Below are positions 1-50,812 of a stretch of 50,812 bases of DNA, in pieces. The stretch's first letter is position 1; every line of letters starts with the position of its first letter. Source of the DNA: Zoogloeaceae bacterium. GTDB lineage: Bacteria > Pseudomonadota > Gammaproteobacteria > Burkholderiales > Rhodocyclaceae. The notes beneath the pieces were generated by a model. That model made no database searches and was not told the DNA's origin. It saw nothing but the letters and a program-made list of their open reading frames with translations. The stretch is from assembly GCA_016791025.1 (NCBI GenBank), contig JAEUNX010000054.1:1-50812 (forward strand), written 5' to 3'. The translations under genes were made by a program, and so were the position numbers.

Positions 1-291
1 GAGGATGCGCTGGATCCACTCCCGCCGGATCTCCCGGTCCGGGCAGTTGGCCAGGATGGCGGCATCCTTCACCGGGATGGCGATCTGGTACAGGAAGCGA
101 TTGGCCACCCAGCCCTGGAGCTGCCGCTGGGTCAGCTTGCCCTCGGCCATCATGACGTGGAAGGGATGGTGGATGTGGTAGCTGGTGCCCTTCTCCCGCA
201 GACGAGCTTCAAACTCCGCCGGGCTTATGGGGGGCGGGCCGGCCTGGGACAACAGGGCAAGGTGTTCCATGGGGATCATCGTCGCTGACAT
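1..291 (-). CDS. pqqC: PqqC, pyrroloquinoline-quinone synthase (N-terminal part, cut by window edge)
   Basis: PqqC is a cofactor-free oxidase that performs the final ring closure and eight-electron oxidation giving PQQ in the cytoplasm. Only the first 97 codons lie in the window; the family is about 250 residues long. The translation contains the typical N-terminal helix stretch [17 protein letters not shown], then [21 protein letters not shown], which matches PqqC well. The ATG at 291 gives [11 protein letters not shown]; in-frame ATGs at 279 and 270 are also possible and no strong ribosome binding site separates them. It lies 10 nt after the Sel1-repeat gene, so it should be translated from the pqqA-pqqB transcript. 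pqqD and pqqE would be expected beyond the left edge but cannot be seen. Confidence 0.93.
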
Positions 292-301
292 TCTGGTGGG
301 T

Positions 302-1105
302 TCAGTGGCTATGGGCTTTCAGCACCCGTTGCGCTTCGGGATTCCCGGCGGCCGCTGCACGCTGCAGCCACCGTCGGGCCTCGTCTGGATCGCGAACTTG
401 GCCGACTCCCGTCTCCAGCATCACCGCCAGGGCGTACTGGGCTTCCGCCTCGCCGCCTTCCGCGGCGGAGCGGAACAGGCGCCCCGCCTCGGCCAGATCC
501 CGCGGGATACCCCGGCCCGCTTCGAGGAGCCAGGCCAGGCGGGTACGGGCGCGCAGATCCCCCGTAGCCGACAGGCGGCGGTATGCCGCAGCAGCTTCCT
601 CCGGCTGGCCACGGGCTTCAAGCTCCCGGGCAGCGAGATAGGGATCCGCGACCCCACTTCGCTGGGCTTTGAGCTGGGCGGCGGCCTCCGGGTCGCCGGC
701 CTCTGCGGCCCGCGCAAGCCAGTAGCGCGCCTGGGCGGCATCGGCCGTGACGAGGCGCCCTTCCTGGTAGATCTGGGCGAGTCGGTACTGAGCCTTGACC
801 GACCCTGCCTCGGCACCATGGCGATATCGGGCGAGAGCGAGGGCGGGATCACGTGGCTCGCCGAGGCCGTCCTCGGCGAGGATGCCGAGGTTGAACCAGG
901 CTTCGGCCACGCCCCGCTCGGCCAAGGCGAACCAGATCTGCCGGGCCTCGCCGTAATGAGCCATCTTGAACTCGGCATAGCCCTTGTAAAGTCCGATACT
1001 GGGATTGCTCACGACATCGGCCAGGGCGTCCTCATCGAGTTCGGCCGCCACCGGCAGGCCGGCCCAGCTCAGGGCCACCACCGCCGCCCAGGCGCCCCGG
1101 TTCAC
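302..1105 (-). CDS. Secreted Sel1-repeat protein inserted between pqqB and pqqC
   Basis: A 267-residue protein starting with GTG, whose first four bases (GTGA) overlap the pqqB stop. It has an N-terminal signal-like segment ([20 protein letters not shown]) followed by Sel1/TPR-like helical repeats, visible as recurring [26 protein letters not shown] and [14 protein letters not shown] units about 36 residues apart, at roughly residues 60-130 and 190-262. Sel1 repeats form solenoids that bind proteins and often act in the envelope. No catalytic domain is visible. Its position inside the pqq operon, coupled to pqqB and 10 nt before pqqC, is not part of the standard pqqABCDE order. A role with PQQ or a PQQ-dependent periplasmic enzyme is inference from location only. 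Confidence 0.85.
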
Positions 1106-2019
1106 AGCACGATCTCCATGCCGTCCCAGGCAACTTCGATCCCGTGGCGGGAGAGCTCATCCCGTTCCGGGCTGTCCTCCCCCAAAATGGGATTGGTATT
1201 GTTGATGTGGATGAGCACCTTGCGCGTGGTAGACGGGAGCTGGTCCAGCCACTCGATCATGCCCCCGGGCCCGCTCTGGGGAAGATGACCCATGGAGCGC
1301 GAGGTTTTGCCTGACGCACCGAGGCGGATCATCTCGTCGTCGGTCCACAGCGTCCCATCCACGAGCACCACGTTGGCCGCCTGCATCGCCCGCCAGACCT
1401 CAGGCTCCATTTCGCCCAGGCCGGGAGCGTAGAACAGGCGGCGACCCGAGCGGGCGTCGGTGAGAGTCAGTCCAATATTGTCGCCCGGCTCCGGTCGATC
1501 CCGATGGGGGGAATAAGGGGGCGCGTTGCTCGTGAGGGCCTGGGCCTCGATGCGGATCCCTGGGACGCCATCGGGAGTAAAGCCAGCTCCGGTAAGGCAA
1601 ATCTCCTGCCAATCGATGCCGCAGTAGTGCTCGAGAAGGCCGAAGAGCGGATTCCCCGCGGTCAGGTCCTCACGCACCTGGCGAGTGCACCAGACGGCAT
1701 GGCGCTGGCGATGCTCCCGCAGCATGTAGAGGCCGGTGGTATGGTCGATCTGGGCGTCGATCAGGAGGATGGCGCGGATGCCGGTGTCCCGCAGGGCCCG
1801 GGCGGGCTGCAAGGCTGGAAAACCCTGAATCTGCTGGAGCACGTCGGGCGAGGCATTGATCAGGAGCCAATTCTCCTCATCGCCGGATACGGCAATCGAG
1901 GACTGGGTCCGGGCGGTGGCCCGGAGCGTGCCCCGCCGCAGGCCATCACAGTTGGGGCAATTGCAGTTCCACTGCGGGAAACCGCCGCCGGCGGCAGAAC
2001 CCAAGACGCGAACTTTCAC
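1102..2019 (-). CDS. pqqB: PqqB, PQQ biosynthesis metallo-beta-lactamase-fold protein
   Basis: PqqB is a metallo-beta-lactamase-fold protein of the PQQ pathway, reported to hydroxylate the tyrosine-derived intermediate. The 305-residue length is usual for the family. It begins [20 protein letters not shown], with the hallmark GGGFPQWNC and CPNC cysteines, and carries the metal-ligand region [16 protein letters not shown] and a later [17 protein letters not shown] chose GTG at 2019 because the family starts here and an AAGGA lies about 9-10 nt upstream; an ORF extension to 2079 adds unrelated residues that run back past the pqqA stop. It follows pqqA by 62 nt and overlaps the Sel1 gene by 4 nt. 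Confidence 0.95.
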
Positions 2020-2081
2020 CGGGGGGTTCCTTGTAGGCAATGCAAGCGACCACCCGGATCGGGAGGCCGCCGATTCCACCC

Positions 2082-2156
2082 TTAGCGGGTGGCGATGTAC
2101 ATCGTGATTTCAAAGCCGAAGCGGAAATCGATGGCGTTCGGGGTTTCCCACTGCAT
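2082..2156 (-). CDS. pqqA: PqqA, precursor peptide of PQQ
   Basis: A very small gene of 24 codons. PqqA is the ribosomal peptide whose Glu and Tyr side chains are cross-linked by the radical SAM enzyme PqqE (with PqqD) and become PQQ. The translation starts [11 protein letters not shown] and ends [12 protein letters not shown], with the essential E-x-x-x-Y spacing (Glu16, Tyr20). The ATG at 2156 is preferred because AGGAG lies 7 nt upstream; another ATG at 2162 would add two residues (MT) but sits almost on top of the AGGAG. It is the first gene of the pqq cluster, followed by pqqB after 62 nt. Confidence 0.95.
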
Positions 2157-2185
2157 GGTCATTCTCCTGAGGTTGGGGTTGGGGG

Positions 2186-2202
2186 ACCGGATCGGATCCG
2201 GT
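2186..2202. promoter_or_regulatory. Perfect 17-bp palindrome upstream of pqqA
   Basis: ACCGGATC-G-GATCCGGT, a perfect inverted repeat with 8-bp arms, lies 30 nt upstream of the pqqA ATG in the 157-bp region shared with the divergent hydrolase gene. It could be a regulator operator near the pqqA transcription start. No matching regulator is in the window and the site was not tested for recurrence, so the function is open. Confidence 0.35.
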
Positions 2203-2319
2203 ACCGATCAAAGGATGCCTTGGCCGATGCTCGGTCGCCTCCGCGAATCCGGGTGATAGTCCTCATGAAAATCTGTATCTCCCCGCCCGAAGTCCGATCG
2301 GGGCGGTAGCATCGGAACC

Positions 2320-3282
2320 ATGTTGGATTCGTCACCTCTCTTCCCCGCCCGGGACCCCGATGCCCAGGGCTGGCTCTATCGGGACCATGGCCATCGCGTC
2401 TATTGGGAAGTCTCCGGCCCACCTCACGGGATTCCGGTGGTCGTTTTCCACGGCGGCCCGGGCAGTGGCGCCAGCCGGGCCCATGGGCGTTTTTTTGATC
2501 CAGATCGGTTCCAGGTGGTTCTTTTTGACCAGCGCGGCTGCGGGCGTAGTCTGCCCCTGGGTGGGCTGGCAGCCAACACCACGGCTCACTTGGTCGCCGA
2601 CGCCGAAGCCCTGCGCCACCATCTGCGGCTGGGGCCTTGGTGGGTGATGGGGGGGTCCTGGGGTGCGGCCCTGGCGCTTGCCTACGCGGCAACCCATCGC
2701 GCCTCCTGCCGGGGACTGCTCCTGCGCGGTGTTTTTCTCACCGGCCACCGGGACCTCGACTGGTTCTTCCACGGCGCAGGCACCCTGCTCCCCGAAGCCC
2801 ACGCGGCGTTCCTCGCGCCGGTGCCTCGAACTCGTCGGCGTAATCCCCTGGCCTGGTATGCAAAAGTCTTCGCGGGCGATGACGCTCCGGCGGCGGATCG
2901 GGCAGTCGCCCGCTGGCGCGCCTGGGAAGGGGCAATGCAGGCACCAAGCCACCCGCCACCTGCGATGGAAGTGGATCCCGTCCAGTCGGCGGTGCTGCGG
3001 GCCAAATACCGGATCCAGAGCGCCTACCTCCAGCGGCGTTGCTTCCTCGGCGAGGCAGCGGTCCTCGACTGCGCGGCCCGGATCCATGGCCTGCCCACCA
3101 CCCTGCTCCATGGTCGACTCGATCTGATTTGCCGGCCGATCAATGCATGGCGGGTCCATCGCACGCTCCACGGCAGCCAACTCGCCTGGGTCGATGATGC
3201 CGGCCACGACCCTTTTTCGCCCGCCATGGCCCAGGCCATGGTGGCGGCGACCGAAGCCATCGCCAGGGCCACCGGCCCCTGA
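2320..3282 (+). CDS. Proline iminopeptidase-type alpha/beta hydrolase (S33 family)
   Basis: A 320-residue cytoplasmic serine hydrolase of the S33 prolyl aminopeptidase family, which removes N-terminal proline from peptides. It shows the oxyanion region VVFHGGPGSG (residues 41-50), the family block FDQRGCGRS (69-77), the nucleophile elbow GGSWGAALAL (Ser113), an Asp in HGRLD (268) and the catalytic His in DAGHDPFS (296). Length matches the family. It is divergent from pqqA with 157 bp between. Some pqq loci carry a peptidase that processes PqqA, but this location alone does not show such a role; general peptide turnover is equally likely. Confidence 0.85.
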   Translation: MLDSSPLFPARDPDAQGWLYRDHGHRVYWEVSGPPHGIPVVVFHGGPGSGASRAHGRFFDPDRFQVVLFDQRGCGRSLPLGGLAANTTAHLVADAEALRHHLRLGPWWVMGGSWGAALALAYAATHRASCRGLLLRGVFLTGHRDLDWFFHGAGTLLPEAHAAFLAPVPRTRRRNPLAWYAKVFAGDDAPAADRAVARWRAWEGAMQAPSHPPPAMEVDPVQSAVLRAKYRIQSAYLQRRCFLGEAAVLDCAARIHGLPTTLLHGRLDLICRPINAWRVHRTLHGSQLAWVDDAGHDPFSPAMAQAMVAATEAIARATGP

Positions 3283-3332
3283 CCGGGACTTCTGGGGAAC
3301 CTACCCACCCGGCCCCGGGTCCGCGAAAGGCC

Positions 3333-3338
3333 TATAAT
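3333..3338 (+). promoter_or_regulatory. Perfect -10 hexamer (TATAAT) before the amr operon
   Basis: TATAAT lies 55 nt upstream of the amrB start, in the short gap after the hydrolase gene. No good -35 hexamer is found 16-18 bp upstream, so the promoter may depend on an activator or be weak. The placement suits transcription of amrB-amrA-amrS. Confidence 0.45.
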
Positions 3339-3393
3339 GATTTCGTGAAGTTCCTGGCACGAACGCGTCGTGCCAAGCCTCAGGATTTCGAAG

Positions 3394-4212
3394 ATGGCCA
3401 ATGCATCTTTCCGCCCGGCCGCAGTGGCGGGCATGTTCTATCCCTCCGACCCCAGGGTTCTACAGGCCCAGGTGGGGGAGTTTCTCGCCAAGGCCGTTCC
3501 CCTCGAACCGATGAGCCCGCCCAAGGCCCTCATCGTGCCCCACGCTGGTTATGTCTATTCCGGGGCCGTGGCCGCCAGCGGCTATGTGACGCTACGGGAA
3601 CTGCGTTCTGTGATCCGGCGGGTGATCCTCCTCGGGCCGAATCATCGGGTTCCCCTAACCGGAATGGCGCTTCCGGCCTCCCTGGCTTTCGAAAGCCCCC
3701 TCGGATCGGTGGAGGTGGACCGGTCCCATTGGCTGGCCCTGCAACGCCACCCCGGCGTCGTGGTGGATGACCGGCCCCATGACCGGGAACATTGCCTGGA
3801 AGTGCAGTTGCCTTTCCTCCAATCAGTGCTGGACCACTTCACCATCACCCCCCTGGTGGTCGGCCAGGCGACAGCGGAGGCGGTGGCCGGCCTGCTGGAA
3901 AGCGTGTGGGGCGGCCCGGAGACCTTGATCGTGATCAGCTCTGATCTTTCGCACTACCATCCCTACCGTCAGGCCCAGTCTTGCGACCGGGCCACGGTCG
4001 ATCAGATCCTCACCCTCGATAACCAGCTGGACCACCAGCAGGCGTGCGGGGCCACGGCGGTCAATGGTCTGGCCTTGGCAGCCCGCCGCCATCAACTCGA
4101 ACCGCACCTGCTCGACCTGCGCAACTCCGGTGACACCTCCGGCGATCGTCAGCGGGTGGTCGGATACGCAAGTATTGGATTTTGTGAAAGGAAGCCCCTT
4201 GTCCGCCATTGA
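3394..4212 (+). CDS. amrB: AmmeMemoRadiSam system protein B (Memo family)
   Basis: A 272-residue Memo-family protein, related to extradiol dioxygenase class III folds. Visible motifs are RPAAVAGMFYP near the N terminus, VPHAGYVYSG (His50), LLGPNHR (His84), EHCLEVQLPFL (132-142), ISSDLSHYHPY (181-191) and Cys218 in QQACGATA. His50, His84 and Cys218 correspond to the metal-binding residues described for human MEMO1. The ATG at 3394 is preferred over 3370 because it has AGGA upstream and begins at the family start. It overlaps amrA by 14 nt and is followed by amrS; the three form a conserved set whose substrate I cannot identify. Confidence 0.92.
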   Translation: MANASFRPAAVAGMFYPSDPRVLQAQVGEFLAKAVPLEPMSPPKALIVPHAGYVYSGAVAASGYVTLRELRSVIRRVILLGPNHRVPLTGMALPASLAFESPLGSVEVDRSHWLALQRHPGVVVDDRPHDREHCLEVQLPFLQSVLDHFTITPLVVGQATAEAVAGLLESVWGGPETLIVISSDLSHYHPYRQAQSCDRATVDQILTLDNQLDHQQACGATAVNGLALAARRHQLEPHLLDLRNSGDTSGDRQRVVGYASIGFCERKPLVRH

Positions 4213-4780
4213 TGCCCCGCCCCGCGCCGAGACCGAACTGGGCGCCCTCCTCCTTGCCCACGCCCGCGCGGCCATCTCCCGGGAACTTGGGCAAGCCGTT
4301 GCTCTCCCGTCGGAAGATCCCCGCCTGGCCCAGCGCGGCGCGACATTCGTCACCCTGACCCGCGACGGCGAGTTGCGGGGCTGCATTGGCAGCCTGAATG
4401 CCCGTCGTACGTTGGGCGATGACGTGGCGGATAACGCCCTGGGCGCCGCTTTTCGGGATCCGCGTTTTCCGCCGGTAACCGCTGCCGAATGGCCCCACCT
4501 CCAGGTGGAAGTCTCGCTCCTCAGCGACCCGGAGTTCCTGGAGGTCAAGACCGAGTCGGAGGCATTGGGGCGGCTTCGGCCTGGCATCGACGGAGTGATC
4601 TTCTTCAATGGCTGCCGCAAGGCGACCTTCCTGCCCCAGGTGTGGGCCCAGTTGCCCGACCCGCGGGAATTTCTCGCCGCCTTGAAGCGCAAGGCTGGTA
4701 TGGCTGGCGATTTCTGGGGTCCGAATGTGATGCTCGCGACCTATCAGGTGCAAAAGTGGGCGGAGAACACCAACAGCTAA
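4199..4780 (+). CDS. amrA: AmmeMemoRadiSam system protein A (AMMECR1 domain)
   Basis: A 193-residue AMMECR1-domain protein. The hallmark LRGCIGSLNARRTLGDDV is present, followed by AFRDPRFPPV and the C-terminal block IDGVIFFNGCRKATFLPQVW. Start choice matters: a longer open frame runs upstream but inside amrB. The TTG at 4199 has AAAGGA 6 nt upstream and gives LSAIDAPPRAETEL, a normal family N terminus; a GTG at 4184 is the alternative. It overlaps the 3' end of amrB and the likely start of amrS, which suggests translational coupling of all three. The biochemical role of AMMECR1 in this system is not established to my knowledge. Confidence 0.9.
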   Translation: MSAIDAPPRAETELGALLLAHARAAISRELGQAVALPSEDPRLAQRGATFVTLTRDGELRGCIGSLNARRTLGDDVADNALGAAFRDPRFPPVTAAEWPHLQVEVSLLSDPEFLEVKTESEALGRLRPGIDGVIFFNGCRKATFLPQVWAQLPDPREFLAALKRKAGMAGDFWGPNVMLATYQVQKWAENTNS

Positions 4781-5886
4781 AACCGCATGGCAAGGGCAGT
4801 CCGCCCCTCGGGGGCGTCCCGGCCCGGTATTGGCATACGCTGGACGATGGCCGTATCCAGTGCGACCTCTGCCCCAGGGATTGCCGCCTCCACGAAGGCC
4901 AACGCGGTGCTTGCTTCGTGCGGGGGATGGAAGGCGGCCGGATGGTCCTCACCACCTATGGCCGCAGTTCCGGCTTCTGTATCGACCCCATCGAAAAGAA
5001 GCCCCTCAACCATTTCTACCCGGGGTCGAGCGTCTTTTCTTTCGGCACGGCCGGCTGCAACCTCGCCTGCAAGTTTTGCCAGAACTGGGATATTTCCAAG
5101 TCCCGCGACATGGACCGGCTGATGGACGCTGCCGGCCCCGCCGAGATCGCCGCCACCGCCCACCACTGGGGCTGCCGCAGCGTCGCCTTCACCTACAACG
5201 ACCCGGTCATCTTTGCCGAATACGCCATGGATACCGCCCAGGCCTGCCACGACATCGGCCTGAAGACCGTCGCGGTGACCGCCGGCTATATCCACGCCGA
5301 ACCGCGCCGGGAATTTTTCGCCGTCATGGATGCGGCCAACGTGGACCTCAAGGGATTCACCGACGGCTTCTACCGCAAGCTCTGCGGGGCGGAGCTGGCT
5401 CCGGTACTCGATACCCTGGCCTGGCTGCACCATGAAACCACCGTGTGGGTGGAACTGACCACCCTGCTGATCCCCGACCAGAACGATTCCGAGGCGGAAA
5501 TCACTGCCCTTTCCCGCTGGGTGGCCGCCGAGATGGGGCCAGATGTCCCACTCCATTTCACCGCATTCCATCCTGACTTCAAGATGACGGATCTCCCCCC
5601 GACGCCCTCGGCGACGCTCCGCCGCGCGCGGCAGATCGCCCTCGATGCCGGACTGCATCACGTCTACACCGGGAACGTGCGGGACCCTTCCGGCGGAGTC
5701 ACCCACTGCACCGGGTGCGGCACCGCCCTGATCGAGCGGGATGGCTATCGCATCCTCGCCTACCGCCTTTCGGCCGCCGGCACGTGTCCCGACTGCGGGG
5801 CTCCCCTGGCCGGGCGCTTCGGCGATTTCGGCCAAGCCTTCGGTTCCCGGCGAATCCCGGTGGCCATTCATCGCAACCCGGCCTGA
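4756..5886 (+). CDS. amrS: AmmeMemoRadiSam system radical SAM enzyme
   Basis: Radical SAM protein related to pyruvate-formate-lyase activases. The cluster motif is CNLACKFC (C101, C105, C108 with the start used), preceded by FSFGTAG. N-terminal cysteines in CDLCPRDC (36-43) and at 53 and a C-terminal zinc-ribbon-like pair CTGC / CPDC frame the domain, suggesting extra metal sites. Homology to the family begins at RYWHTLDDGRIQCDL. There is no ATG, GTG or TTG immediately before it; the GTG at 4756 has AGGTG 5 nt upstream and overlaps amrA by 25 nt, so I chose it, but the start is uncertain. Third gene of the amr operon. Confidence 0.9.
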   Translation: MGGEHQQLKPHGKGSPPLGGVPARYWHTLDDGRIQCDLCPRDCRLHEGQRGACFVRGMEGGRMVLTTYGRSSGFCIDPIEKKPLNHFYPGSSVFSFGTAGCNLACKFCQNWDISKSRDMDRLMDAAGPAEIAATAHHWGCRSVAFTYNDPVIFAEYAMDTAQACHDIGLKTVAVTAGYIHAEPRREFFAVMDAANVDLKGFTDGFYRKLCGAELAPVLDTLAWLHHETTVWVELTTLLIPDQNDSEAEITALSRWVAAEMGPDVPLHFTAFHPDFKMTDLPPTPSATLRRARQIALDAGLHHVYTGNVRDPSGGVTHCTGCGTALIERDGYRILAYRLSAAGTCPDCGAPLAGRFGDFGQAFGSRRIPVAIHRNPA

Positions 5887-5958
5887 GCCTTTGGGCGCGC
5901 GGTTGCCCACGGACCAGCGCCTGTGCGATTCTCCCGGCTTCGCTCCTGAGTCGCCACC

Positions 5959-6651
5959 GTGAAGCATCGCCAACTCCCCGTCAGCCTCCCCGCCGATCAC
6001 GTCTGGCTCGACGGACTCCTCGCCCATTCCCCCCAAGTCAAAGGCTTGGTGGTGTTACTCCAGACCACCGTGGGCCAGCATCGGGAGTCCCGCGAAGCCT
6101 ATCTGGCAGGCATGCTCCAGCGGGGCGGCTACGCTACCCTGATTCTCGATCTCATTACCCGCCACGAAGACCAGCGTGACCCGGATATCCGCTACAACGT
6201 CCCGCTCTTGGCGACCCGGGTGGTCGCAGCTTCGGATTGGATCCGGCATCAGCCCACCCTCAAGCCGTACGCGGTGGGACTCCTGGCCGGTGGGACCGCC
6301 AGCGGCGCAGCGATACGTGCGGCCGCCCGGGCGCCAGAGCGTTTCGCTACCCTCGTCTGTCGGGCCGGTCGCCCGGATCTCGCCGGCGCCGGGCCCCTGC
6401 GCAATGTTCAGGCGCCGATGCGACTGATCGTGGGGAGCGAAGATGCGGGGCAAGCCATGCTCCAGCAGGCCTTTTCACTGGTGACCTGCCCCAAGGACTG
6501 GCGTGTGGTCGCGGGTGCAGGCGAGCTCTTCGTCGAGCCTGGCGCCCTGGAAACGGCGGGCCAATTCGCCCTGGCCTGGTTTGACGCCCATCTTCCGCCC
6601 CCCATCGACGTCAGCGAAGCTCCCCCAGAGGAACCGGCGGACGACCGCTGA
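5959..6651 (+). CDS. Degenerate dienelactone-hydrolase-like alpha/beta hydrolase
   Basis: A 230-residue protein whose order of motifs matches the alpha/beta hydrolases often fused to or found with phosphoribosyltransferases: KGLVVLLQ, TLILDLITRHED, GLLAGGTASGAA, RAGRPDLAG, IVGSED, GELFVEPGALE. In that family the nucleophile sits in a GASTGAA-type elbow and the His in a GATHLF-type motif. By my hand alignment the Ser position is Gly112 and the His position is Glu189; only the acidic residue (Asp162) remains. It may therefore be a pseudoenzyme or use a shifted Ser115. It follows amrS by 72 nt on the same strand and may belong to that operon. Confidence 0.65.
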   Translation: MKHRQLPVSLPADHVWLDGLLAHSPQVKGLVVLLQTTVGQHRESREAYLAGMLQRGGYATLILDLITRHEDQRDPDIRYNVPLLATRVVAASDWIRHQPTLKPYAVGLLAGGTASGAAIRAAARAPERFATLVCRAGRPDLAGAGPLRNVQAPMRLIVGSEDAGQAMLQQAFSLVTCPKDWRVVAGAGELFVEPGALETAGQFALAWFDAHLPPPIDVSEAPPEEPADDR

Positions 6652-6671
6652 GCGGCCAGGCGCCAACTGCG

Positions 6672-7082
6672 CTAGGGAGAAACAGGGAGCGAGTAGGGTT
6701 CCACCTTGTCCTGTTCGGCTGGGTCGTTCCGAGCGACGACGGCGCGGGCTGGCGCGGTGGCACTGAGGTTCACCGCCTCGTGGGGCACCCCAGCGGGAAC
6801 AAAGAGGAACTCGCCGGCGCGGCTCACCACCTCGTGCTCCAGCCGCTCCCCCCAACGGGTGAGGACCTCCCCCTCCAGTACATAGATTCCGGTTTCGTAG
6901 CCGATATGGCGGTGCGGGTCGGAGCGTGCGCCGGGTGGAATCACGACAAGATGCATCGATAGTCCGCCGGCACCGACGGTGGCCCCGGAAATGCCTAAAA
7001 AATAAGGCAAGCGCTGGCGGGTAATCACTTCCCGATCGGGTCGAATGGCCTGTATAGCCAGGCCAACTGGATGCTCAGCCAT
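6672..7082 (-). CDS. Cupin-domain protein
   Basis: A 136-residue single-domain cupin. Cupin motif 1 reads PPGARSDPHRHIGYETGIYVLEG, with two histidines and a Glu; motif 2 reads AGEFLFVPAGVPHEAVNL, with its His. These would bind one divalent metal ion. The ATG at 7082 overlaps the osmC stop by 8 nt, and an ORF extension to 7343 is out of family. Last gene of the minus-strand group, ending against the convergent hydrolase gene 20 nt away. Such small cupins may be dioxygenases, isomerases or binding proteins; the substrate cannot be told. Confidence 0.82.
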   Translation of the reverse strand: MAEHPVGLAIQAIRPDREVITRQRLPYFLGISGATVGAGGLSMHLVVIPPGARSDPHRHIGYETGIYVLEGEVLTRWGERLEHEVVSRAGEFLFVPAGVPHEAVNLSATAPARAVVARNDPAEQDKVEPYSLPVSP

Positions 7083-7623
7083 GATTCGTTCCGACCTTGC
7101 CATCCGGGGCTCCGAGGTCCCAACGTCGATAGGAGGTAGCGAGCGTCGCTGGCTGTGCGAGGGTCTGATAGACGACACAGTAGCGCTCGGTGAGCCGCAG
7201 GAGGTTGGCGATTTCCTCTTCCGCCGCGGCAGTGTCCAGTTCAAATGCGAGCCGGATGTTCTGAAAGCCCACCCGAGCGTCCTTGGCAACACCCAGTGTC
7301 CCGCGAAAATCCAGATCCCCTTCAGCGGTGATCCGTGCATCACGCAAGGGAATCGCCAGGGCGGTGGCTACCGCATGGAGGGTCACGCCGGCACAGGCCA
7401 CCAAGGCTTGCAGCAGCATATCGCCAGAACAAGCCGACAATCCGCTTCCCCCCGTCCCCGGGTGCAATCCCGCCTCGACCACTGCCCGTCCGGTTTCCAC
7501 CCGACAGGTCACCTCCTCTCCCAGCCTGCCCTCGGCCCGGAGCGTAATACACGCGGCCTCCGGCGCTTCACGATATCGGCTCTTGAGGGGTGCCTGGAGG
7601 CTACGGAGGGATTCAGCGTCCAT
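7075..7623 (-). CDS. OsmC-family protein
   Basis: A 182-residue OsmC/Ohr-like protein. The recognisable core is GGSGLSACSGDMLLQALVACAGVTLHAVA, read here as two adjoining blocks with cysteines in SACSGDM and LVACAGV, then FRGTLGVAKDARVGFQNIRL. OsmC-like proteins reduce organic hydroperoxides using a cysteine pair; this divergent branch is often annotated only as OsmC family. ATG 7623 is chosen over 7674 because it follows AGGAG at about 10 nt and begins closer to the family start. It is coupled to the downstream cupin by an 8-nt overlap. Its distance from the upstream cupin gene (347 bp) suggests its own promoter. Confidence 0.8.
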   Translation of the reverse strand: MDAESLRSLQAPLKSRYREAPEAACITLRAEGRLGEEVTCRVETGRAVVEAGLHPGTGGSGLSACSGDMLLQALVACAGVTLHAVATALAIPLRDARITAEGDLDFRGTLGVAKDARVGFQNIRLAFELDTAAAEEEIANLLRLTERYCVVYQTLAQPATLATSYRRWDLGAPDGKVGTNHG

Positions 7624-7970
7624 GAGAGTGATGCTCCTGGTCGATGCACAGGCAAAAAACGTGATGGCCGCCAACCCTTCGATCCCACCGAGTCACGATG
7701 GCGGGCAACGAAGTGTAGCCGCACCTGGGCGGCCCGCCGGCCCACGCGCAGCTCTTGCCCAAAACAGCCTGGGTTCTTGGTGACCATTGTATAGAACGCA
7801 CGACGCTGGCGCCGCGCCCGGTGACGCCGGCGTCGAGGGCGGCCGGGGGGTGCCTCGCCAGTCTCCCGGCGAGGCACCCTCTCACCACGGGCAAATTCCA
7901 ACGTGGGTGGGCTGGGATTCCGGGGCCACGAAGGCCCCGGCGGGGCTGCCGCACGGCCTCCGGTCGGTCG
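7624..7970. other. 347-bp gap between cupin and osmC
   Basis: No credible gene is seen here; open frames crossing it lack family features. It holds two GC-rich inverted repeats (7848-7879 and a smaller one near 7922-7938, GGGGCC-ACGAA-GGCCCC) and, on the minus strand near 7785-7795, a TATACAAT-like sequence that could be a -10 for osmC. Confidence 0.5.
7848..7879 (-). terminator. Perfect 12-bp stem hairpin downstream of the cupin gene
   Basis: Arms GGGTGCCTCGCC and GGCGAGGCACCC with an 8-nt loop. It lies 92 nt after the cupin stop on the minus strand. It is not followed by a T-run, so it may be a Rho-independent-like pause, an mRNA-stabilising stem or part of a dispersed repeat rather than a proven terminator. 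Confidence 0.4.
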
Positions 7971-8348
7971 TCACCCGACAGGAGGGCCCTCCAGCAATTC
8001 CGTATCGTCGTGCGCATAGGGTGGCGCGCAACAGCACAGGACGCGCAGGGAAATCGGGCCGAGGGCTTCAATGCAATGGGGCGTCCCAGGCGGAATGCAC
8101 ACTGTGTCCCCAGGGTGGAGCAAGAGGGTTTCGCCTCCGAAGGTGAGGCGCCCTGCCCCGGCGGTCACGTGGTAGAGCTCTTCACTACGGTGGTGGCGGT
8201 GGAGGGCGGTGCGGCACCCAGGGAAGATGGTGGCCTCTGCCAGGGACTGCGCCAGATTGCCATGAACCGCGGGATGGATAAGTTCGCGGATCTCCGAGCC
8301 ATCCTTGGTCAGATACGGGACGACGGCATCCCGAGATTGAATGATCAT
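7971..8348 (-). CDS. Cupin-domain protein, mannose-6-phosphate-isomerase-like
   Basis: A 125-residue cupin. Motif 1 is FPGCRTALHRHHRSEELYHV with metal-type His residues and Glu, motif 2 is LHPGDTVCIPPGTPHCIEAL with its His. This arrangement resembles the small cupins related to the C-terminal domain of mannose-6-phosphate isomerase. The ATG at 8348 gives MIIQSRDAVV and follows a GGGGAAAG stretch; an ORF extension to 8408 runs up to the kinase stop and lacks family similarity. It lies 56 nt after the PP2C-kinase gene and is probably cotranscribed with it. Ligand unknown; a sensory or accessory role with the kinase is only inference. Confidence 0.83.
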   Translation of the reverse strand: MIIQSRDAVVPYLTKDGSEIRELIHPAVHGNLAQSLAEATIFPGCRTALHRHHRSEELYHVTAGAGRLTFGGETLLLHPGDTVCIPPGTPHCIEALGPISLRVLCCCAPPYAHDDTELLEGPPVG

Positions 8349-8404
8349 TATCTTTCCCCTGCCCCAACCTCCAGCGGACGACGATACGCCGCCCAAACTT
8401 GCAA

Positions 8405-10138
8405 TCAAATTGGTCGCACCAGCGCGATGAGGAGAGCAATCACTACTGCCAGCAGCCCCAAGGAAACGCCCTTCCAGAACACCGTCGGATCCCGCTCAAT
8501 CAATGGGGGGCGCAATCGATGAAGAAAAGCGGGATTCGGGTTTCGCAGATCGTAAACGAACTCCGAGGGCTCGACGTAACGCCGATAGGGAGTGGGTTCT
8601 AGGGCTTTTTTCAATGCGCAGTCAATCCAGACCGGGATCGCCCGCTGCTCGTCCAATGCAGACTGGTAGCGCAATTTCTTCTGTGCCGCCCGGGTGCGGC
8701 ACTGGGAGACCCGGGTCCCGTAGGGGAGCCGCCCCGTCAGCATCTGGTAGGCGATGACGCCTAGTGAAAAGAGGTCGGAGCGGGCCGTCGCAACCTCGCC
8801 CAGAAAAAGCTCCGGGGCCGTGTATTGGGCCGTACCGAGAATCTCTTCAGGGGGAAGCCCCCGAGCTTCCTGAATTCCGGCCACCCGGGTGGCGCCGAAA
8901 TCGATGATTCGGACCGTCCCGCTGCGATCGATCAGGATGTTGTGGGGCCGCAGGTCCTGATGCACCATTTCCAGGCGATGGAAGGCCTGGAGCCCCCGGG
9001 CGATCTGCTCGACGATCCCCCGCACCACTTCCAGATCCGGCCGAGGGTGGTCGATCATCCACTGGGTCAGCGTCTGGCCCTCGACGTACTCCATCACCAT
9101 ATAGAGCGCGCTGCGCGCCCGATCGGGCAGGGCCGCCCTCAGGACATTGGGATGATGGATACGGCGGGCAATCCACTCCTCCATCATGAAGCGTTCGAGG
9201 TAGGCGGGATCGCCCTGGAGATCTACCGAGGGCATCTTGAGCACCACCTGCTGGCCGGTGTCGAGATCCATGGCGAGGTGGATGTGGCTTCGGCTGCTAC
9301 TGTGGAGGGTCCGCAGAATTCGAAAGCCATCGAACTCCCTGCGGGCCTCCAGGAGCGGCGGAAGTGGCAGCTCGATCGCCCTCTGGCGGACCTCGGCAGA
9401 ATTCTCCCCGGGGAGGCCATCGACGCGTACGATCTGGACAGTCAGGTTGTCCGGACTGCCGCGACGAAATGCTTCCTCGACAATGATCTGGGCCGCCCGG
9501 TCAAGATCCTTCGCTTCGCCATGAATCGTGCGGACGACGAAGGCCGGATCCACATGCTCATGGACGCCATCGGTCGCCAGGACGAAGACGTCACCGCGAT
9601 CCAGGACTTCTGTACGGTAGTCGATATCGAGTTGCTCATCGATGCCCAGAGCCCGGCTCAGGTAATTCTGTCCTTCGGAAACGCGGACCCGATGGTACTG
9701 AGTCAGCGGTTCCAGACTGGCTCCCTGCACCCGGTAGATTCGAGAATCCCCAACATGAAAGAGATGCGCGGTGCGGGACTTGAGGACCAGCGCGCTAAAC
9801 GTACAGACATAACCCTTGTCGCGGTCGTAGCGATCCGGGCTCTGGCGGGTCTGGGCGTAGAGCCAAGAATTGGTGGCCATCACCACCCGCTGGGCGGAGG
9901 TTTTGACCGACCACGCCTCGGAAGTGCAGTAGTAGTCGCCCAGAAACGATTTGACCGCCGACTCGCTGGCCACATGGGCCACCTGACTGGAACTGATACC
10001 GTCCGCCAAGGCTAGGGCAATTCCCTTGCTGCTGAGTTGGGCCCCACCTGGCACCACGGCGCCGTGGTGGTCCTGATTGATCGCTTTGCGGCCCTTGTCG
10101 GAATACTGTCCGAGGCTGACACGCAGGATTTCTGCCAT
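8405..10138 (-). CDS. Bifunctional PP2C phosphatase / Ser-Thr kinase with C-terminal membrane anchor
   Basis: A 577-residue fusion. Residues about 8-240 are a PP2C domain: ADG (45-47), HVGDSRIYR (Asp131), LATDGVHEHV (Asp190) and SPDNLTV (Asp230). Residues about 270-530 are a Hanks-type kinase: Lys301, HQDLRPHN (Asp395 in place of the common HRD form) and IDFGATR (DFG 413-415). The glycine-rich loop is not recognisable. A single transmembrane helix lies at about 556-574, so both domains face the cytoplasm. The same fusion commonly accompanies nitrate/nitrite transporters in proteobacterial nitrate-assimilation clusters, which fits its place after the FNT gene. ATG 10138 gives the family N terminus (MAEILRVSLGQYSDKG); ATG 10150 is possible. 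Confidence 0.9.
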   Translation of the reverse strand: MAEILRVSLGQYSDKGRKAINQDHHGAVVPGGAQLSSKGIALALADGISSSQVAHVASESAVKSFLGDYYCTSEAWSVKTSAQRVVMATNSWLYAQTRQSPDRYDRDKGYVCTFSALVLKSRTAHLFHVGDSRIYRVQGASLEPLTQYHRVRVSEGQNYLSRALGIDEQLDIDYRTEVLDRGDVFVLATDGVHEHVDPAFVVRTIHGEAKDLDRAAQIIVEEAFRRGSPDNLTVQIVRVDGLPGENSAEVRQRAIELPLPPLLEARREFDGFRILRTLHSSSRSHIHLAMDLDTGQQVVLKMPSVDLQGDPAYLERFMMEEWIARRIHHPNVLRAALPDRARSALYMVMEYVEGQTLTQWMIDHPRPDLEVVRGIVEQIARGLQAFHRLEMVHQDLRPHNILIDRSGTVRIIDFGATRVAGIQEARGLPPEEILGTAQYTAPELFLGEVATARSDLFSLGVIAYQMLTGRLPYGTRVSQCRTRAAQKKLRYQSALDEQRAIPVWIDCALKKALEPTPYRRYVEPSEFVYDLRNPNPAFLHRLRPPLIERDPTVFWKGVSLGLLAVVIALLIALVRPI

Positions 10139-10159
10139 GGATCCGAGCATCCCAAGTAA

Positions 10160-10191
10160 GAGGCCTCGACCCCACCAGGGGCCGAGGCCTC
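10160..10191 (-). other. Hairpin between transporter and kinase genes
   Basis: Arms GAGGCCTCG (10160-10168) and CGAGGCCTC (10183-10191), with further CCCC/GGGG pairing inside the loop. It lies in the 82-bp gap, ends 10-20 nt before the kinase start and has no T-run. It could lower expression of the kinase relative to the transporter by partial termination or mRNA processing. Confidence 0.45.
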
Positions 10192-10220
10192 GTCATTGTG
10201 ACGGGTAACGAACCTGAGGA

Positions 10221-11033
10221 TCAGGCGGGGACGCGCTTGGGGGCGGTCTTGTAATGGGTGGAATACAGCGTGGCGCCCACGAAGGTCAGGCCACCCACCA
10301 GATTACCCACCACGGTGGGGATCTCGTTCCACATGAAGTAGTCATACAGCGTGAAATGACCGCCCAGCATGAGGCCGGAGGGGAACAGGAACATGTTCAC
10401 GATGGAGTGCTCAAAGCCCATGTAGAAGAACACCAGAATCGGCATCCACATGGCAATCACCTTGCCGGACACGGAGGTGGACATCATGGCGGCCACGACC
10501 CCGGTGGAAACCATCCAGTTACACATGACGCCACGGATGAAGAGGGTCAGCATGCCCGCGGCACCGTGGGCGGCGTAACCGACGGTCCGGCTCTCCCCGA
10601 TCGCCCCCAGCTTCTGGCCCACGGCATTGGGCGCCTCGGTGAAGCCGAAGGTGACAATGATGGCCATGAAGACGGCGGTGGTGAGCGCGCCCGCAAAGTT
10701 GCCGAGGAAGACGAGCGTCCAGTTGCGGAACACGCCACCCCAGGTGCAGCCCGGCCGACGGTCGATGACTGCCAGGGGGCACAGTGTGAATACCCCGGTC
10801 AGGAGGTCGAAGCCCAAGAGGTACAACATACAGAAGCCGACCGGAAACAGCAGCGAGCCGATCAGGAAATTACCGGTATTGACGGTGATGGTGACCGCGA
10901 AGGCGGCGGCCAGGGCCAGGATGGCGCCGGCCATATAGGCACGGATCAGGGTGTCCCGGGCGGACATGAAGATTTTCGATTCCCCGGCATCGATCATCTT
11001 GGTGACGAATTCAGAGGGAGCGAGATAGGCCAT
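10221..11033 (-). CDS. Formate/nitrite transporter (FNT) family channel
   Basis: A 270-residue FNT protein, an inner-membrane pentameric channel for nitrite, formate or similar small anions. Six hydrophobic segments are visible (starting near RAYMAGAILALAAAF, FLIGSLLFPVGFCMLYLLG, NWTLVFLGNFAGALTTAVFM, AGMLTLFIRGVMCNWMV, WMPILVFFYMGFEHSIVNM and VVGNLVGGLTFVGATLY). The conserved FEHSIVNM block with the pore histidine and the NFAGAL and CNWMVS signatures are present. It sits behind a sigma-54-type promoter and an ANTAR-type leader next to nasR, which favours nitrite (NirC-like) over formate as substrate. No nitrate or nitrite reductase gene is in the window. Confidence 0.92.
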   Translation of the reverse strand: MAYLAPSEFVTKMIDAGESKIFMSARDTLIRAYMAGAILALAAAFAVTITVNTGNFLIGSLLFPVGFCMLYLLGFDLLTGVFTLCPLAVIDRRPGCTWGGVFRNWTLVFLGNFAGALTTAVFMAIIVTFGFTEAPNAVGQKLGAIGESRTVGYAAHGAAGMLTLFIRGVMCNWMVSTGVVAAMMSTSVSGKVIAMWMPILVFFYMGFEHSIVNMFLFPSGLMLGGHFTLYDYFMWNEIPTVVGNLVGGLTFVGATLYSTHYKTAPKRVPA

Positions 11034-11056
11034 GGAGAGTCCTCGAGTTAAGCACT

Positions 11057-11119
11057 AAAAAAACGAAAACGGCGTCCGGCGCCGCCCATCTACGATAGGT
11101 CGACCACCGAGGACGCCGT
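11057..11119 (-). terminator. Intrinsic terminator in the leader of the FNT-kinase operon
   Basis: On the transcript a local hairpin CGGCG-CCGGA-CGCCG is followed at once by TTTTCGTTTTTTT. The same 3' arm (GGACGCCGT, 11069-11077) can instead pair with an upstream ACGGCGTCC (11111-11119) in a 9-bp stem. The T-run ends only about 24 nt before the FNT start codon, so this terminator lies inside the leader and must be read through for the operon to be expressed, as in an attenuator. Confidence 0.8.
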
Positions 11120-11138
11120 CATCCTTGTGTTTCACTGA

Positions 11139-11184
11139 GGCGACGGGCTCATCCCCGCGCCAAGTCCAGACCGCCGTTAGCCTG
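11139..11184 (-). promoter_or_regulatory. Two-hairpin ANTAR-type antitermination element in leader RNA
   Basis: Hairpin P1 (11184 to 11167) is CAGGCT-AACGGC-GGTCTG: a 6-bp stem counting G-U pairs, with a hexaloop having A at position 1 and G at position 4, the pattern recognised by ANTAR proteins. After 5 nt comes P2 (11161 to 11139), an 8-bp stem GGCG-CGGG / CCCG-CGCC with one bulged T and hexaloop GATGAG, which has G at position 4 but G rather than A at position 1. P1 begins about 5 nt after the predicted transcription start, and the terminator follows downstream. This matches the NasR-responsive nas leader layout of enterobacteria. Confidence 0.75.
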
Positions 11185-11199
11185 AAACATTCATTTTCA

Positions 11200-11215
11200 A
11201 GCATGTTTTGTGCCA
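11200..11215 (-). promoter_or_regulatory. Sigma-54 (-24/-12) promoter for the FNT-kinase operon
   Basis: TGGCACAAAACATGCT on the minus strand matches the TGGCAC-N5-TTGCW consensus at all defined positions but one (A for the first T), with GG and GC correctly 10 bp apart. Transcription would start near 11189, giving a leader of about 155 nt before the FNT start. Sigma-54 dependence implies an activator such as NtrC; I did not find a convincing NtrC site upstream. Confidence 0.8.
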
Positions 11216-11310
11216 TGCAACAGGCGGAGCAAATTCGAACACTGCGGGGATTACCACTGGTTCCGGGTCTCAAACCCGCCCCAGATGGGGGCGACTCGCC
11301 CGAGGCACTC

Positions 11311-12603
11311 TCACTTTTGGTGCGAGGACTTTTGGCCAAGCACGAAGATTGGCGAGGTCAGCGTGGCTTCCGCCACGTCCACCAGGCGCCGGTTCTGCTC
11401 CATGGAGGTCTGGCGGAGAAGCTTGTAGGCGGCATCCTCAGAGAGCTCGAGGCGCGCCATGAGTAGCCCTTTGGCGCGCTCGATGGTCTTGCGCTCGTTG
11501 AGGGCACGGCGGGCCGAATCGAGCTCCACCTCCATGGCTGCGAGGCGCTGGGATTGGGCCTGGAGTACGTCGATGATGGATTGACCCAGTCGCGGCCCCT
11601 CACCGTCCGCGGCAAACAGACCGTTTGAGTTGGTTTCCGGCAGACCGGGCTCAAAGAACCGACCCTCCATCCCCATCCGGGGCGGCGGACTTTGGCGGAC
11701 CCGCTGGAGCAAACCCTCGGCATCCTCCAGTTCCTGCTCGGCGACTTCGATCAGGGAATTGCATCGCTCATGGAGCAAGTCGACCAAGCTGCACTGGATC
11801 TCCCACATGGTTGCCAGCCGCTCGGAACAATCGTCGAACCATCGATCACTCAGATTGGCATCCAGTTCCGTTCCGGGCCGCGCACTGACAAGGATGCGTC
11901 GGTACCGCTCGATGCGGGCCATCACCGGCGCGCCCAGAGCCTGCTGCCAGGCCTTCTGGCGCGGTTGATCGGCATACTCCGCAAAGACCTGGAAACTGCG
12001 CTCCTGGGCATCGATCAGATGGAGAATCCGCTGCTGATGTTGCGGATCGCAGCGTCCCGAGGCGAAGGACAAAGACCCCACGGCCCGCTCCTGACCAGCC
12101 AGTTCCTTGCCTTGGATGAAATGGAACAGGGCCACCAGGGCGCGGGAGATCGCGGGGTCCACCGCGGCGTCCGCCACCTCGAAGATCAGGGAAATCAGTC
12201 CCGCGATTAGTGCACTGAAAGAATTCACCGCCTCCGTCGCCGAAATGCTGCGCTCGGCAATCTGACGCCGCAGCTCCGGCAGTGCTTCCAACCCCAGGAG
12301 CACCCACGCCATGACCGAATAGAGGCGAGCATTGCCAAAGGCCGGCATTTCGAGCTGCTGGGCGAAGCTCTTGCGAAGATAGGTTTCCACCGTGCAGGAC
12401 TCGATAATCAGCTCTGCACGCGTACCTTCGAAACGTTGCCCGCTCGAGGCGAGGTAGATGCTGGACGCACCCCGCTCATTTTGCAGGGCATGCACCAGGT
12501 GGCCGATCACACTGGCCAAACGGGCCTTCGTGGCCAGGTGACGCAGTTCCTCGATCTCGCGCTGCTTGCCGGCGAGTACGATCTGGGCGACGGATAATTC
12601 CAT
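11311..12603 (-). CDS. nasR: NasR-type nitrate-responsive antiterminator (NIT and ANTAR domains)
   Basis: A 430-residue cytoplasmic regulator. The N-terminal two-thirds (about residues 35-290) is a helical NIT domain, with the typical GHLVHALQNERGASSIYLASSG and later YRRILVSARPG and SLVDLLHERCNSLI stretches; NIT domains bind nitrate and nitrite. After a linker rich in Pro and Gly and a short coiled coil (AQSQRLAAMEVELDSARRAL), the C terminus is an ANTAR RNA-binding domain (about 365-420; NERKTIERAKGLLMARLEL, DAAYKLLRQTSM). On binding nitrate, NasR stabilises an antiterminator in a target leader; the expected target lies directly downstream at 11057-11184. It follows allA by 58 bp on the same strand, so purine-operon transcripts might reach it. 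Confidence 0.93.
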   Translation of the reverse strand: MELSVAQIVLAGKQREIEELRHLATKARLASVIGHLVHALQNERGASSIYLASSGQRFEGTRAELIIESCTVETYLRKSFAQQLEMPAFGNARLYSVMAWVLLGLEALPELRRQIAERSISATEAVNSFSALIAGLISLIFEVADAAVDPAISRALVALFHFIQGKELAGQERAVGSLSFASGRCDPQHQQRILHLIDAQERSFQVFAEYADQPRQKAWQQALGAPVMARIERYRRILVSARPGTELDANLSDRWFDDCSERLATMWEIQCSLVDLLHERCNSLIEVAEQELEDAEGLLQRVRQSPPPRMGMEGRFFEPGLPETNSNGLFAADGEGPRLGQSIIDVLQAQSQRLAAMEVELDSARRALNERKTIERAKGLLMARLELSEDAAYKLLRQTSMEQNRRLVDVAEATLTSPIFVLGQKSSHQK

Positions 12604-12661
12604 GGGGCGGCCGAAGACAGGATTCCCCGCCCCTGTCGCAAGGATCGTTCCCGTAAACGGT

Positions 12662-13171
12662 TCAGGTCAGGATTGGAATCCAGACGGGATCCTGGAGGGA
12701 AGTCTCGTCGCAATTTGGCCCCGGACCATCGCGATCTATGACCAGGAAATCGCACGCCTGATCCAACGCCAGGAGCGGATGGTGCCAAACGCCGGGGGCG
12801 TAATTCACGCCCTGGTCTCCTTGCGCCACGAAAAGACGCAGATCCCGGGCCGTTGGTGGCATCCCTGCGGGCGCTACCAAAACCAGGTAGGAGCGCCCCG
12901 AGAGCGGCACAAACGCCTGGCTTCCCAGGGGATGCCGCTCCATCATTTCCACTTGAAAGGGCAGCACGCGCGGCTGGCTGCGAAAAATTGAAACGATGGC
13001 CCGGCCTCCGGGCCCCGGATCGATGGTCGCCAGGTCATGGAATCGTTCGGTCGTGCCACCATTGATGGCAAAGTGGCGCACAGCCTCCCCGGCCTCGATC
13101 ACGTCACCAAAGGGTGCAAAACGAACGTGGTCCAGGGCTTCCACCTGAAGGAATCGCGCCCCCCGCGCCAT
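12662..13171 (-). CDS. allA: Ureidoglycolate lyase
   Basis: A 169-residue AllA-family protein, splitting (S)-ureidoglycolate to glyoxylate and urea. It shows the family order: FGDVIEAGE, HFAINGGTTERFHDLA, VSIFRSQPRVLPFQVEMMERHPLGSQAFVPL and the cupin-like C-terminal GVNYAPGVWHHPLLAL. Length agrees with known AllA (about 160-170). Its ATG directly follows the allantoicase stop, so the two are translationally coupled; it is the last gene of puuD-uraD-alc-allA. No urease is visible in the window to use the urea. Confidence 0.93.
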   Translation of the reverse strand: MARGARFLQVEALDHVRFAPFGDVIEAGEAVRHFAINGGTTERFHDLATIDPGPGGRAIVSIFRSQPRVLPFQVEMMERHPLGSQAFVPLSGRSYLVLVAPAGMPPTARDLRLFVAQGDQGVNYAPGVWHHPLLALDQACDFLVIDRDGPGPNCDETSLQDPVWIPILT

Positions 13172-14209
13172 TCAGGGCCCCGCCCGGCCCCAAAGCCGCA
13201 AGCGTGATACGCCCCCATCGGGAAAAATGTTGAAGCGCACGTGGGTAACGGGTCCCAAGGCCGCCCCATCCACCGCGAAGCGGTGCACCGCGTCCATGCT
13301 CAAACGGGATTCGGGTAGCAGAGTGCCCCAGAACAGGCTCTGGTTGGCGATGGAGCCATCCGTGCCGGCCTCGACGCGGGCCGCCTGGAGAGAGCAGCGA
13401 TCCGGGAAATTGCCCTTGAAATAGGCGGTATCCACTTCGATCTCTTCGATCACACCCGGAGTGGCGAGGGCCAGAACACACCAATCGTGGCCAGGTTCGC
13501 GCCGTCGCCGGGTCTCCCACCCGTCGCCCATGTCGCGCCCCCGACCGGGCAACAGCAGGTTGGCCACTGCCGAGCCGAAACTGGCGTCATTCCATGCCAC
13601 CGGCCGACCGCCATGCTCCAGAGCCACCAGATCCACCAGGGCGTCGCCGGCGCCATCCAGTGCGCCGCAGACCTCGCCATAAACCCGTAACCGGGCAATC
13701 CCGCCATCCGGATAGATGTTCACCCGCAGGTGGGTCCAGGTCTCACCGTTGCGGCAGGGCAGGAGGTGATGACGATTCGGACCCAAAGAGCTTGGTGCCA
13801 GGATCTCCTGCCAGCTCGCCAGGGCGAGCACCTCCGCATCGTCCGACGCTGCGTGAGTGGCCTCGATGGACACCGCAGGGGGATAGTTGCCGATGAAGTG
13901 GCTGGTATCGACATCGAATCCATGAATCCGGCCTGGGACCCCAAGCTTGACCACCGCCCAGTCGTGTCCGGGCCCCCGTTTGCGGCGGGACTCCCAGCCA
14001 TCCATCCATTTGCCGTGATCGTCGTACTGGCCGGGAATGAACACCGCCGGGTCCGGCGTCAGCATGCGGGCGGCGGGGGCAAAAAACTCGTCGCTGGCCG
14101 CCAGGGCCACCGCACCCAGGCGAGGATTGGCGAGGTTCACGGTTCGTTGGGCCCAATCGGGTAAATCCGCCGGCGGCGCAACGATAGGAGGACCGGGAAA
14201 GCGCACCAT
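13172..14209 (-). CDS. alc: Allantoicase
   Basis: A 345-residue allantoicase, hydrolysing allantoate to ureidoglycolate and urea. It has the family's two homologous jelly-roll halves: the first with [31 protein letters not shown] and [20 protein letters not shown], the second with [31 protein letters not shown] and [20 protein letters not shown]. The ATG at 14209 has AGGA about 7 nt upstream; a longer open frame to 14782 merely crosses uraD in another frame. It follows uraD by 49 nt and ends exactly where allA begins. Its substrate must come from an allantoinase not seen here. Confidence 0.95.
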
Positions 14210-14258
14210 GACGGATCCTGTCAGGGTAGAAGGGGGAAAGCATGAAGGCCTGATTTCA

Positions 14259-14798
14259 TCACAGCAAAGCCTCAAGCCGGAAGTAGGCGATGCGCGCCAC
14301 CTGGGCCATCGCGGCCTCGAACTCCTCCGCTCGCCCATGGCACAGGCGGGTCTCCAGGGCTTGCAGGATTTCTGCCGGGCCCAGTCCTTTGACGGCGATG
14401 ATGAACGGAAAACCGAACTTCTCGCAGTAGGCACGATTGAGCGTTCCCAAGCGCTCGCCCTCCTCGTCCGTGCAGGAGGCGAGCCCGGCGCCTCGCTGCT
14501 CACCACGCGAGGCTGCCGTGAGCGTGCCGGACTGCACCGCGCGCGCACCGAGCTCGGGATGGGCACGGAGGAGCGAGAGCTGGCTGGCCTCATCGGCAGC
14601 GTACATTGCGGCCACCAGGGCCCCGTGGAGCCCCTCCAGGCTTGGGAAAGGCCGGCTCGCCCAGGCCCGTTCCGCGACCCAGGGTGAGTGCTCGAAGAGA
14701 TGGCCAAGCTGCGCCACAAATGCGGCTTGGTCGAGCATCGAGAGGTGGGCAAGCTTGGCGCCCCGGGTAGCCGTTCCCGCATCAGAGTGCTGGGTCAT
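14259..14798 (-). CDS. uraD: OHCU decarboxylase
   Basis: A 179-residue UraD, converting 2-oxo-4-hydroxy-4-carboxy-5-ureidoimidazoline (OHCU) to (S)-allantoin. Motifs are [32 protein letters not shown] (with the catalytic-type His) and [17 protein letters not shown], followed by ILQALETRL. Its ATG overlaps the puuD stop by 4 nt (ATGA). It works after urate oxidase (PuuD) and HIU hydrolase (UraH), both encoded nearby. Confidence 0.95.
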
Positions 14799-15982
14799 GG
14801 CCGGGCCTCCTTCGCAGCCCAGGCAAGAATCTGCTGCCGCTCGCCTTCGGTGATGCCGGTGAGATTGGCGAGCGGCATGTAGCCGCTGGCCACCGTCTCA
14901 CCGATGCGGCGGGCATGCTGCCGAAGTTCATCGGGTGTCTCGAGAACCACGCCCCGGGGTGGCTGGGCAAATCCCGGTTGGGTGGGCTGAGTCGCATGGC
15001 ACGGCAGACAGCGGGCCAAGATGATCGCTCGCAGCTTCGCCTCATCCACTGGAACCGCCGCCACCGGGGTGGTCGCAGGTGCCAGGGCAAAGATCAAGGC
15101 CCCAACCAAACCGGCACCGGCGACCAGCAGCGAAAGGCGTGACGACCCCCGGTGGCGCAGGACGAAATACTGTCGTATCAGGACACCCGCCACCATGATC
15201 GCCACCAGGACCAGCCATCCCTGCGGCCGGGCATAGGTCATCGGGTAATGCTGGCTGATCATGATGAAAAGAACGGGCAGGGTAAAGTAGGTGTTATGGA
15301 CCGACCGCTGCTTGCCGATCTGGCCAGGCCGCGGGTCTACCGCCTGCCCGGCCCGCAATTGGGCCACCATCTGATTCTGCCCGGGAATGATGTGGACGAA
15401 CACATTGGCCGCCATCAGGGTGCCGAGCATGGCGCCCACATGAAGGTAAGCCGCGCGGGGAGCGAAAAACTGATGAATCATGGCCACGGCGGCCACCACA
15501 AATACGAACAAGGCTCCGGCGAGCCAACCCTCGCGACGGTCGAGAAGGCGACACAAGGCCTCATAGACGACCCAGCCCCCGGCCAGAAAACTGGCGGAGA
15601 CCACCACCGCCACTTCGGCGCCCAGGGGTCGGATGCGGGGGTCCACCAGGAAGGTGGACGCGCCGACCCAGTAAATCACCACCAGGAGGCCCATCCCCGA
15701 TAACCACGTGGTGTAAGCCTGCCACTTAGACCAGTGGAGATCCTCTGGCAGAGGCTCACCCCTGGGGCCAGTAGGGAACTTCTGGCTGCAATAAAACCCG
15801 CCGCCATGAACCGCCCACAATTCGCCAATAACGCCCCGCTGTCCGTCCACCGGGTTGCGGGGCGGCTTGAGGGCGTTGTCGAGCATGACGAAGTAGAAGG
15901 AGGAGCCTATCCAGGCCACCCCGGCAATCAGGTGGAGCCAGCGAAGGAGCAGGTTGGCCCAATCCAGCAGGTAGGAATCCAT
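14795..15982 (-). CDS. puuD: Membrane urate oxidase with C-terminal cytochrome c domain
   Basis: A 395-residue PuuD-type urate oxidase (urate hydroxylase). About eight hydrophobic segments form the membrane domain, beginning LLRWLHLIAGVAWIGSSFYFV, with conserved histidines such as VHGGGFYCSQKF, MIHQFFAPRAAYLHVGA and HIIPGQNQMV. The C-terminal cytochrome c domain has CLPCH at 325-329 and a probable axial Met369 (GYMPLANLT), so electrons from urate can pass to the respiratory chain instead of making peroxide. ATG 15982 begins MDSYLLDWANLLLRW, the usual start; an upstream ATG at 16030 adds a Ser/Arg-rich tail. First gene of puuD-uraD-alc-allA, divergent from a GntR regulator. Confidence 0.93.
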   Translation of the reverse strand: MDSYLLDWANLLLRWLHLIAGVAWIGSSFYFVMLDNALKPPRNPVDGQRGVIGELWAVHGGGFYCSQKFPTGPRGEPLPEDLHWSKWQAYTTWLSGMGLLVVIYWVGASTFLVDPRIRPLGAEVAVVVSASFLAGGWVVYEALCRLLDRREGWLAGALFVFVVAAVAMIHQFFAPRAAYLHVGAMLGTLMAANVFVHIIPGQNQMVAQLRAGQAVDPRPGQIGKQRSVHNTYFTLPVLFIMISQHYPMTYARPQGWLVLVAIMVAGVLIRQYFVLRHRGSSRLSLLVAGAGLVGALIFALAPATTPVAAVPVDEAKLRAIILARCLPCHATQPTQPGFAQPPRGVVLETPDELRQHARRIGETVASGYMPLANLTGITEGERQQILAWAAKEARP

Positions 15983-16318
15983 GGAGGACGATCGGCGCCG
16001 GGTGGAAGTGGGCGGAAAGACCGGATGCAAGGATGATGACCGATTCGGCGTATGGCGTCACCCATGGCGGGCCAGAGTCCCGCCTCGTCGTCGCCGACGA
16101 TAAACCGATCACACCGCCGGCGTATTCAGGTGGGAGGAAAGACGTCAAAAATCCAATACACTACGCCATCCAAACCAAGCAAAAACACTGGGGAGTCGTT
16201 CCCGCCCCGCCTCTGAGGACCTCGGTCCCCAAAGGCGGCGGGAAAGTGTGGCGCGCGCCGCGGCGACGGTCGCGCGCGGCTCATGGAAACTCCCACGAGC
16301 GAGGAGAGCAGGCCGACC
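15983..16318. promoter_or_regulatory. Intergenic control region between puuD and the GntR regulator
   Basis: About 336 bp with no gene. It must hold the promoters of both divergent units. On the minus strand TTGCTT (near 16184) followed 18 bp later by TATTGG is a weak promoter candidate for puuD. The part near 16250-16280 is a GC-rich, partly self-complementary GCGCGC stretch. I see no clear FadR-type operator palindrome. Confidence 0.4.
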
Positions 16319-17014
16319 ATGCGCGATAGCCGCCCAATTCCCACAGGCAATCCCGTCCATGACGTCTACGAAGGCTTGAAGGAGGAGATCTTCGGTTTCC
16401 GCCTCCTGCCGGGTGACCGCTTCCGGGAGAGCCAGGTCGCCGAGCGTTTCGCCGCCCCGCGTCCCGCAGTCAAGGATGCCCTTCGGCGGCTGGAGCGGGA
16501 GGGTTTCCTCCATGCCCATCCCCGCGCCGGATGGGCCCTGCGTCCCTTCGACTTCGACCGCTTCGAGCAACTCTATGAACTGCGCCTGCTCCTGGAGCTT
16601 GCCGCCGTGCAGCGGCTTTGTGATGCTCCGCTGGGCGTGGATCTGACGCCCCTCACCCAGATCTGGCTGGTTCCGGCGGAAGAGCGGGTCATGGATGGCA
16701 GGCAGATGGCGGCCCTGGATGAGGCCTTCCACCAGGCCCTCGTGCGCGCCTCGGGCAACGCGGAGATGGCGACCGTCCATGAAGAGGTGCAGGCCAAGAT
16801 CCGTATCCTTCGCCGCCTGGATTTTTGCTCGCCTGCGCGCATCCATACCGCTTACGACGAACATGGCGAACTACTGCGCCTCCTGTTGCAACGCAAGGCA
16901 CCCCAAGCGGCCATCCTCCTGCGTGGGCATGTGGACACCAGTATGGCGGAGGTGCGCAAACTCGCCCTCCACAAGCTGGCCTCCGCCCGCCGCGAGCAGG
17001 CGCACAACGCATAA
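16319..17014 (+). CDS. GntR-family regulator (FadR/FCD subfamily), probable purine-catabolism regulator
   Basis: A 231-residue GntR-type repressor or activator. The winged helix lies at about residues 10-75, with VYEGLKEEIFGFRLLPGDRFRE, QVAERFAAPRPAVKDALRRLEREGFL and HPRAGWALRPF. The C-terminal FCD ligand domain (about 80-220) has FEQLYELRLLLE, LDEAFHQALVRASGN, RRLDFCSPAR and YDEHGELLRLLLQRK; its histidines probably bind a metal. The start at 16319 is preferred over 16283 because of upstream GAGGAG/CAGG. It is divergent from puuD and convergent with uraH, so its most likely targets are the purine genes, with a catabolite such as allantoin or glyoxylate as ligand (inference). Confidence 0.88.
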   Translation: MRDSRPIPTGNPVHDVYEGLKEEIFGFRLLPGDRFRESQVAERFAAPRPAVKDALRRLEREGFLHAHPRAGWALRPFDFDRFEQLYELRLLLELAAVQRLCDAPLGVDLTPLTQIWLVPAEERVMDGRQMAALDEAFHQALVRASGNAEMATVHEEVQAKIRILRRLDFCSPARIHTAYDEHGELLRLLLQRKAPQAAILLRGHVDTSMAEVRKLALHKLASARREQAHNA

Positions 17015-17029
17015 GTGCTCGGCTTCCCA

Positions 17030-17377
17030 TCAGCTCCCGCGATAGGTGCCGTAGCTCCAAGGGGTCATCCAAAGGGGGACGTGGTAGTGACCGTCCGCTT
17101 CCGCGATGCCAAAGCGCAGCGTCACCCGATCCAGAAACGGCGGGTCTGAGAGCACGACCCCTTGGCCACGGAAATACGCCGCCACGGAAAAGTGGAGTTC
17201 ATAGGTCCCGATTGGGGCGTCCTGCAGCACTGGTCCGTCACAACGTCCATCGATATTGGTGGCCCCCCGGGCGAGGACTTCGCACGGATCCGGCGCGACC
17301 CGCTCCAGGCAGAAGCGGACCCCCGCAGCCGGCCGCCCGGCCGACGTGTCAAGGACATGGGTGGTGATGGTAGCCAT
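17030..17377 (-). CDS. uraH: 5-Hydroxyisourate hydrolase (transthyretin-like)
   Basis: A 115-residue HIU hydrolase, converting 5-hydroxyisourate to OHCU. It begins ITTHVLDTSAGRPA with the catalytic-type His and ends YGTYRGS, the C-terminal tetrapeptide YRGS that marks HIUase from transthyretin. HYHVPLWMTPWSY is also typical. No signal peptide, so cytoplasmic. It is 50 nt downstream of guaD and separated from puuD-uraD by the regulator gene, yet supplies the step between them. Confidence 0.96.
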   Translation of the reverse strand: MATITTHVLDTSAGRPAAGVRFCLERVAPDPCEVLARGATNIDGRCDGPVLQDAPIGTYELHFSVAAYFRGQGVVLSDPPFLDRVTLRFGIAEADGHYHVPLWMTPWSYGTYRGS

Positions 17378-17427
17378 GGATACTTCCCCTCGATTTGCGG
17401 GACGTTTGGGTGAAATAACATGCCGTA

Positions 17428-18738
17428 TTAGGGTTCGCGGCGCCAGGCCCGCTCCCCCAGCACATAGGTCGCCGCCACCGCCCGATCATCACCCAGGGTC
17501 AGAAGCAGGAACAGGCGTTCGTCGAGGCTTTCGGCCCAGGCGACTCGTCGCGCCATGAGTGGTGTGGCGGCAGGATCCAGCACCACAAAATCCGCCGCTT
17601 TGCCGACCTCCAGGGTTCCCAGCTCGTCGGTGAGCCCAAGGGCTTCCGCCCCCGCCAGCGTGGCAAGGTAGAAAGCGCGAAGGGCCGGCAGGACGTAGCC
17701 CTTGAGGTGGGCTACCTGATAAGCCGCCCCCAGGGTGCGCAACATACTGAAACTTGTCCCGCCTCCCACATCCGTCGCGACGCCGACCCGGACACCGCTA
17801 GTAAGGGCTTCACCGAGATCGAACAATCCGCTGCCCAGGAAAAGATTCGATGTCGGACAGAAGGCCGCCGACGAGCCAGTCGCCACCATTCGGGCCCGAT
17901 CGGCTTCGTCCAGGTGGATGCAATGGGCGTAAATGGCCTGGGGCCGCAACAGGCCATAATGGTCATAGACGTCGAGGTAGCTCCGGCTCCAGGGGAACAG
18001 TTGCCGGACCCACGCAACTTCGGCCAGATTCTCGGCCAGATGAGAATGGATGCCGACACCAGGAAACTCCCGTGCCAGGGCACCGGCCGCCTCCAGCTGG
18101 GCTTCACTCGAGGTCACGGCGAAGCGCGGGGTAATGGCATAGCGCAGGCGGCCAAGGCCATGCCACCCTTCAATGAGGCGGCGGGAATCATCATAGGCGC
18201 TTTGGGCCGTATCACTGAGGAAGTCCGGGCAATGGCGGTCCATCATTACCTTGCCCGCCACCAGGGCCATCTGACGCGAACGGGCCTCTTTGAAGAGTGC
18301 GTCCACCGACCCAGGGTGGACCGTGCCGAACACCTGGGCGGTGGTCGTGCCGTTGCGCAGCAGCTCATCACAGAAGAATCGCGCCACTTCCTCGGCCACA
18401 GCGGGGTCGGCAAAGCGCCGTTCGGCCGGAAACGTGTACCGCTCCAGCCAATCGAGCAGCCCATGGCCAGGCGACGCGATGATGTCGGTCTGGGGATAAT
18501 GGATATGGGTGTCGATGAACCCGGGGACAATCAACCGTCCGCTGTAATCCTCCTGGGGCGTGCCTGCAGGCGCGAGCGCCACGACCTCCACCCAGCTGCC
18601 GCTGGCCACGATGCGCCCCATCTGGATGAGGAGGCCCCCGTCCTCATGGTGAACGTAACTCTCCTTTGACCCTTCGTCGCCCGGATCCGCTAGGCAATAC
18701 AGGAGCTCGCCACGAATCAGCCTCGCGCCGCCATTCAT
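17428..18738 (-). CDS. guaD: Guanine deaminase
   Basis: A 436-residue amidohydrolase that deaminates guanine to xanthine. Metal-binding motifs are FIDTHIHYPQTD (HxH), HSHLAEN, YAHCIHL and the catalytic Asp in VATDVGGGTSFSM. GHGLLDWLERYTFPAE is characteristic of guanine deaminase within the family. Its start overlaps the xdhC stop by 4 nt (ATGA), placing it in the xdhA-xdhB-xdhC-guaD-uraH operon where it feeds xanthine dehydrogenase. Confidence 0.95.
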   Translation of the reverse strand: MNGGARLIRGELLYCLADPGDEGSKESYVHHEDGGLLIQMGRIVASGSWVEVVALAPAGTPQEDYSGRLIVPGFIDTHIHYPQTDIIASPGHGLLDWLERYTFPAERRFADPAVAEEVARFFCDELLRNGTTTAQVFGTVHPGSVDALFKEARSRQMALVAGKVMMDRHCPDFLSDTAQSAYDDSRRLIEGWHGLGRLRYAITPRFAVTSSEAQLEAAGALAREFPGVGIHSHLAENLAEVAWVRQLFPWSRSYLDVYDHYGLLRPQAIYAHCIHLDEADRARMVATGSSAAFCPTSNLFLGSGLFDLGEALTSGVRVGVATDVGGGTSFSMLRTLGAAYQVAHLKGYVLPALRAFYLATLAGAEALGLTDELGTLEVGKAADFVVLDPAATPLMARRVAWAESLDERLFLLLTLGDDRAVAATYVLGERAWRREP

Positions 18739-19778
18739 GGCCCGACCCGATCCGAAGCCGCCTGCAACGGCCGCACGATGGCTGCGGGCCCGGCCCGCAA
18801 TTGCAGCAGTTGGGCGGCAATGGCAATGGCAATCGCGGCCGGCTCCTTGCCGCCGATTCCCGTCAGTCCCACCGGACAGACCAGGCGCTCGATCCGGTCC
18901 GGTGCATAGGCGCGCGCAGCGAGGCGCTGGCGAAAACGCGCAGCTTTGCTGCGAGAGCCGATGAGACCCAGGAAGCCGAAATCACCCCGGGTCAGCACGG
19001 CCTCGCAGATGCGCAGATCCAGGTCGTGGCAATGGGTCATCACCAGATGCCAGGCGTCGGCAGGCGCCTCGTCTGCCGCATCCTCCGGCGCTTCGACCAG
19101 GTGGCCCACCAATCCGGGCCGTGCCAGGGCCGCCAGACCGGAGCGGAGCCATTCCGGCCGACTATCGACCCACGCGATCCGAAACGGCAGGTCGGTGAGA
19201 TGGCGGACCAGGGCCGATCCAACGTGGCCGGCCCCGTAAAGCCAAAGCGCCTGAGCCGACTCGTCAAGGGACTCCACGAACCACCGGCAGCCTTCCCAAA
19301 AGACGAAACCCGCCGTCCATCCGGGCGGCGGTGCCGGCCATCCTGCCGCCCGCGCTTCTTCGGCGGGGACCACCCGATCGGCCTCGGCGGTCCCCAGGGC
19401 GCAATAGCGCAGGCCTCCTAGCGGGCCCTCCGGCCCAAGCCGGGCCGTGGCATCCTCGACGGAATCGAAGCGTTCCCAGAACAGCTCGACCACCCCTCCG
19501 CAGCATTGGCCAAGGGTGGCACCAAGGGAAAAATGCTCGGCCCGCCGGATCCCGGACGGACCGTCGAGCAACTGGGCCGCAATCTCGAGGGCCCGAGCTT
19601 CCAGCCGCCCGCCGCCGATGCTGCCCCAGAATGCGGGACGGCCGGCTTCCTCCCGCCAACACAGGAGGGTGGCGCCGGGATCCCGCGGCGCCGAGCCCCG
19701 CACGGTTGCCACAGCCAACCGTACCACGGGGGTGCCGCTGGCGAGCCGATGCCTCAGGATTCTGACCCACTCAGGCAT
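18735..19778 (-). CDS. xdhC: XdhC, xanthine dehydrogenase accessory protein
   Basis: A 347-residue XdhC, which binds the molybdenum cofactor, promotes its sulfuration and inserts it into xanthine dehydrogenase. N-terminal TVRGSAPRDPGATLLCW, GSIGGGRLEA and LGATLGQCCGG are family hallmarks; a Rossmann fold follows (LWLYGAGHVGSALVRHL), then VMTHCHDLDLRICEAVL and GLIGSRSKAARF. ATG 19778 overlaps the xdhB stop by 8 nt; an ORF extension to 19883 is within xdhB. The C-terminal part ends in GIGGKEPAAIAIAIAAQLL. Confidence 0.95.
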   Translation of the reverse strand: MPEWVRILRHRLASGTPVVRLAVATVRGSAPRDPGATLLCWREEAGRPAFWGSIGGGRLEARALEIAAQLLDGPSGIRRAEHFSLGATLGQCCGGVVELFWERFDSVEDATARLGPEGPLGGLRYCALGTAEADRVVPAEEARAAGWPAPPPGWTAGFVFWEGCRWFVESLDESAQALWLYGAGHVGSALVRHLTDLPFRIAWVDSRPEWLRSGLAALARPGLVGHLVEAPEDAADEAPADAWHLVMTHCHDLDLRICEAVLTRGDFGFLGLIGSRSKAARFRQRLAARAYAPDRIERLVCPVGLTGIGGKEPAAIAIAIAAQLLQLRAGPAAIVRPLQAASDRVGP

Positions 19779-22092
19779 CCAGCGCTCCCAGGGCTCGCAA
19801 GACGGCCTCCGGGGTGGCGGGAGCGAGCAACCGCGCCGCCGCCGCGCTGCCGGCCGCCGCCGCCACGGCGTCCCGCAGGGCATGGAAAACTGCCAGGGCC
19901 AGCATCAACGGCGGCTCCCCCACCGCCTTGGATCGGTGGATCGTATCCTCCTGGTTGTCGGCCCCCGCCAACAACTGGATCCGGACATCGGCCGGCCAGT
20001 CCCCCGCCGTGGGAATCTTGTAGGTCGAGGGCGCATGGGTGGCCAGCCTTCCTTCGGCGTCCCACCAGAGCTCTTCGCTGGTCAGCCACCCCACCCCCTG
20101 AAGGAAGCCGCCCTCCACCTGCCCGAGGTCGAGAGCTGGATTGAGGGAACGCCCGGCGTCGTGGAGGATGTCCACCCGCAGCAGGCGATGCTCGCCGGTC
20201 AGGGTATCGATGGCGACTTCCGCTACCGCCGCACCATAGGCGAAATAAAAGAAGGGCCGCCCGACCATGGTCGCCGGGTCGTAGTGGATCTTGGGCGTGG
20301 CGTAAAAGCCCGTTGCTGAGAGGGAAATCCTGCCAAACCAGCAGCGCCGTGCGGCTTCGGCAAATGCCATCGAGGTATCCCCCGACCAGACCCGCCCGTC
20401 GCGAAACTCGACCTGCTCCGGCGCGACGCCGCCCTCCGGTGCCAGAAACGCGGCCATGCGGGCGCAGATTGTGCGAGCGGCGGCCTGGGCGGCCTTGCCA
20501 TTGAGATCGCTGCCGGAAGAGGCCGCGGTGGCCGAGGTATTGGGGACTTTGGCAGTATCGGTGGCGGTGACCCGGATCTGCTCTGGAGGCAATCCGAACT
20601 CGTCGGCCACCACCTGTATCACCTTGGTGTGCAAGCCCTGCCCCATCTCCAGTCCACCGTGATTCACCAGGACGCTGCCGTCACTGTAGACATGAATCAA
20701 CGCCCCAGCCTGATTGAGATGGGTGGCGGTGAACGAGATCCCGAATTTGACCGGGGTCAGCGCCAGGCCGCGCTTGATGATCGGACTTGCGGCATTGGCC
20801 AGCGCGATGGCCCGCCGACGCGCCGGGTAGTCGCTGCTGGCCTCCAACTGTTCCACCAGCCCGGCGATGATGTTGTCTTCGACCTTCATCTGGTAGTGGG
20901 TCGTGTCGCGCTCACCAATACCGTAAAAATTTCGCCGGCGGACCGCCAGGGGGTCGAGATCCAACTCCCGGGCAATGGCATCGATCACCGCCTCGATGGC
21001 CGCCATGCCCTGGGGTCCCCCGAAGCCCCGGAAGGCGGTATTGGACACCGTATGGGTCTTGCAGCGATGGGAGACGACCCGCAGGTTTTCAAGGAAATAG
21101 CAGTTGTCCACATGGAACACCGCCCGGTCATTCACCGGCCCGGAAAGATCGGCGGAGTAGCCGCAGCGGGAGGCCAGACGCAAGTCCAGGGCCCGTATGC
21201 GACCGTCCGCCTCGAACCCGACCCGGTAATCGATCTCGAAGTCGTGGCGCTTGCCGGTCATGGTGAAATCCACGTCCCGGTCCAGGCGCAACTTCACGGG
21301 CCGGCCCAGCCGACGGGCGGCAATGGCAACGAGGCAGGCGAAGAGCGCAGGCTGGCTCTCCTTGCCCCCAAAGCCCCCGCCCATGCGACGGCACTGAACC
21401 TGGACCAGGTGGGAGGCCACCCCCAGGGCATCGGCCACTACGTGCTGAACCTCGGTGGGATTCTGGGTGGAGCAGTGGATCACCAAGCCCCCATCGTCCT
21501 GGGGCAGAGCCAGCGCCACCTGGCCTTCGAGGTAAAAATGCTCCTGGCCGCCTACCGCGAAGTGTCCGGCCAGAACGCGGGGCGATTCGGCCAAGGCGCG
21601 GTCGGGGTCACCCCGGACGACCGCAACGGTGGGCAGGACGAAGCTCTCCTCCGCGACGGCGGCGTGGATGCCCAGCACCGCCGGCCATGGTTCATAACCA
21701 ACCTGCGCCCGCAAAACCGCTTTGCGGGCTGCCAGCTCGCTGCCCGCGATCACGGCGAAGATCGGCTGACCCACATACTGAACCACGCTGTCGGCGAGGA
21801 TCGGATCGTCGGGGCGGATACCCCCATAGTTGTTCGCCGCCGGGATGTCGGCAGCGGTCAGCACCGCCCTCACTTCCGGCGCCCCCAAGACGGCCGCAAG
21901 GTCCATGTGCACGATACGCCCGTGGGCAAGGGTGCTTTGTCCCAGGGCCATGTGGAGGGTGCCGGCCGGCACCAGGATGTCGTCGGTGTACTCCGCCCGG
22001 CCGGTGACATGGAGCACCGCGCTTTCGTGGGGCCATGCCCGGCCGCTCGCCGGCCCGGTCAGCCCCTGGGCTCCCCCGGGGGGCCGGCTCAC
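19771..22092 (-). CDS. xdhB: Xanthine dehydrogenase, molybdopterin-binding subunit
   Basis: A 773-residue molybdenum subunit that oxidises hypoxanthine and xanthine to urate. Visible family blocks are ESAVLHVTGRAEYTDD, GQEHFYLEGQVALA, RMGGGFGGKES, AFRGFGGPQGM, NHGGLEMGQGLHTKV and SKAVGEPPLMLALAVF with the catalytic Glu in VGEPP. I chose the GTG at 22092, whose GTGA overlaps the xdhA stop; the upstream open frame to 22182 lies wholly within xdhA. It works with XdhA as a heterodimer or dimer of heterodimers in the cytoplasm. Confidence 0.96.
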   Translation of the reverse strand: MSRPPGGAQGLTGPASGRAWPHESAVLHVTGRAEYTDDILVPAGTLHMALGQSTLAHGRIVHMDLAAVLGAPEVRAVLTAADIPAANNYGGIRPDDPILADSVVQYVGQPIFAVIAGSELAARKAVLRAQVGYEPWPAVLGIHAAVAEESFVLPTVAVVRGDPDRALAESPRVLAGHFAVGGQEHFYLEGQVALALPQDDGGLVIHCSTQNPTEVQHVVADALGVASHLVQVQCRRMGGGFGGKESQPALFACLVAIAARRLGRPVKLRLDRDVDFTMTGKRHDFEIDYRVGFEADGRIRALDLRLASRCGYSADLSGPVNDRAVFHVDNCYFLENLRVVSHRCKTHTVSNTAFRGFGGPQGMAAIEAVIDAIARELDLDPLAVRRRNFYGIGERDTTHYQMKVEDNIIAGLVEQLEASSDYPARRRAIALANAASPIIKRGLALTPVKFGISFTATHLNQAGALIHVYSDGSVLVNHGGLEMGQGLHTKVIQVVADEFGLPPEQIRVTATDTAKVPNTSATAASSGSDLNGKAAQAAARTICARMAAFLAPEGGVAPEQVEFRDGRVWSGDTSMAFAEAARRCWFGRISLSATGFYATPKIHYDPATMVGRPFFYFAYGAAVAEVAIDTLTGEHRLLRVDILHDAGRSLNPALDLGQVEGGFLQGVGWLTSEELWWDAEGRLATHAPSTYKIPTAGDWPADVRIQLLAGADNQEDTIHRSKAVGEPPLMLALAVFHALRDAVAAAAGSAAAARLLAPATPEAVLRALGALDA

Positions 22093-23573
22093 GCGGGCGA
22101 CCCCGGCAAGTGGGGATCCACCGGGCCCAGGTCTGCCAGACGGATGGGGCTCTGTCCCTGGCTCTCGTGCCAGAAACGCCAAAGCAGGTTACCCGCCACC
22201 GTGCGGCGGTAGGCCGCGCTGCCCCGTAGATCGCTGATGGGGGCGAAATCCTCCGCCAGGGCCACTACCGCATCGGCCACCGTGTCTTCGTCCCAGCTTC
22301 GCCCGGCCAGGGCCTGCTCAGCCTTGGTGGCCCGTTTCGGGGTGGCAGCCAGGCCGCCGAAGGCCATCCGCGGCGCCTCGATCCGGCCATCGATCAGGTG
22401 AATCGCGAAACCGGCACAGAGGGCTGAAATATCCTGCTCCGGGCGTTTGGAAACCTTGTAGAAAGCGCCATGGAGGCCCCGTGCCGCCCGCGGGATTCGC
22501 ACGGCCTGGACAAACTCGCCGCGGGCCAGGGCCTTCTTCTGGTAGCCAAGGTAAAGGTCCTCCAGCGCCAGTTCCCTCACCACCTCCCCGCGCCGGAGCA
22601 AGAGCGTCGCCCCTAGGGCAATCAGGGCCGGGGGCATGTCGCCAATCGGCGATCCATTGGCGAGATTTCCGACCAAAGTGCCGGCATTGCGGATGGGAAC
22701 CGAGGCGAAGCGGTCAGCCACCTCGGCGAGGACGGGGAACTCCGCCACCAGCAACGCCAGCGCGTCAGTCAGAGTCACGGCGGCGCCGATCTGTATGGTC
22801 GATCCCGCTACGGAACAATGCCGTAAATCCGCCACCTCACCGATCGAAAGGATGGGCGGCAGGTCCCGCAGGCCCTTGGTGACCCAAAGGCCAATATCGG
22901 TACCACCCGCCAGAATGAGGGCGTCGGGGCACGCCTCGTAGGCCGCCGCGAAATCGGCGAGACCGCGTGGGGCGGCAAAACCGGGCAAGGTTAGCCCACC
23001 CTCGGACCCCTCCGGAGGATGAGGCGGCGCTTCCGGCAGCCAGCGTCGGGGTACGGGATAGGTGTGCATGGCAAGGGCCGCGTCGATGATTGGCCGGTAG
23101 CCCGTGCAGCGGCAAAGATTGCCTGACAACGCTCGCAGAACCTCCCCGCGCTCCAGGGCGGCGCCCTGCCGCTCCTGGTACTGGGCGAACAAGGACATCA
23201 CGAAGCCGGGGGTACAAAACCCGCACTGGGAACCATGGTGATCCACCAGCGCCTGCTGGGCCGGATGCAGCGTGCCATCGGCCTCGGCAAGCCCATGAAC
23301 GGTCACGACCTCCTTGCCGTCACAGGTGGCGAGCAAGCGGATGCAGGCATTCACCGCCCGCCAGCGCCCGCCCCCGGGGGCGGCTTCGCCCAGCACCACG
23401 GTGCAGGCGCCGCAGTCACCCTCCGCGCAACCCTCCTTGACTCCGGTGCAACCGCGCTCTTCGCGCAGATACTGGAGCAGCGTCGTGGCGGGCAGTGGGG
23501 CGACCACCTCCACGACCTCACCATCCACGCGCAGGCGCACCACCGGGGACGTTCGGGTTGGTTTCTCGCTCAT
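22089..23573 (-). CDS. xdhA: Xanthine dehydrogenase, Fe-S and FAD subunit
   Basis: A 494-residue small subunit. The plant-type [2Fe-2S] cluster cysteines are C42, C49, C54 and C57 (GCTGVKEGCAEGDCGAC) plus C76; the second cluster uses C118, C121, C155 and C157 (CGFC, CRCTGYRP). The FAD domain (about 190-480) contains LILAGGTDIGLWVTKGL, PIRNAGTLVGNLANGSPIGD and KVSKRPEQDISA. It passes electrons from XdhB to NAD+. First gene of the xdhABC-guaD-uraH run, 10 nt after the MOSC gene. Confidence 0.96.
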   Translation of the reverse strand: MSEKPTRTSPVVRLRVDGEVVEVVAPLPATTLLQYLREERGCTGVKEGCAEGDCGACTVVLGEAAPGGGRWRAVNACIRLLATCDGKEVVTVHGLAEADGTLHPAQQALVDHHGSQCGFCTPGFVMSLFAQYQERQGAALERGEVLRALSGNLCRCTGYRPIIDAALAMHTYPVPRRWLPEAPPHPPEGSEGGLTLPGFAAPRGLADFAAAYEACPDALILAGGTDIGLWVTKGLRDLPPILSIGEVADLRHCSVAGSTIQIGAAVTLTDALALLVAEFPVLAEVADRFASVPIRNAGTLVGNLANGSPIGDMPPALIALGATLLLRRGEVVRELALEDLYLGYQKKALARGEFVQAVRIPRAARGLHGAFYKVSKRPEQDISALCAGFAIHLIDGRIEAPRMAFGGLAATPKRATKAEQALAGRSWDEDTVADAVVALAEDFAPISDLRGSAAYRRTVAGNLLWRFWHESQGQSPIRLADLGPVDPHLPGSPA

Positions 23574-23583
23574 CGCGATGAAC

Positions 23584-24381
23584 TCAGGCCCCGGCCAGCA
23601 CAGTCACTGGCATGCCCACCTCCAGCATCCCCTCCCCCTCCGCGACGACGTTGCGACCGAAGATGACGCCGTCGGGCGTCTTCCGGTATTTCGCCAGCGT
23701 GCGCAAAGGTTCCTGATCGCCGCCCTTTTCACCGGTATCGGGATCCACGGTGGTAAAGACGCACCTCTCGCAGGGCTTCTCCAGGCGAAAGGTTACCAAT
23801 CCGATGCGTAGGGTCTGCCAATCATCCTCGGCGTAGGGCGCCGCGCCGGAAATCACGAGGTTTGGCCGGAAGCGCGCCATGGCAAGGGATCGACCGACCC
23901 GCTGCGAAAGATTCTCCCGGGAGGCTTCGCCGATCAAAAGGAGTGGAAAGCCATCCGCAAAGGAAAGGGGCACGTCGGGATGGCCCTTCACCCGACGCGC
24001 GGTCGCCGGGCCGGTCCACAAGAGCTTGACCCGGGCGCCGAGGTAACTGGAAAGCCAGTCGTCCGCCTCCTGGGCTCCGTGCCAGGCCGGGAAACGATCG
24101 CTCCACACCGTCGCCTCATGAGCTGCGGAGAAGGCCACGTTTGGGACGAACAGGTTCGGGCGCCCCGGGGCGGCCAGGGCGACGCCGGCTTCCCCAGGGG
24201 TCGCTCGCACCAGGACCAGCTCGGGAAAGTCCCGCCCGGTCACCAGTCGTCCCGCCCGATCCGCCACCATCCACTCCCGATCGTGGGGCAGGCCCAGGGG
24301 GCCGACGGGACTCTGGGCAAGGGACTCGCCCGCCATCGACTTCACGGGATATCGAAACAAGGCAGACAAGACGATCGTCAT
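23584..24381 (-). CDS. MOSC-domain protein (YcbX-like)
   Basis: A 265-residue protein with an N-terminal MOSC beta-barrel (LFRYPVKSMAGE, LPHDREWMVADRAGRLVTGRD) and a C-terminal MOSC domain with the conserved Cys in EKPCERCVFTTVDPDTGEK. YcbX-type proteins are molybdenum enzymes that reduce N-hydroxylated compounds; other MOSC proteins handle Moco sulfur. The C-terminal [2Fe-2S] domain of full-length YcbX is absent. ATG 24381 gives MTIVLSALFRYPVKS; ATG 24414 adds 11 residues. It lies 10 nt upstream of xdhA, so a link to Moco supply for xanthine dehydrogenase is plausible but unproven. Confidence 0.88.
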   Translation of the reverse strand: MTIVLSALFRYPVKSMAGESLAQSPVGPLGLPHDREWMVADRAGRLVTGRDFPELVLVRATPGEAGVALAAPGRPNLFVPNVAFSAAHEATVWSDRFPAWHGAQEADDWLSSYLGARVKLLWTGPATARRVKGHPDVPLSFADGFPLLLIGEASRENLSQRVGRSLAMARFRPNLVISGAAPYAEDDWQTLRIGLVTFRLEKPCERCVFTTVDPDTGEKGGDQEPLRTLAKYRKTPDGVIFGRNVVAEGEGMLEVGMPVTVLAGA

Positions 24382-24555
24382 GAGAAGCCGGCTATCGCGG
24401 GGAGACCGGGCCATTATGGGCGGAGGGGCGGCGCTTCAGCAATGGGCCGCAGGCCCCGCAAACCCGCCAGTGTCAGGATCGGCCGCCTCGCTTCGTCCAA
24501 GGGTCGCGAGGACGGCGAACATCGTCGCCCGCCCGACAAAAGATGGGAGGACGTG

Positions 24556-25314
24556 ATGAAACTGGGATTTTTGCCCCTCATTCCCTGGGCCTGTCTGTTG
24601 ATGGCATCGCCGGCCGGGGCGACCAGTTGCGCGGCGCAGGGGGTGGGCCCCGTGGCGGTGGTCGAGCTCTACACCTCGGAGGGCTGCAGCAGTTGCCCCC
24701 CGGCGGACCGCTGGCTGAGCCGGCTTGCGCCTGGGGAGCCAGGGCCGGTTCGGGTGATTCCCCTCGCCCTCCATGTGACCTACTGGGACGATCTGGGCTG
24801 GCGAGACCCCTTTGCCGACCCCCGTTTCGACGCTCGCCAACGAAGTGTCGCCCACCGCCAGAGCAGCAGGGTCATCTATACCCCCCAGGTGTTGGTCAAC
24901 GGCCAGGACTTTCGGGATTGGCGCAGCGGCGGTCTCGACGCCCGGCTGAGCTCCCTCGCGGCTCGTCCAGCGGGGGGAAGGCTCGAGATCGATGCCAAGG
25001 CGACGCCCGAAGGCACCTCGCTCACCGTAGCGGGAGATGGGCCGCCCGGTGCCCAGCTCATCCTCATCCGCACCGAGGATGGGCTCACCAGCTCGGTCAA
25101 AGCGGGAGAAAACGCCGGTCGCAGCCTGAGCCATGACCATGTGGCGCGGGACTGGCGAGTCCTTGGCGCGGTGGGGCCGACCGGCCATTTCCGGTTCCAG
25201 GCCACCACGCCAGCCTTCAAGCCTGGAACAAACTACGTTGCCCTACTGGAAGATTCGGCCTCCGGGACGTTGCTCCAGGCGGTTCGCCTCGGGGCCTGTC
25301 CCAGCAGAGCCTAG
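24556..25314 (+). CDS. Secreted DUF1223 protein with thioredoxin-like CxxC
   Basis: A 252-residue protein with a signal peptide (FLPLIPWACLLMASPAGATS) and the DUF1223 core VVELYTSEGCSSCPPADRWL, in which C44-S-S-C47 resembles a thioredoxin active site, then VTYWDDLGWRDPFA, RQRSVAHRQ and YTPQVLVNG. Probably a periplasmic thiol-related protein of unknown substrate. ATG 24556 has AGGA 6 nt upstream; the long open frame upstream is antisense to the MOSC gene. It converges with the sugar dehydrogenase gene 29 nt away. Confidence 0.88.
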   Translation: MKLGFLPLIPWACLLMASPAGATSCAAQGVGPVAVVELYTSEGCSSCPPADRWLSRLAPGEPGPVRVIPLALHVTYWDDLGWRDPFADPRFDARQRSVAHRQSSRVIYTPQVLVNGQDFRDWRSGGLDARLSSLAARPAGGRLEIDAKATPEGTSLTVAGDGPPGAQLILIRTEDGLTSSVKAGENAGRSLSHDHVARDWRVLGAVGPTGHFRFQATTPAFKPGTNYVALLEDSASGTLLQAVRLGACPSRA

Positions 25315-25343
25315 CCAACCCTGGCCGACCCTAGGGTGGTCCC

Positions 25344-26483
25344 TCAGTTGCCCCGCTCCAGGCGAAGGATGCGCCCGCCGCTTTCATCCACCAGGTACAG
25401 GCGCCCATCCGGGCCCTGGCGCACGTCCCGCAGCCGCGCCCCGAGGCCGACGAGCAAACGTTCCTCCCCCGTCACCTCGCTGCCCCTCAGGCTTAGGCGA
25501 GCCAGGTAACGGAATTTGAGGGACCCGACGAAGGCGCTCCCCCGCCAGCCCGGAAAGTCTTCGCCGGTGTAGAAGGCGAGGCCCGAGGGGGCGATCGAAG
25601 GCGTCCACTGGTGGCGGGGCCCCTCCACGTCGGAACGGGCCGTCCCCTCGCCGATCTGGAAGCCGGTCACGTATTCCCGCCCGAAGGTGATGACCGGCCA
25701 GCCATAGTTCCGCCCGGGCAAATCCAGATTCAGTTCATCGCCCCCTTGGGGTCCGTGCTCACCTGTCCATAAGGCCCCGGTCGCCGGATGGAGGGCGGCA
25801 CCCTGCACATTGCGGTGACCATAGGACCAGATCTCCGGCCGAATATTGGGGCGGCCGACAAACGGGTTGTCCGCCGGCACGCCCCCATCCGGGAGGATGC
25901 GCACCACCTTGCCAAGATGGCTGTCCAGATCCTGGGCGGCGGTGCGATGGGTATTGCGCTCGCCGAGGGTGATAAAGAGGCTGCCGTCCCGGGCGAAAAC
26001 CAGCCGGGAGCCAAAATGATGGCGGCCGGGGGGATCCTCCCGCTGGGCGAAGATCACCTGGACGTCCTCGAGGCGGGTGCCATCCGCCGCGAGGCGGCCC
26101 CGGGCCACGGCGGTGCGGGCGCCAGTGGCGGTGGGTTGGGCGAAACTGAAGTAGAGCAGACGGTCGCTGGCGAACTTCGGGCTGGGCACCACGTCCAGGA
26201 GGCCCCCCTGCCCTTCGGCGTGGACGGCGGGCACCCCGGCCAGCGGTGGCGAGAGCGCGCCATCGGGGGAGATCCGCCGCATGCGGCCGGGCCGTTCGGT
26301 CACCACCATCCAGCCGTCGGGCAGAAAGCCCAAGGACCAGGGCGTATCCAGGCCCTCCGCCACGCTGACCACCCGTACAATGCCGGCCTGGCTGGAGTAT
26401 TCCCCCACCGGTCCCAGGGCCCAGGCGGGCGGCGGGGCGAGCACCGCCAGGCATGCCGCAATTTGTATCCACCGTTGCCTCAT
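25344..26483 (-). CDS. Soluble PQQ-dependent aldose sugar dehydrogenase (YliI/Asd family)
   Basis: A 379-residue secreted six-bladed beta-propeller. After a signal peptide (QIAACLAVLAPPPAWA) it shows the family blocks LDTPWSLGFLPDGWMVVTER, HHFGSRLVFARDGSLFITLG, QDLDSHLGKVVRILPDG, EIWSYGHRNVQGAALHP and LWTGEHGPQGGDELN. These enzymes oxidise aldose sugars in the periplasm with PQQ and Ca2+. ATG 26483 is preferred because a signal peptide follows directly; ATG 26543 overlaps the divergent rluA-type gene. PQQ synthesis genes are present at the left end of the window. Confidence 0.92.
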   Translation of the reverse strand: MRQRWIQIAACLAVLAPPPAWALGPVGEYSSQAGIVRVVSVAEGLDTPWSLGFLPDGWMVVTERPGRMRRISPDGALSPPLAGVPAVHAEGQGGLLDVVPSPKFASDRLLYFSFAQPTATGARTAVARGRLAADGTRLEDVQVIFAQREDPPGRHHFGSRLVFARDGSLFITLGERNTHRTAAQDLDSHLGKVVRILPDGGVPADNPFVGRPNIRPEIWSYGHRNVQGAALHPATGALWTGEHGPQGGDELNLDLPGRNYGWPVITFGREYVTGFQIGEGTARSDVEGPRHQWTPSIAPSGLAFYTGEDFPGWRGSAFVGSLKFRYLARLSLRGSEVTGEERLLVGLGARLRDVRQGPDGRLYLVDESGGRILRLERGN

Positions 26484-26500
26484 CGAACTTGCCTCCTCGA

Positions 26501-27181
26501 ATGCCGGGCTTCGAACCCTTCCCCCTGCCACCGCCCGAAGCATATGCCCCGCCTCCCGACACCGGGCTCGCTCTGATCTTTGCTGACGACGACTTGGTGG
26601 TGGTGGAGAAGCCGGCTGGGCTGCTTGCCGTGCCGGGGCGGGGCCCGGCGTTGGCCGATTGCCTCGCCCTGCGGGTGGCCGCCCGATTTCCCGACGCCCG
26701 GGTCGTCCATCGCCTCGACCAAGCCACCTCCGGCCTGATGCTCTTTGCCCGCGGCATGGCCATGGAGCGGGTCCTCAGCATGGCTTTTCAGGCCCGCCGG
26801 GTGGACAAGGAATACGAGGCGATCGTTCAGGGAAGGGTGTCGCCTCCTTCCGGGGACATTCAGCTCCCCCTCGCGCCGGACTGGCCAAATCGTCCACGCC
26901 AGCGGGTCGATGGGGAGCACGGAAAAGCGGCGCAGACCCGTTACCAAGTCATCGACGACCAAGACCCCCTGGGCAGCCGGCTGCGCCTGGTGCCCTTCAC
27001 CGGACGTACCCACCAGCTGCGCGTCCATCTGGCGGCCCTCGGGCACCCGATCGTGGGAGACCGGCTCTACGGGCCGTCTCCCCCGGCGGCGCCCCGCCTC
27101 CTGCTCCACGCCACCCGCCTGAGGCTGACCCACCCCGGTCAAGGCACCCCCCTGTCTTTTGTCAGCATCGTGCCCTTCTGA
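26501..27181 (+). CDS. RluA-family pseudouridine synthase
   Basis: A 226-residue RNA pseudouridine synthase. The catalytic motif is VVHRLDQATSGLMLFAR (Asp in HRLD), preceded by VVVEKPAGLLAVPGRG and followed by KEYEAIVQGRV and VPFTGRTHQLRVHLAALGHPIVGDRLYG. It lacks the S4 domain, so it is of the short RluA type that modifies 23S rRNA 746 and tRNA 32. The start at 26501 is chosen to begin just before the conserved region; ATG 26453 would overlap the divergent sugar dehydrogenase gene. No clear Shine-Dalgarno site is visible for either. Confidence 0.93.
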   Translation: MPGFEPFPLPPPEAYAPPPDTGLALIFADDDLVVVEKPAGLLAVPGRGPALADCLALRVAARFPDARVVHRLDQATSGLMLFARGMAMERVLSMAFQARRVDKEYEAIVQGRVSPPSGDIQLPLAPDWPNRPRQRVDGEHGKAAQTRYQVIDDQDPLGSRLRLVPFTGRTHQLRVHLAALGHPIVGDRLYGPSPPAAPRLLLHATRLRLTHPGQGTPLSFVSIVPF

Positions 27182-27250
27182 ATGCCTCGACGGCGCCGCC
27201 CGCGTCGACGATAATCGCGCCCCAAGCCCCTGAATATTCGCGCCTTTCCC

Positions 27251-29164
27251 ATGCCTCACCCGAACTCGACCCTCGAACTCCTCGCGCCAGCCAAGAATGC
27301 CGAATTCGGCATCGAGGCCATCCGTCATGGCGCCGACGCCGTCTACATCGGGGGGCCAGCCTTCGGTGCCCGGGCCCAGGCGGGGAACAGCCTGGCGGAG
27401 GTCGAGCGCCTGGCGGCCTTTGCCCACCGCTTCCACGCCCGGGTCTTCGTGGCGGTGAATACCATCTTCCACGATCACGAACTGGAGGACGCCGAGGGCC
27501 TCGCGTGGTCTCTCTACGAGGCCGGGGCCGACGCCTTGATCGTCCAGGACATGGGGCTCCTGGAAATGAACCTACCTCCGATCCAGCTCCACGCCAGCAC
27601 CCAGACCGACATTCGCCACCCCGAAAAAGCCCGCTTCCTCCAGGACGTCGGCTTCGCCCAGATCGTTCTGGCGAGGGAACTTACCCTGGACCAGATCGCC
27701 CGGATCCGTGCCGAGACCGACTGCGTGCTCGAATTCTTCATCCACGGTGCCCTCTGCGTCGCCTACAGCGGCCAGTGCTACATCAGCCACGCCCATACCG
27801 GCCGCAGCGCCAACCGAGGCGAATGCTCCCAGGCCTGCCGCCTGCCCTACGATCTGGTTGGGAGTCAGGGGGAGGTTCTCGCCTCCGGCCGCCATCTGCT
27901 GTCGATGAAGGACAACGACCAGACCGCCAATCTGCGGGCCTTGATTCAGGCCGGTATCCGCTCCTTCAAGATCGAGGGGCGTCACAAGGACCTGCCCTAC
28001 GTCAAGAACGTCACCGCCCACTACCGTCAGCAGCTCGATGCGATCCTGGAAGAATTCCCCGACCTCGTCCGCGCATCCTCCGGCCAGTCCAGCTTCCACT
28101 TCACCCCGGTGCCGGAGAAGACCTTCAACCGCAGCACCACGGATTATTTCGTCCAGGGTCGCCAGGGCGACATCGGTGCCTTCGACTCGCCCACGTTTAC
28201 CGGCGAGGCCATGGGCGAAGTCCTACGGATCGAACCCGGGCGGCGTGGTTTCACGGTGCAAGCCGCTTCCCCCCTCCACAATGGCGATGGCCTGACCTTT
28301 TTCACCGCCAAGGGGACCCAATCCGGCCTCCGGGTGAACCGGGTCGAGGGCGACCGGATCCTGACCGCCGAGCCGGTGCCCGCCGATCTGGTGCCTGGCA
28401 CGCCCCTCTTCCGCAATCATGACCACCAGTTCCTGCGGGCCCTGGAGCGCCCCTCGGCGGAGCGCCGGATCGGGGTGAGCCTGGGCCTTGAGGCCAGCGG
28501 GGACCAGCTTTGCCTGACGGCGGAGGACGAGGACGGATTCCGGGCGCGGGCCTCCGTGCCCCGCCCCGGCGAGCTGGCGCGGGACCCCGACCGTGCCCTG
28601 GCCTCTTTGCGGGAGGGCCTGTCCAAGCTCGGCAACACCGATTTCGAAGCCCGGCAGGTACGCATCACCCTGGCCGACCCCGTTTTCCTGCCCGCGGCCC
28701 AGATCAATGCCCTGCGCCGGGAGGTGATCTCCGCCCTGGAAGCCGCGCGCCAGGCGGGTTTTGCTCGCCTGCCCCCCCGGGATGCGGTGGAACCGCCGGT
28801 GCCTTATCCAGAGGCCGGCCTGAGCTACCTCGCCAATGTGCTCAATGACCAGGCGCGAAACTTCTACCGCAAGCACGGCGTCGGCCTCATCGACGCCGCC
28901 TATGAAGCCGGCGAGGAGCGAGGCGAGGTGTCCCTCATGATCACCAAACACTGCTTGCGCTACAGCTTCAACCTCTGCCCCAAGGAAGTCCGGGGTATCC
29001 GCCCCGACCCGATGACCCTGGTCCATGGCCAGGATCGGCTCAATCTGCGTTTCGATTGCAAACGCTGCGAAATGCACGTGGAGGGACGAATCAAACCCGG
29101 TGTGTTGAAGGGCATCACCGCGTCACCCTTGAAGTTCTTCTCGAGCCGGCCAGCCGCCGCCTGA
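27251..29164 (+). CDS. rlhA: U32-family protein, RlhA-type (23S rRNA C2501 hydroxylation)
   Basis: A 637-residue U32 protein; length and C-terminal extension fit E. coli RlhA (YdcP) rather than the shorter TrhP/YegQ. It begins LELLAPAKNAEFGIEAIRHGADAVYIG and carries the signature FIHGALCVAYSGQCYISHAHTGRSANRGECSQACR, quoted here in meaning as four conserved cysteines within residues about 173-198 that probably bind an iron-sulfur cluster. SMKDN and IRSFKIEGRHK follow. RlhA makes 5-hydroxycytidine in 23S rRNA using prephenate. It lies 69 nt after the pseudouridine synthase, another RNA modification gene. Confidence 0.85.
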   Translation: MPHPNSTLELLAPAKNAEFGIEAIRHGADAVYIGGPAFGARAQAGNSLAEVERLAAFAHRFHARVFVAVNTIFHDHELEDAEGLAWSLYEAGADALIVQDMGLLEMNLPPIQLHASTQTDIRHPEKARFLQDVGFAQIVLARELTLDQIARIRAETDCVLEFFIHGALCVAYSGQCYISHAHTGRSANRGECSQACRLPYDLVGSQGEVLASGRHLLSMKDNDQTANLRALIQAGIRSFKIEGRHKDLPYVKNVTAHYRQQLDAILEEFPDLVRASSGQSSFHFTPVPEKTFNRSTTDYFVQGRQGDIGAFDSPTFTGEAMGEVLRIEPGRRGFTVQAASPLHNGDGLTFFTAKGTQSGLRVNRVEGDRILTAEPVPADLVPGTPLFRNHDHQFLRALERPSAERRIGVSLGLEASGDQLCLTAEDEDGFRARASVPRPGELARDPDRALASLREGLSKLGNTDFEARQVRITLADPVFLPAAQINALRREVISALEAARQAGFARLPPRDAVEPPVPYPEAGLSYLANVLNDQARNFYRKHGVGLIDAAYEAGEERGEVSLMITKHCLRYSFNLCPKEVRGIRPDPMTLVHGQDRLNLRFDCKRCEMHVEGRIKPGVLKGITASPLKFFSSRPAAA

Positions 29165-29181
29165 AGGCGCCCTCCCGTCCG

Positions 29182-29769
29182 TCACGCACCTTTTCGGCGA
29201 AGAATTTCGCCGCGGAGTTCGAAAAATTGCTCTCGCACTTCCCGCTCGATGAAGGTTTTGCCGACCACTGGCGGAATCCACACATCCGGGACCGAACGAC
29301 CATGGAAGACGACCCGCGTCTCCTCGTCGCTACCCGATAGTTCGGTCACCCCATCCTGGCTCTTCATCGAGCCCTGAATAAGGTGGGATTCGATCCGGGT
29401 CATCGGAGTCAGGCGGATCTCCCTCGTCACATCGAAGGGAAAGGCGAGGAAACCCCGTCGGGCCGCTCCGCGCTGGCTAACCAGTAGGAGGTTGCCTTGG
29501 CGGGACAGGACCCGGCTCGCGCTGAGGTTGGAGATAAACGAGGTCATGTGGTCGAAGTCGGTGAGGACGGCCCAGGTCAGCGTCCGACTGGCCGGCACGG
29601 AGAACCCGACCTCCACTTCGACGGCTTCACCGACCAACGCCACCGCCACGAGAAGATCGTCTGCGGCGTGAGCGGTTGCAGCGGTTGCAAAGCAGGCAAA
29701 CAGCAAGGGGAACACCACCAGGCCGAGCCGCCGGAAAATGGCCTGCCCCCTCTGCCCAGATGCTCGCAT
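29182..29769 (-). CDS. Secreted SRPBCC (START/cyclase-like) protein
   Basis: A 195-residue protein with an N-terminal hydrophobic signal segment (LGLVVFPLLFACFATAATAHA) and an SRPBCC ligand-binding fold: VEVGFSVPASRTLTWAVLTDFDHMTSFISNL, given here as the region around residues 45-75, then LVSQRGAARRGFLAFPFDV, MTRIESHLIQGSMKS and a C-terminal FIEREVREQFFELRGEI helix. Such proteins bind hydrophobic ligands; the exported location suggests lipid handling in the periplasm. Its ATG overlaps the stop of the DUF192 gene by one base (TGATG). It converges with rlhA. Confidence 0.82.
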   Translation of the reverse strand: MRASGQRGQAIFRRLGLVVFPLLFACFATAATAHAADDLLVAVALVGEAVEVEVGFSVPASRTLTWAVLTDFDHMTSFISNLSASRVLSRQGNLLLVSQRGAARRGFLAFPFDVTREIRLTPMTRIESHLIQGSMKSQDGVTELSGSDEETRVVFHGRSVPDVWIPPVVGKTFIEREVREQFFELRGEILRRKGA

Positions 29770-30218
29770 CACCGCCCCGGCGGCAGGCGTTCGATTCCGC
29801 GCAGCCGGTCCCCAGGCTTGATGCCCTTCTCGGCAAACCAGCCGTGATTCATCTCCAGGGCAAAGGTGGCGGGCGCCGCAGCGCAATGGTTGGTTTCGGT
29901 GCGGGGCTGCATCTCTTCAATGTTCAAAATGCGGCCCGACTGATCAAGGAATGCCACCGACAGGGGAATCAGGGTGTTGCGCATCCACATGCAGTGACGC
30001 GCGGCCTCGGTGAACACAAAGACCATCCCGCGCTGGGGAGCCATGGCCTCCCGATTCATGAGGCCAACCTGGCGGGACGCCGGAGTCGCCGCCAATTCCG
30101 CCTCGATTCGGAACATCCCCGCACCCAGTTCCACGACCGGCAGATCGGCCCGCGCCAGCGCGGGCAGACCCGCCGCCAGCCAGGCGACTGTTGTCATCAA
30201 TACCGATCCGCTACGCAT
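29769..30218 (-). CDS. Secreted DUF192 protein
   Basis: A 149-residue DUF192 protein with a signal peptide (VLMTTVAWLAAGLPALARA). The domain core shows ATPASRQVGLMNREAM, GMVFVFTEAARHCMWMRNTLIPLSVAFLD, described as residues about 55-85 with the invariant MWMRNT, and NHGWFAEKGIKPGDRL. Function is unknown. The start at 30218 has AGGAGG 5 nt upstream, better than 30245. It is translationally coupled to the SRPBCC gene. Confidence 0.88.
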   Translation of the reverse strand: MRSGSVLMTTVAWLAAGLPALARADLPVVELGAGMFRIEAELAATPASRQVGLMNREAMAPQRGMVFVFTEAARHCMWMRNTLIPLSVAFLDQSGRILNIEEMQPRTETNHCAAAPATFALEMNHGWFAEKGIKPGDRLRGIERLPPGR

Positions 30219-30256
30219 GGACCCTCCTGTCCCAATGGTAACCATGGTTGATCGCT

Positions 30257-30880
30257 TTAATCTCCGCCGCCGCGCTGCGGTCGGGGCCTTCGGAGCCTCA
30301 CCGAACTTTGCGCCACGTCCAGGGGTGCCGCCCTGTCAGGCGGGGAAACGTCCCGCCAATCGCCCGGGTTCAGCCCGTCGAGGCGCCAGGAACCCATTGC
30401 GACACGCACCAAACGCAAGGTCGGTAGGCCGACTTTGGCGGTCATGCGCCGAACCTGACGGTTGCGCCCCTCGGTAAGCACCATCTCCAGCCAGGCGGTG
30501 GGAATGGATTTCCGGGTGCGGATGGGTGGCGTACGTGGCCAAAGCCAGTCTGGTTCGTCCACTGCCCGGACTTGGCAGGGGCGGGTCACGAAGTCCCCCA
30601 GATCAAGCGGCGCCCGCAAGGCTGCCAGAGCCTCCTCGGCGGGATTACCTTCCACCTGGACCAGATAGGTCTTGGGTGCTTTGTGACGGGGGTGGGCCAA
30701 GCGATGCTGAAGGGCGCCATCGTCCGTCAGGAGAAGCAAACCTTCACTGTCGGCGTCGAGGCGCCCCGCGGCATACACCCCGGGAACGGGTATCCATTGG
30801 GCCAGAGTGGCCTGGCTCGCCTGGCCGGTAAACTGGCTCAGGACGCCAAAGGGTTTGTTGAAAACAATCAATCGGGGCAC
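30257..30880 (-). CDS. rluE: RsuA/RluE-family pseudouridine synthase
   Basis: A 207-residue pseudouridine synthase lacking an S4 domain, like RluE (23S rRNA U2457). It begins [16 protein letters not shown], has the catalytic [20 protein letters not shown], and the later KTYLVQVEG and [29 protein letters not shown]. The C-terminal tail is Arg/Pro-rich ([15 protein letters not shown]). It lies 38 nt before the DUF192 gene on the same strand and 60 nt after the desaturase gene. Confidence 0.92.
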
Positions 30881-30940
30881 GGCCAGTCGCCCTCAAGCCT
30901 CTCTGTTCCGGTGGGGGTGAGCCTTCGCCACCCCCCAGTC

Positions 30941-32104
30941 CTAGACGGCGTAGCGACGCAGTCGGAGCGAAAACTCCTGCAACTGCTGAATCCCGCTCGC
31001 CTCGGCGCGATCCAGCCAAGCCCGCAACTGGGTCAGCAACTGGTCGCGCGAGGCATTCGAGCGCGCCCAAAGGGCAATCAGTTCCTCTCGCATGCTGGCG
31101 ATGGTCGCCAGTCGGGAACTGCGGGCCAGGAGCAGGGCCCGCTCGGCCCGGTCCCGTTCGCCGAGATCGTCAATCCCGGAAAACACCAGCCGGCGCAGGC
31201 GCTGAATCTCCAGCTTGGGCGATCGCTGGCCCAGGGCATCGAGTTCGTCGTGGCACAGGCGGCCCAGCGAAGCAACGTAGCGGGTCATGACGTCGTAACG
31301 ATGGGTGATGATGGCCTGCAGCATCTCCAGGTCCACCACCTTGCGGACTTCACCGAAGCGGGGCTTGGGAATGACCTTGCGAACCTTGGCCAGCCCCAGC
31401 GTTTCGAGAATGCGGATGTACATCCAGCCGATGTCGAACTCGAACCACTTGGCCGAGAGCTTGGCCGAAGTTGCAAAGGCATGATGGTTGTTGTGGAGCT
31501 CTTCGCCGCCGATCAGGATCCCCCAGGGCACCAGATTGGTGGAGGCATCTGCGCAGTCGAAGTTGCGATAACCGCGGTAGTGGGCCAGGCCGTTGATGAC
31601 CCCGGCCGCCCAGAAGGGAATCCAGATCATCTGTACCGCCCAGATGGTGAGGCCGATGGCACCGAAAAACAGGACGTCAAGGATCAGCATCAGTGAAATG
31701 CCAAAGATCGAATGGCGATACACATAGTGCTCGAGCCAGTCGTCAGGGGTGCCATGACCATAGCGCTCGAGGGTTTCGGCGTTGTTGGCTTCGGTCCGGT
31801 ACAACTCGGCCCCTTCCAGCATCACCTTGCGAATGCCTTTGACCTGGGGGCTGTGGGGATCATCCACCGTTTCGCATTTAGCGTGGTGCTTGCGGTGGAT
31901 GGCCGCCCACTCCTTGGTCACCATCCCGGTGGTGAGCCACAGCCAAAAGCGGAAGAAGTGGCTGGGAATGGGGTGAAGATCCAACGAGCGATGGGCTTGG
32001 TGCCGGTGGAGAAAGATCGTCACCGAAGCGATCGTGATGTGGGTGAGCGCCAGGGCCACGAGGCAGTAGCCCCACCATGGCAATTCAATCAAGCCCGAAA
32101 ACAT
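30941..32104 (-). CDS. Membrane fatty-acid desaturase (delta-9 acyl desaturase type)
   Basis: A 387-residue di-iron membrane desaturase. The three histidine boxes are HRHQAH (33-38), HRKHH (70-74) and HNNHH (204-208), with an extra His175 typical of the stearoyl desaturase class. Hydrophobic segments lie near 10-30, 50-62 and 138-172. The C-terminal 150 residues are soluble and helical with many Arg and Glu, longer than in minimal desaturases but seen in proteobacterial members. It introduces a cis double bond into acyl chains at the inner membrane. The start has AAGGA about 11 nt upstream. Confidence 0.93.
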   Translation of the reverse strand: MFSGLIELPWWGYCLVALALTHITIASVTIFLHRHQAHRSLDLHPIPSHFFRFWLWLTTGMVTKEWAAIHRKHHAKCETVDDPHSPQVKGIRKVMLEGAELYRTEANNAETLERYGHGTPDDWLEHYVYRHSIFGISLMLILDVLFFGAIGLTIWAVQMIWIPFWAAGVINGLAHYRGYRNFDCADASTNLVPWGILIGGEELHNNHHAFATSAKLSAKWFEFDIGWMYIRILETLGLAKVRKVIPKPRFGEVRKVVDLEMLQAIITHRYDVMTRYVASLGRLCHDELDALGQRSPKLEIQRLRRLVFSGIDDLGERDRAERALLLARSSRLATIASMREELIALWARSNASRDQLLTQLRAWLDRAEASGIQQLQEFSLRLRRYAV

Positions 32105-32183
32105 GAAATGGCAAGTCCTTGAAAAATGGATAAAACAGTTTACGCGAAAAGCCGATGGTCAGGGATCGCACAGGCGCTGACGA

Positions 32184-33533
32184 TCATCCCTGTGGCTCAT
32201 TGGCCGGTCCCGGCGACACTTGAACGAGGGTCGCCCCCCCTCCCGCGACCTCCAGACTGCCTCCCACAACCCGAATTTCGCGCTGGGGAAACGGGAACTG
32301 GATTTCCGCCCGATTGAAGCGGCGCCAGATCTCCAAATTCATCGCCGACACCACCGCCAGGGTGCCTTCCTGAGGGTCATTGATCCAGAAAGCCAGGCGC
32401 AGATCGATGCCGCTTTCGCCAAAGCCGACGAGAAAGGCCTTGGGCGAGGGATCCGCAAGACAGCGGGGCTGCTCCTTCGCCACCGCCACCATGATCGCCA
32501 TGGCCTCCTCCAGATCCGTCTCGTAGGCGACCTGGATATTGATGGGTACCAGAACCTGGCTGTTGGTGAAGGTCTCGTTGAGCACCACCGAACCCACCAG
32601 GGTTTCGTTCGGAACGATCACCTCGACGCCAGTGGCCCCCTTCAGCACCGTGTAGCGGGTGGTAATCTGACTGACAATTCCCCGGTCGGTCCCGATGGAG
32701 ATCAAATTGCCAATGCGGATGGAGCGATCCAGCAGAAGGATGAAGCCAGAAACATAATTGGCGGCGATCTTCTGCAGGCCCAGGCCCAGACCCACCCCGA
32801 GGGCGCCACCGAAGACGGAAAGGGTCGTGAGATCCAGCCCCACCATGGGCAGTGCGATCATCACCGCCACCAGGACCAGGATGCTCTTGGCCACCCGCAC
32901 CAAAACCAGACGAACGTTGGCATCGAGCCCTTCGGTGCGGGTGAGGCGTTGCTCAAGCATCCCGCCCACCCAGAGGGCCACAAGTAGGGTGGCAAGTACC
33001 GAAGCGGTGCCCTGGAGGATCAGCCAAAGCGAAAACTCCGTCTTGCCAACTTTGAAGCCCACCCCCTCCAGCGCCTCGATGACTTCCGGCAGCCAGCCGA
33101 GGATATGCAATGCCACGACCCCCCAGGCCAGGGTCGCGAAGGCCCGCTCAAAAGCGCCCATCCAGCTCGCGTGACCGAACGCCTGGCGCAGCGCATAGAC
33201 CACCAGGCGGATCAGGGCAAAAGAGGCGAGCAACGGTACAGCGAGGTTCAGCACTTCCACCGCCATCAGCGGCTTGAGCAGGCTGCGCAAAATGAACACC
33301 AGGGCCAGGGCGACGATGGGAAATAACACCCGTCTCAAACCGCCGCGACTGATCCGGTAGCGAAGCCGATCCCCGCCCGGGTGATCCGCCAGCCGCGCGA
33401 GGACCGTGCGTTGGACCAACCATGCGAGGCCCAAACAGGCGGCGAGGATGGCGAACTGGATCGCTACCCCGGGCTGGCGGAGATGTCCGTAGAAGTCGTT
33501 GGCAAGTCGGTAAAAATCAGGGCTTTCGAACAT
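32184..33533 (-). CDS. MscS-family mechanosensitive channel
   Basis: A 449-residue inner-membrane channel with several hydrophobic helices before the conserved pore helix and beta domain. The MscS core is seen in DLTTLSVFGGALGVGLGLGLQ (pore-lining TM3), KIAANYVSGFILLLDRSIRIGNLI and the beta-domain VIVPNETLVGSVVLNETFTN. It is a medium-size family member with extra N-terminal helices. Its ATG overlaps the stop of the phospholipase-D-type gene by one base (TGATG), so translation is coupled to it. Confidence 0.92.
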   Translation of the reverse strand: MFESPDFYRLANDFYGHLRQPGVAIQFAILAACLGLAWLVQRTVLARLADHPGGDRLRYRISRGGLRRVLFPIVALALVFILRSLLKPLMAVEVLNLAVPLLASFALIRLVVYALRQAFGHASWMGAFERAFATLAWGVVALHILGWLPEVIEALEGVGFKVGKTEFSLWLILQGTASVLATLLVALWVGGMLEQRLTRTEGLDANVRLVLVRVAKSILVLVAVMIALPMVGLDLTTLSVFGGALGVGLGLGLQKIAANYVSGFILLLDRSIRIGNLISIGTDRGIVSQITTRYTVLKGATGVEVIVPNETLVGSVVLNETFTNSQVLVPINIQVAYETDLEEAMAIMVAVAKEQPRCLADPSPKAFLVGFGESGIDLRLAFWINDPQEGTLAVVSAMNLEIWRRFNRAEIQFPFPQREIRVVGGSLEVAGGGATLVQVSPGPANEPQG

Positions 33534-34111
33534 CAGGGTACGAAGGGCAGTTGGTGAATGGGGATTGCGTCGGCGCGATGACGCTCCCAGTTGGCCAAGT
33601 AACGGGCGGCGAGGCTGCGATCTCCCCGCACAATGAGTACGTTTTCAGCGTTACGTTCCCGCGCCGACCAAGTGAAATTGTAAGACCCGGTCACGATTAC
33701 GGCAGCGCGGGTGTTGGCATCGATCAAGAGAACCTTGTTGTGGGCTGCGTTATAACGGGTTTCGAAGGCCACGGGGATGCCTGCGGCGAGGAGGTTGGGG
33801 ATCCGGTTGCCACTCGGACGCCGGTTCATCTCTGCGTCCGCCAGCACCGCCACATCCACGCCCCGGCGATGGGCGCCCACCAGGGCCTCGGCGATCTCCC
33901 GGCTGGTGAATGCGTAGGCCTGGACACGAATCTGATGCCGGGCGGCTCGGATGAGGTCCAACAAGGTCGGTTCGATCGGGTCCCAGGGGGCAAACAGTGC
34001 CTCACGGCTCCCTGTGGCCGGTAAGGGTTCCCCCCGTGCTGGCTCGCCCGAAAATGTGGCTGCCAGAATCAGTCCGAAGACGCCGACGGCGGTGCGGAAC
34101 TTGCCCGTCAG
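33533..34111 (-). CDS. Secreted phospholipase-D-family nuclease (single HKD), probable CTG start
   Basis: A PLD-superfamily protein like the endonuclease Nuc, which uses one HKD motif per chain and dimerises. The motif is HNKVLLID (His124, Lys126, Asp131 in this numbering), then VTGSYNFTWSA. The nearest standard start (TTG 33964) would remove the first part of the domain and the export signal. The frame stays open to a stop 30-40 nt further upstream and encodes KFRTAVGVFGLILAATFSGE, a clear signal peptide, then EALFAPWDPIEPTLLDLIRAA. In that stretch there is no ATG, GTG or TTG; a CTG at 34111 overlaps the rsmB stop as CTGA with GGAG 8 nt upstream. A sequence error is the alternative. Confidence 0.72.
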   Translation of the reverse strand: MTGKFRTAVGVFGLILAATFSGEPARGEPLPATGSREALFAPWDPIEPTLLDLIRAARHQIRVQAYAFTSREIAEALVGAHRRGVDVAVLADAEMNRRPSGNRIPNLLAAGIPVAFETRYNAAHNKVLLIDANTRAAVIVTGSYNFTWSARERNAENVLIVRGDRSLAARYLANWERHRADAIPIHQLPFVP

Positions 34112-35385
34112 GATGCGCGCTCCAGGACCGCGGCAAAGAACCCGTCAGTGCCGTGAGTCGCCGGATCCAGATGCAGATCGTCGCCGCAGGCCAATGGGAT
34201 GCCCTGCTCGGCAAGTACTGCCTGAGCAGGCAAGCGGGAGAAATCAGGTCGCTGGGAAAGAAATTCCGCGACGACCTCTTCATTCTCCCGCCGCAGCAAG
34301 CTGCAGGTGGCATAGACCACCCGCCCGCCCGGCCGAAGAAGCTGAGCTGCCGCAGCCAGTATGGCGGCCTGCTTGATCGCGAGATCGGCCACCGAATCCG
34401 GCGTCTGCCGCCACTTGAGGTCCGGGTTCCGCCGCAGCGTACCCAGACCGCTGCAAGGTGCATCGACCAGGACCCGATCGGCCTTGCCGGCCAGGCGCTT
34501 CAACCGCGGGTCCCGTTCGCTGTCGATGAGCATCGGATGGATGTTGGATAGCCCGGCCCGGGCCGCCCTGGGTTTGAGCTTGGCGAGGCGTTTGTCGGCC
34601 ACGTCGAGGGCATACAGGCGCCCGGTTCCCCGCATCAGGGCGCCCAGTAACAGCGTCTTGCCACCGGCCCCAGCACAGAAATCGACTACCAGCTCACCCC
34701 GCCGAGGAGCCACGAGGTAGCCCAGGAGCTGACTCCCCTCGTCTTGGACCTCGAGCGCACCAGAAAGGAACAGCGGATGCTTATTAAGCGCCGGCTTTTC
34801 CTCCAGGCGGATGGCCGTTGGGGACCAGGCCCCGGGGTGAGCAGCGAGGCCATCGGCACTCAGGCGGGCGAGCGCCTCGTCGCGCTTGATCTTAAGGACA
34901 TTCACCCGCAGATCCAGCGGCGCCGGTCGATTGAGGGCGGCGCACAATGGCGCGAGGGCATCGCCAGCGACCTCGCCGCCCAGGGCCTCCAGCAGCCAGT
35001 CAGGCAATTCGCATCGGTCGGCGAATCCCAGCTCAGGGGCCGGCCGCCCCTTGGCAGCCCCGAGAGCCTCCCGCTCGCCCCCCTCAAGGGCGTCCTCCAA
35101 CTGGCGCAGGGACACCCCTTCTCCACGAACAAGCCAGGCGATGAGAACTGCCCGGGGCATCGCGTCCGGCCCTGCCCAAATCCGGGCTGAACGCAAATGG
35201 CGGAGGACGGCATACACGGCCTCGGCAATCCATCCCCGGTCCTGGTGGCCTAATTGCGGGTGGGCACGAAAATAGCGCGATACGGTGGCATCCGCCGGCT
35301 GGGTAAAGGCCAACAACTCCCCCAGCAACGTGGCGGCGTGGTTGAGGCGAACACGGGTGATGCGACGTTCGGGCAGGACACTCAT
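34108..35385 (-). CDS. rsmB: RsmB-type 16S rRNA (cytosine-C5) methyltransferase
   Basis: A 425-residue RsmB/NOP-family enzyme that makes m5C in rRNA (C967 in E. coli 16S rRNA). SAM-binding and catalytic motifs are VVDFCAGAGGKTLLLGALM, YALDVADKRLAKLKPRA, VLVDAPCSGLGTLRRNPDLKW (Cys in PCSG) and VYATCSLLRRENEEVV (Cys in TCS). The N-terminal NusB-like RNA-binding region is weak but present in the first 150 residues. It overlaps DUF3108 by 4 nt upstream and the nuclease gene by 4 nt downstream. The order purN-DUF3108-rsmB is familiar from betaproteobacteria. Confidence 0.93.
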   Translation of the reverse strand: MSVLPERRITRVRLNHAATLLGELLAFTQPADATVSRYFRAHPQLGHQDRGWIAEAVYAVLRHLRSARIWAGPDAMPRAVLIAWLVRGEGVSLRQLEDALEGGEREALGAAKGRPAPELGFADRCELPDWLLEALGGEVAGDALAPLCAALNRPAPLDLRVNVLKIKRDEALARLSADGLAAHPGAWSPTAIRLEEKPALNKHPLFLSGALEVQDEGSQLLGYLVAPRRGELVVDFCAGAGGKTLLLGALMRGTGRLYALDVADKRLAKLKPRAARAGLSNIHPMLIDSERDPRLKRLAGKADRVLVDAPCSGLGTLRRNPDLKWRQTPDSVADLAIKQAAILAAAAQLLRPGGRVVYATCSLLRRENEEVVAEFLSQRPDFSRLPAQAVLAEQGIPLACGDDLHLDPATHGTDGFFAAVLERAS

Positions 35386-36434
35386 TGGGGTACCTGGGTG
35401 GATGGGCGGCGGGGCGGCGGTGGATCCAGCACGATGCTGCGGGCCCGTTGATCGAAGGTGTCGCCGTCGCGATCGACGACGACGATGCGGACCGGAAGAT
35501 ACGCGAATTTCTCCGCAAGCCAGAGATCAAGGGTCAGGCTGCCATCTTCGGCGCGGGCCCGCAGGTGGTGCGCCCGCAACGATCCGATGGGAAGATCGAC
35601 CTGGTCGACCCCCACCGCTTCGATGACTGCCGGCGTGGCCGCCTTGTTACTGACTAGGGTCAGCCGCAGATGCGGGGGCGGGTCACCAAGCAAGGCCAGT
35701 TGATGCCAAATGGAAAGTACATCCTGATCGCCGGGTTTGAGCGCTGCATGGCGAGGCGCGCCACGATGGCGATGAACCGTCGCCTCACCGGTTTCCCAGT
35801 CAAAATCAGCCGACTCCTCCGCCTTACCGGATTGATCCACCCAGAAACGGTCCGGCCGCAGCCCGTCGGCGGTCAGGCGGCCCTCGCTGTGCTGGGCATA
35901 GCGCAGATTGTGCAGCAAGGCCGTGAGGCCCACGGTCTCAACAAGGGAGGTCATGCGGTAGCGTTGCCCGTCCTGCTCCCAAATGTGCTCCGTGCGCCCG
36001 ACAAGAAAATCTCGGTTGCCATAGAAAACGTCGTAAAGGATGCGACCGCCACGGGGCCACTCGGGGCCGTTGGAGTGGGCTTCGGCCACAGGAATTTGAG
36101 GTTCCGCCGGCGTCGCCCCAGCAGCCGGGGGCGGTAGGGCGGGAGGCGCAGGCGCATTCGTCACTTCCGGCGGCACCGCCGGTCCGATGCCAGTCGAGGT
36201 GGACCGGGTGGCGGGCGGTGGTGTCACGGCGGGTGTCTTTGGTTTGGCCTTGACCGCGGGCCGTGGCGGCGGCGGTGTGTCCACCGGTCGGGCAACAAGG
36301 GCCACATCGATCCGGTCCGAGGCAACACCGGTCGGATCGGGCAAGGCCCATCCCGGCAACCCGAGGACCAGCAGATGGATCAGGATCGAGGCGGCAAGGG
36401 CCGCCAGCAGCCACCTTGTGGTACGAGAACCCAT
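35382..36434 (-). CDS. DUF3108 protein with N-terminal membrane anchor and proline-rich linker
   Basis: A 350-residue protein. Residues about 7-30 form one transmembrane segment (LLAALAASILIHLLVLGLPG); residues about 50-120 are a Pro/Ala-rich linker like that of TonB-type proteins; the rest is a periplasmic DUF3108 domain (GGRILYDVFYGNRDFLVG, EGRLTADGLRPDRFWVDQSG, LSIWHQLALLG, LWLAEKFAYLPVRIVVVDRDGD). Function unknown; the fold is predicted to resemble lipid-binding envelope proteins (inference). It lies 20 nt after purN and overlaps rsmB by 4 nt (ATGA). Confidence 0.86.
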   Translation of the reverse strand: MGSRTTRWLLAALAASILIHLLVLGLPGWALPDPTGVASDRIDVALVARPVDTPPPPRPAVKAKPKTPAVTPPPATRSTSTGIGPAVPPEVTNAPAPPALPPPAAGATPAEPQIPVAEAHSNGPEWPRGGRILYDVFYGNRDFLVGRTEHIWEQDGQRYRMTSLVETVGLTALLHNLRYAQHSEGRLTADGLRPDRFWVDQSGKAEESADFDWETGEATVHRHRGAPRHAALKPGDQDVLSIWHQLALLGDPPPHLRLTLVSNKAATPAVIEAVGVDQVDLPIGSLRAHHLRARAEDGSLTLDLWLAEKFAYLPVRIVVVDRDGDTFDQRARSIVLDPPPPRRPSTQVPQ

Positions 36435-36454
36435 GAATCGACCAGTCGGGCGCC

Positions 36455-37102
36455 TCAGTCGCCCAGGTCCTCGGGCGGATGGAGCAACGCGATGCTCCCC
36501 GTCCGCGCCTTCCGCACTCGTACTCGAAGGCCGTCGACCTCGACCCGCCCCTGGACCAGCCAGCGTAGGGCCTGGGGATAGATACGGTGCTCCACGGCCA
36601 GCACCCTGGCCGCCAGCCTGGCTTCGTCATCATCCTCCTCCACCGGAACTGCCGCCTGGACGATGATCGGGCCGGCGTCGAGCTCCGCCGACACCAGGTG
36701 CACCGTCGCACCATGGAGTTTGACCCCGGCCTCAAGGGCCTTACGGTGGGTGTGGAGGCCCGGAAAAGCGGGAAGCAGGGACGGATGGATATTGATGAGG
36801 CGACCGGCGTAACGACGGACGAACTCGGGGGTGAGAATCCGCATGAAGCCAGCGAGGACCACCAGATCAGCCTGATGGCGATCGATGCATTCTGATAACG
36901 CCCGGTCAAAGCCCGACCGATCTGCAAAATCCCGGTGATTGATGACCTCCGCGACGATCCCGTGGCGACGGGCGAAGGCGAGCCCGGCTGCCTGGGGATC
37001 ATTGCTGATGACCGCAGCGACTTTGGCTTCAGGGATGCCGGCATGGACGATGGCCTCCATGTTGGAGCCTCGGCCGGAGATAAGGATGACGATATTTTTC
37101 AT
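36455..37102 (-). CDS. purN: Phosphoribosylglycinamide formyltransferase (10-formyl-THF)
   Basis: A 215-residue PurN, the third step of de novo purine synthesis. It begins NIVILISGRGSNMEAI and has the catalytic NIHPSLLPAFPGLHTHRKAL (Asn, His) and HLVSAELDAGPIIVQAAVPV (Asp). Length fits the family. purM, its usual upstream neighbour, is absent; a DedA gene lies 63 nt upstream instead. The next gene encodes DUF3108. Confidence 0.96.
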   Translation of the reverse strand: MKNIVILISGRGSNMEAIVHAGIPEAKVAAVISNDPQAAGLAFARRHGIVAEVINHRDFADRSGFDRALSECIDRHQADLVVLAGFMRILTPEFVRRYAGRLINIHPSLLPAFPGLHTHRKALEAGVKLHGATVHLVSAELDAGPIIVQAAVPVEEDDDEARLAARVLAVEHRIYPQALRWLVQGRVEVDGLRVRVRKARTGSIALLHPPEDLGD

Positions 37103-37165
37103 GGACTACGGGCCGGCGCCCAGGGGCAAGATTTCGCCGCAGCGACGTTCGAGGAGAAACCCGAT

Positions 37166-37816
37166 CTAGGCCTGTGGCACCGCCGCGAGGCGATGCCGCA
37201 ACCAGCCAATGGCGATGGGCAGGAGCGACAAGGCGATGATGGCGAGAATGACCTGTGTAAGATTCTCGCGGACGAAGGGCAGATTGCCGAAGAGGTAACC
37301 GCCAAGGGTAAGCGAAAAGATCCAGATGCAGCCCCCCAGGCAGTCAAGCGCGACGAAACGGGAATAACCCATCTTTGCCACCCCGGCCACGAAGGGGGCA
37401 AAGGTGCGGACCAGCGGAAGGAAGCGGGCGATGATGATCGTCTTACCACCGTGACGCTCGAAAAAGTTGTGCGTCTTTTCGAAGGCGCCCTTGTTGAACA
37501 GGCGGGAATTCTCCCAGCGGAACACCTTCGGACCGACCGATCTCCCGATCCAGTAATTCGTGTTGTCGCCGAGGATGGCCGCCGCCAGCAACACCCCGCA
37601 GAGAATGCCGATGTCCATCCCCCCGCCGGCGGCCAGGGCCCCGGCAACGAACAGCAAAGAATCTCCCGGCAGGAAGGGAAAGATCACCAAACCGGTTTCA
37701 CAAAAGATGATCAGGAACAGAATGAGGTAGATCCAGGGGCCAACGTCTGCAAGAAGCGCCGCCAGATGGGTATCGAGGTGAAGAATCAGGTCGGCAAAGG
37801 CCGCGAGGAGTTCCAT
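37166..37816 (-). CDS. DedA-family membrane protein
   Basis: A 216-residue DedA/SNARE-associated-type inner membrane protein. Hallmarks are the start region FCETGLVIFPFLPGDSLLF, ILGDNTNYWIGRSVGPKVF, FFERHGGKTIIIARFLPLVRTFAPFVAG, given here as the region about 120-147 with the conserved R-F-x-P-x-x-R, and GYLFGNLPFVREN. DedA proteins act in undecaprenyl-phosphate or phospholipid translocation and proton-motive-force homeostasis. It lies between the hybrid-kinase gene (81 nt away) and purN (63 nt). Confidence 0.93.
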   Translation of the reverse strand: MELLAAFADLILHLDTHLAALLADVGPWIYLILFLIIFCETGLVIFPFLPGDSLLFVAGALAAGGGMDIGILCGVLLAAAILGDNTNYWIGRSVGPKVFRWENSRLFNKGAFEKTHNFFERHGGKTIIIARFLPLVRTFAPFVAGVAKMGYSRFVALDCLGGCIWIFSLTLGGYLFGNLPFVRENLTQVILAIIALSLLPIAIGWLRHRLAAVPQA

Positions 37817-37897
37817 TGGACGGGCGGTCGAAGCAAAGCTCCTATGATACCTGACCCCGAGGAAGGTTCCTCACCCGCCGCCTGCGGATCCTGCCCC

Positions 37898-40800
37898 TCA
37901 GGTACCCGCCAGCCACTCCCTGGCAAAATCCGCGGCCGGCAGCGGATGGGCAAAGAGATACCCCTGGAACTGATCGCACCCCATGGCCTTCAAAGTGTCC
38001 TGCTGGGCGGCAGACTCGACCCCTTCGGCGACGACCTGGAGATCCAGCGCATGGGCCAGGGCCATGATGCCCCGGACGATTGCCTCGTCAGCAGGGTCAG
38101 ACGCGATCTCATGAACGAAGGAGCGATCGATCTTGAGGATGTCCACCGGAAGCCGCTTGATATAGCTCAGGGAGGAATAGCCGGTGCCAAAGTCGTCGAT
38201 GGCCAAACGGATTCCCAGGTGCTTCAGGCGATGCAGGGTAGACAAGGTGTCGGTCGCATGCTCCATCCAAACGCTTTCGGTGATCTCGAAAACCAGCCGC
38301 CGCGGGTCAGTCCCGGTACGCCCAAGAAGCGCTTCGAGGCGACCAAGAAAACCCGGATCCTGCAACTGGATGCTGGATAGATTCACCGCTACGGAAAATC
38401 CGGGCAGATGGGTCATCCAGGCCCGGGCTTGTTCGAACACGGTTTGCAGGACCCATTCCCCAATGGGGATGATGAGGCCGGTCTCTTCCGCCAAGGGGAT
38501 GAACTCCACCGGGGGCACCGGGCCCCGCGTGGGATGATCCCAACGGAGCAGCGCCTCGGCCCCCACCACCTGACCCGTGACAGCCTCCAGCTCCGGCTGG
38601 TATTCCACTCTCATCTCACCGCGCTCGACCGCGCGACGCAGGGCGGATTCCAACTGCAGATGGCCGCTGATCTTGGCATCCATGCTGGATTCGTAAAAAC
38701 GGTAGCCCTTGCTGGTGCGCTTGGCCCGATACATGGCGGTGTCGGCGTGGCGCAGCAGAGTGCTGACATCTTCCCCGTCCTGAGGGTAAACGGAAATACC
38801 GATGCTAGCCGCCACGAAGAGCTCGTGGCCGGCCACGGAGAATGGTTCGGCCAGACTATTCGCGATCTTGTTCGCCACCTGAGCCGCGGCATTGATGTCC
38901 ACCAGGCGCGATAGAACGACCGTAAATTCGTCTCCTCCGAGTCTGGCCACGCAGTCGCCGGCCCGCACGCAGTGACGTAATCGTTGGGCTACGCCTTCGA
39001 GCAGGCGGTCCCCCACGTCGTGGCCCAGGGTGTCATTGACATATTTGAAGCGGTCGAGGTCGAGGAACAATACCGCCAGACGAGATCCATCGCGCCGGGC
39101 CTGATCGATCGCCTGATTGAGCAGGTCGGTCAGGAGGGTCCGATTCGGCAGGCCCGTCAGACTGTCGTTGTAGGCGAGGTGACGGACGTGACGCTCGGCC
39201 TTGAAGGCTTCGACGCTGCGGCGAACTCGCTGGACCACCACGTTGAGGTGAAGCGGCTTGGTAATGTAGTCGATGGCCCCCGCAGCGTAGGCCCGTTCAA
39301 TGGAGTCCCGGTCATCAAGAGCCGTGATCATCAGAACCGGAAGCTCCGCGCCCTGGGGGAGTTCTTTCATTCGCCCGCAGACAGTGAAGCCATCCATGTC
39401 CGGCATCATCGCATCCAGCAGCACCACATCAGGGACCACCCGTTCGAGCAGGTCCAGCGCCGCCTGGCCGTCGGGGGCCTCATGGATGTGCATCCCGCTC
39501 AGCTGCAGCGCGTACCGCAGGGCCGACCGGGTGCTGCGATCGTCATCGACGATGAGGACCACCGCGTTGGTCAACGTCGCATCCACCGGCGCATCCCCTG
39601 CTCCGCCCAGTTCTCGCCGTAGGGCTGCGTCCACCCGTCCGAGCTCTTCCTGCAAGGCATCCACCAGGGGTTCTGCTTCCACAAGATCGTGGCGCTCGGC
39701 ACACTCCTGGACCTCCTGGGCGACCTGGGCCAGCTTGACGGCACCCAATGTGCCGGCTGACCCCTTCAACACGTGGGCAGCATGACGAAGCGACGCTCCA
39801 TCCCGGCTATCGATGCTCTTGCGCATCGACCTCACGTGCATAGGAGCATCCTCCAGGAAGGGAAGGATGGCCTCTCCTAGCGCCCCACCCAGGGCGTCCC
39901 GAAGGCGGGAGATCGCGGCCGGGTCGAGAATTTGCTGTGAGGGTGATGGATGGTGCGCCCCCGCGGGGTCGACCGAGTCCGGCCCGCCCAGCACCGTGCA
40001 GAGGTTTGGCGGCAACCAGCGACGCAATTTGACCCTCAGGGATTCCAGCGTGACCGGCTTGGCCAGATGGTCGTCCATCCCGGTGCCGAGGCATTTCTCC
40101 ACGTCCGCCCGGGTGACGTTGGCCGTCATCGCGATGATCGGAGTGTGGACGCCCGATTGCTCCTCCCGGAGCCGGATCAGCCCCGTCGCCTCATACCCGT
40201 CCATTTCCGGCATCTGGCAATCCATCAGGATGATGTCCCAGCCACGCTCCTGATGGGCGCGGACCGCCTCCACCCCGTTGGCGGCAATTACTGCGATGCC
40301 GCCCAAATGGCCAATCATGCTGCGGGTGATGGCCTGGTTGGTGCGGTTGTCCTCCGCAACCAGCACCCGATAGGCGCCGGCCGACGCGGCCGGCAAGGCA
40401 GCCTGCTCGACCGATGGCCTGCGGCTGGCCGACTGCCCGCGACCAAGCGCATCGGCGACCAGCCGTTGGCGAACCGGCTTCGCCAAAACGCTGGCAAAGG
40501 GCGCGGGCAGCCCGCCGGGCCGCTCAAAAAACGGGGTGATGAGAACCCACTGAGCCCCCTCCAGCGCGGGCGCCTGGGCGATCCGGCCCCATTCATCCGC
40601 CGCCAGCCCGGCGGACGATTCGTCGACAAGAAGAATCGGATTGCGCTCGAAGCGGAACGTCCCCTGATCAAGACGCCGCTCGAAGTCGACCGCCGAGCGG
40701 AATGCCAGGGTCGTCACCCCGAAGCGCTCAAGAATGGTGGTCAGACTCTCCGCGACGATGGGACTGTCCTCGATCAGAACAACATCCGGCCCAGCGGTTG

Positions 40801-42352
40801 CGGAAGGAGTGTCCTGGGTGTCCGGCCTCAGCCCGAGCGGACATTCAAACCAGAATAGGCTTCCGCCGCCGGTACGCCGCTGATATCCGATCCGGCCTCC
40901 CATGACCTCCACCAATTGGCGGGAGATGGCCAACCCCAGACCGCTGCCCTGATAGCGCCGCGAGGCCGAGGCGTCGGCCTGCATGAATGACTCGAACATC
41001 CGCTCCTGGAATTCATCAGAGACTCCGGGTCCGGTATCCAAAACCTCAAACCGGAGCCAGATATCGGTGCCTGATCGCCGGATCTCAGCCACCCGCAGGC
41101 CTGCCTCGCCGGTATCGGTGAACTTGACGGCATTGCCGAGGAGATTGGTCAGCACCTGCCGGAGCTTGCGCGCGTCACCGTCCAGCGTCGGAACCGGATT
41201 GAGGTGGATGGCACACCCGACCTCAAGCCCTTTCTGGTGAGCCTGACTGGCCACACTGTCTACCACACCTTCCGCCAGGTTAAGCAGATCCAGAGGGCGA
41301 CGTTCCACCTCGGCACGCCCGGATTCGAGCCGCGAAAAGTCGAGAATGTTGTTGACGAGGTCCAGCAGATTTTGCGCAGAGTCCCAGGCGATCTCCGCGA
41401 AATCCCTAGACTTCGCCGGCAGCGAGGTGGACATGAGCATGTCCAGCGTGCCAATGACGCCATTCAGGGGCGTGCGGATTTCGTGGCTCACCGTAGCAGC
41501 AAACTGTGCCTTCAATTTGGCAAACGCCACGGCCTCATCGCGAGCCAGGACCAGTTCCTGTTCCCGCTGCTCCAGAACGGACATCATCCGATTGAAGGCC
41601 CTGCCCATATCCGCAATGTCCTGGGGCCCTTCCAGGGAAGCGCGGAGCCCGGTTTCCCCTTGCTCAGCGCGGCTCATTACCTCCGACAAGTCGCTCACCG
41701 GACTGGTAAGTCGTCGCGAAACCGCCCGGGCCATCAACACGAGAATGGCGGCAAAGGCCATCGACAGCGTGAAGTTGGCGACAAAAACTTCTTTTTGCAC
41801 GGTTTCGAGGGTGGTCTGCGACTGGACTACCCAAACAAAACCAAGCATTGACGCGGTCGGCTCCTGGGCATCGAAGGGCGAGGAGGTCATCTGTCCGGCC
41901 TCCACCACGCTGGCAAAGGCCCAGGCGTCGTCCCCTTCATACATAAGGGGAGTGCCCGGCTGAGCTGGTCCATTGCCGACAACATCAAGCCACGGGGGGG
42001 GCAATGAGCCGGCTTTCACCCTCCGGGCCACCAGCCGGCCCGTCGCATCGCGCAATTCGACGACGATCACGTCCGGGTAGGCCAGGGCTGCCTGGATGGC
42101 GCCCTCGGCATTTTCCGCCGCACCCGACACCAGAGCCAGACGGCTTTGCTCACCCAGCGTGGCAGCGATCCGCTGGCCCTGGATCGCCAAGGCATTGCGG
42201 ATTGCGCGGCCACTCTGGATCGAGCTGGCCACCGCCACCGCGAGGGCCAGCGCAACGGCCCCTAGCCCGACGTAGACGCCAAGTTGCTCCCGGAAGGTAG
42301 CACCTCCCAGGGCCCGAAGAATCTTGCGTGGCCAGGATCGTGAAGACTGCAT
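37898..42352 (-). CDS. 1484-residue hybrid histidine kinase with three receivers, Hpt, GGDEF and EAL
   Basis: Domain order: TM1 (about 24-46), periplasmic sensor (47-190), TM2 (190-210), HAMP (211-265), HisKA with SHEIRTPLNG (His290), HATPase (N-box around 402-413, GSGLGLAI 469-476), receiver 1 (about 522-635; Asp577), receiver 2 (660-780; Asp711), Hpt (His860 in HVLKG), receiver 3 (930-1045; Asp980), GGDEF (GGDEF intact at 1139-1143) and EAL (EAL intact at 1266-1268, with DDFGTGYSSL). So one chain contains a full phosphorelay and intact signatures for both making and degrading c-di-GMP. It starts 7 nt after the binding-protein gene, which may supply its periplasmic ligand sensor. Confidence 0.95.
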   Translation of the reverse strand: MQSSRSWPRKILRALGGATFREQLGVYVGLGAVALALAVAVASSIQSGRAIRNALAIQGQRIAATLGEQSRLALVSGAAENAEGAIQAALAYPDVIVVELRDATGRLVARRVKAGSLPPPWLDVVGNGPAQPGTPLMYEGDDAWAFASVVEAGQMTSSPFDAQEPTASMLGFVWVVQSQTTLETVQKEVFVANFTLSMAFAAILVLMARAVSRRLTSPVSDLSEVMSRAEQGETGLRASLEGPQDIADMGRAFNRMMSVLEQREQELVLARDEAVAFAKLKAQFAATVSHEIRTPLNGVIGTLDMLMSTSLPAKSRDFAEIAWDSAQNLLDLVNNILDFSRLESGRAEVERRPLDLLNLAEGVVDSVASQAHQKGLEVGCAIHLNPVPTLDGDARKLRQVLTNLLGNAVKFTDTGEAGLRVAEIRRSGTDIWLRFEVLDTGPGVSDEFQERMFESFMQADASASRRYQGSGLGLAISRQLVEVMGGRIGYQRRTGGGSLFWFECPLGLRPDTQDTPSATAGPDVVLIEDSPIVAESLTTILERFGVTTLAFRSAVDFERRLDQGTFRFERNPILLVDESSAGLAADEWGRIAQAPALEGAQWVLITPFFERPGGLPAPFASVLAKPVRQRLVADALGRGQSASRRPSVEQAALPAASAGAYRVLVAEDNRTNQAITRSMIGHLGGIAVIAANGVEAVRAHQERGWDIILMDCQMPEMDGYEATGLIRLREEQSGVHTPIIAMTANVTRADVEKCLGTGMDDHLAKPVTLESLRVKLRRWLPPNLCTVLGGPDSVDPAGAHHPSPSQQILDPAAISRLRDALGGALGEAILPFLEDAPMHVRSMRKSIDSRDGASLRHAAHVLKGSAGTLGAVKLAQVAQEVQECAERHDLVEAEPLVDALQEELGRVDAALRRELGGAGDAPVDATLTNAVVLIVDDDRSTRSALRYALQLSGMHIHEAPDGQAALDLLERVVPDVVLLDAMMPDMDGFTVCGRMKELPQGAELPVLMITALDDRDSIERAYAAGAIDYITKPLHLNVVVQRVRRSVEAFKAERHVRHLAYNDSLTGLPNRTLLTDLLNQAIDQARRDGSRLAVLFLDLDRFKYVNDTLGHDVGDRLLEGVAQRLRHCVRAGDCVARLGGDEFTVVLSRLVDINAAAQVANKIANSLAEPFSVAGHELFVAASIGISVYPQDGEDVSTLLRHADTAMYRAKRTSKGYRFYESSMDAKISGHLQLESALRRAVERGEMRVEYQPELEAVTGQVVGAEALLRWDHPTRGPVPPVEFIPLAEETGLIIPIGEWVLQTVFEQARAWMTHLPGFSVAVNLSSIQLQDPGFLGRLEALLGRTGTDPRRLVFEITESVWMEHATDTLSTLHRLKHLGIRLAIDDFGTGYSSLSYIKRLPVDILKIDRSFVHEIASDPADEAIVRGIMALAHALDLQVVAEGVESAAQQDTLKAMGCDQFQGYLFAHPLPAADFAREWLAGT

Positions 42353-42359
42353 TTAGCGC

Positions 42360-43319
42360 CTATTGTGCCGGAAGGATGAGCTCAATACCTTGCTGGCGCG
42401 GGTTGATGCTGATTCCCAGGTGCTGGGCCGACCGCTGATTGACCGCCAACAGGACTTCCCGCAAAGGCGTAACGCCAGTCGGATTGGTACTGCCGCTCAA
42501 AACTGCCTGGGCTACGACGCCGAGGCGCCGTCCGAGCCGTTCGTTGTCGGGGTAAAGCGTGAAAAGCGCACCCCGCCGGACGTGCCCGAGATTGCTTGAG
42601 AATAGGGGCATGTTACGTCCCCAGGCTTCTTCGAGGACGAAGGGCAGGATGGTGCTCTCCTCGGCCCCGACCGGATCCTGCAGCAACCAGATGGCATCCT
42701 TCTTGGGATCAGCGAGGTCGAAGATACTGTGGTAGGCGCGGGCCGCTGCTTTGAGATCTGCCACCTCGGTCACGACGAGTTCCAGCCCGGCGCTCTTGGC
42801 GCTCTCCTTGGCAATCCGGATCTGCCATCCACTATTCGCTGGCTCATAAACGGCAAAGATACGCCTGACCTCCGGGAGAAATCCCTTGAGGCGGGCAAAC
42901 AAAAGTGCCGGGTCCGGTGCGAGGCTATGGATTGCCACCGATCGCGACTCGGCCTCCGGCGCATTGACCACCGCGCCAACCACGACCGGAATCTTGGGCT
43001 CAAGGCCGCCGGCAACGTTTAAACCCTGGCGGCCGAGGGCGATGACCAGGCGGACATCCTGACGACGCAAGTCCTCAGCCACATCCTGGACCGTCGCACG
43101 CCCGCCCACCGCCACAGTCAGTGCGCGACCCCCAAAACGATCCTGAATGCCTTCGACGATCTTGAGGAATACCCCTCGATAGGGCTCACCGACCTCGGGA
43201 TAGACCACCGCAATCGGCCCGACGAGTTCGGCTCCGGCCGATCGGACAATGGCAGCCCAAATAAGGCAAACGACTATCAGACGCCAGGGGCTGAGGCGGC
43301 ACCGAATGACGATTCGCAT
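42360..43319 (-). CDS. ABC-type periplasmic substrate-binding protein without ABC partners
   Basis: A 319-residue protein with a signal peptide (SPWRLIVVCLIWAAIVRSAGA) and the fold of the uncharacterised ABC substrate-binding (DUF534-like) family: VVYPEVGEPYRGVFLKIVEG, LRRQDVRLVIALGRQGLNV, IFAVYEPANSGWQIRIA, AYHSIFDLADPKKDAIWLL and a C-terminal REVLLAVNQRSAQHLGI. No permease or ATPase gene is nearby. It lies 21 nt after the TonB receptor gene and 7 nt before the hybrid kinase, which suggests a sensing rather than transport role (inference). The ATG at 43319 fits the signal peptide; a GTG at 43337 is possible. Confidence 0.82.
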   Translation of the reverse strand: MRIVIRCRLSPWRLIVVCLIWAAIVRSAGAELVGPIAVVYPEVGEPYRGVFLKIVEGIQDRFGGRALTVAVGGRATVQDVAEDLRRQDVRLVIALGRQGLNVAGGLEPKIPVVVGAVVNAPEAESRSVAIHSLAPDPALLFARLKGFLPEVRRIFAVYEPANSGWQIRIAKESAKSAGLELVVTEVADLKAAARAYHSIFDLADPKKDAIWLLQDPVGAEESTILPFVLEEAWGRNMPLFSSNLGHVRRGALFTLYPDNERLGRRLGVVAQAVLSGSTNPTGVTPLREVLLAVNQRSAQHLGISINPRQQGIELILPAQ

Positions 43320-43340
43320 CGGATCGATCGCGGTCACGTC

Positions 43341-45461
43341 CTAAAAGGCGATATCGCCCTGGAGAACAAGCTGCCGCCCGGGAAGCGGAATGTCATAGGG
43401 CAATAGGCCGGGAGCTGGGCTGGGCTCTCGAGCATCCACGTCAAAGGCATTTTTCACCGCCAAGGTAATCGACCACTGACGATTTGGCGACTCGGTTCGC
43501 AGCGCGACGTCGGTAAGCGCGTAGTCGGCGATCGGCCCACGGAGGTCACTGGATTCCCTCCGGCGATCAGCCACCCAATTCGTCTGCGCGTTGAGGGACC
43601 ACCCCGGCGCGAAGCGCCAGTCTCCCCGCAAAAATGCCCGGTTGCGCGGGGCCAACCCGGGATCCTTGCCGGTATCCGGGTCCCAGGTTTGCTGGTGGGA
43701 ATAGTTTCCCGAAATCCGCAGCTGGCGGGTTGCATCCCAGGCGAACTCAAGCTCGACACCTCGGCCAACCAGCTCGCCAGTATTCTGCGCGGTGTTGCCG
43801 GTACTTGGATCCGCATTGGCCACCTGCCGGACGACATCCTTCATGCGGAATGCGTAGGCGTTGGCCCCGAACTGGAGCGCTGGGTTCACCTGCCAGGTAA
43901 CGGCGGCTTCATGGGTTTCGATGGTTTCCGGCTTCAAACTCGCATTGCCAATCGCGACGGGATTGTTGATGGCGTAGAGTTCGACGAAGCTGGGGGCCCT
44001 GAATGCGCGCCCATAAAGTAGCTTGGCCGTCACGTTGTAGGCAGCCTCCCAGACGAGGGCAACGCGTGGATTGGTCGTTCCGCCGAAATCCGAGTAGCGG
44101 TCGTGCCGAATCCCGGCAGTCAAGACCCAATCGCGGGCAATCGTCCATTCATCCTGTCCATAGATGTAGCGCACAATCCGACTGTGGGGTCGAAGAAATG
44201 GACTCACATCCGAGACATCGACAACGCCGCCGAGGGACATGGGAACGGTGCCAATGCCAGGAATTGCAACCAATTCATAGTTTTTGGCTTCCTCTACCCG
44301 GTAAAGATCCAATTTTTGATATCCGGCTCCCAGGCGCAGGCGATGATCCCTAAAGCCCGCATAAGTGGCCGCGCCCGAGAGCCCTGCATGGCGCTCCCAC
44401 TTGAATGGCGAACCCCTCATCCCGTCAGGAAATGCGCCGCCGAACGCTCCGGGCGGAAAGAGCACCAAATCGGCCTTTTCATAGTAGTCGTCGTAGTTTG
44501 CCCTCAGACTCAATTCCCAGTCGCGGAACCAGTCCCGATTCCGCCATTGGAGATCCGCCCCAAATCGCTCACCCCATCCTCTCCCCTCCGGGTCCAGGGT
44601 GCTCGACAAGCCCGCGCCAGTACCGACGTCGCTGCGCTTTTTGTAAGCCATCCGAAGGGACCAGTCACCCAGATAGGCCTTAACGCCGATGTCGGTGGAA
44701 CGCTGACTCAAACTCATGCTGCCCGGGGCCCGGGAGACGGAAGTGCCGAATACCTGGTCCAGCATCGTCTGCTGGTCCGCCAGAATGGTCCGATCGGCAC
44801 CACTGGTGCGGCCTTGATAAAAATAGCCCAGGTAGCGGATCGTCTCGCTGGCCGACCCGTAACTGGCGAACAATTCGCCGGTTCTGAACGACCCGCCTGC
44901 GATGGAAAGGTGCCCGCCCTCAAGTTCTTCAGGCGATTTGGTGATGATATTGATCACGCCGGTCAAGGCGTCGGCACCATAAAGCGCCGACCCGGGCCCG
45001 CGAATGATTTCGATGCGCGAAATCATTTCCACTGGCACCGAACCCCAGGCAACTCCGCGATCACCCAGGAAAACACTGGTACTGGGGAGATCATCAACCA
45101 GAACCAGGACCTGAGGATTGAGCTGGGTGTGAATTCCGCGAAAACTGTAAATCGGGCTGTTTACGTTGGTCGAACGCGAGACATGCAGCCCAGGCACCTG
45201 AGCCAGTACGTCTTCGACCGACCTTGCCCCCATGGCCACGATTTCCGCAGCCGTGATGACGGAGGCAACGGCCGGCGCTCGCGCTGTGGGCTGTACCGAG
45301 CCAGTCGCAATCGAGACGAACCCCTTGCCGCCATATACTTGCGCAAGGTCTTCGTCTTCTACGGACGCTGCCGCGGCGCCTTGCCAGGGTGTCCAGACAG
45401 CGATCAAGGCTACGAAGGCGCCAATGGCACGCCCGTTGGTGTGGCGGATTAGTGGGTCCAT
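43341..45461 (-). CDS. TonB-dependent outer-membrane receptor
   Basis: A 706-residue receptor. A signal peptide is followed by a plug domain (APAVASVITAAEIVAMGARSVEDVLAQVPGL, given as residues about 60-92, then LVDDLP, EIIRGPGSALYGADALTGVINIITK in meaning) and a 22-strand barrel region ending VLQGDIAF with the terminal aromatic Phe. The ATG at 45461 has AGGA 6 nt upstream; the ATG at 45467 abuts it. FRAPSFVELYAINNP and the later YALTDVALRTE are typical barrel signatures. Small size and plug resemble siderophore, cobalamin or copper receptors, but the ligand cannot be told. First of the TonB/binding-protein/kinase trio. Confidence 0.94.
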   Translation of the reverse strand: MDPLIRHTNGRAIGAFVALIAVWTPWQGAAAASVEDEDLAQVYGGKGFVSIATGSVQPTARAPAVASVITAAEIVAMGARSVEDVLAQVPGLHVSRSTNVNSPIYSFRGIHTQLNPQVLVLVDDLPSTSVFLGDRGVAWGSVPVEMISRIEIIRGPGSALYGADALTGVINIITKSPEELEGGHLSIAGGSFRTGELFASYGSASETIRYLGYFYQGRTSGADRTILADQQTMLDQVFGTSVSRAPGSMSLSQRSTDIGVKAYLGDWSLRMAYKKRSDVGTGAGLSSTLDPEGRGWGERFGADLQWRNRDWFRDWELSLRANYDDYYEKADLVLFPPGAFGGAFPDGMRGSPFKWERHAGLSGAATYAGFRDHRLRLGAGYQKLDLYRVEEAKNYELVAIPGIGTVPMSLGGVVDVSDVSPFLRPHSRIVRYIYGQDEWTIARDWVLTAGIRHDRYSDFGGTTNPRVALVWEAAYNVTAKLLYGRAFRAPSFVELYAINNPVAIGNASLKPETIETHEAAVTWQVNPALQFGANAYAFRMKDVVRQVANADPSTGNTAQNTGELVGRGVELEFAWDATRQLRISGNYSHQQTWDPDTGKDPGLAPRNRAFLRGDWRFAPGWSLNAQTNWVADRRRESSDLRGPIADYALTDVALRTESPNRQWSITLAVKNAFDVDAREPSPAPGLLPYDIPLPGRQLVLQGDIAF

Positions 45462-45515
45462 AGCCATTCCTGAAATGTCATTCCGCCGGACATAACGGTA
45501 GGGTGACGGCGACTT

Positions 45516-46316
45516 TTAAGGCCAGCGTCTGGGAGGGGGGCCATTGTATGCCAATCCAGCGCAACGCGTTGGCATAATCCCGCCGGCTGGCTTTTCCAGG
45601 GCTTCCGCATAACAGGGCTGCATTCCCGCAAGAAACGCCGGAAAAGCAAAGGAATAAAACTCTGCTGGGCTTAGACCAAGGTCGGTGGCGAGCGCAGCGG
45701 CAAGCCCCCCGTAGTTCATCTTCAGCCGCCATCGATTTCGCTGTAGAACGTCGTCGATTTCAACAGCCAGACGCTGCCCTGGCCCAAGCGGAAATCCAAT
45801 CTGGGCGAGGTGGGCGCGCAGTGGGGCCAAACGCTCGTCGTCGGCCGTAAAGGGGCGCCCATAGCCGGCCAGGCTGCGCCGGCAGCGCAGTTCCTGGGCC
45901 ACAATCTCCGCGAGGTCCTCACCCTGATCGAGCATCTTTTGCGTCCGCTGGAGAAATTCGATGGCCCGCAAGTCGATCTGGCGTCCGAATATTGCCGCCT
46001 CGGAAATCGCCAGTGCCGCCGACATGGCCAAGTTGCCCGTACTTCGCGTCGTTCCAGCCAATGCTGCCACGCGGTTGTTCCAGATCCGACTGTCCGGGTA
46101 GCTCGTGTAGGTCCATAGGGCGTTAAAGACCTTCAGTTCCCTCTCGCCATAACGCCGGCCGGTGATCCCAAAGACATAGAGCTCCATCCAGGATGCTTCA
46201 CCCAATTCTCGGTGGAGATCCTTACCACGGAACACCACCCGCTCGCCGCCGAAGCATGCCCCGACCGCTGTGCGGAAGGGACCCTCCCAGTCTTCAAGGG
46301 GATGACAGGGTTTCAT
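45516..46316 (-). CDS. Small citrate-synthase/citryl-CoA-lyase-like protein (second copy)
   Basis: A 266-residue protein that resembles the short, single-unit citrate synthase relatives annotated as citryl-CoA lyase. Characteristic text is TYTSYPDSRIWNNRVAALAG, TTRSTGNLAMSAALAISEA and the C-terminal CAGLAYNGPPPRRW. I recognise the family by pattern only and the active-site residues of citrate synthase are not all identifiable. It begins as an ATGA overlap with the stop of its neighbour and ends 54 nt before the TonB receptor gene. It and the neighbour are different proteins in tandem, not one gene broken by a frameshift. Confidence 0.55.
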   Translation of the reverse strand: MKPCHPLEDWEGPFRTAVGACFGGERVVFRGKDLHRELGEASWMELYVFGITGRRYGERELKVFNALWTYTSYPDSRIWNNRVAALAGTTRSTGNLAMSAALAISEAAIFGRQIDLRAIEFLQRTQKMLDQGEDLAEIVAQELRCRRSLAGYGRPFTADDERLAPLRAHLAQIGFPLGPGQRLAVEIDDVLQRNRWRLKMNYGGLAAALATDLGLSPAEFYSFAFPAFLAGMQPCYAEALEKPAGGIMPTRCAGLAYNGPPPRRWP

Positions 46317-47140
46317 GGCATGGCACCCGGGGAGGGGGAGAAATATTCTGCCGGGTCCTTGTGCTTCAAGGCCCCCTCCTGCAAAAGTTCGATGTCGCCA
46401 AAGGGCAAGGCCTTGTAACTCTTACTTCGCATTTCCAATGCGTGGGCGGCAGCCCCAGGTAGGCACAACAGAAGATGCAGCATCTCAGCCTGATCCGCAT
46501 CCAGACCTAGGTCGATATAGGCTGCCGCGGCCACGCCCGTCATCGCCAGACCCCGCATCGCCTGGTGTTCGAGGCCCTCGCGATGGATAGATAGGCTGGC
46601 CAAGGCGCCATTTGAAACAATGGTGGTGAAGTGGGCTAAGGCCTGTCGCACCGGCAGCGCACAGTCGCGGCTATGGGGATCAAAGCCAGGCCAAGTGTCG
46701 TCGGCAGGCCAGATGTCTGCCGCATCCTGCTCGGTCTTCGCTAATGCCGCAAACATCTTCATCGCATCCTTCTTCGCCTCCCGCCAGGCGTCGACGGCGA
46801 GAAACACCTCCCGCGCACCCCCTACCCTCCCGGCGCCGACGGCCAAAGCCGCCATCAGGCTGGCGGCGGCCGGCGCGCGACCAGCTCCACCGCACATCGC
46901 GGCGTGGACCGCTGGGGCCCGTGGCCCCGAATTCGCCAACACCACGGCGAGCCCGTTGAGCACCCCACGCTGCGTGGCAGTCGGAGCCTCGCCAGCAAAG
47001 AGGAGGAACACCATATCCGCCCACCCCGCCCGCGGCAGCATGTCTCCAAAAACGTCATAACCGCGACATCGTGCAACCTCCGCCACGAATGGATTGTCGC
47101 CCGCCTCCTCCTGCCAGATCCCGCTTTCAATTCGATGCAT
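46313..47140 (-). CDS. Small citrate-synthase/citryl-CoA-lyase-like protein (first copy)
   Basis: A 275-residue protein of the short citryl-CoA-lyase-like group. Visible blocks are RGYDVFGDMLPRAGWADMVF, LLFAGEAPTATQRGVLNGLA, SGPRAPAVHAAMCGGAGRAP, AASLMAALAVGAGRVGGARE and SIHREGLEHQAMRG, then LLLCLPGAAAHALE. The start at 47140 follows the TPP-enzyme stop by one base (TGA-A-ATG). Citryl-CoA lyases split citryl-CoA to acetyl-CoA and oxaloacetate; whether this protein does so, or acts on another acyl-CoA made by the adjacent TPP enzyme, is unknown. Confidence 0.58.
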   Translation of the reverse strand: MHRIESGIWQEEAGDNPFVAEVARCRGYDVFGDMLPRAGWADMVFLLFAGEAPTATQRGVLNGLAVVLANSGPRAPAVHAAMCGGAGRAPAAASLMAALAVGAGRVGGAREVFLAVDAWREAKKDAMKMFAALAKTEQDAADIWPADDTWPGFDPHSRDCALPVRQALAHFTTIVSNGALASLSIHREGLEHQAMRGLAMTGVAAAAYIDLGLDADQAEMLHLLLCLPGAAAHALEMRSKSYKALPFGDIELLQEGALKHKDPAEYFSPSPGAMP

Positions 47141-47141
47141 T

Positions 47142-48938
47142 TCAATTGGCCTGCAATGTTCTGGATCGCACCGCCATCGGCGGGGTCGCGTCGCGATCAA
47201 TGCGGACGTCGACGAGTAACGGTCCGCCCTGCAGATCAAAGGCACTAACATCCAGGTCGTCGAGGTCCGCGTCCTGGGCAATGGTGAGGGCCTTGACACC
47301 CATGGCGGTGGCGAAGGCCGCGAAGTCCACTGGCGGCAACTCGTAACCAACCGCCTCGGCGCCCGCCAGGCGCTGGCCGTGCATCACCATTCCCAATGCG
47401 CTGTCGTTGAGAACGATAAAGATCACCGGCAGGCGCTCGGCCTGGGCGACGGTCATTTCCTGCCCATTCATGAGCAGACTGCCGTCCCCGGTCAGACAGA
47501 TGACCGGCCCCCCCCGGTTTGCGAATGCTGAGCCAATCGCTGCGCCGATGGCCCAACCCATAGCGCCAAAATCGAGGCTCACGTTCAACCAGCTTCTCGG
47601 CCGCCCCCGGCGATCTGCCCGATACGGACCAAGCCGGGCCCCGGGCAAAGCTTGGGTCTGGCCGCGGCGGTCCCGCACTCGCAAGCAATGAATGGCCCAA
47701 GCCATGCTGTTTCCGCTGTCGGCGAAAAGGCGCAGGTTTGAGGGTGCGGTTGTCGAAATTCGCCCCAACAGCGCTTCCGGGGACACCCCCGGGGCAAGCT
47801 TGTCGCCACCAACTGCTTCGGCTGCATCCTCAGCCGGATTCACACTCAAAACCTCCTGGCTGCCGGCGGGCCTGGGTGGGAGTGCTTCTTGCAAGCGAGC
47901 CACAACGTCCTCGAGGTCGCCACAGACATGGAGTCGCGCCATGGGCGATTGGGGAAAATAGTCTGGAATGGCATCCACATGGACCAGGCGATCGTTAAGG
48001 ATGGCCTTGGACCAACCCGCGGTACCGACCTCCCCGAGGGGTGAACCGAAAACAACCACCAGGTCACGATTGGCGGCAAGCGCCTCGTTGGCGCTCGCGT
48101 GACCGGCAAAACCGAACACCCCGCGGAATTGCCGGTGATACGGGTCGATCAATCCCTTCGCATCCGGTGTCGTAACAAAAGGGCAATCCAGCCAGTCTGC
48201 GAGATCGGTGATCCGGCGCGCCGCAGCCAGGGCCCGCTCACCAATAACCAGGATGGGATTGCTGGCCCGCCGCAACAAATCGACCAAATCCTCAACGGCC
48301 GAAGAATCCGCGAACACGGGCGCCCGGCAAAGCTGGCGGAGACTCTGGTGCCCCAATGCGCCGATGACTTGCTCCCGCTGGACATCGACGGGAATTGCGA
48401 GGTGCGCGGGCCCGCGCAATTGCGAGGCCCGCATCAGGGCGGTGGTAACCATGGTTTCGACTTGGGCCGGGCTCGAAACCAGGGCGTTGAAAATCGTCGC
48501 GCCGGCATAGATCCCCATCACGTCGATAGCCGCTGAGCTCGACTCCTGCACCGCCCGCCGGCCGAACTTGGACAAGGCCGATTGTCCCGTGAGGGCGAGT
48601 AGCGGCACTCGGTTTTCATGGGCACTGGCAACGCCGGTGAGCTGATTGGTCGCCCCCGGACCGGCCGTGGCAATACACACGCCAATTCGGCCAGTTTCCC
48701 GGGCATAGCCCTCGGCCATAAATGCTCCACCACTTTCGTGGCGCACGGTGATGATTCGCGGTCCCCCGAGCCGCTCGCGCCGGGCAAAGGCGTCAAAGAA
48801 TGGCTCGATCCCGCCCCCCGGGACCCCAAACACGTACTCCACGCCCGCCACCCGAAGGTAGTCGACTACGAGATCCGCAACCGTCATCACTGACCGGTCC
48901 TGAATCGGATCCACCACTCCCTGAGCCACTCTGTCCAT
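47142..48938 (-). CDS. Acetolactate-synthase-like TPP-dependent enzyme
   Basis: A 598-residue enzyme of the acetolactate synthase / benzoylformate decarboxylase family. It has the N-terminal PYR domain (VEYVFGVPGGGIEPFFDAFA; catalytic Glu in VRHESGGAFMAEGYARETG; AGPGATNQLTG), a central domain (ILVIGERALAAARRI) and the C-terminal PP domain with the TPP/Mg motif CLTGDGSLLMNGQEM and VLNDSALGMV. No small regulatory subunit is next to it, so it is probably not the biosynthetic AHAS. ATG 48938 is used; ATG 48887 (MTVADLVVDYL) is also plausible. It is the first gene of the minus-strand run that continues with two citryl-lyase-like genes. Confidence 0.85.
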   Translation of the reverse strand: MDRVAQGVVDPIQDRSVMTVADLVVDYLRVAGVEYVFGVPGGGIEPFFDAFARRERLGGPRIITVRHESGGAFMAEGYARETGRIGVCIATAGPGATNQLTGVASAHENRVPLLALTGQSALSKFGRRAVQESSSAAIDVMGIYAGATIFNALVSSPAQVETMVTTALMRASQLRGPAHLAIPVDVQREQVIGALGHQSLRQLCRAPVFADSSAVEDLVDLLRRASNPILVIGERALAAARRITDLADWLDCPFVTTPDAKGLIDPYHRQFRGVFGFAGHASANEALAANRDLVVVFGSPLGEVGTAGWSKAILNDRLVHVDAIPDYFPQSPMARLHVCGDLEDVVARLQEALPPRPAGSQEVLSVNPAEDAAEAVGGDKLAPGVSPEALLGRISTTAPSNLRLFADSGNSMAWAIHCLRVRDRRGQTQALPGARLGPYRADRRGRPRSWLNVSLDFGAMGWAIGAAIGSAFANRGGPVICLTGDGSLLMNGQEMTVAQAERLPVIFIVLNDSALGMVMHGQRLAGAEAVGYELPPVDFAAFATAMGVKALTIAQDADLDDLDVSAFDLQGGPLLVDVRIDRDATPPMAVRSRTLQAN

Positions 48939-49113
48939 CTTGGGCAATTCCAAAGCTAGTGTCACCAAAAGAAAGAAACCGACGCTCCATTGCGGAGCTC
49001 CTGGGCACGATACCCGATCGACGGAAGGACCGGTCACGAGAACAAATATGGGAATCCCGCTTTATTCCACCAGGCTGAATCACTGCGGCGGTACCTGCTT
49101 TTGGCGGCCCCCG

Positions 49114-49119
49114 TATAAT
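49114..49119 (+). promoter_or_regulatory. Perfect -10 hexamer before mutL
   Basis: TATAAT lies 29 nt upstream of the mutL GTG, in the 210-bp divergent gap shared with the TPP-enzyme gene. A good -35 is not seen at the standard distance. The gap otherwise holds nothing that I recognise. Confidence 0.45.
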
Positions 49120-49148
49120 TTGTCATTCCCCACCGCCGCGCCTGCCCC

Positions 49149-50812
49149 GTGCCTGCCATCCACCGCCTGTCCGAACTCCTCATCAACCAGATCGCTGCTG
49201 GCGAGGTGGTTGAGCGCCCGGCGTCGGTATTGAAGGAGGTCCTCGAGAATGCCCTGGACGCCGGCGCTACCAGTGTCGATGTCGTTCTGGAGGAAGGGGG
49301 CATTCGTCGCCTCAAGGTCAGTGACGATGGCATCGGGATCGACCGCGACGACTTGCCTTTGGCCATCGAACGCCACGCCACCAGCAAGATCAGCAGCCTC
49401 GATGACCTCGAACGCGTGGGCACCCTTGGATTCCGCGGTGAAGCGCTCGCGGCAATCGCCGCAGTCTCCCGCCTTCGTATCGCCAGCCGAGCCAAGGGGG
49501 CCGCGCACGCCTGGGCCATCGCGGCCGACCGTCTGGAATTGGCCCCAGCCGCCCTCAATCAGGGAACCGTGGTCGAGGTGGCAGACCTGTACTACAACAC
49601 CCCTGCCCGCCGCAAATTCCTCAAGGCCGAGAACACTGAATTCGCCCATTGTGCTGACGTCTTTCGCCGCACGGCGCTGGTCCGCCCTGACGTGGCGTTC
49701 CAACTCACCCATAACGGCCGCGTGGTGCACCGATTGCCTGTGGCGGAGGCGTCGCGGCGAGCCGCGGCCCTCCTCGGCGCGGAGTTCGTGGCCGAGGCCC
49801 GGGCGGTGGACGTCCACGTAGGTGCCGTGCGGCTTTGGGGCCTGGCCGCCCTCCCCGCCCAGGCCCGGAGCAATCGCGAAGGCCAGTTTTTCTTCGTCAA
49901 TGGGCGCTTCGTTCGGGACAAGCTTCTGACCCACGCCGCCCGGGAAGCCTATGCCGATGTCCTGCATGGCAGCCGGCATCCCGCCTATCTCCTTTTCCTT
50001 GACCTGGACCCAGCGGCGGTGGATGCCAATGTTCATCCAGCTAAGACCGAGGTGCGATTCCGGGACGCCCGCGCCATTCATCAGTTTGTCTTCCACGCCC
50101 TGACTCGCTGCCTGGCGGAACCAGTGGCAGGGCACCCCGGCGACACGTCATTTCCTGTGCCTTCACATTCCGTGCCCACGCCCTCGCCCCAGGCACCGGC
50201 AGACGTCTGGAAGGCTGGGCCTCGACAAGTCCCCTTGGCCATGGAAGCGCCAAGCCGGCCCTACTTCGACTTTCTTTCCCCGGCCGCCGGAGCGGCACGC
50301 CAAGCCTCACCCGTTTCCCATGAGGAGTCCGAAGATAGACCTCCGTTGGGCTTTGCCCTCGCCCAACTCCATGGGGTTTACATTCTGGCCGAGAACGCAG
50401 CCGGCTTGGTGATCGTCGACATGCATGCTGCCCATGAACGGATTCTCTATGAGCGGCTGAAATCGGTGCTCGATGGCGAACCGGCGATCCAGCGGTTGCT
50501 CATCCCAGCCGTGCTAGCCCTCGGACCGACAGACTTTGCAGCGGCCGAGGAGCATGCCAAGGTCCTCCACCAGTTGGGCTTCGACACCAGTCCGGTCGGT
50601 CCCCAGGAGATCGCGGTCCGTAGCGTTCCGGCCCTGCTCGCCGAGGCGCCCGTGGCCGAACTCGTGCGTAGCCTGCTGGGCGAATTGCGGGAGTTTCCCG
50701 CCAGCGAGGTGATTACCGCCCGACGCAACGAGCTCCTGGCCACCATGGCTTGCCACGGGGCGGTGCGCGCCCATCGCCGCCTGACCTTGCCGGAGATGAA
50801 TGCCCTGCTCCG
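49149..50812 (+). CDS. mutL: DNA mismatch repair protein MutL (3' end cut by window edge)
   Basis: MutL couples mismatch recognition by MutS to strand incision. The N-terminal GHKL ATPase is clear: LLINQIAAGEVVERPASVLK, ENALDAGAT, VSDDGIGI, RHATSKI and TLGFRGEALA, then NREGQFFFVNGRFVRDK and DANVHPAKTEVRF. After a Pro-rich linker the C-terminal domain has DMHAAHERILYE, a form of the DQHA-x2-E-x4-E endonuclease motif with Met for Gln, so it may nick DNA itself, unlike E. coli MutL. It begins with GTG at 49149 and runs off the window after 554 codons, shortly before its expected end. Confidence 0.97.
   Translation, partial: MPAIHRLSELLINQIAAGEVVERPASVLKEVLENALDAGATSVDVVLEEGGIRRLKVSDDGIGIDRDDLPLAIERHATSKISSLDDLERVGTLGFRGEALAAIAAVSRLRIASRAKGAAHAWAIAADRLELAPAALNQGTVVEVADLYYNTPARRKFLKAENTEFAHCADVFRRTALVRPDVAFQLTHNGRVVHRLPVAEASRRAAALLGAEFVAEARAVDVHVGAVRLWGLAALPAQARSNREGQFFFVNGRFVRDKLLTHAAREAYADVLHGSRHPAYLLFLDLDPAAVDANVHPAKTEVRFRDARAIHQFVFHALTRCLAEPVAGHPGDTSFPVPSHSVPTPSPQAPADVWKAGPRQVPLAMEAPSRPYFDFLSPAAGAARQASPVSHEESEDRPPLGFALAQLHGVYILAENAAGLVIVDMHAAHERILYERLKSVLDGEPAIQRLLIPAVLALGPTDFAAAEEHAKVLHQLGFDTSPVGPQEIAVRSVPALLAEAPVAELVRSLLGELREFPASEVITARRNELLATMACHGAVRAHRRLTLPEMNALL

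Follow-up and report, generated by a model that had tools for sequence, protein, structure and literature searches.

A probable NasR-type attenuation leader precedes an FNT channel/PP2C-kinase module in a Zoogloeaceae genome

Results

The stretch of DNA analyzed (50,812 nucleotides; hereafter, the window) corresponds to contig C165 in the draft genome of a Zoogloeaceae bacterium (2.50 Mb in 208 contigs, 79% complete). On its minus strand, nasR (11311–12603; 430 aa) is followed by the genes for an FNT-family channel (10221–11033; 270 aa; PF01226, E 9.1e-62) and for a protein combining a PP2C phosphatase with a Ser/Thr kinase (8405–10150; 581 aa; PF13672 and PF00069), and then by cupin and OsmC-like genes. 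Domain profiles bore out the initial annotation in that nasR encodes a regulator with NIT (PF08376, E 2.3e-49) and ANTAR (PF03861, E 1.7e-20) domains and lies directly upstream of a leader region, with the FNT gene as the first one after this leader and the PP2C-kinase gene downstream. Genes for ureide catabolism (ureidoglycolate lyase and allantoicase; 12662–14782, minus strand) adjoin nasR upstream, which makes two nitrogen-scavenging modules neighbors. Elsewhere in the window, an AmmeMemoRadiSam radical SAM protein is encoded (4489–5886, plus strand; TIGR04337, E 1.5e-187).

NasR aligned with the structure of NasR from K. oxytoca (4akk, E 5.6e-44), the numbering being matched to the 4akk chain through the residues named in PMC7496416. 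Both domains and the RNA-contact residues are present: the equivalents of R340, R366, and N373 are kept, with Tyr at the position of W362 and Asp at that of E359 (alignment read by hand). By script, R176, Q194, and D201 were found to be kept, E191 and R193 to be replaced by Gln, and Q204 by Glu; two of the five autoinhibitory partner residues (E191 and R193) are thereby altered. The FNT protein was the sole match in its own genome at E ≤ 0.001 (the genome being 79% complete). Its best relatives of solved structure are the low-CO2 inducible protein LCIA (9v2a, E 3.6e-29) and FocA channels, NirC being weaker (7e-7); it scored below the NCBIfam equivalog cut-offs, with FocA models ahead of NirC. 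Nitrite as its substrate is suggested by the nirB neighborhood of this gene module (see below), not by sequence class.

Between nasR and the FNT gene, a near-consensus −24/−12 promoter, a first hexaloop hairpin with A and G at loop positions 1 and 4 (A1 and G4), and an intrinsic terminator with a T-run just before the FNT gene had been proposed, and all three were recovered on the minus strand. The sigma-54 promoter, predicted from its motif (TGGCACAAAACATGCT, 11200–11215), matches the consensus at 9 of 11 positions, with GG and GC 10 nt apart and the flanking positions in keeping with it, and the genome contains an RpoN gene. It is the sole exact match to the pattern in the window; with one mismatch, the pattern occurs at chance level there (4 found versus 3.68 expected). 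No NtrC site was recognized near the promoter when the window was scanned with its binding pattern; loose matches (40 in the window versus 66 expected by chance) come nearest on the upstream side at 11490–11506, inside nasR. The first hairpin, P1 (UUCAGGCU-AACGGC-GGUCUGGA, 11165–11186), has 8 contiguous pairs, is part of the minimum free energy fold, and has its loop beginning 21 nt past the end of the promoter.

The terminator occupies 11057–11120, its 5′ arm (11111–11120) and 3′ arm (11070–11079) being followed by the T tract TTTTCGTTTTTTT (11057–11069), and the region 11057–11125 was predicted to fold at −36.4 kcal/mol. A second hexaloop hairpin with counterparts in relatives, P2 (AGGAU-GACGGC-GUCCU, 11110–11125), overlaps it. 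Because both use 11111–11120, P2 and the terminator exclude each other: the predicted pair probability of P2 is ∼0.48–0.49 before the 3′ arm of the terminator has been made, and 0.001 afterward. Read as a hexaloop, P2 has 5 bp, G4, and a U-G closing pair, but G at loop position 1 (G1), so that A1 and G4 occur together in P1 only. The A-U pair at its base lies outside the stem of the terminator. The energy model closes G1 with C6, which results in 6 bp with an ACGG tetraloop. As a whole, the leader (11034–11196) folds at −66.2 kcal/mol (z −2.77), which was equaled by 2 of 200 shuffled sequences.

A rule for the ordered set (a promoter with at least 8 of 11 matches; a P1 with A1/G4 and at least 5 bp; a P2 with A or G at position 1, G4, and at least 4 bp; and a terminator starting in P2) matched the window at a single place, the present one, and matched none of 100 dinucleotide-shuffled sequences; having been written after leaders had been seen, the rule serves as a chance check rather than as a blind test. 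Furthermore, 77 records (1,226,467 bases, both strands), chosen mainly for a relative of NasR or FNT or because they are parts of the same genome, were scanned for the loop motifs, a sigma-54 match 15–26 nt from P1, and a terminator, without any requirement for a stem. The resulting 37 rows were reduced to 31 leaders (30 distinct sequences, window included) by removing alternative P2 registers (L007, L009, L010, L012, L016, and L044). In all 31, the −12 element of the promoter and the P1 loop are 17–24 nt apart.

In the 30 distinct leaders, 90.8% of the 360 P1/P2 cells were paired (shuffles, 75.5%; slid controls, at most 45.3%), two-sided changes affected 10 of the 12 pairs (6 of the 7 counted in P1), and these changes filled 53 cells (13.5 in shuffles). 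The covariation score was 0.528, compared with 0.229 in shuffles, and none of 500 shuffles reached the values of the leaders on any of five measures; as the set was picked by loop motif and terminator and contains related sequences, the shuffle figures overstate independence, whereas the slid controls keep the relatedness. The pair count includes record L051, although its hairpin at the standard distance fails (2 of 7 pairs), and in 15 of the 30 leaders, the two outermost bases of P2 do not pair. A terminator behind nasR is to be expected anyway, and the promoter motif taken alone is at chance level, but an unrelated nasR terminator accompanied by coincidental hairpins is hardly credible given the shuffles, the covariation, and the fixed distance between promoter and P1. 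P2 on its own discriminates poorly: a scan of the own genome with the P2 pattern (up to one mismatch) gave 43 matches, the reversed pattern 30. Among the 20 of these 43 matches that were relocated, a run of five Ts within 100 nt was found only for the window leader (L084), L086, and L090 (one mismatch).

The loop of P2 begins with A in 29 of the 31 leaders, the exceptions being the window and its nearest record, L003, a Zoogloeaceae MAG contig (NasR 92% and FNT 98% identical). When five hand-picked leaders (L042, L126, L128, L172, and L086) were added, G1 was also found in L042 and L172, and A in the other 32 of the 36. The closing pair of P2 is U-G in 7 of 9 leaders preceding FNT but in none of the other 27 (p 4e-6 by Fisher's test; post hoc, from related, non-independent rows, with the window and L003 representing one genus), and G1 occurs in 4 of the 9. 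No changes of ANTAR residues accompanying G1 were seen by eye when NasR of the window was compared with 40 other NasR sequences. By SELEX, NasR was reported to prefer A1 and G4 with a terminal C-G pair (part of PMC7496416), and an A-to-U exchange at loop position 1 lowered induction by EutV (part of PMC3369931); the sections of PMC3369931 on ANTAR leaders yielded no description of G at this position.

G1 might mean that the leader is degenerating, with P2 closed into a tetraloop, NasR inactive, and either a fixed attenuator or constant low read-through into FNT left behind. The predicted G1:C6 pair is in line with this, as is L042, the third case of G1 with C6, which seems to lack P1. Yet between the window and L003, P2 is identical in 16 of 16 bases, and the P1 stretch in 19 of 23 with pairing kept through a change from G-U to G-C, compared with 63 of 101 columns upstream of the promoter; the conservation of P2 is no proof here, because P2 is also an arm of the terminator. 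Moreover, in L172, a candidate from another family, G1 occurs in a loop that cannot close (GAAGAA), and P1 is intact, albeit at an atypical distance from the promoter (29 nt). On balance, degeneration of the leader is considered unlikely.

The second hexaloop hairpin had initially been placed upstream of the terminator. A hairpin with the loop GAUGAG does exist there (11139–11161, minus strand; minimum free energy fold), but it does not overlap the terminator, and its assignment as P2 was rejected, the counterpart in relatives being the hexaloop in the terminator arm (11110–11125). Since both hairpins have G1, the remark on G at the first loop position of P2 remains true, though for a hairpin other than the one it was made for. 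That P1 and 11139–11161 form the antiterminator pair nevertheless has some points to commend it: the fold is stable, the hexaloop has G4 and lies near P1, and the loop reads AAUGAG in L003 and hence has A1/G4, as have some middle hairpins of Salinicola. However, binding apart from the terminator would not explain antitermination, the closing pair is G-C instead of C-G, and at this place most other leaders have either no helix or one whose loop differs in size. In contrast, the terminator arm carries a hexaloop in 31 of 31 leaders (a loop that the rule itself required), with a covarying stem, which makes this pairing of P1 with 11139–11161 very improbable.

The most plausible role of the hairpin at 11139–11161 is that of a spacer helix within the stretch linking P1 and P2, because long linkers fold and because the family member L159 has a linker of the same length and topology but different sequence. 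In the window, 40 nt separate the 7-bp P1 and the 5-bp P2, ∼8 of which stay unpaired if the spacer helix forms (linker z −2.7, mononucleotide shuffles); L159 likewise has 40 nt, with one bulged helix (topology judged by eye). Across the leader set, linkers span 13–133 nt. Among 30 leaders (the 31 without L051), 17 have linkers of at least 36 nt, with a mean z of −2.27 (mononucleotide shuffles) and with 4–35 nt (median, 10) unpaired after folding; the mean z of the 13 short linkers is −1.36, so that the folding excess of the long ones is moderate. Parts of the literature give much shorter linkers, 5–12 nt in eut leaders, where 3 or 14 nt were harmful (PMC3369931), and 2–25 nt in actinobacterial ANTAR RNAs (PMC8164766), and an additional 20 nt abolished antitermination by EutV (PMC8934654). 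A third hexaloop hairpin with A1/G4 lies between P1 and P2 in the Salinicola records L007, L009, L010, and L016 (loops AACGAC, ACCGUC, and AAGGUC; 15 nt from loop end to P2) and in L003 (AAUGAG; 22 nt). In these leaders, it may provide an extra contact for the ANTAR protein.

Among 399 genomes of the order, 22, one of which is the own genome, encode relatives of FNT (E ≤ 1e-80). Of the other 21, 20 have the kinase gene next to it (in G390 after a gap of 585 nt; G285 lacks it), and in 10 of the 21, nirB is located 0.5–1.0 kb upstream on the same strand. Judging from gene order, FNT/kinase is a module that often travels with nirB, and we infer that the one in the window descends from a nirB-linked one. 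Around the leader, the order is nasR-leader-FNT-kinase in L159, nasR-leader-nirB-FNT-kinase in L170, and nirB-nasR-leader-FNT-kinase in L043; in L171, where the genes have the same direction, the 1.2 kb separating nasR from nirB contain the leader.

Conservation in relatives with nasR-FNT synteny, which had been named as the test of the initial proposal, was for the most part found. The promoter, both hairpins, and the terminator are all retained in L003 (with its duplicate L156), in L159, and in L043. L042 keeps P2 and the T-run, with a weak promoter match and a terminator hairpin that is visible in the fold but was not flagged by the exact-arm rule; P1 was not found there in motif scans. Such scans detected no leader in L056, where nasR and FNT are in another order, and none before FNT in many of the FNT-kinase pairs scanned. 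Of the other nasR-bearing records (L156 left out), 27 of 53 have at least one leader, mostly but not always just after nasR. The remaining 26 have none by the scan rule, which overlooks some leaders found by looser scans (such as L005, L008, L045, L050, L164, and L169) as well as the nrt leader of the own genome, and looser scans recover some of them.

No reductase gene was in view in the window, as had been stated, but this does not hold for the genome. On contig C183, a second ANTAR protein (receiver plus ANTAR, NasT-like) is followed by a canonical leader and ABC-type uptake genes, and near its gene are those for NirB, a molybdopterin nitrate-reductase-like protein, an MFS transporter, and a second PP2C-kinase. 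With nirB, the nitrate-reductase-like protein, and the uptake genes on another contig, a nitrate-assimilation pathway is therefore encoded outside the window. The canonical leader (L086, the nrt leader; C183:19791–19804; P2 UGGAC-AACGGC-GUCCA with A1, and a T run) is situated just 3′ of the receiver-ANTAR gene and before an NMT1-like binding protein, and its P1 loop is AGTGAC. The two PP2C-kinase paralogues, encoded at L041:6437–8179 (minus strand) in the nitrate-assimilation cluster and at 8405–10150 (minus strand) with FNT in the window, are 34% identical.

The second ANTAR protein, as well as the exchanges of E191 and R193 for Gln and of Q204 for Glu, speak against the adjacent NasR as the acting factor. 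The receiver-ANTAR protein could act on the window leader instead, or both factors could share both leaders, since the NasT-like gene has a canonical leader just 3′ of it and the leaders of the window and of L086 share P2 features. This is a rather unlikely alternative, with nasR adjoining the leader in the window, L003, L159, and L043, and with leaders in about half of the other nasR-bearing records, most just after nasR.

Discussion

Taken together, the region 5′ of FNT/kinase is very probably a nitrate- or nitrite-responsive attenuation leader of the NasR type, judging from its sequence and that of its relatives. In favor of this reading, P1 and P2 covary in the 31 leaders, the same order recurs in L003, L159, L043, L170, and L171, and the overlap of P2 and terminator fits the model for EutV, NasR, and AmiR, in which P2 arises from the 5′ side of the terminator base (parts of PMC3369931). 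The kept RNA-contact residues, the presence of RpoN, and the linkage to nirB also support it. Against it stand G1 in P2, the lack of a recognizable NtrC site near the promoter, and the scans that found no P1 in L042 and no leader in L056, besides the second ANTAR protein and the residue exchanges in NasR. The initial proposal of a sigma-54-driven, NasR-type ANTAR leader for FNT/kinase is well supported by synteny and covariation, whereas its site for P2 has to be moved and its point about the reductase was misleading.

In the mechanism envisaged, sigma-54 RNA polymerase, probably together with phosphorylated NtrC, would start just upstream of P1 under nitrogen limitation. P1, at the 5′ end of the transcript, would fold immediately and recruit nitrate- or nitrite-bound NasR, whereupon the spacer helix would fold and bring P1 and P2 close. 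The emerging P2 could then take over NasR and be held, which would make the 5′ arm of the terminator unavailable, keep the terminator from folding, and let transcription proceed into FNT and the kinase. In the absence of nitrate, the far stronger terminator would be expected to win. As a tentative extension, such leaders might be three-part switches of a P1 at the 5′ end, a folded spacer (sometimes with an A1/G4 hexaloop), and P2, which would accommodate a linker beyond the limit for EutV. Equally speculative is the idea that the closing pair tunes the strength of P2; if true, the level of nitrate or of active NasR at which channel and kinase are switched on would be higher than that for the uptake and reductase operons.

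According to parts of PMC7496416, nasF/NasR of K. oxytoca resembles the system in the window in its one-component NIT-ANTAR regulator, its two hexaloop hairpins, its nitrate/nitrite signal (predicted here), and its terminator. It differs in the target, which is the nasFEDCBA operon there and FNT plus PP2C-kinase here, and the window leader departs from that of nasF by G1 and the U-G closing pair of P2 and by a 40-nt linker with a helix. The eut leaders controlled by EutV in E. faecalis share P1 and a P2 in the terminator arm (parts of PMC3369931 and PMC8934654), but have linkers of 5–12 nt (part of PMC3369931), compared with 40 nt in the window and 13–133 nt in the leader set. As proposed for the window leader, NalA of Pseudomonas is driven by sigma-54/NtrC and has a terminator relieved by an ANTAR protein, so that this combination is already known for nirBD; unlike here, its partner is NasS/NasT and its target nirBD (part of the review PMC12830290). 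Nitrate and nitrite transporters were among the ANTAR-leader targets predicted by Ramesh et al (part of PMC3369931). Within the limited literature coverage searched, no paper was found that links FNT/nirC, nirBD, and PP2C/kinase with antitermination. The kind of leader is thus known, and its target module and two departures (G1 in P2 and the long linker) make it a variant. With it, a nitrite-channel/phosphatase-kinase module joins the likely targets of NasR antitermination. Natural leaders such as this one break two published rules for ANTAR RNAs (A1 in P2 and a short linker) while keeping the rest, and those with G1 or long linkers can be used to test what NasR requires of its RNA.

The window leader (11140–11214) also aligns over the whole Rfam model of narK RNA (RF03032), promoter included, at 18.9 bits (E 2.3), which is below the gathering threshold of 43.2 bits and does not establish membership. 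Among 15 records, matches at E ≤ 5, all below gathering, were to narK RNA in 7 records and to P11 (RF00625) also in 7, which we take to be NalA. Such sub-threshold matches fell on the nasR-linked leaders of L020, L022, L023, L027, L028, L029, L030, and the window; none to narK RNA was found in L003, L018, L019, or L086 in this search, nor at E ≤ 1 in L003 and L042 in a separate one. The P1-type loop motif is present in 7 of 7 narK matches, and a second motif at the place of P2 in 6 of 7. The narK consensus itself holds the promoter, P1, and an unannotated P2-like CGAC-AAAGAC-GUCG, the Rfam structure marking the first hairpin only. Rfam narK RNA may therefore describe part of an ANTAR leader. 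No paper on narK RNA or RF03032 was found, which carries low weight, as the coverage missed even the likely source paper. In the window leader, a short AUG-started frame, noticed by eye, overlaps P2.
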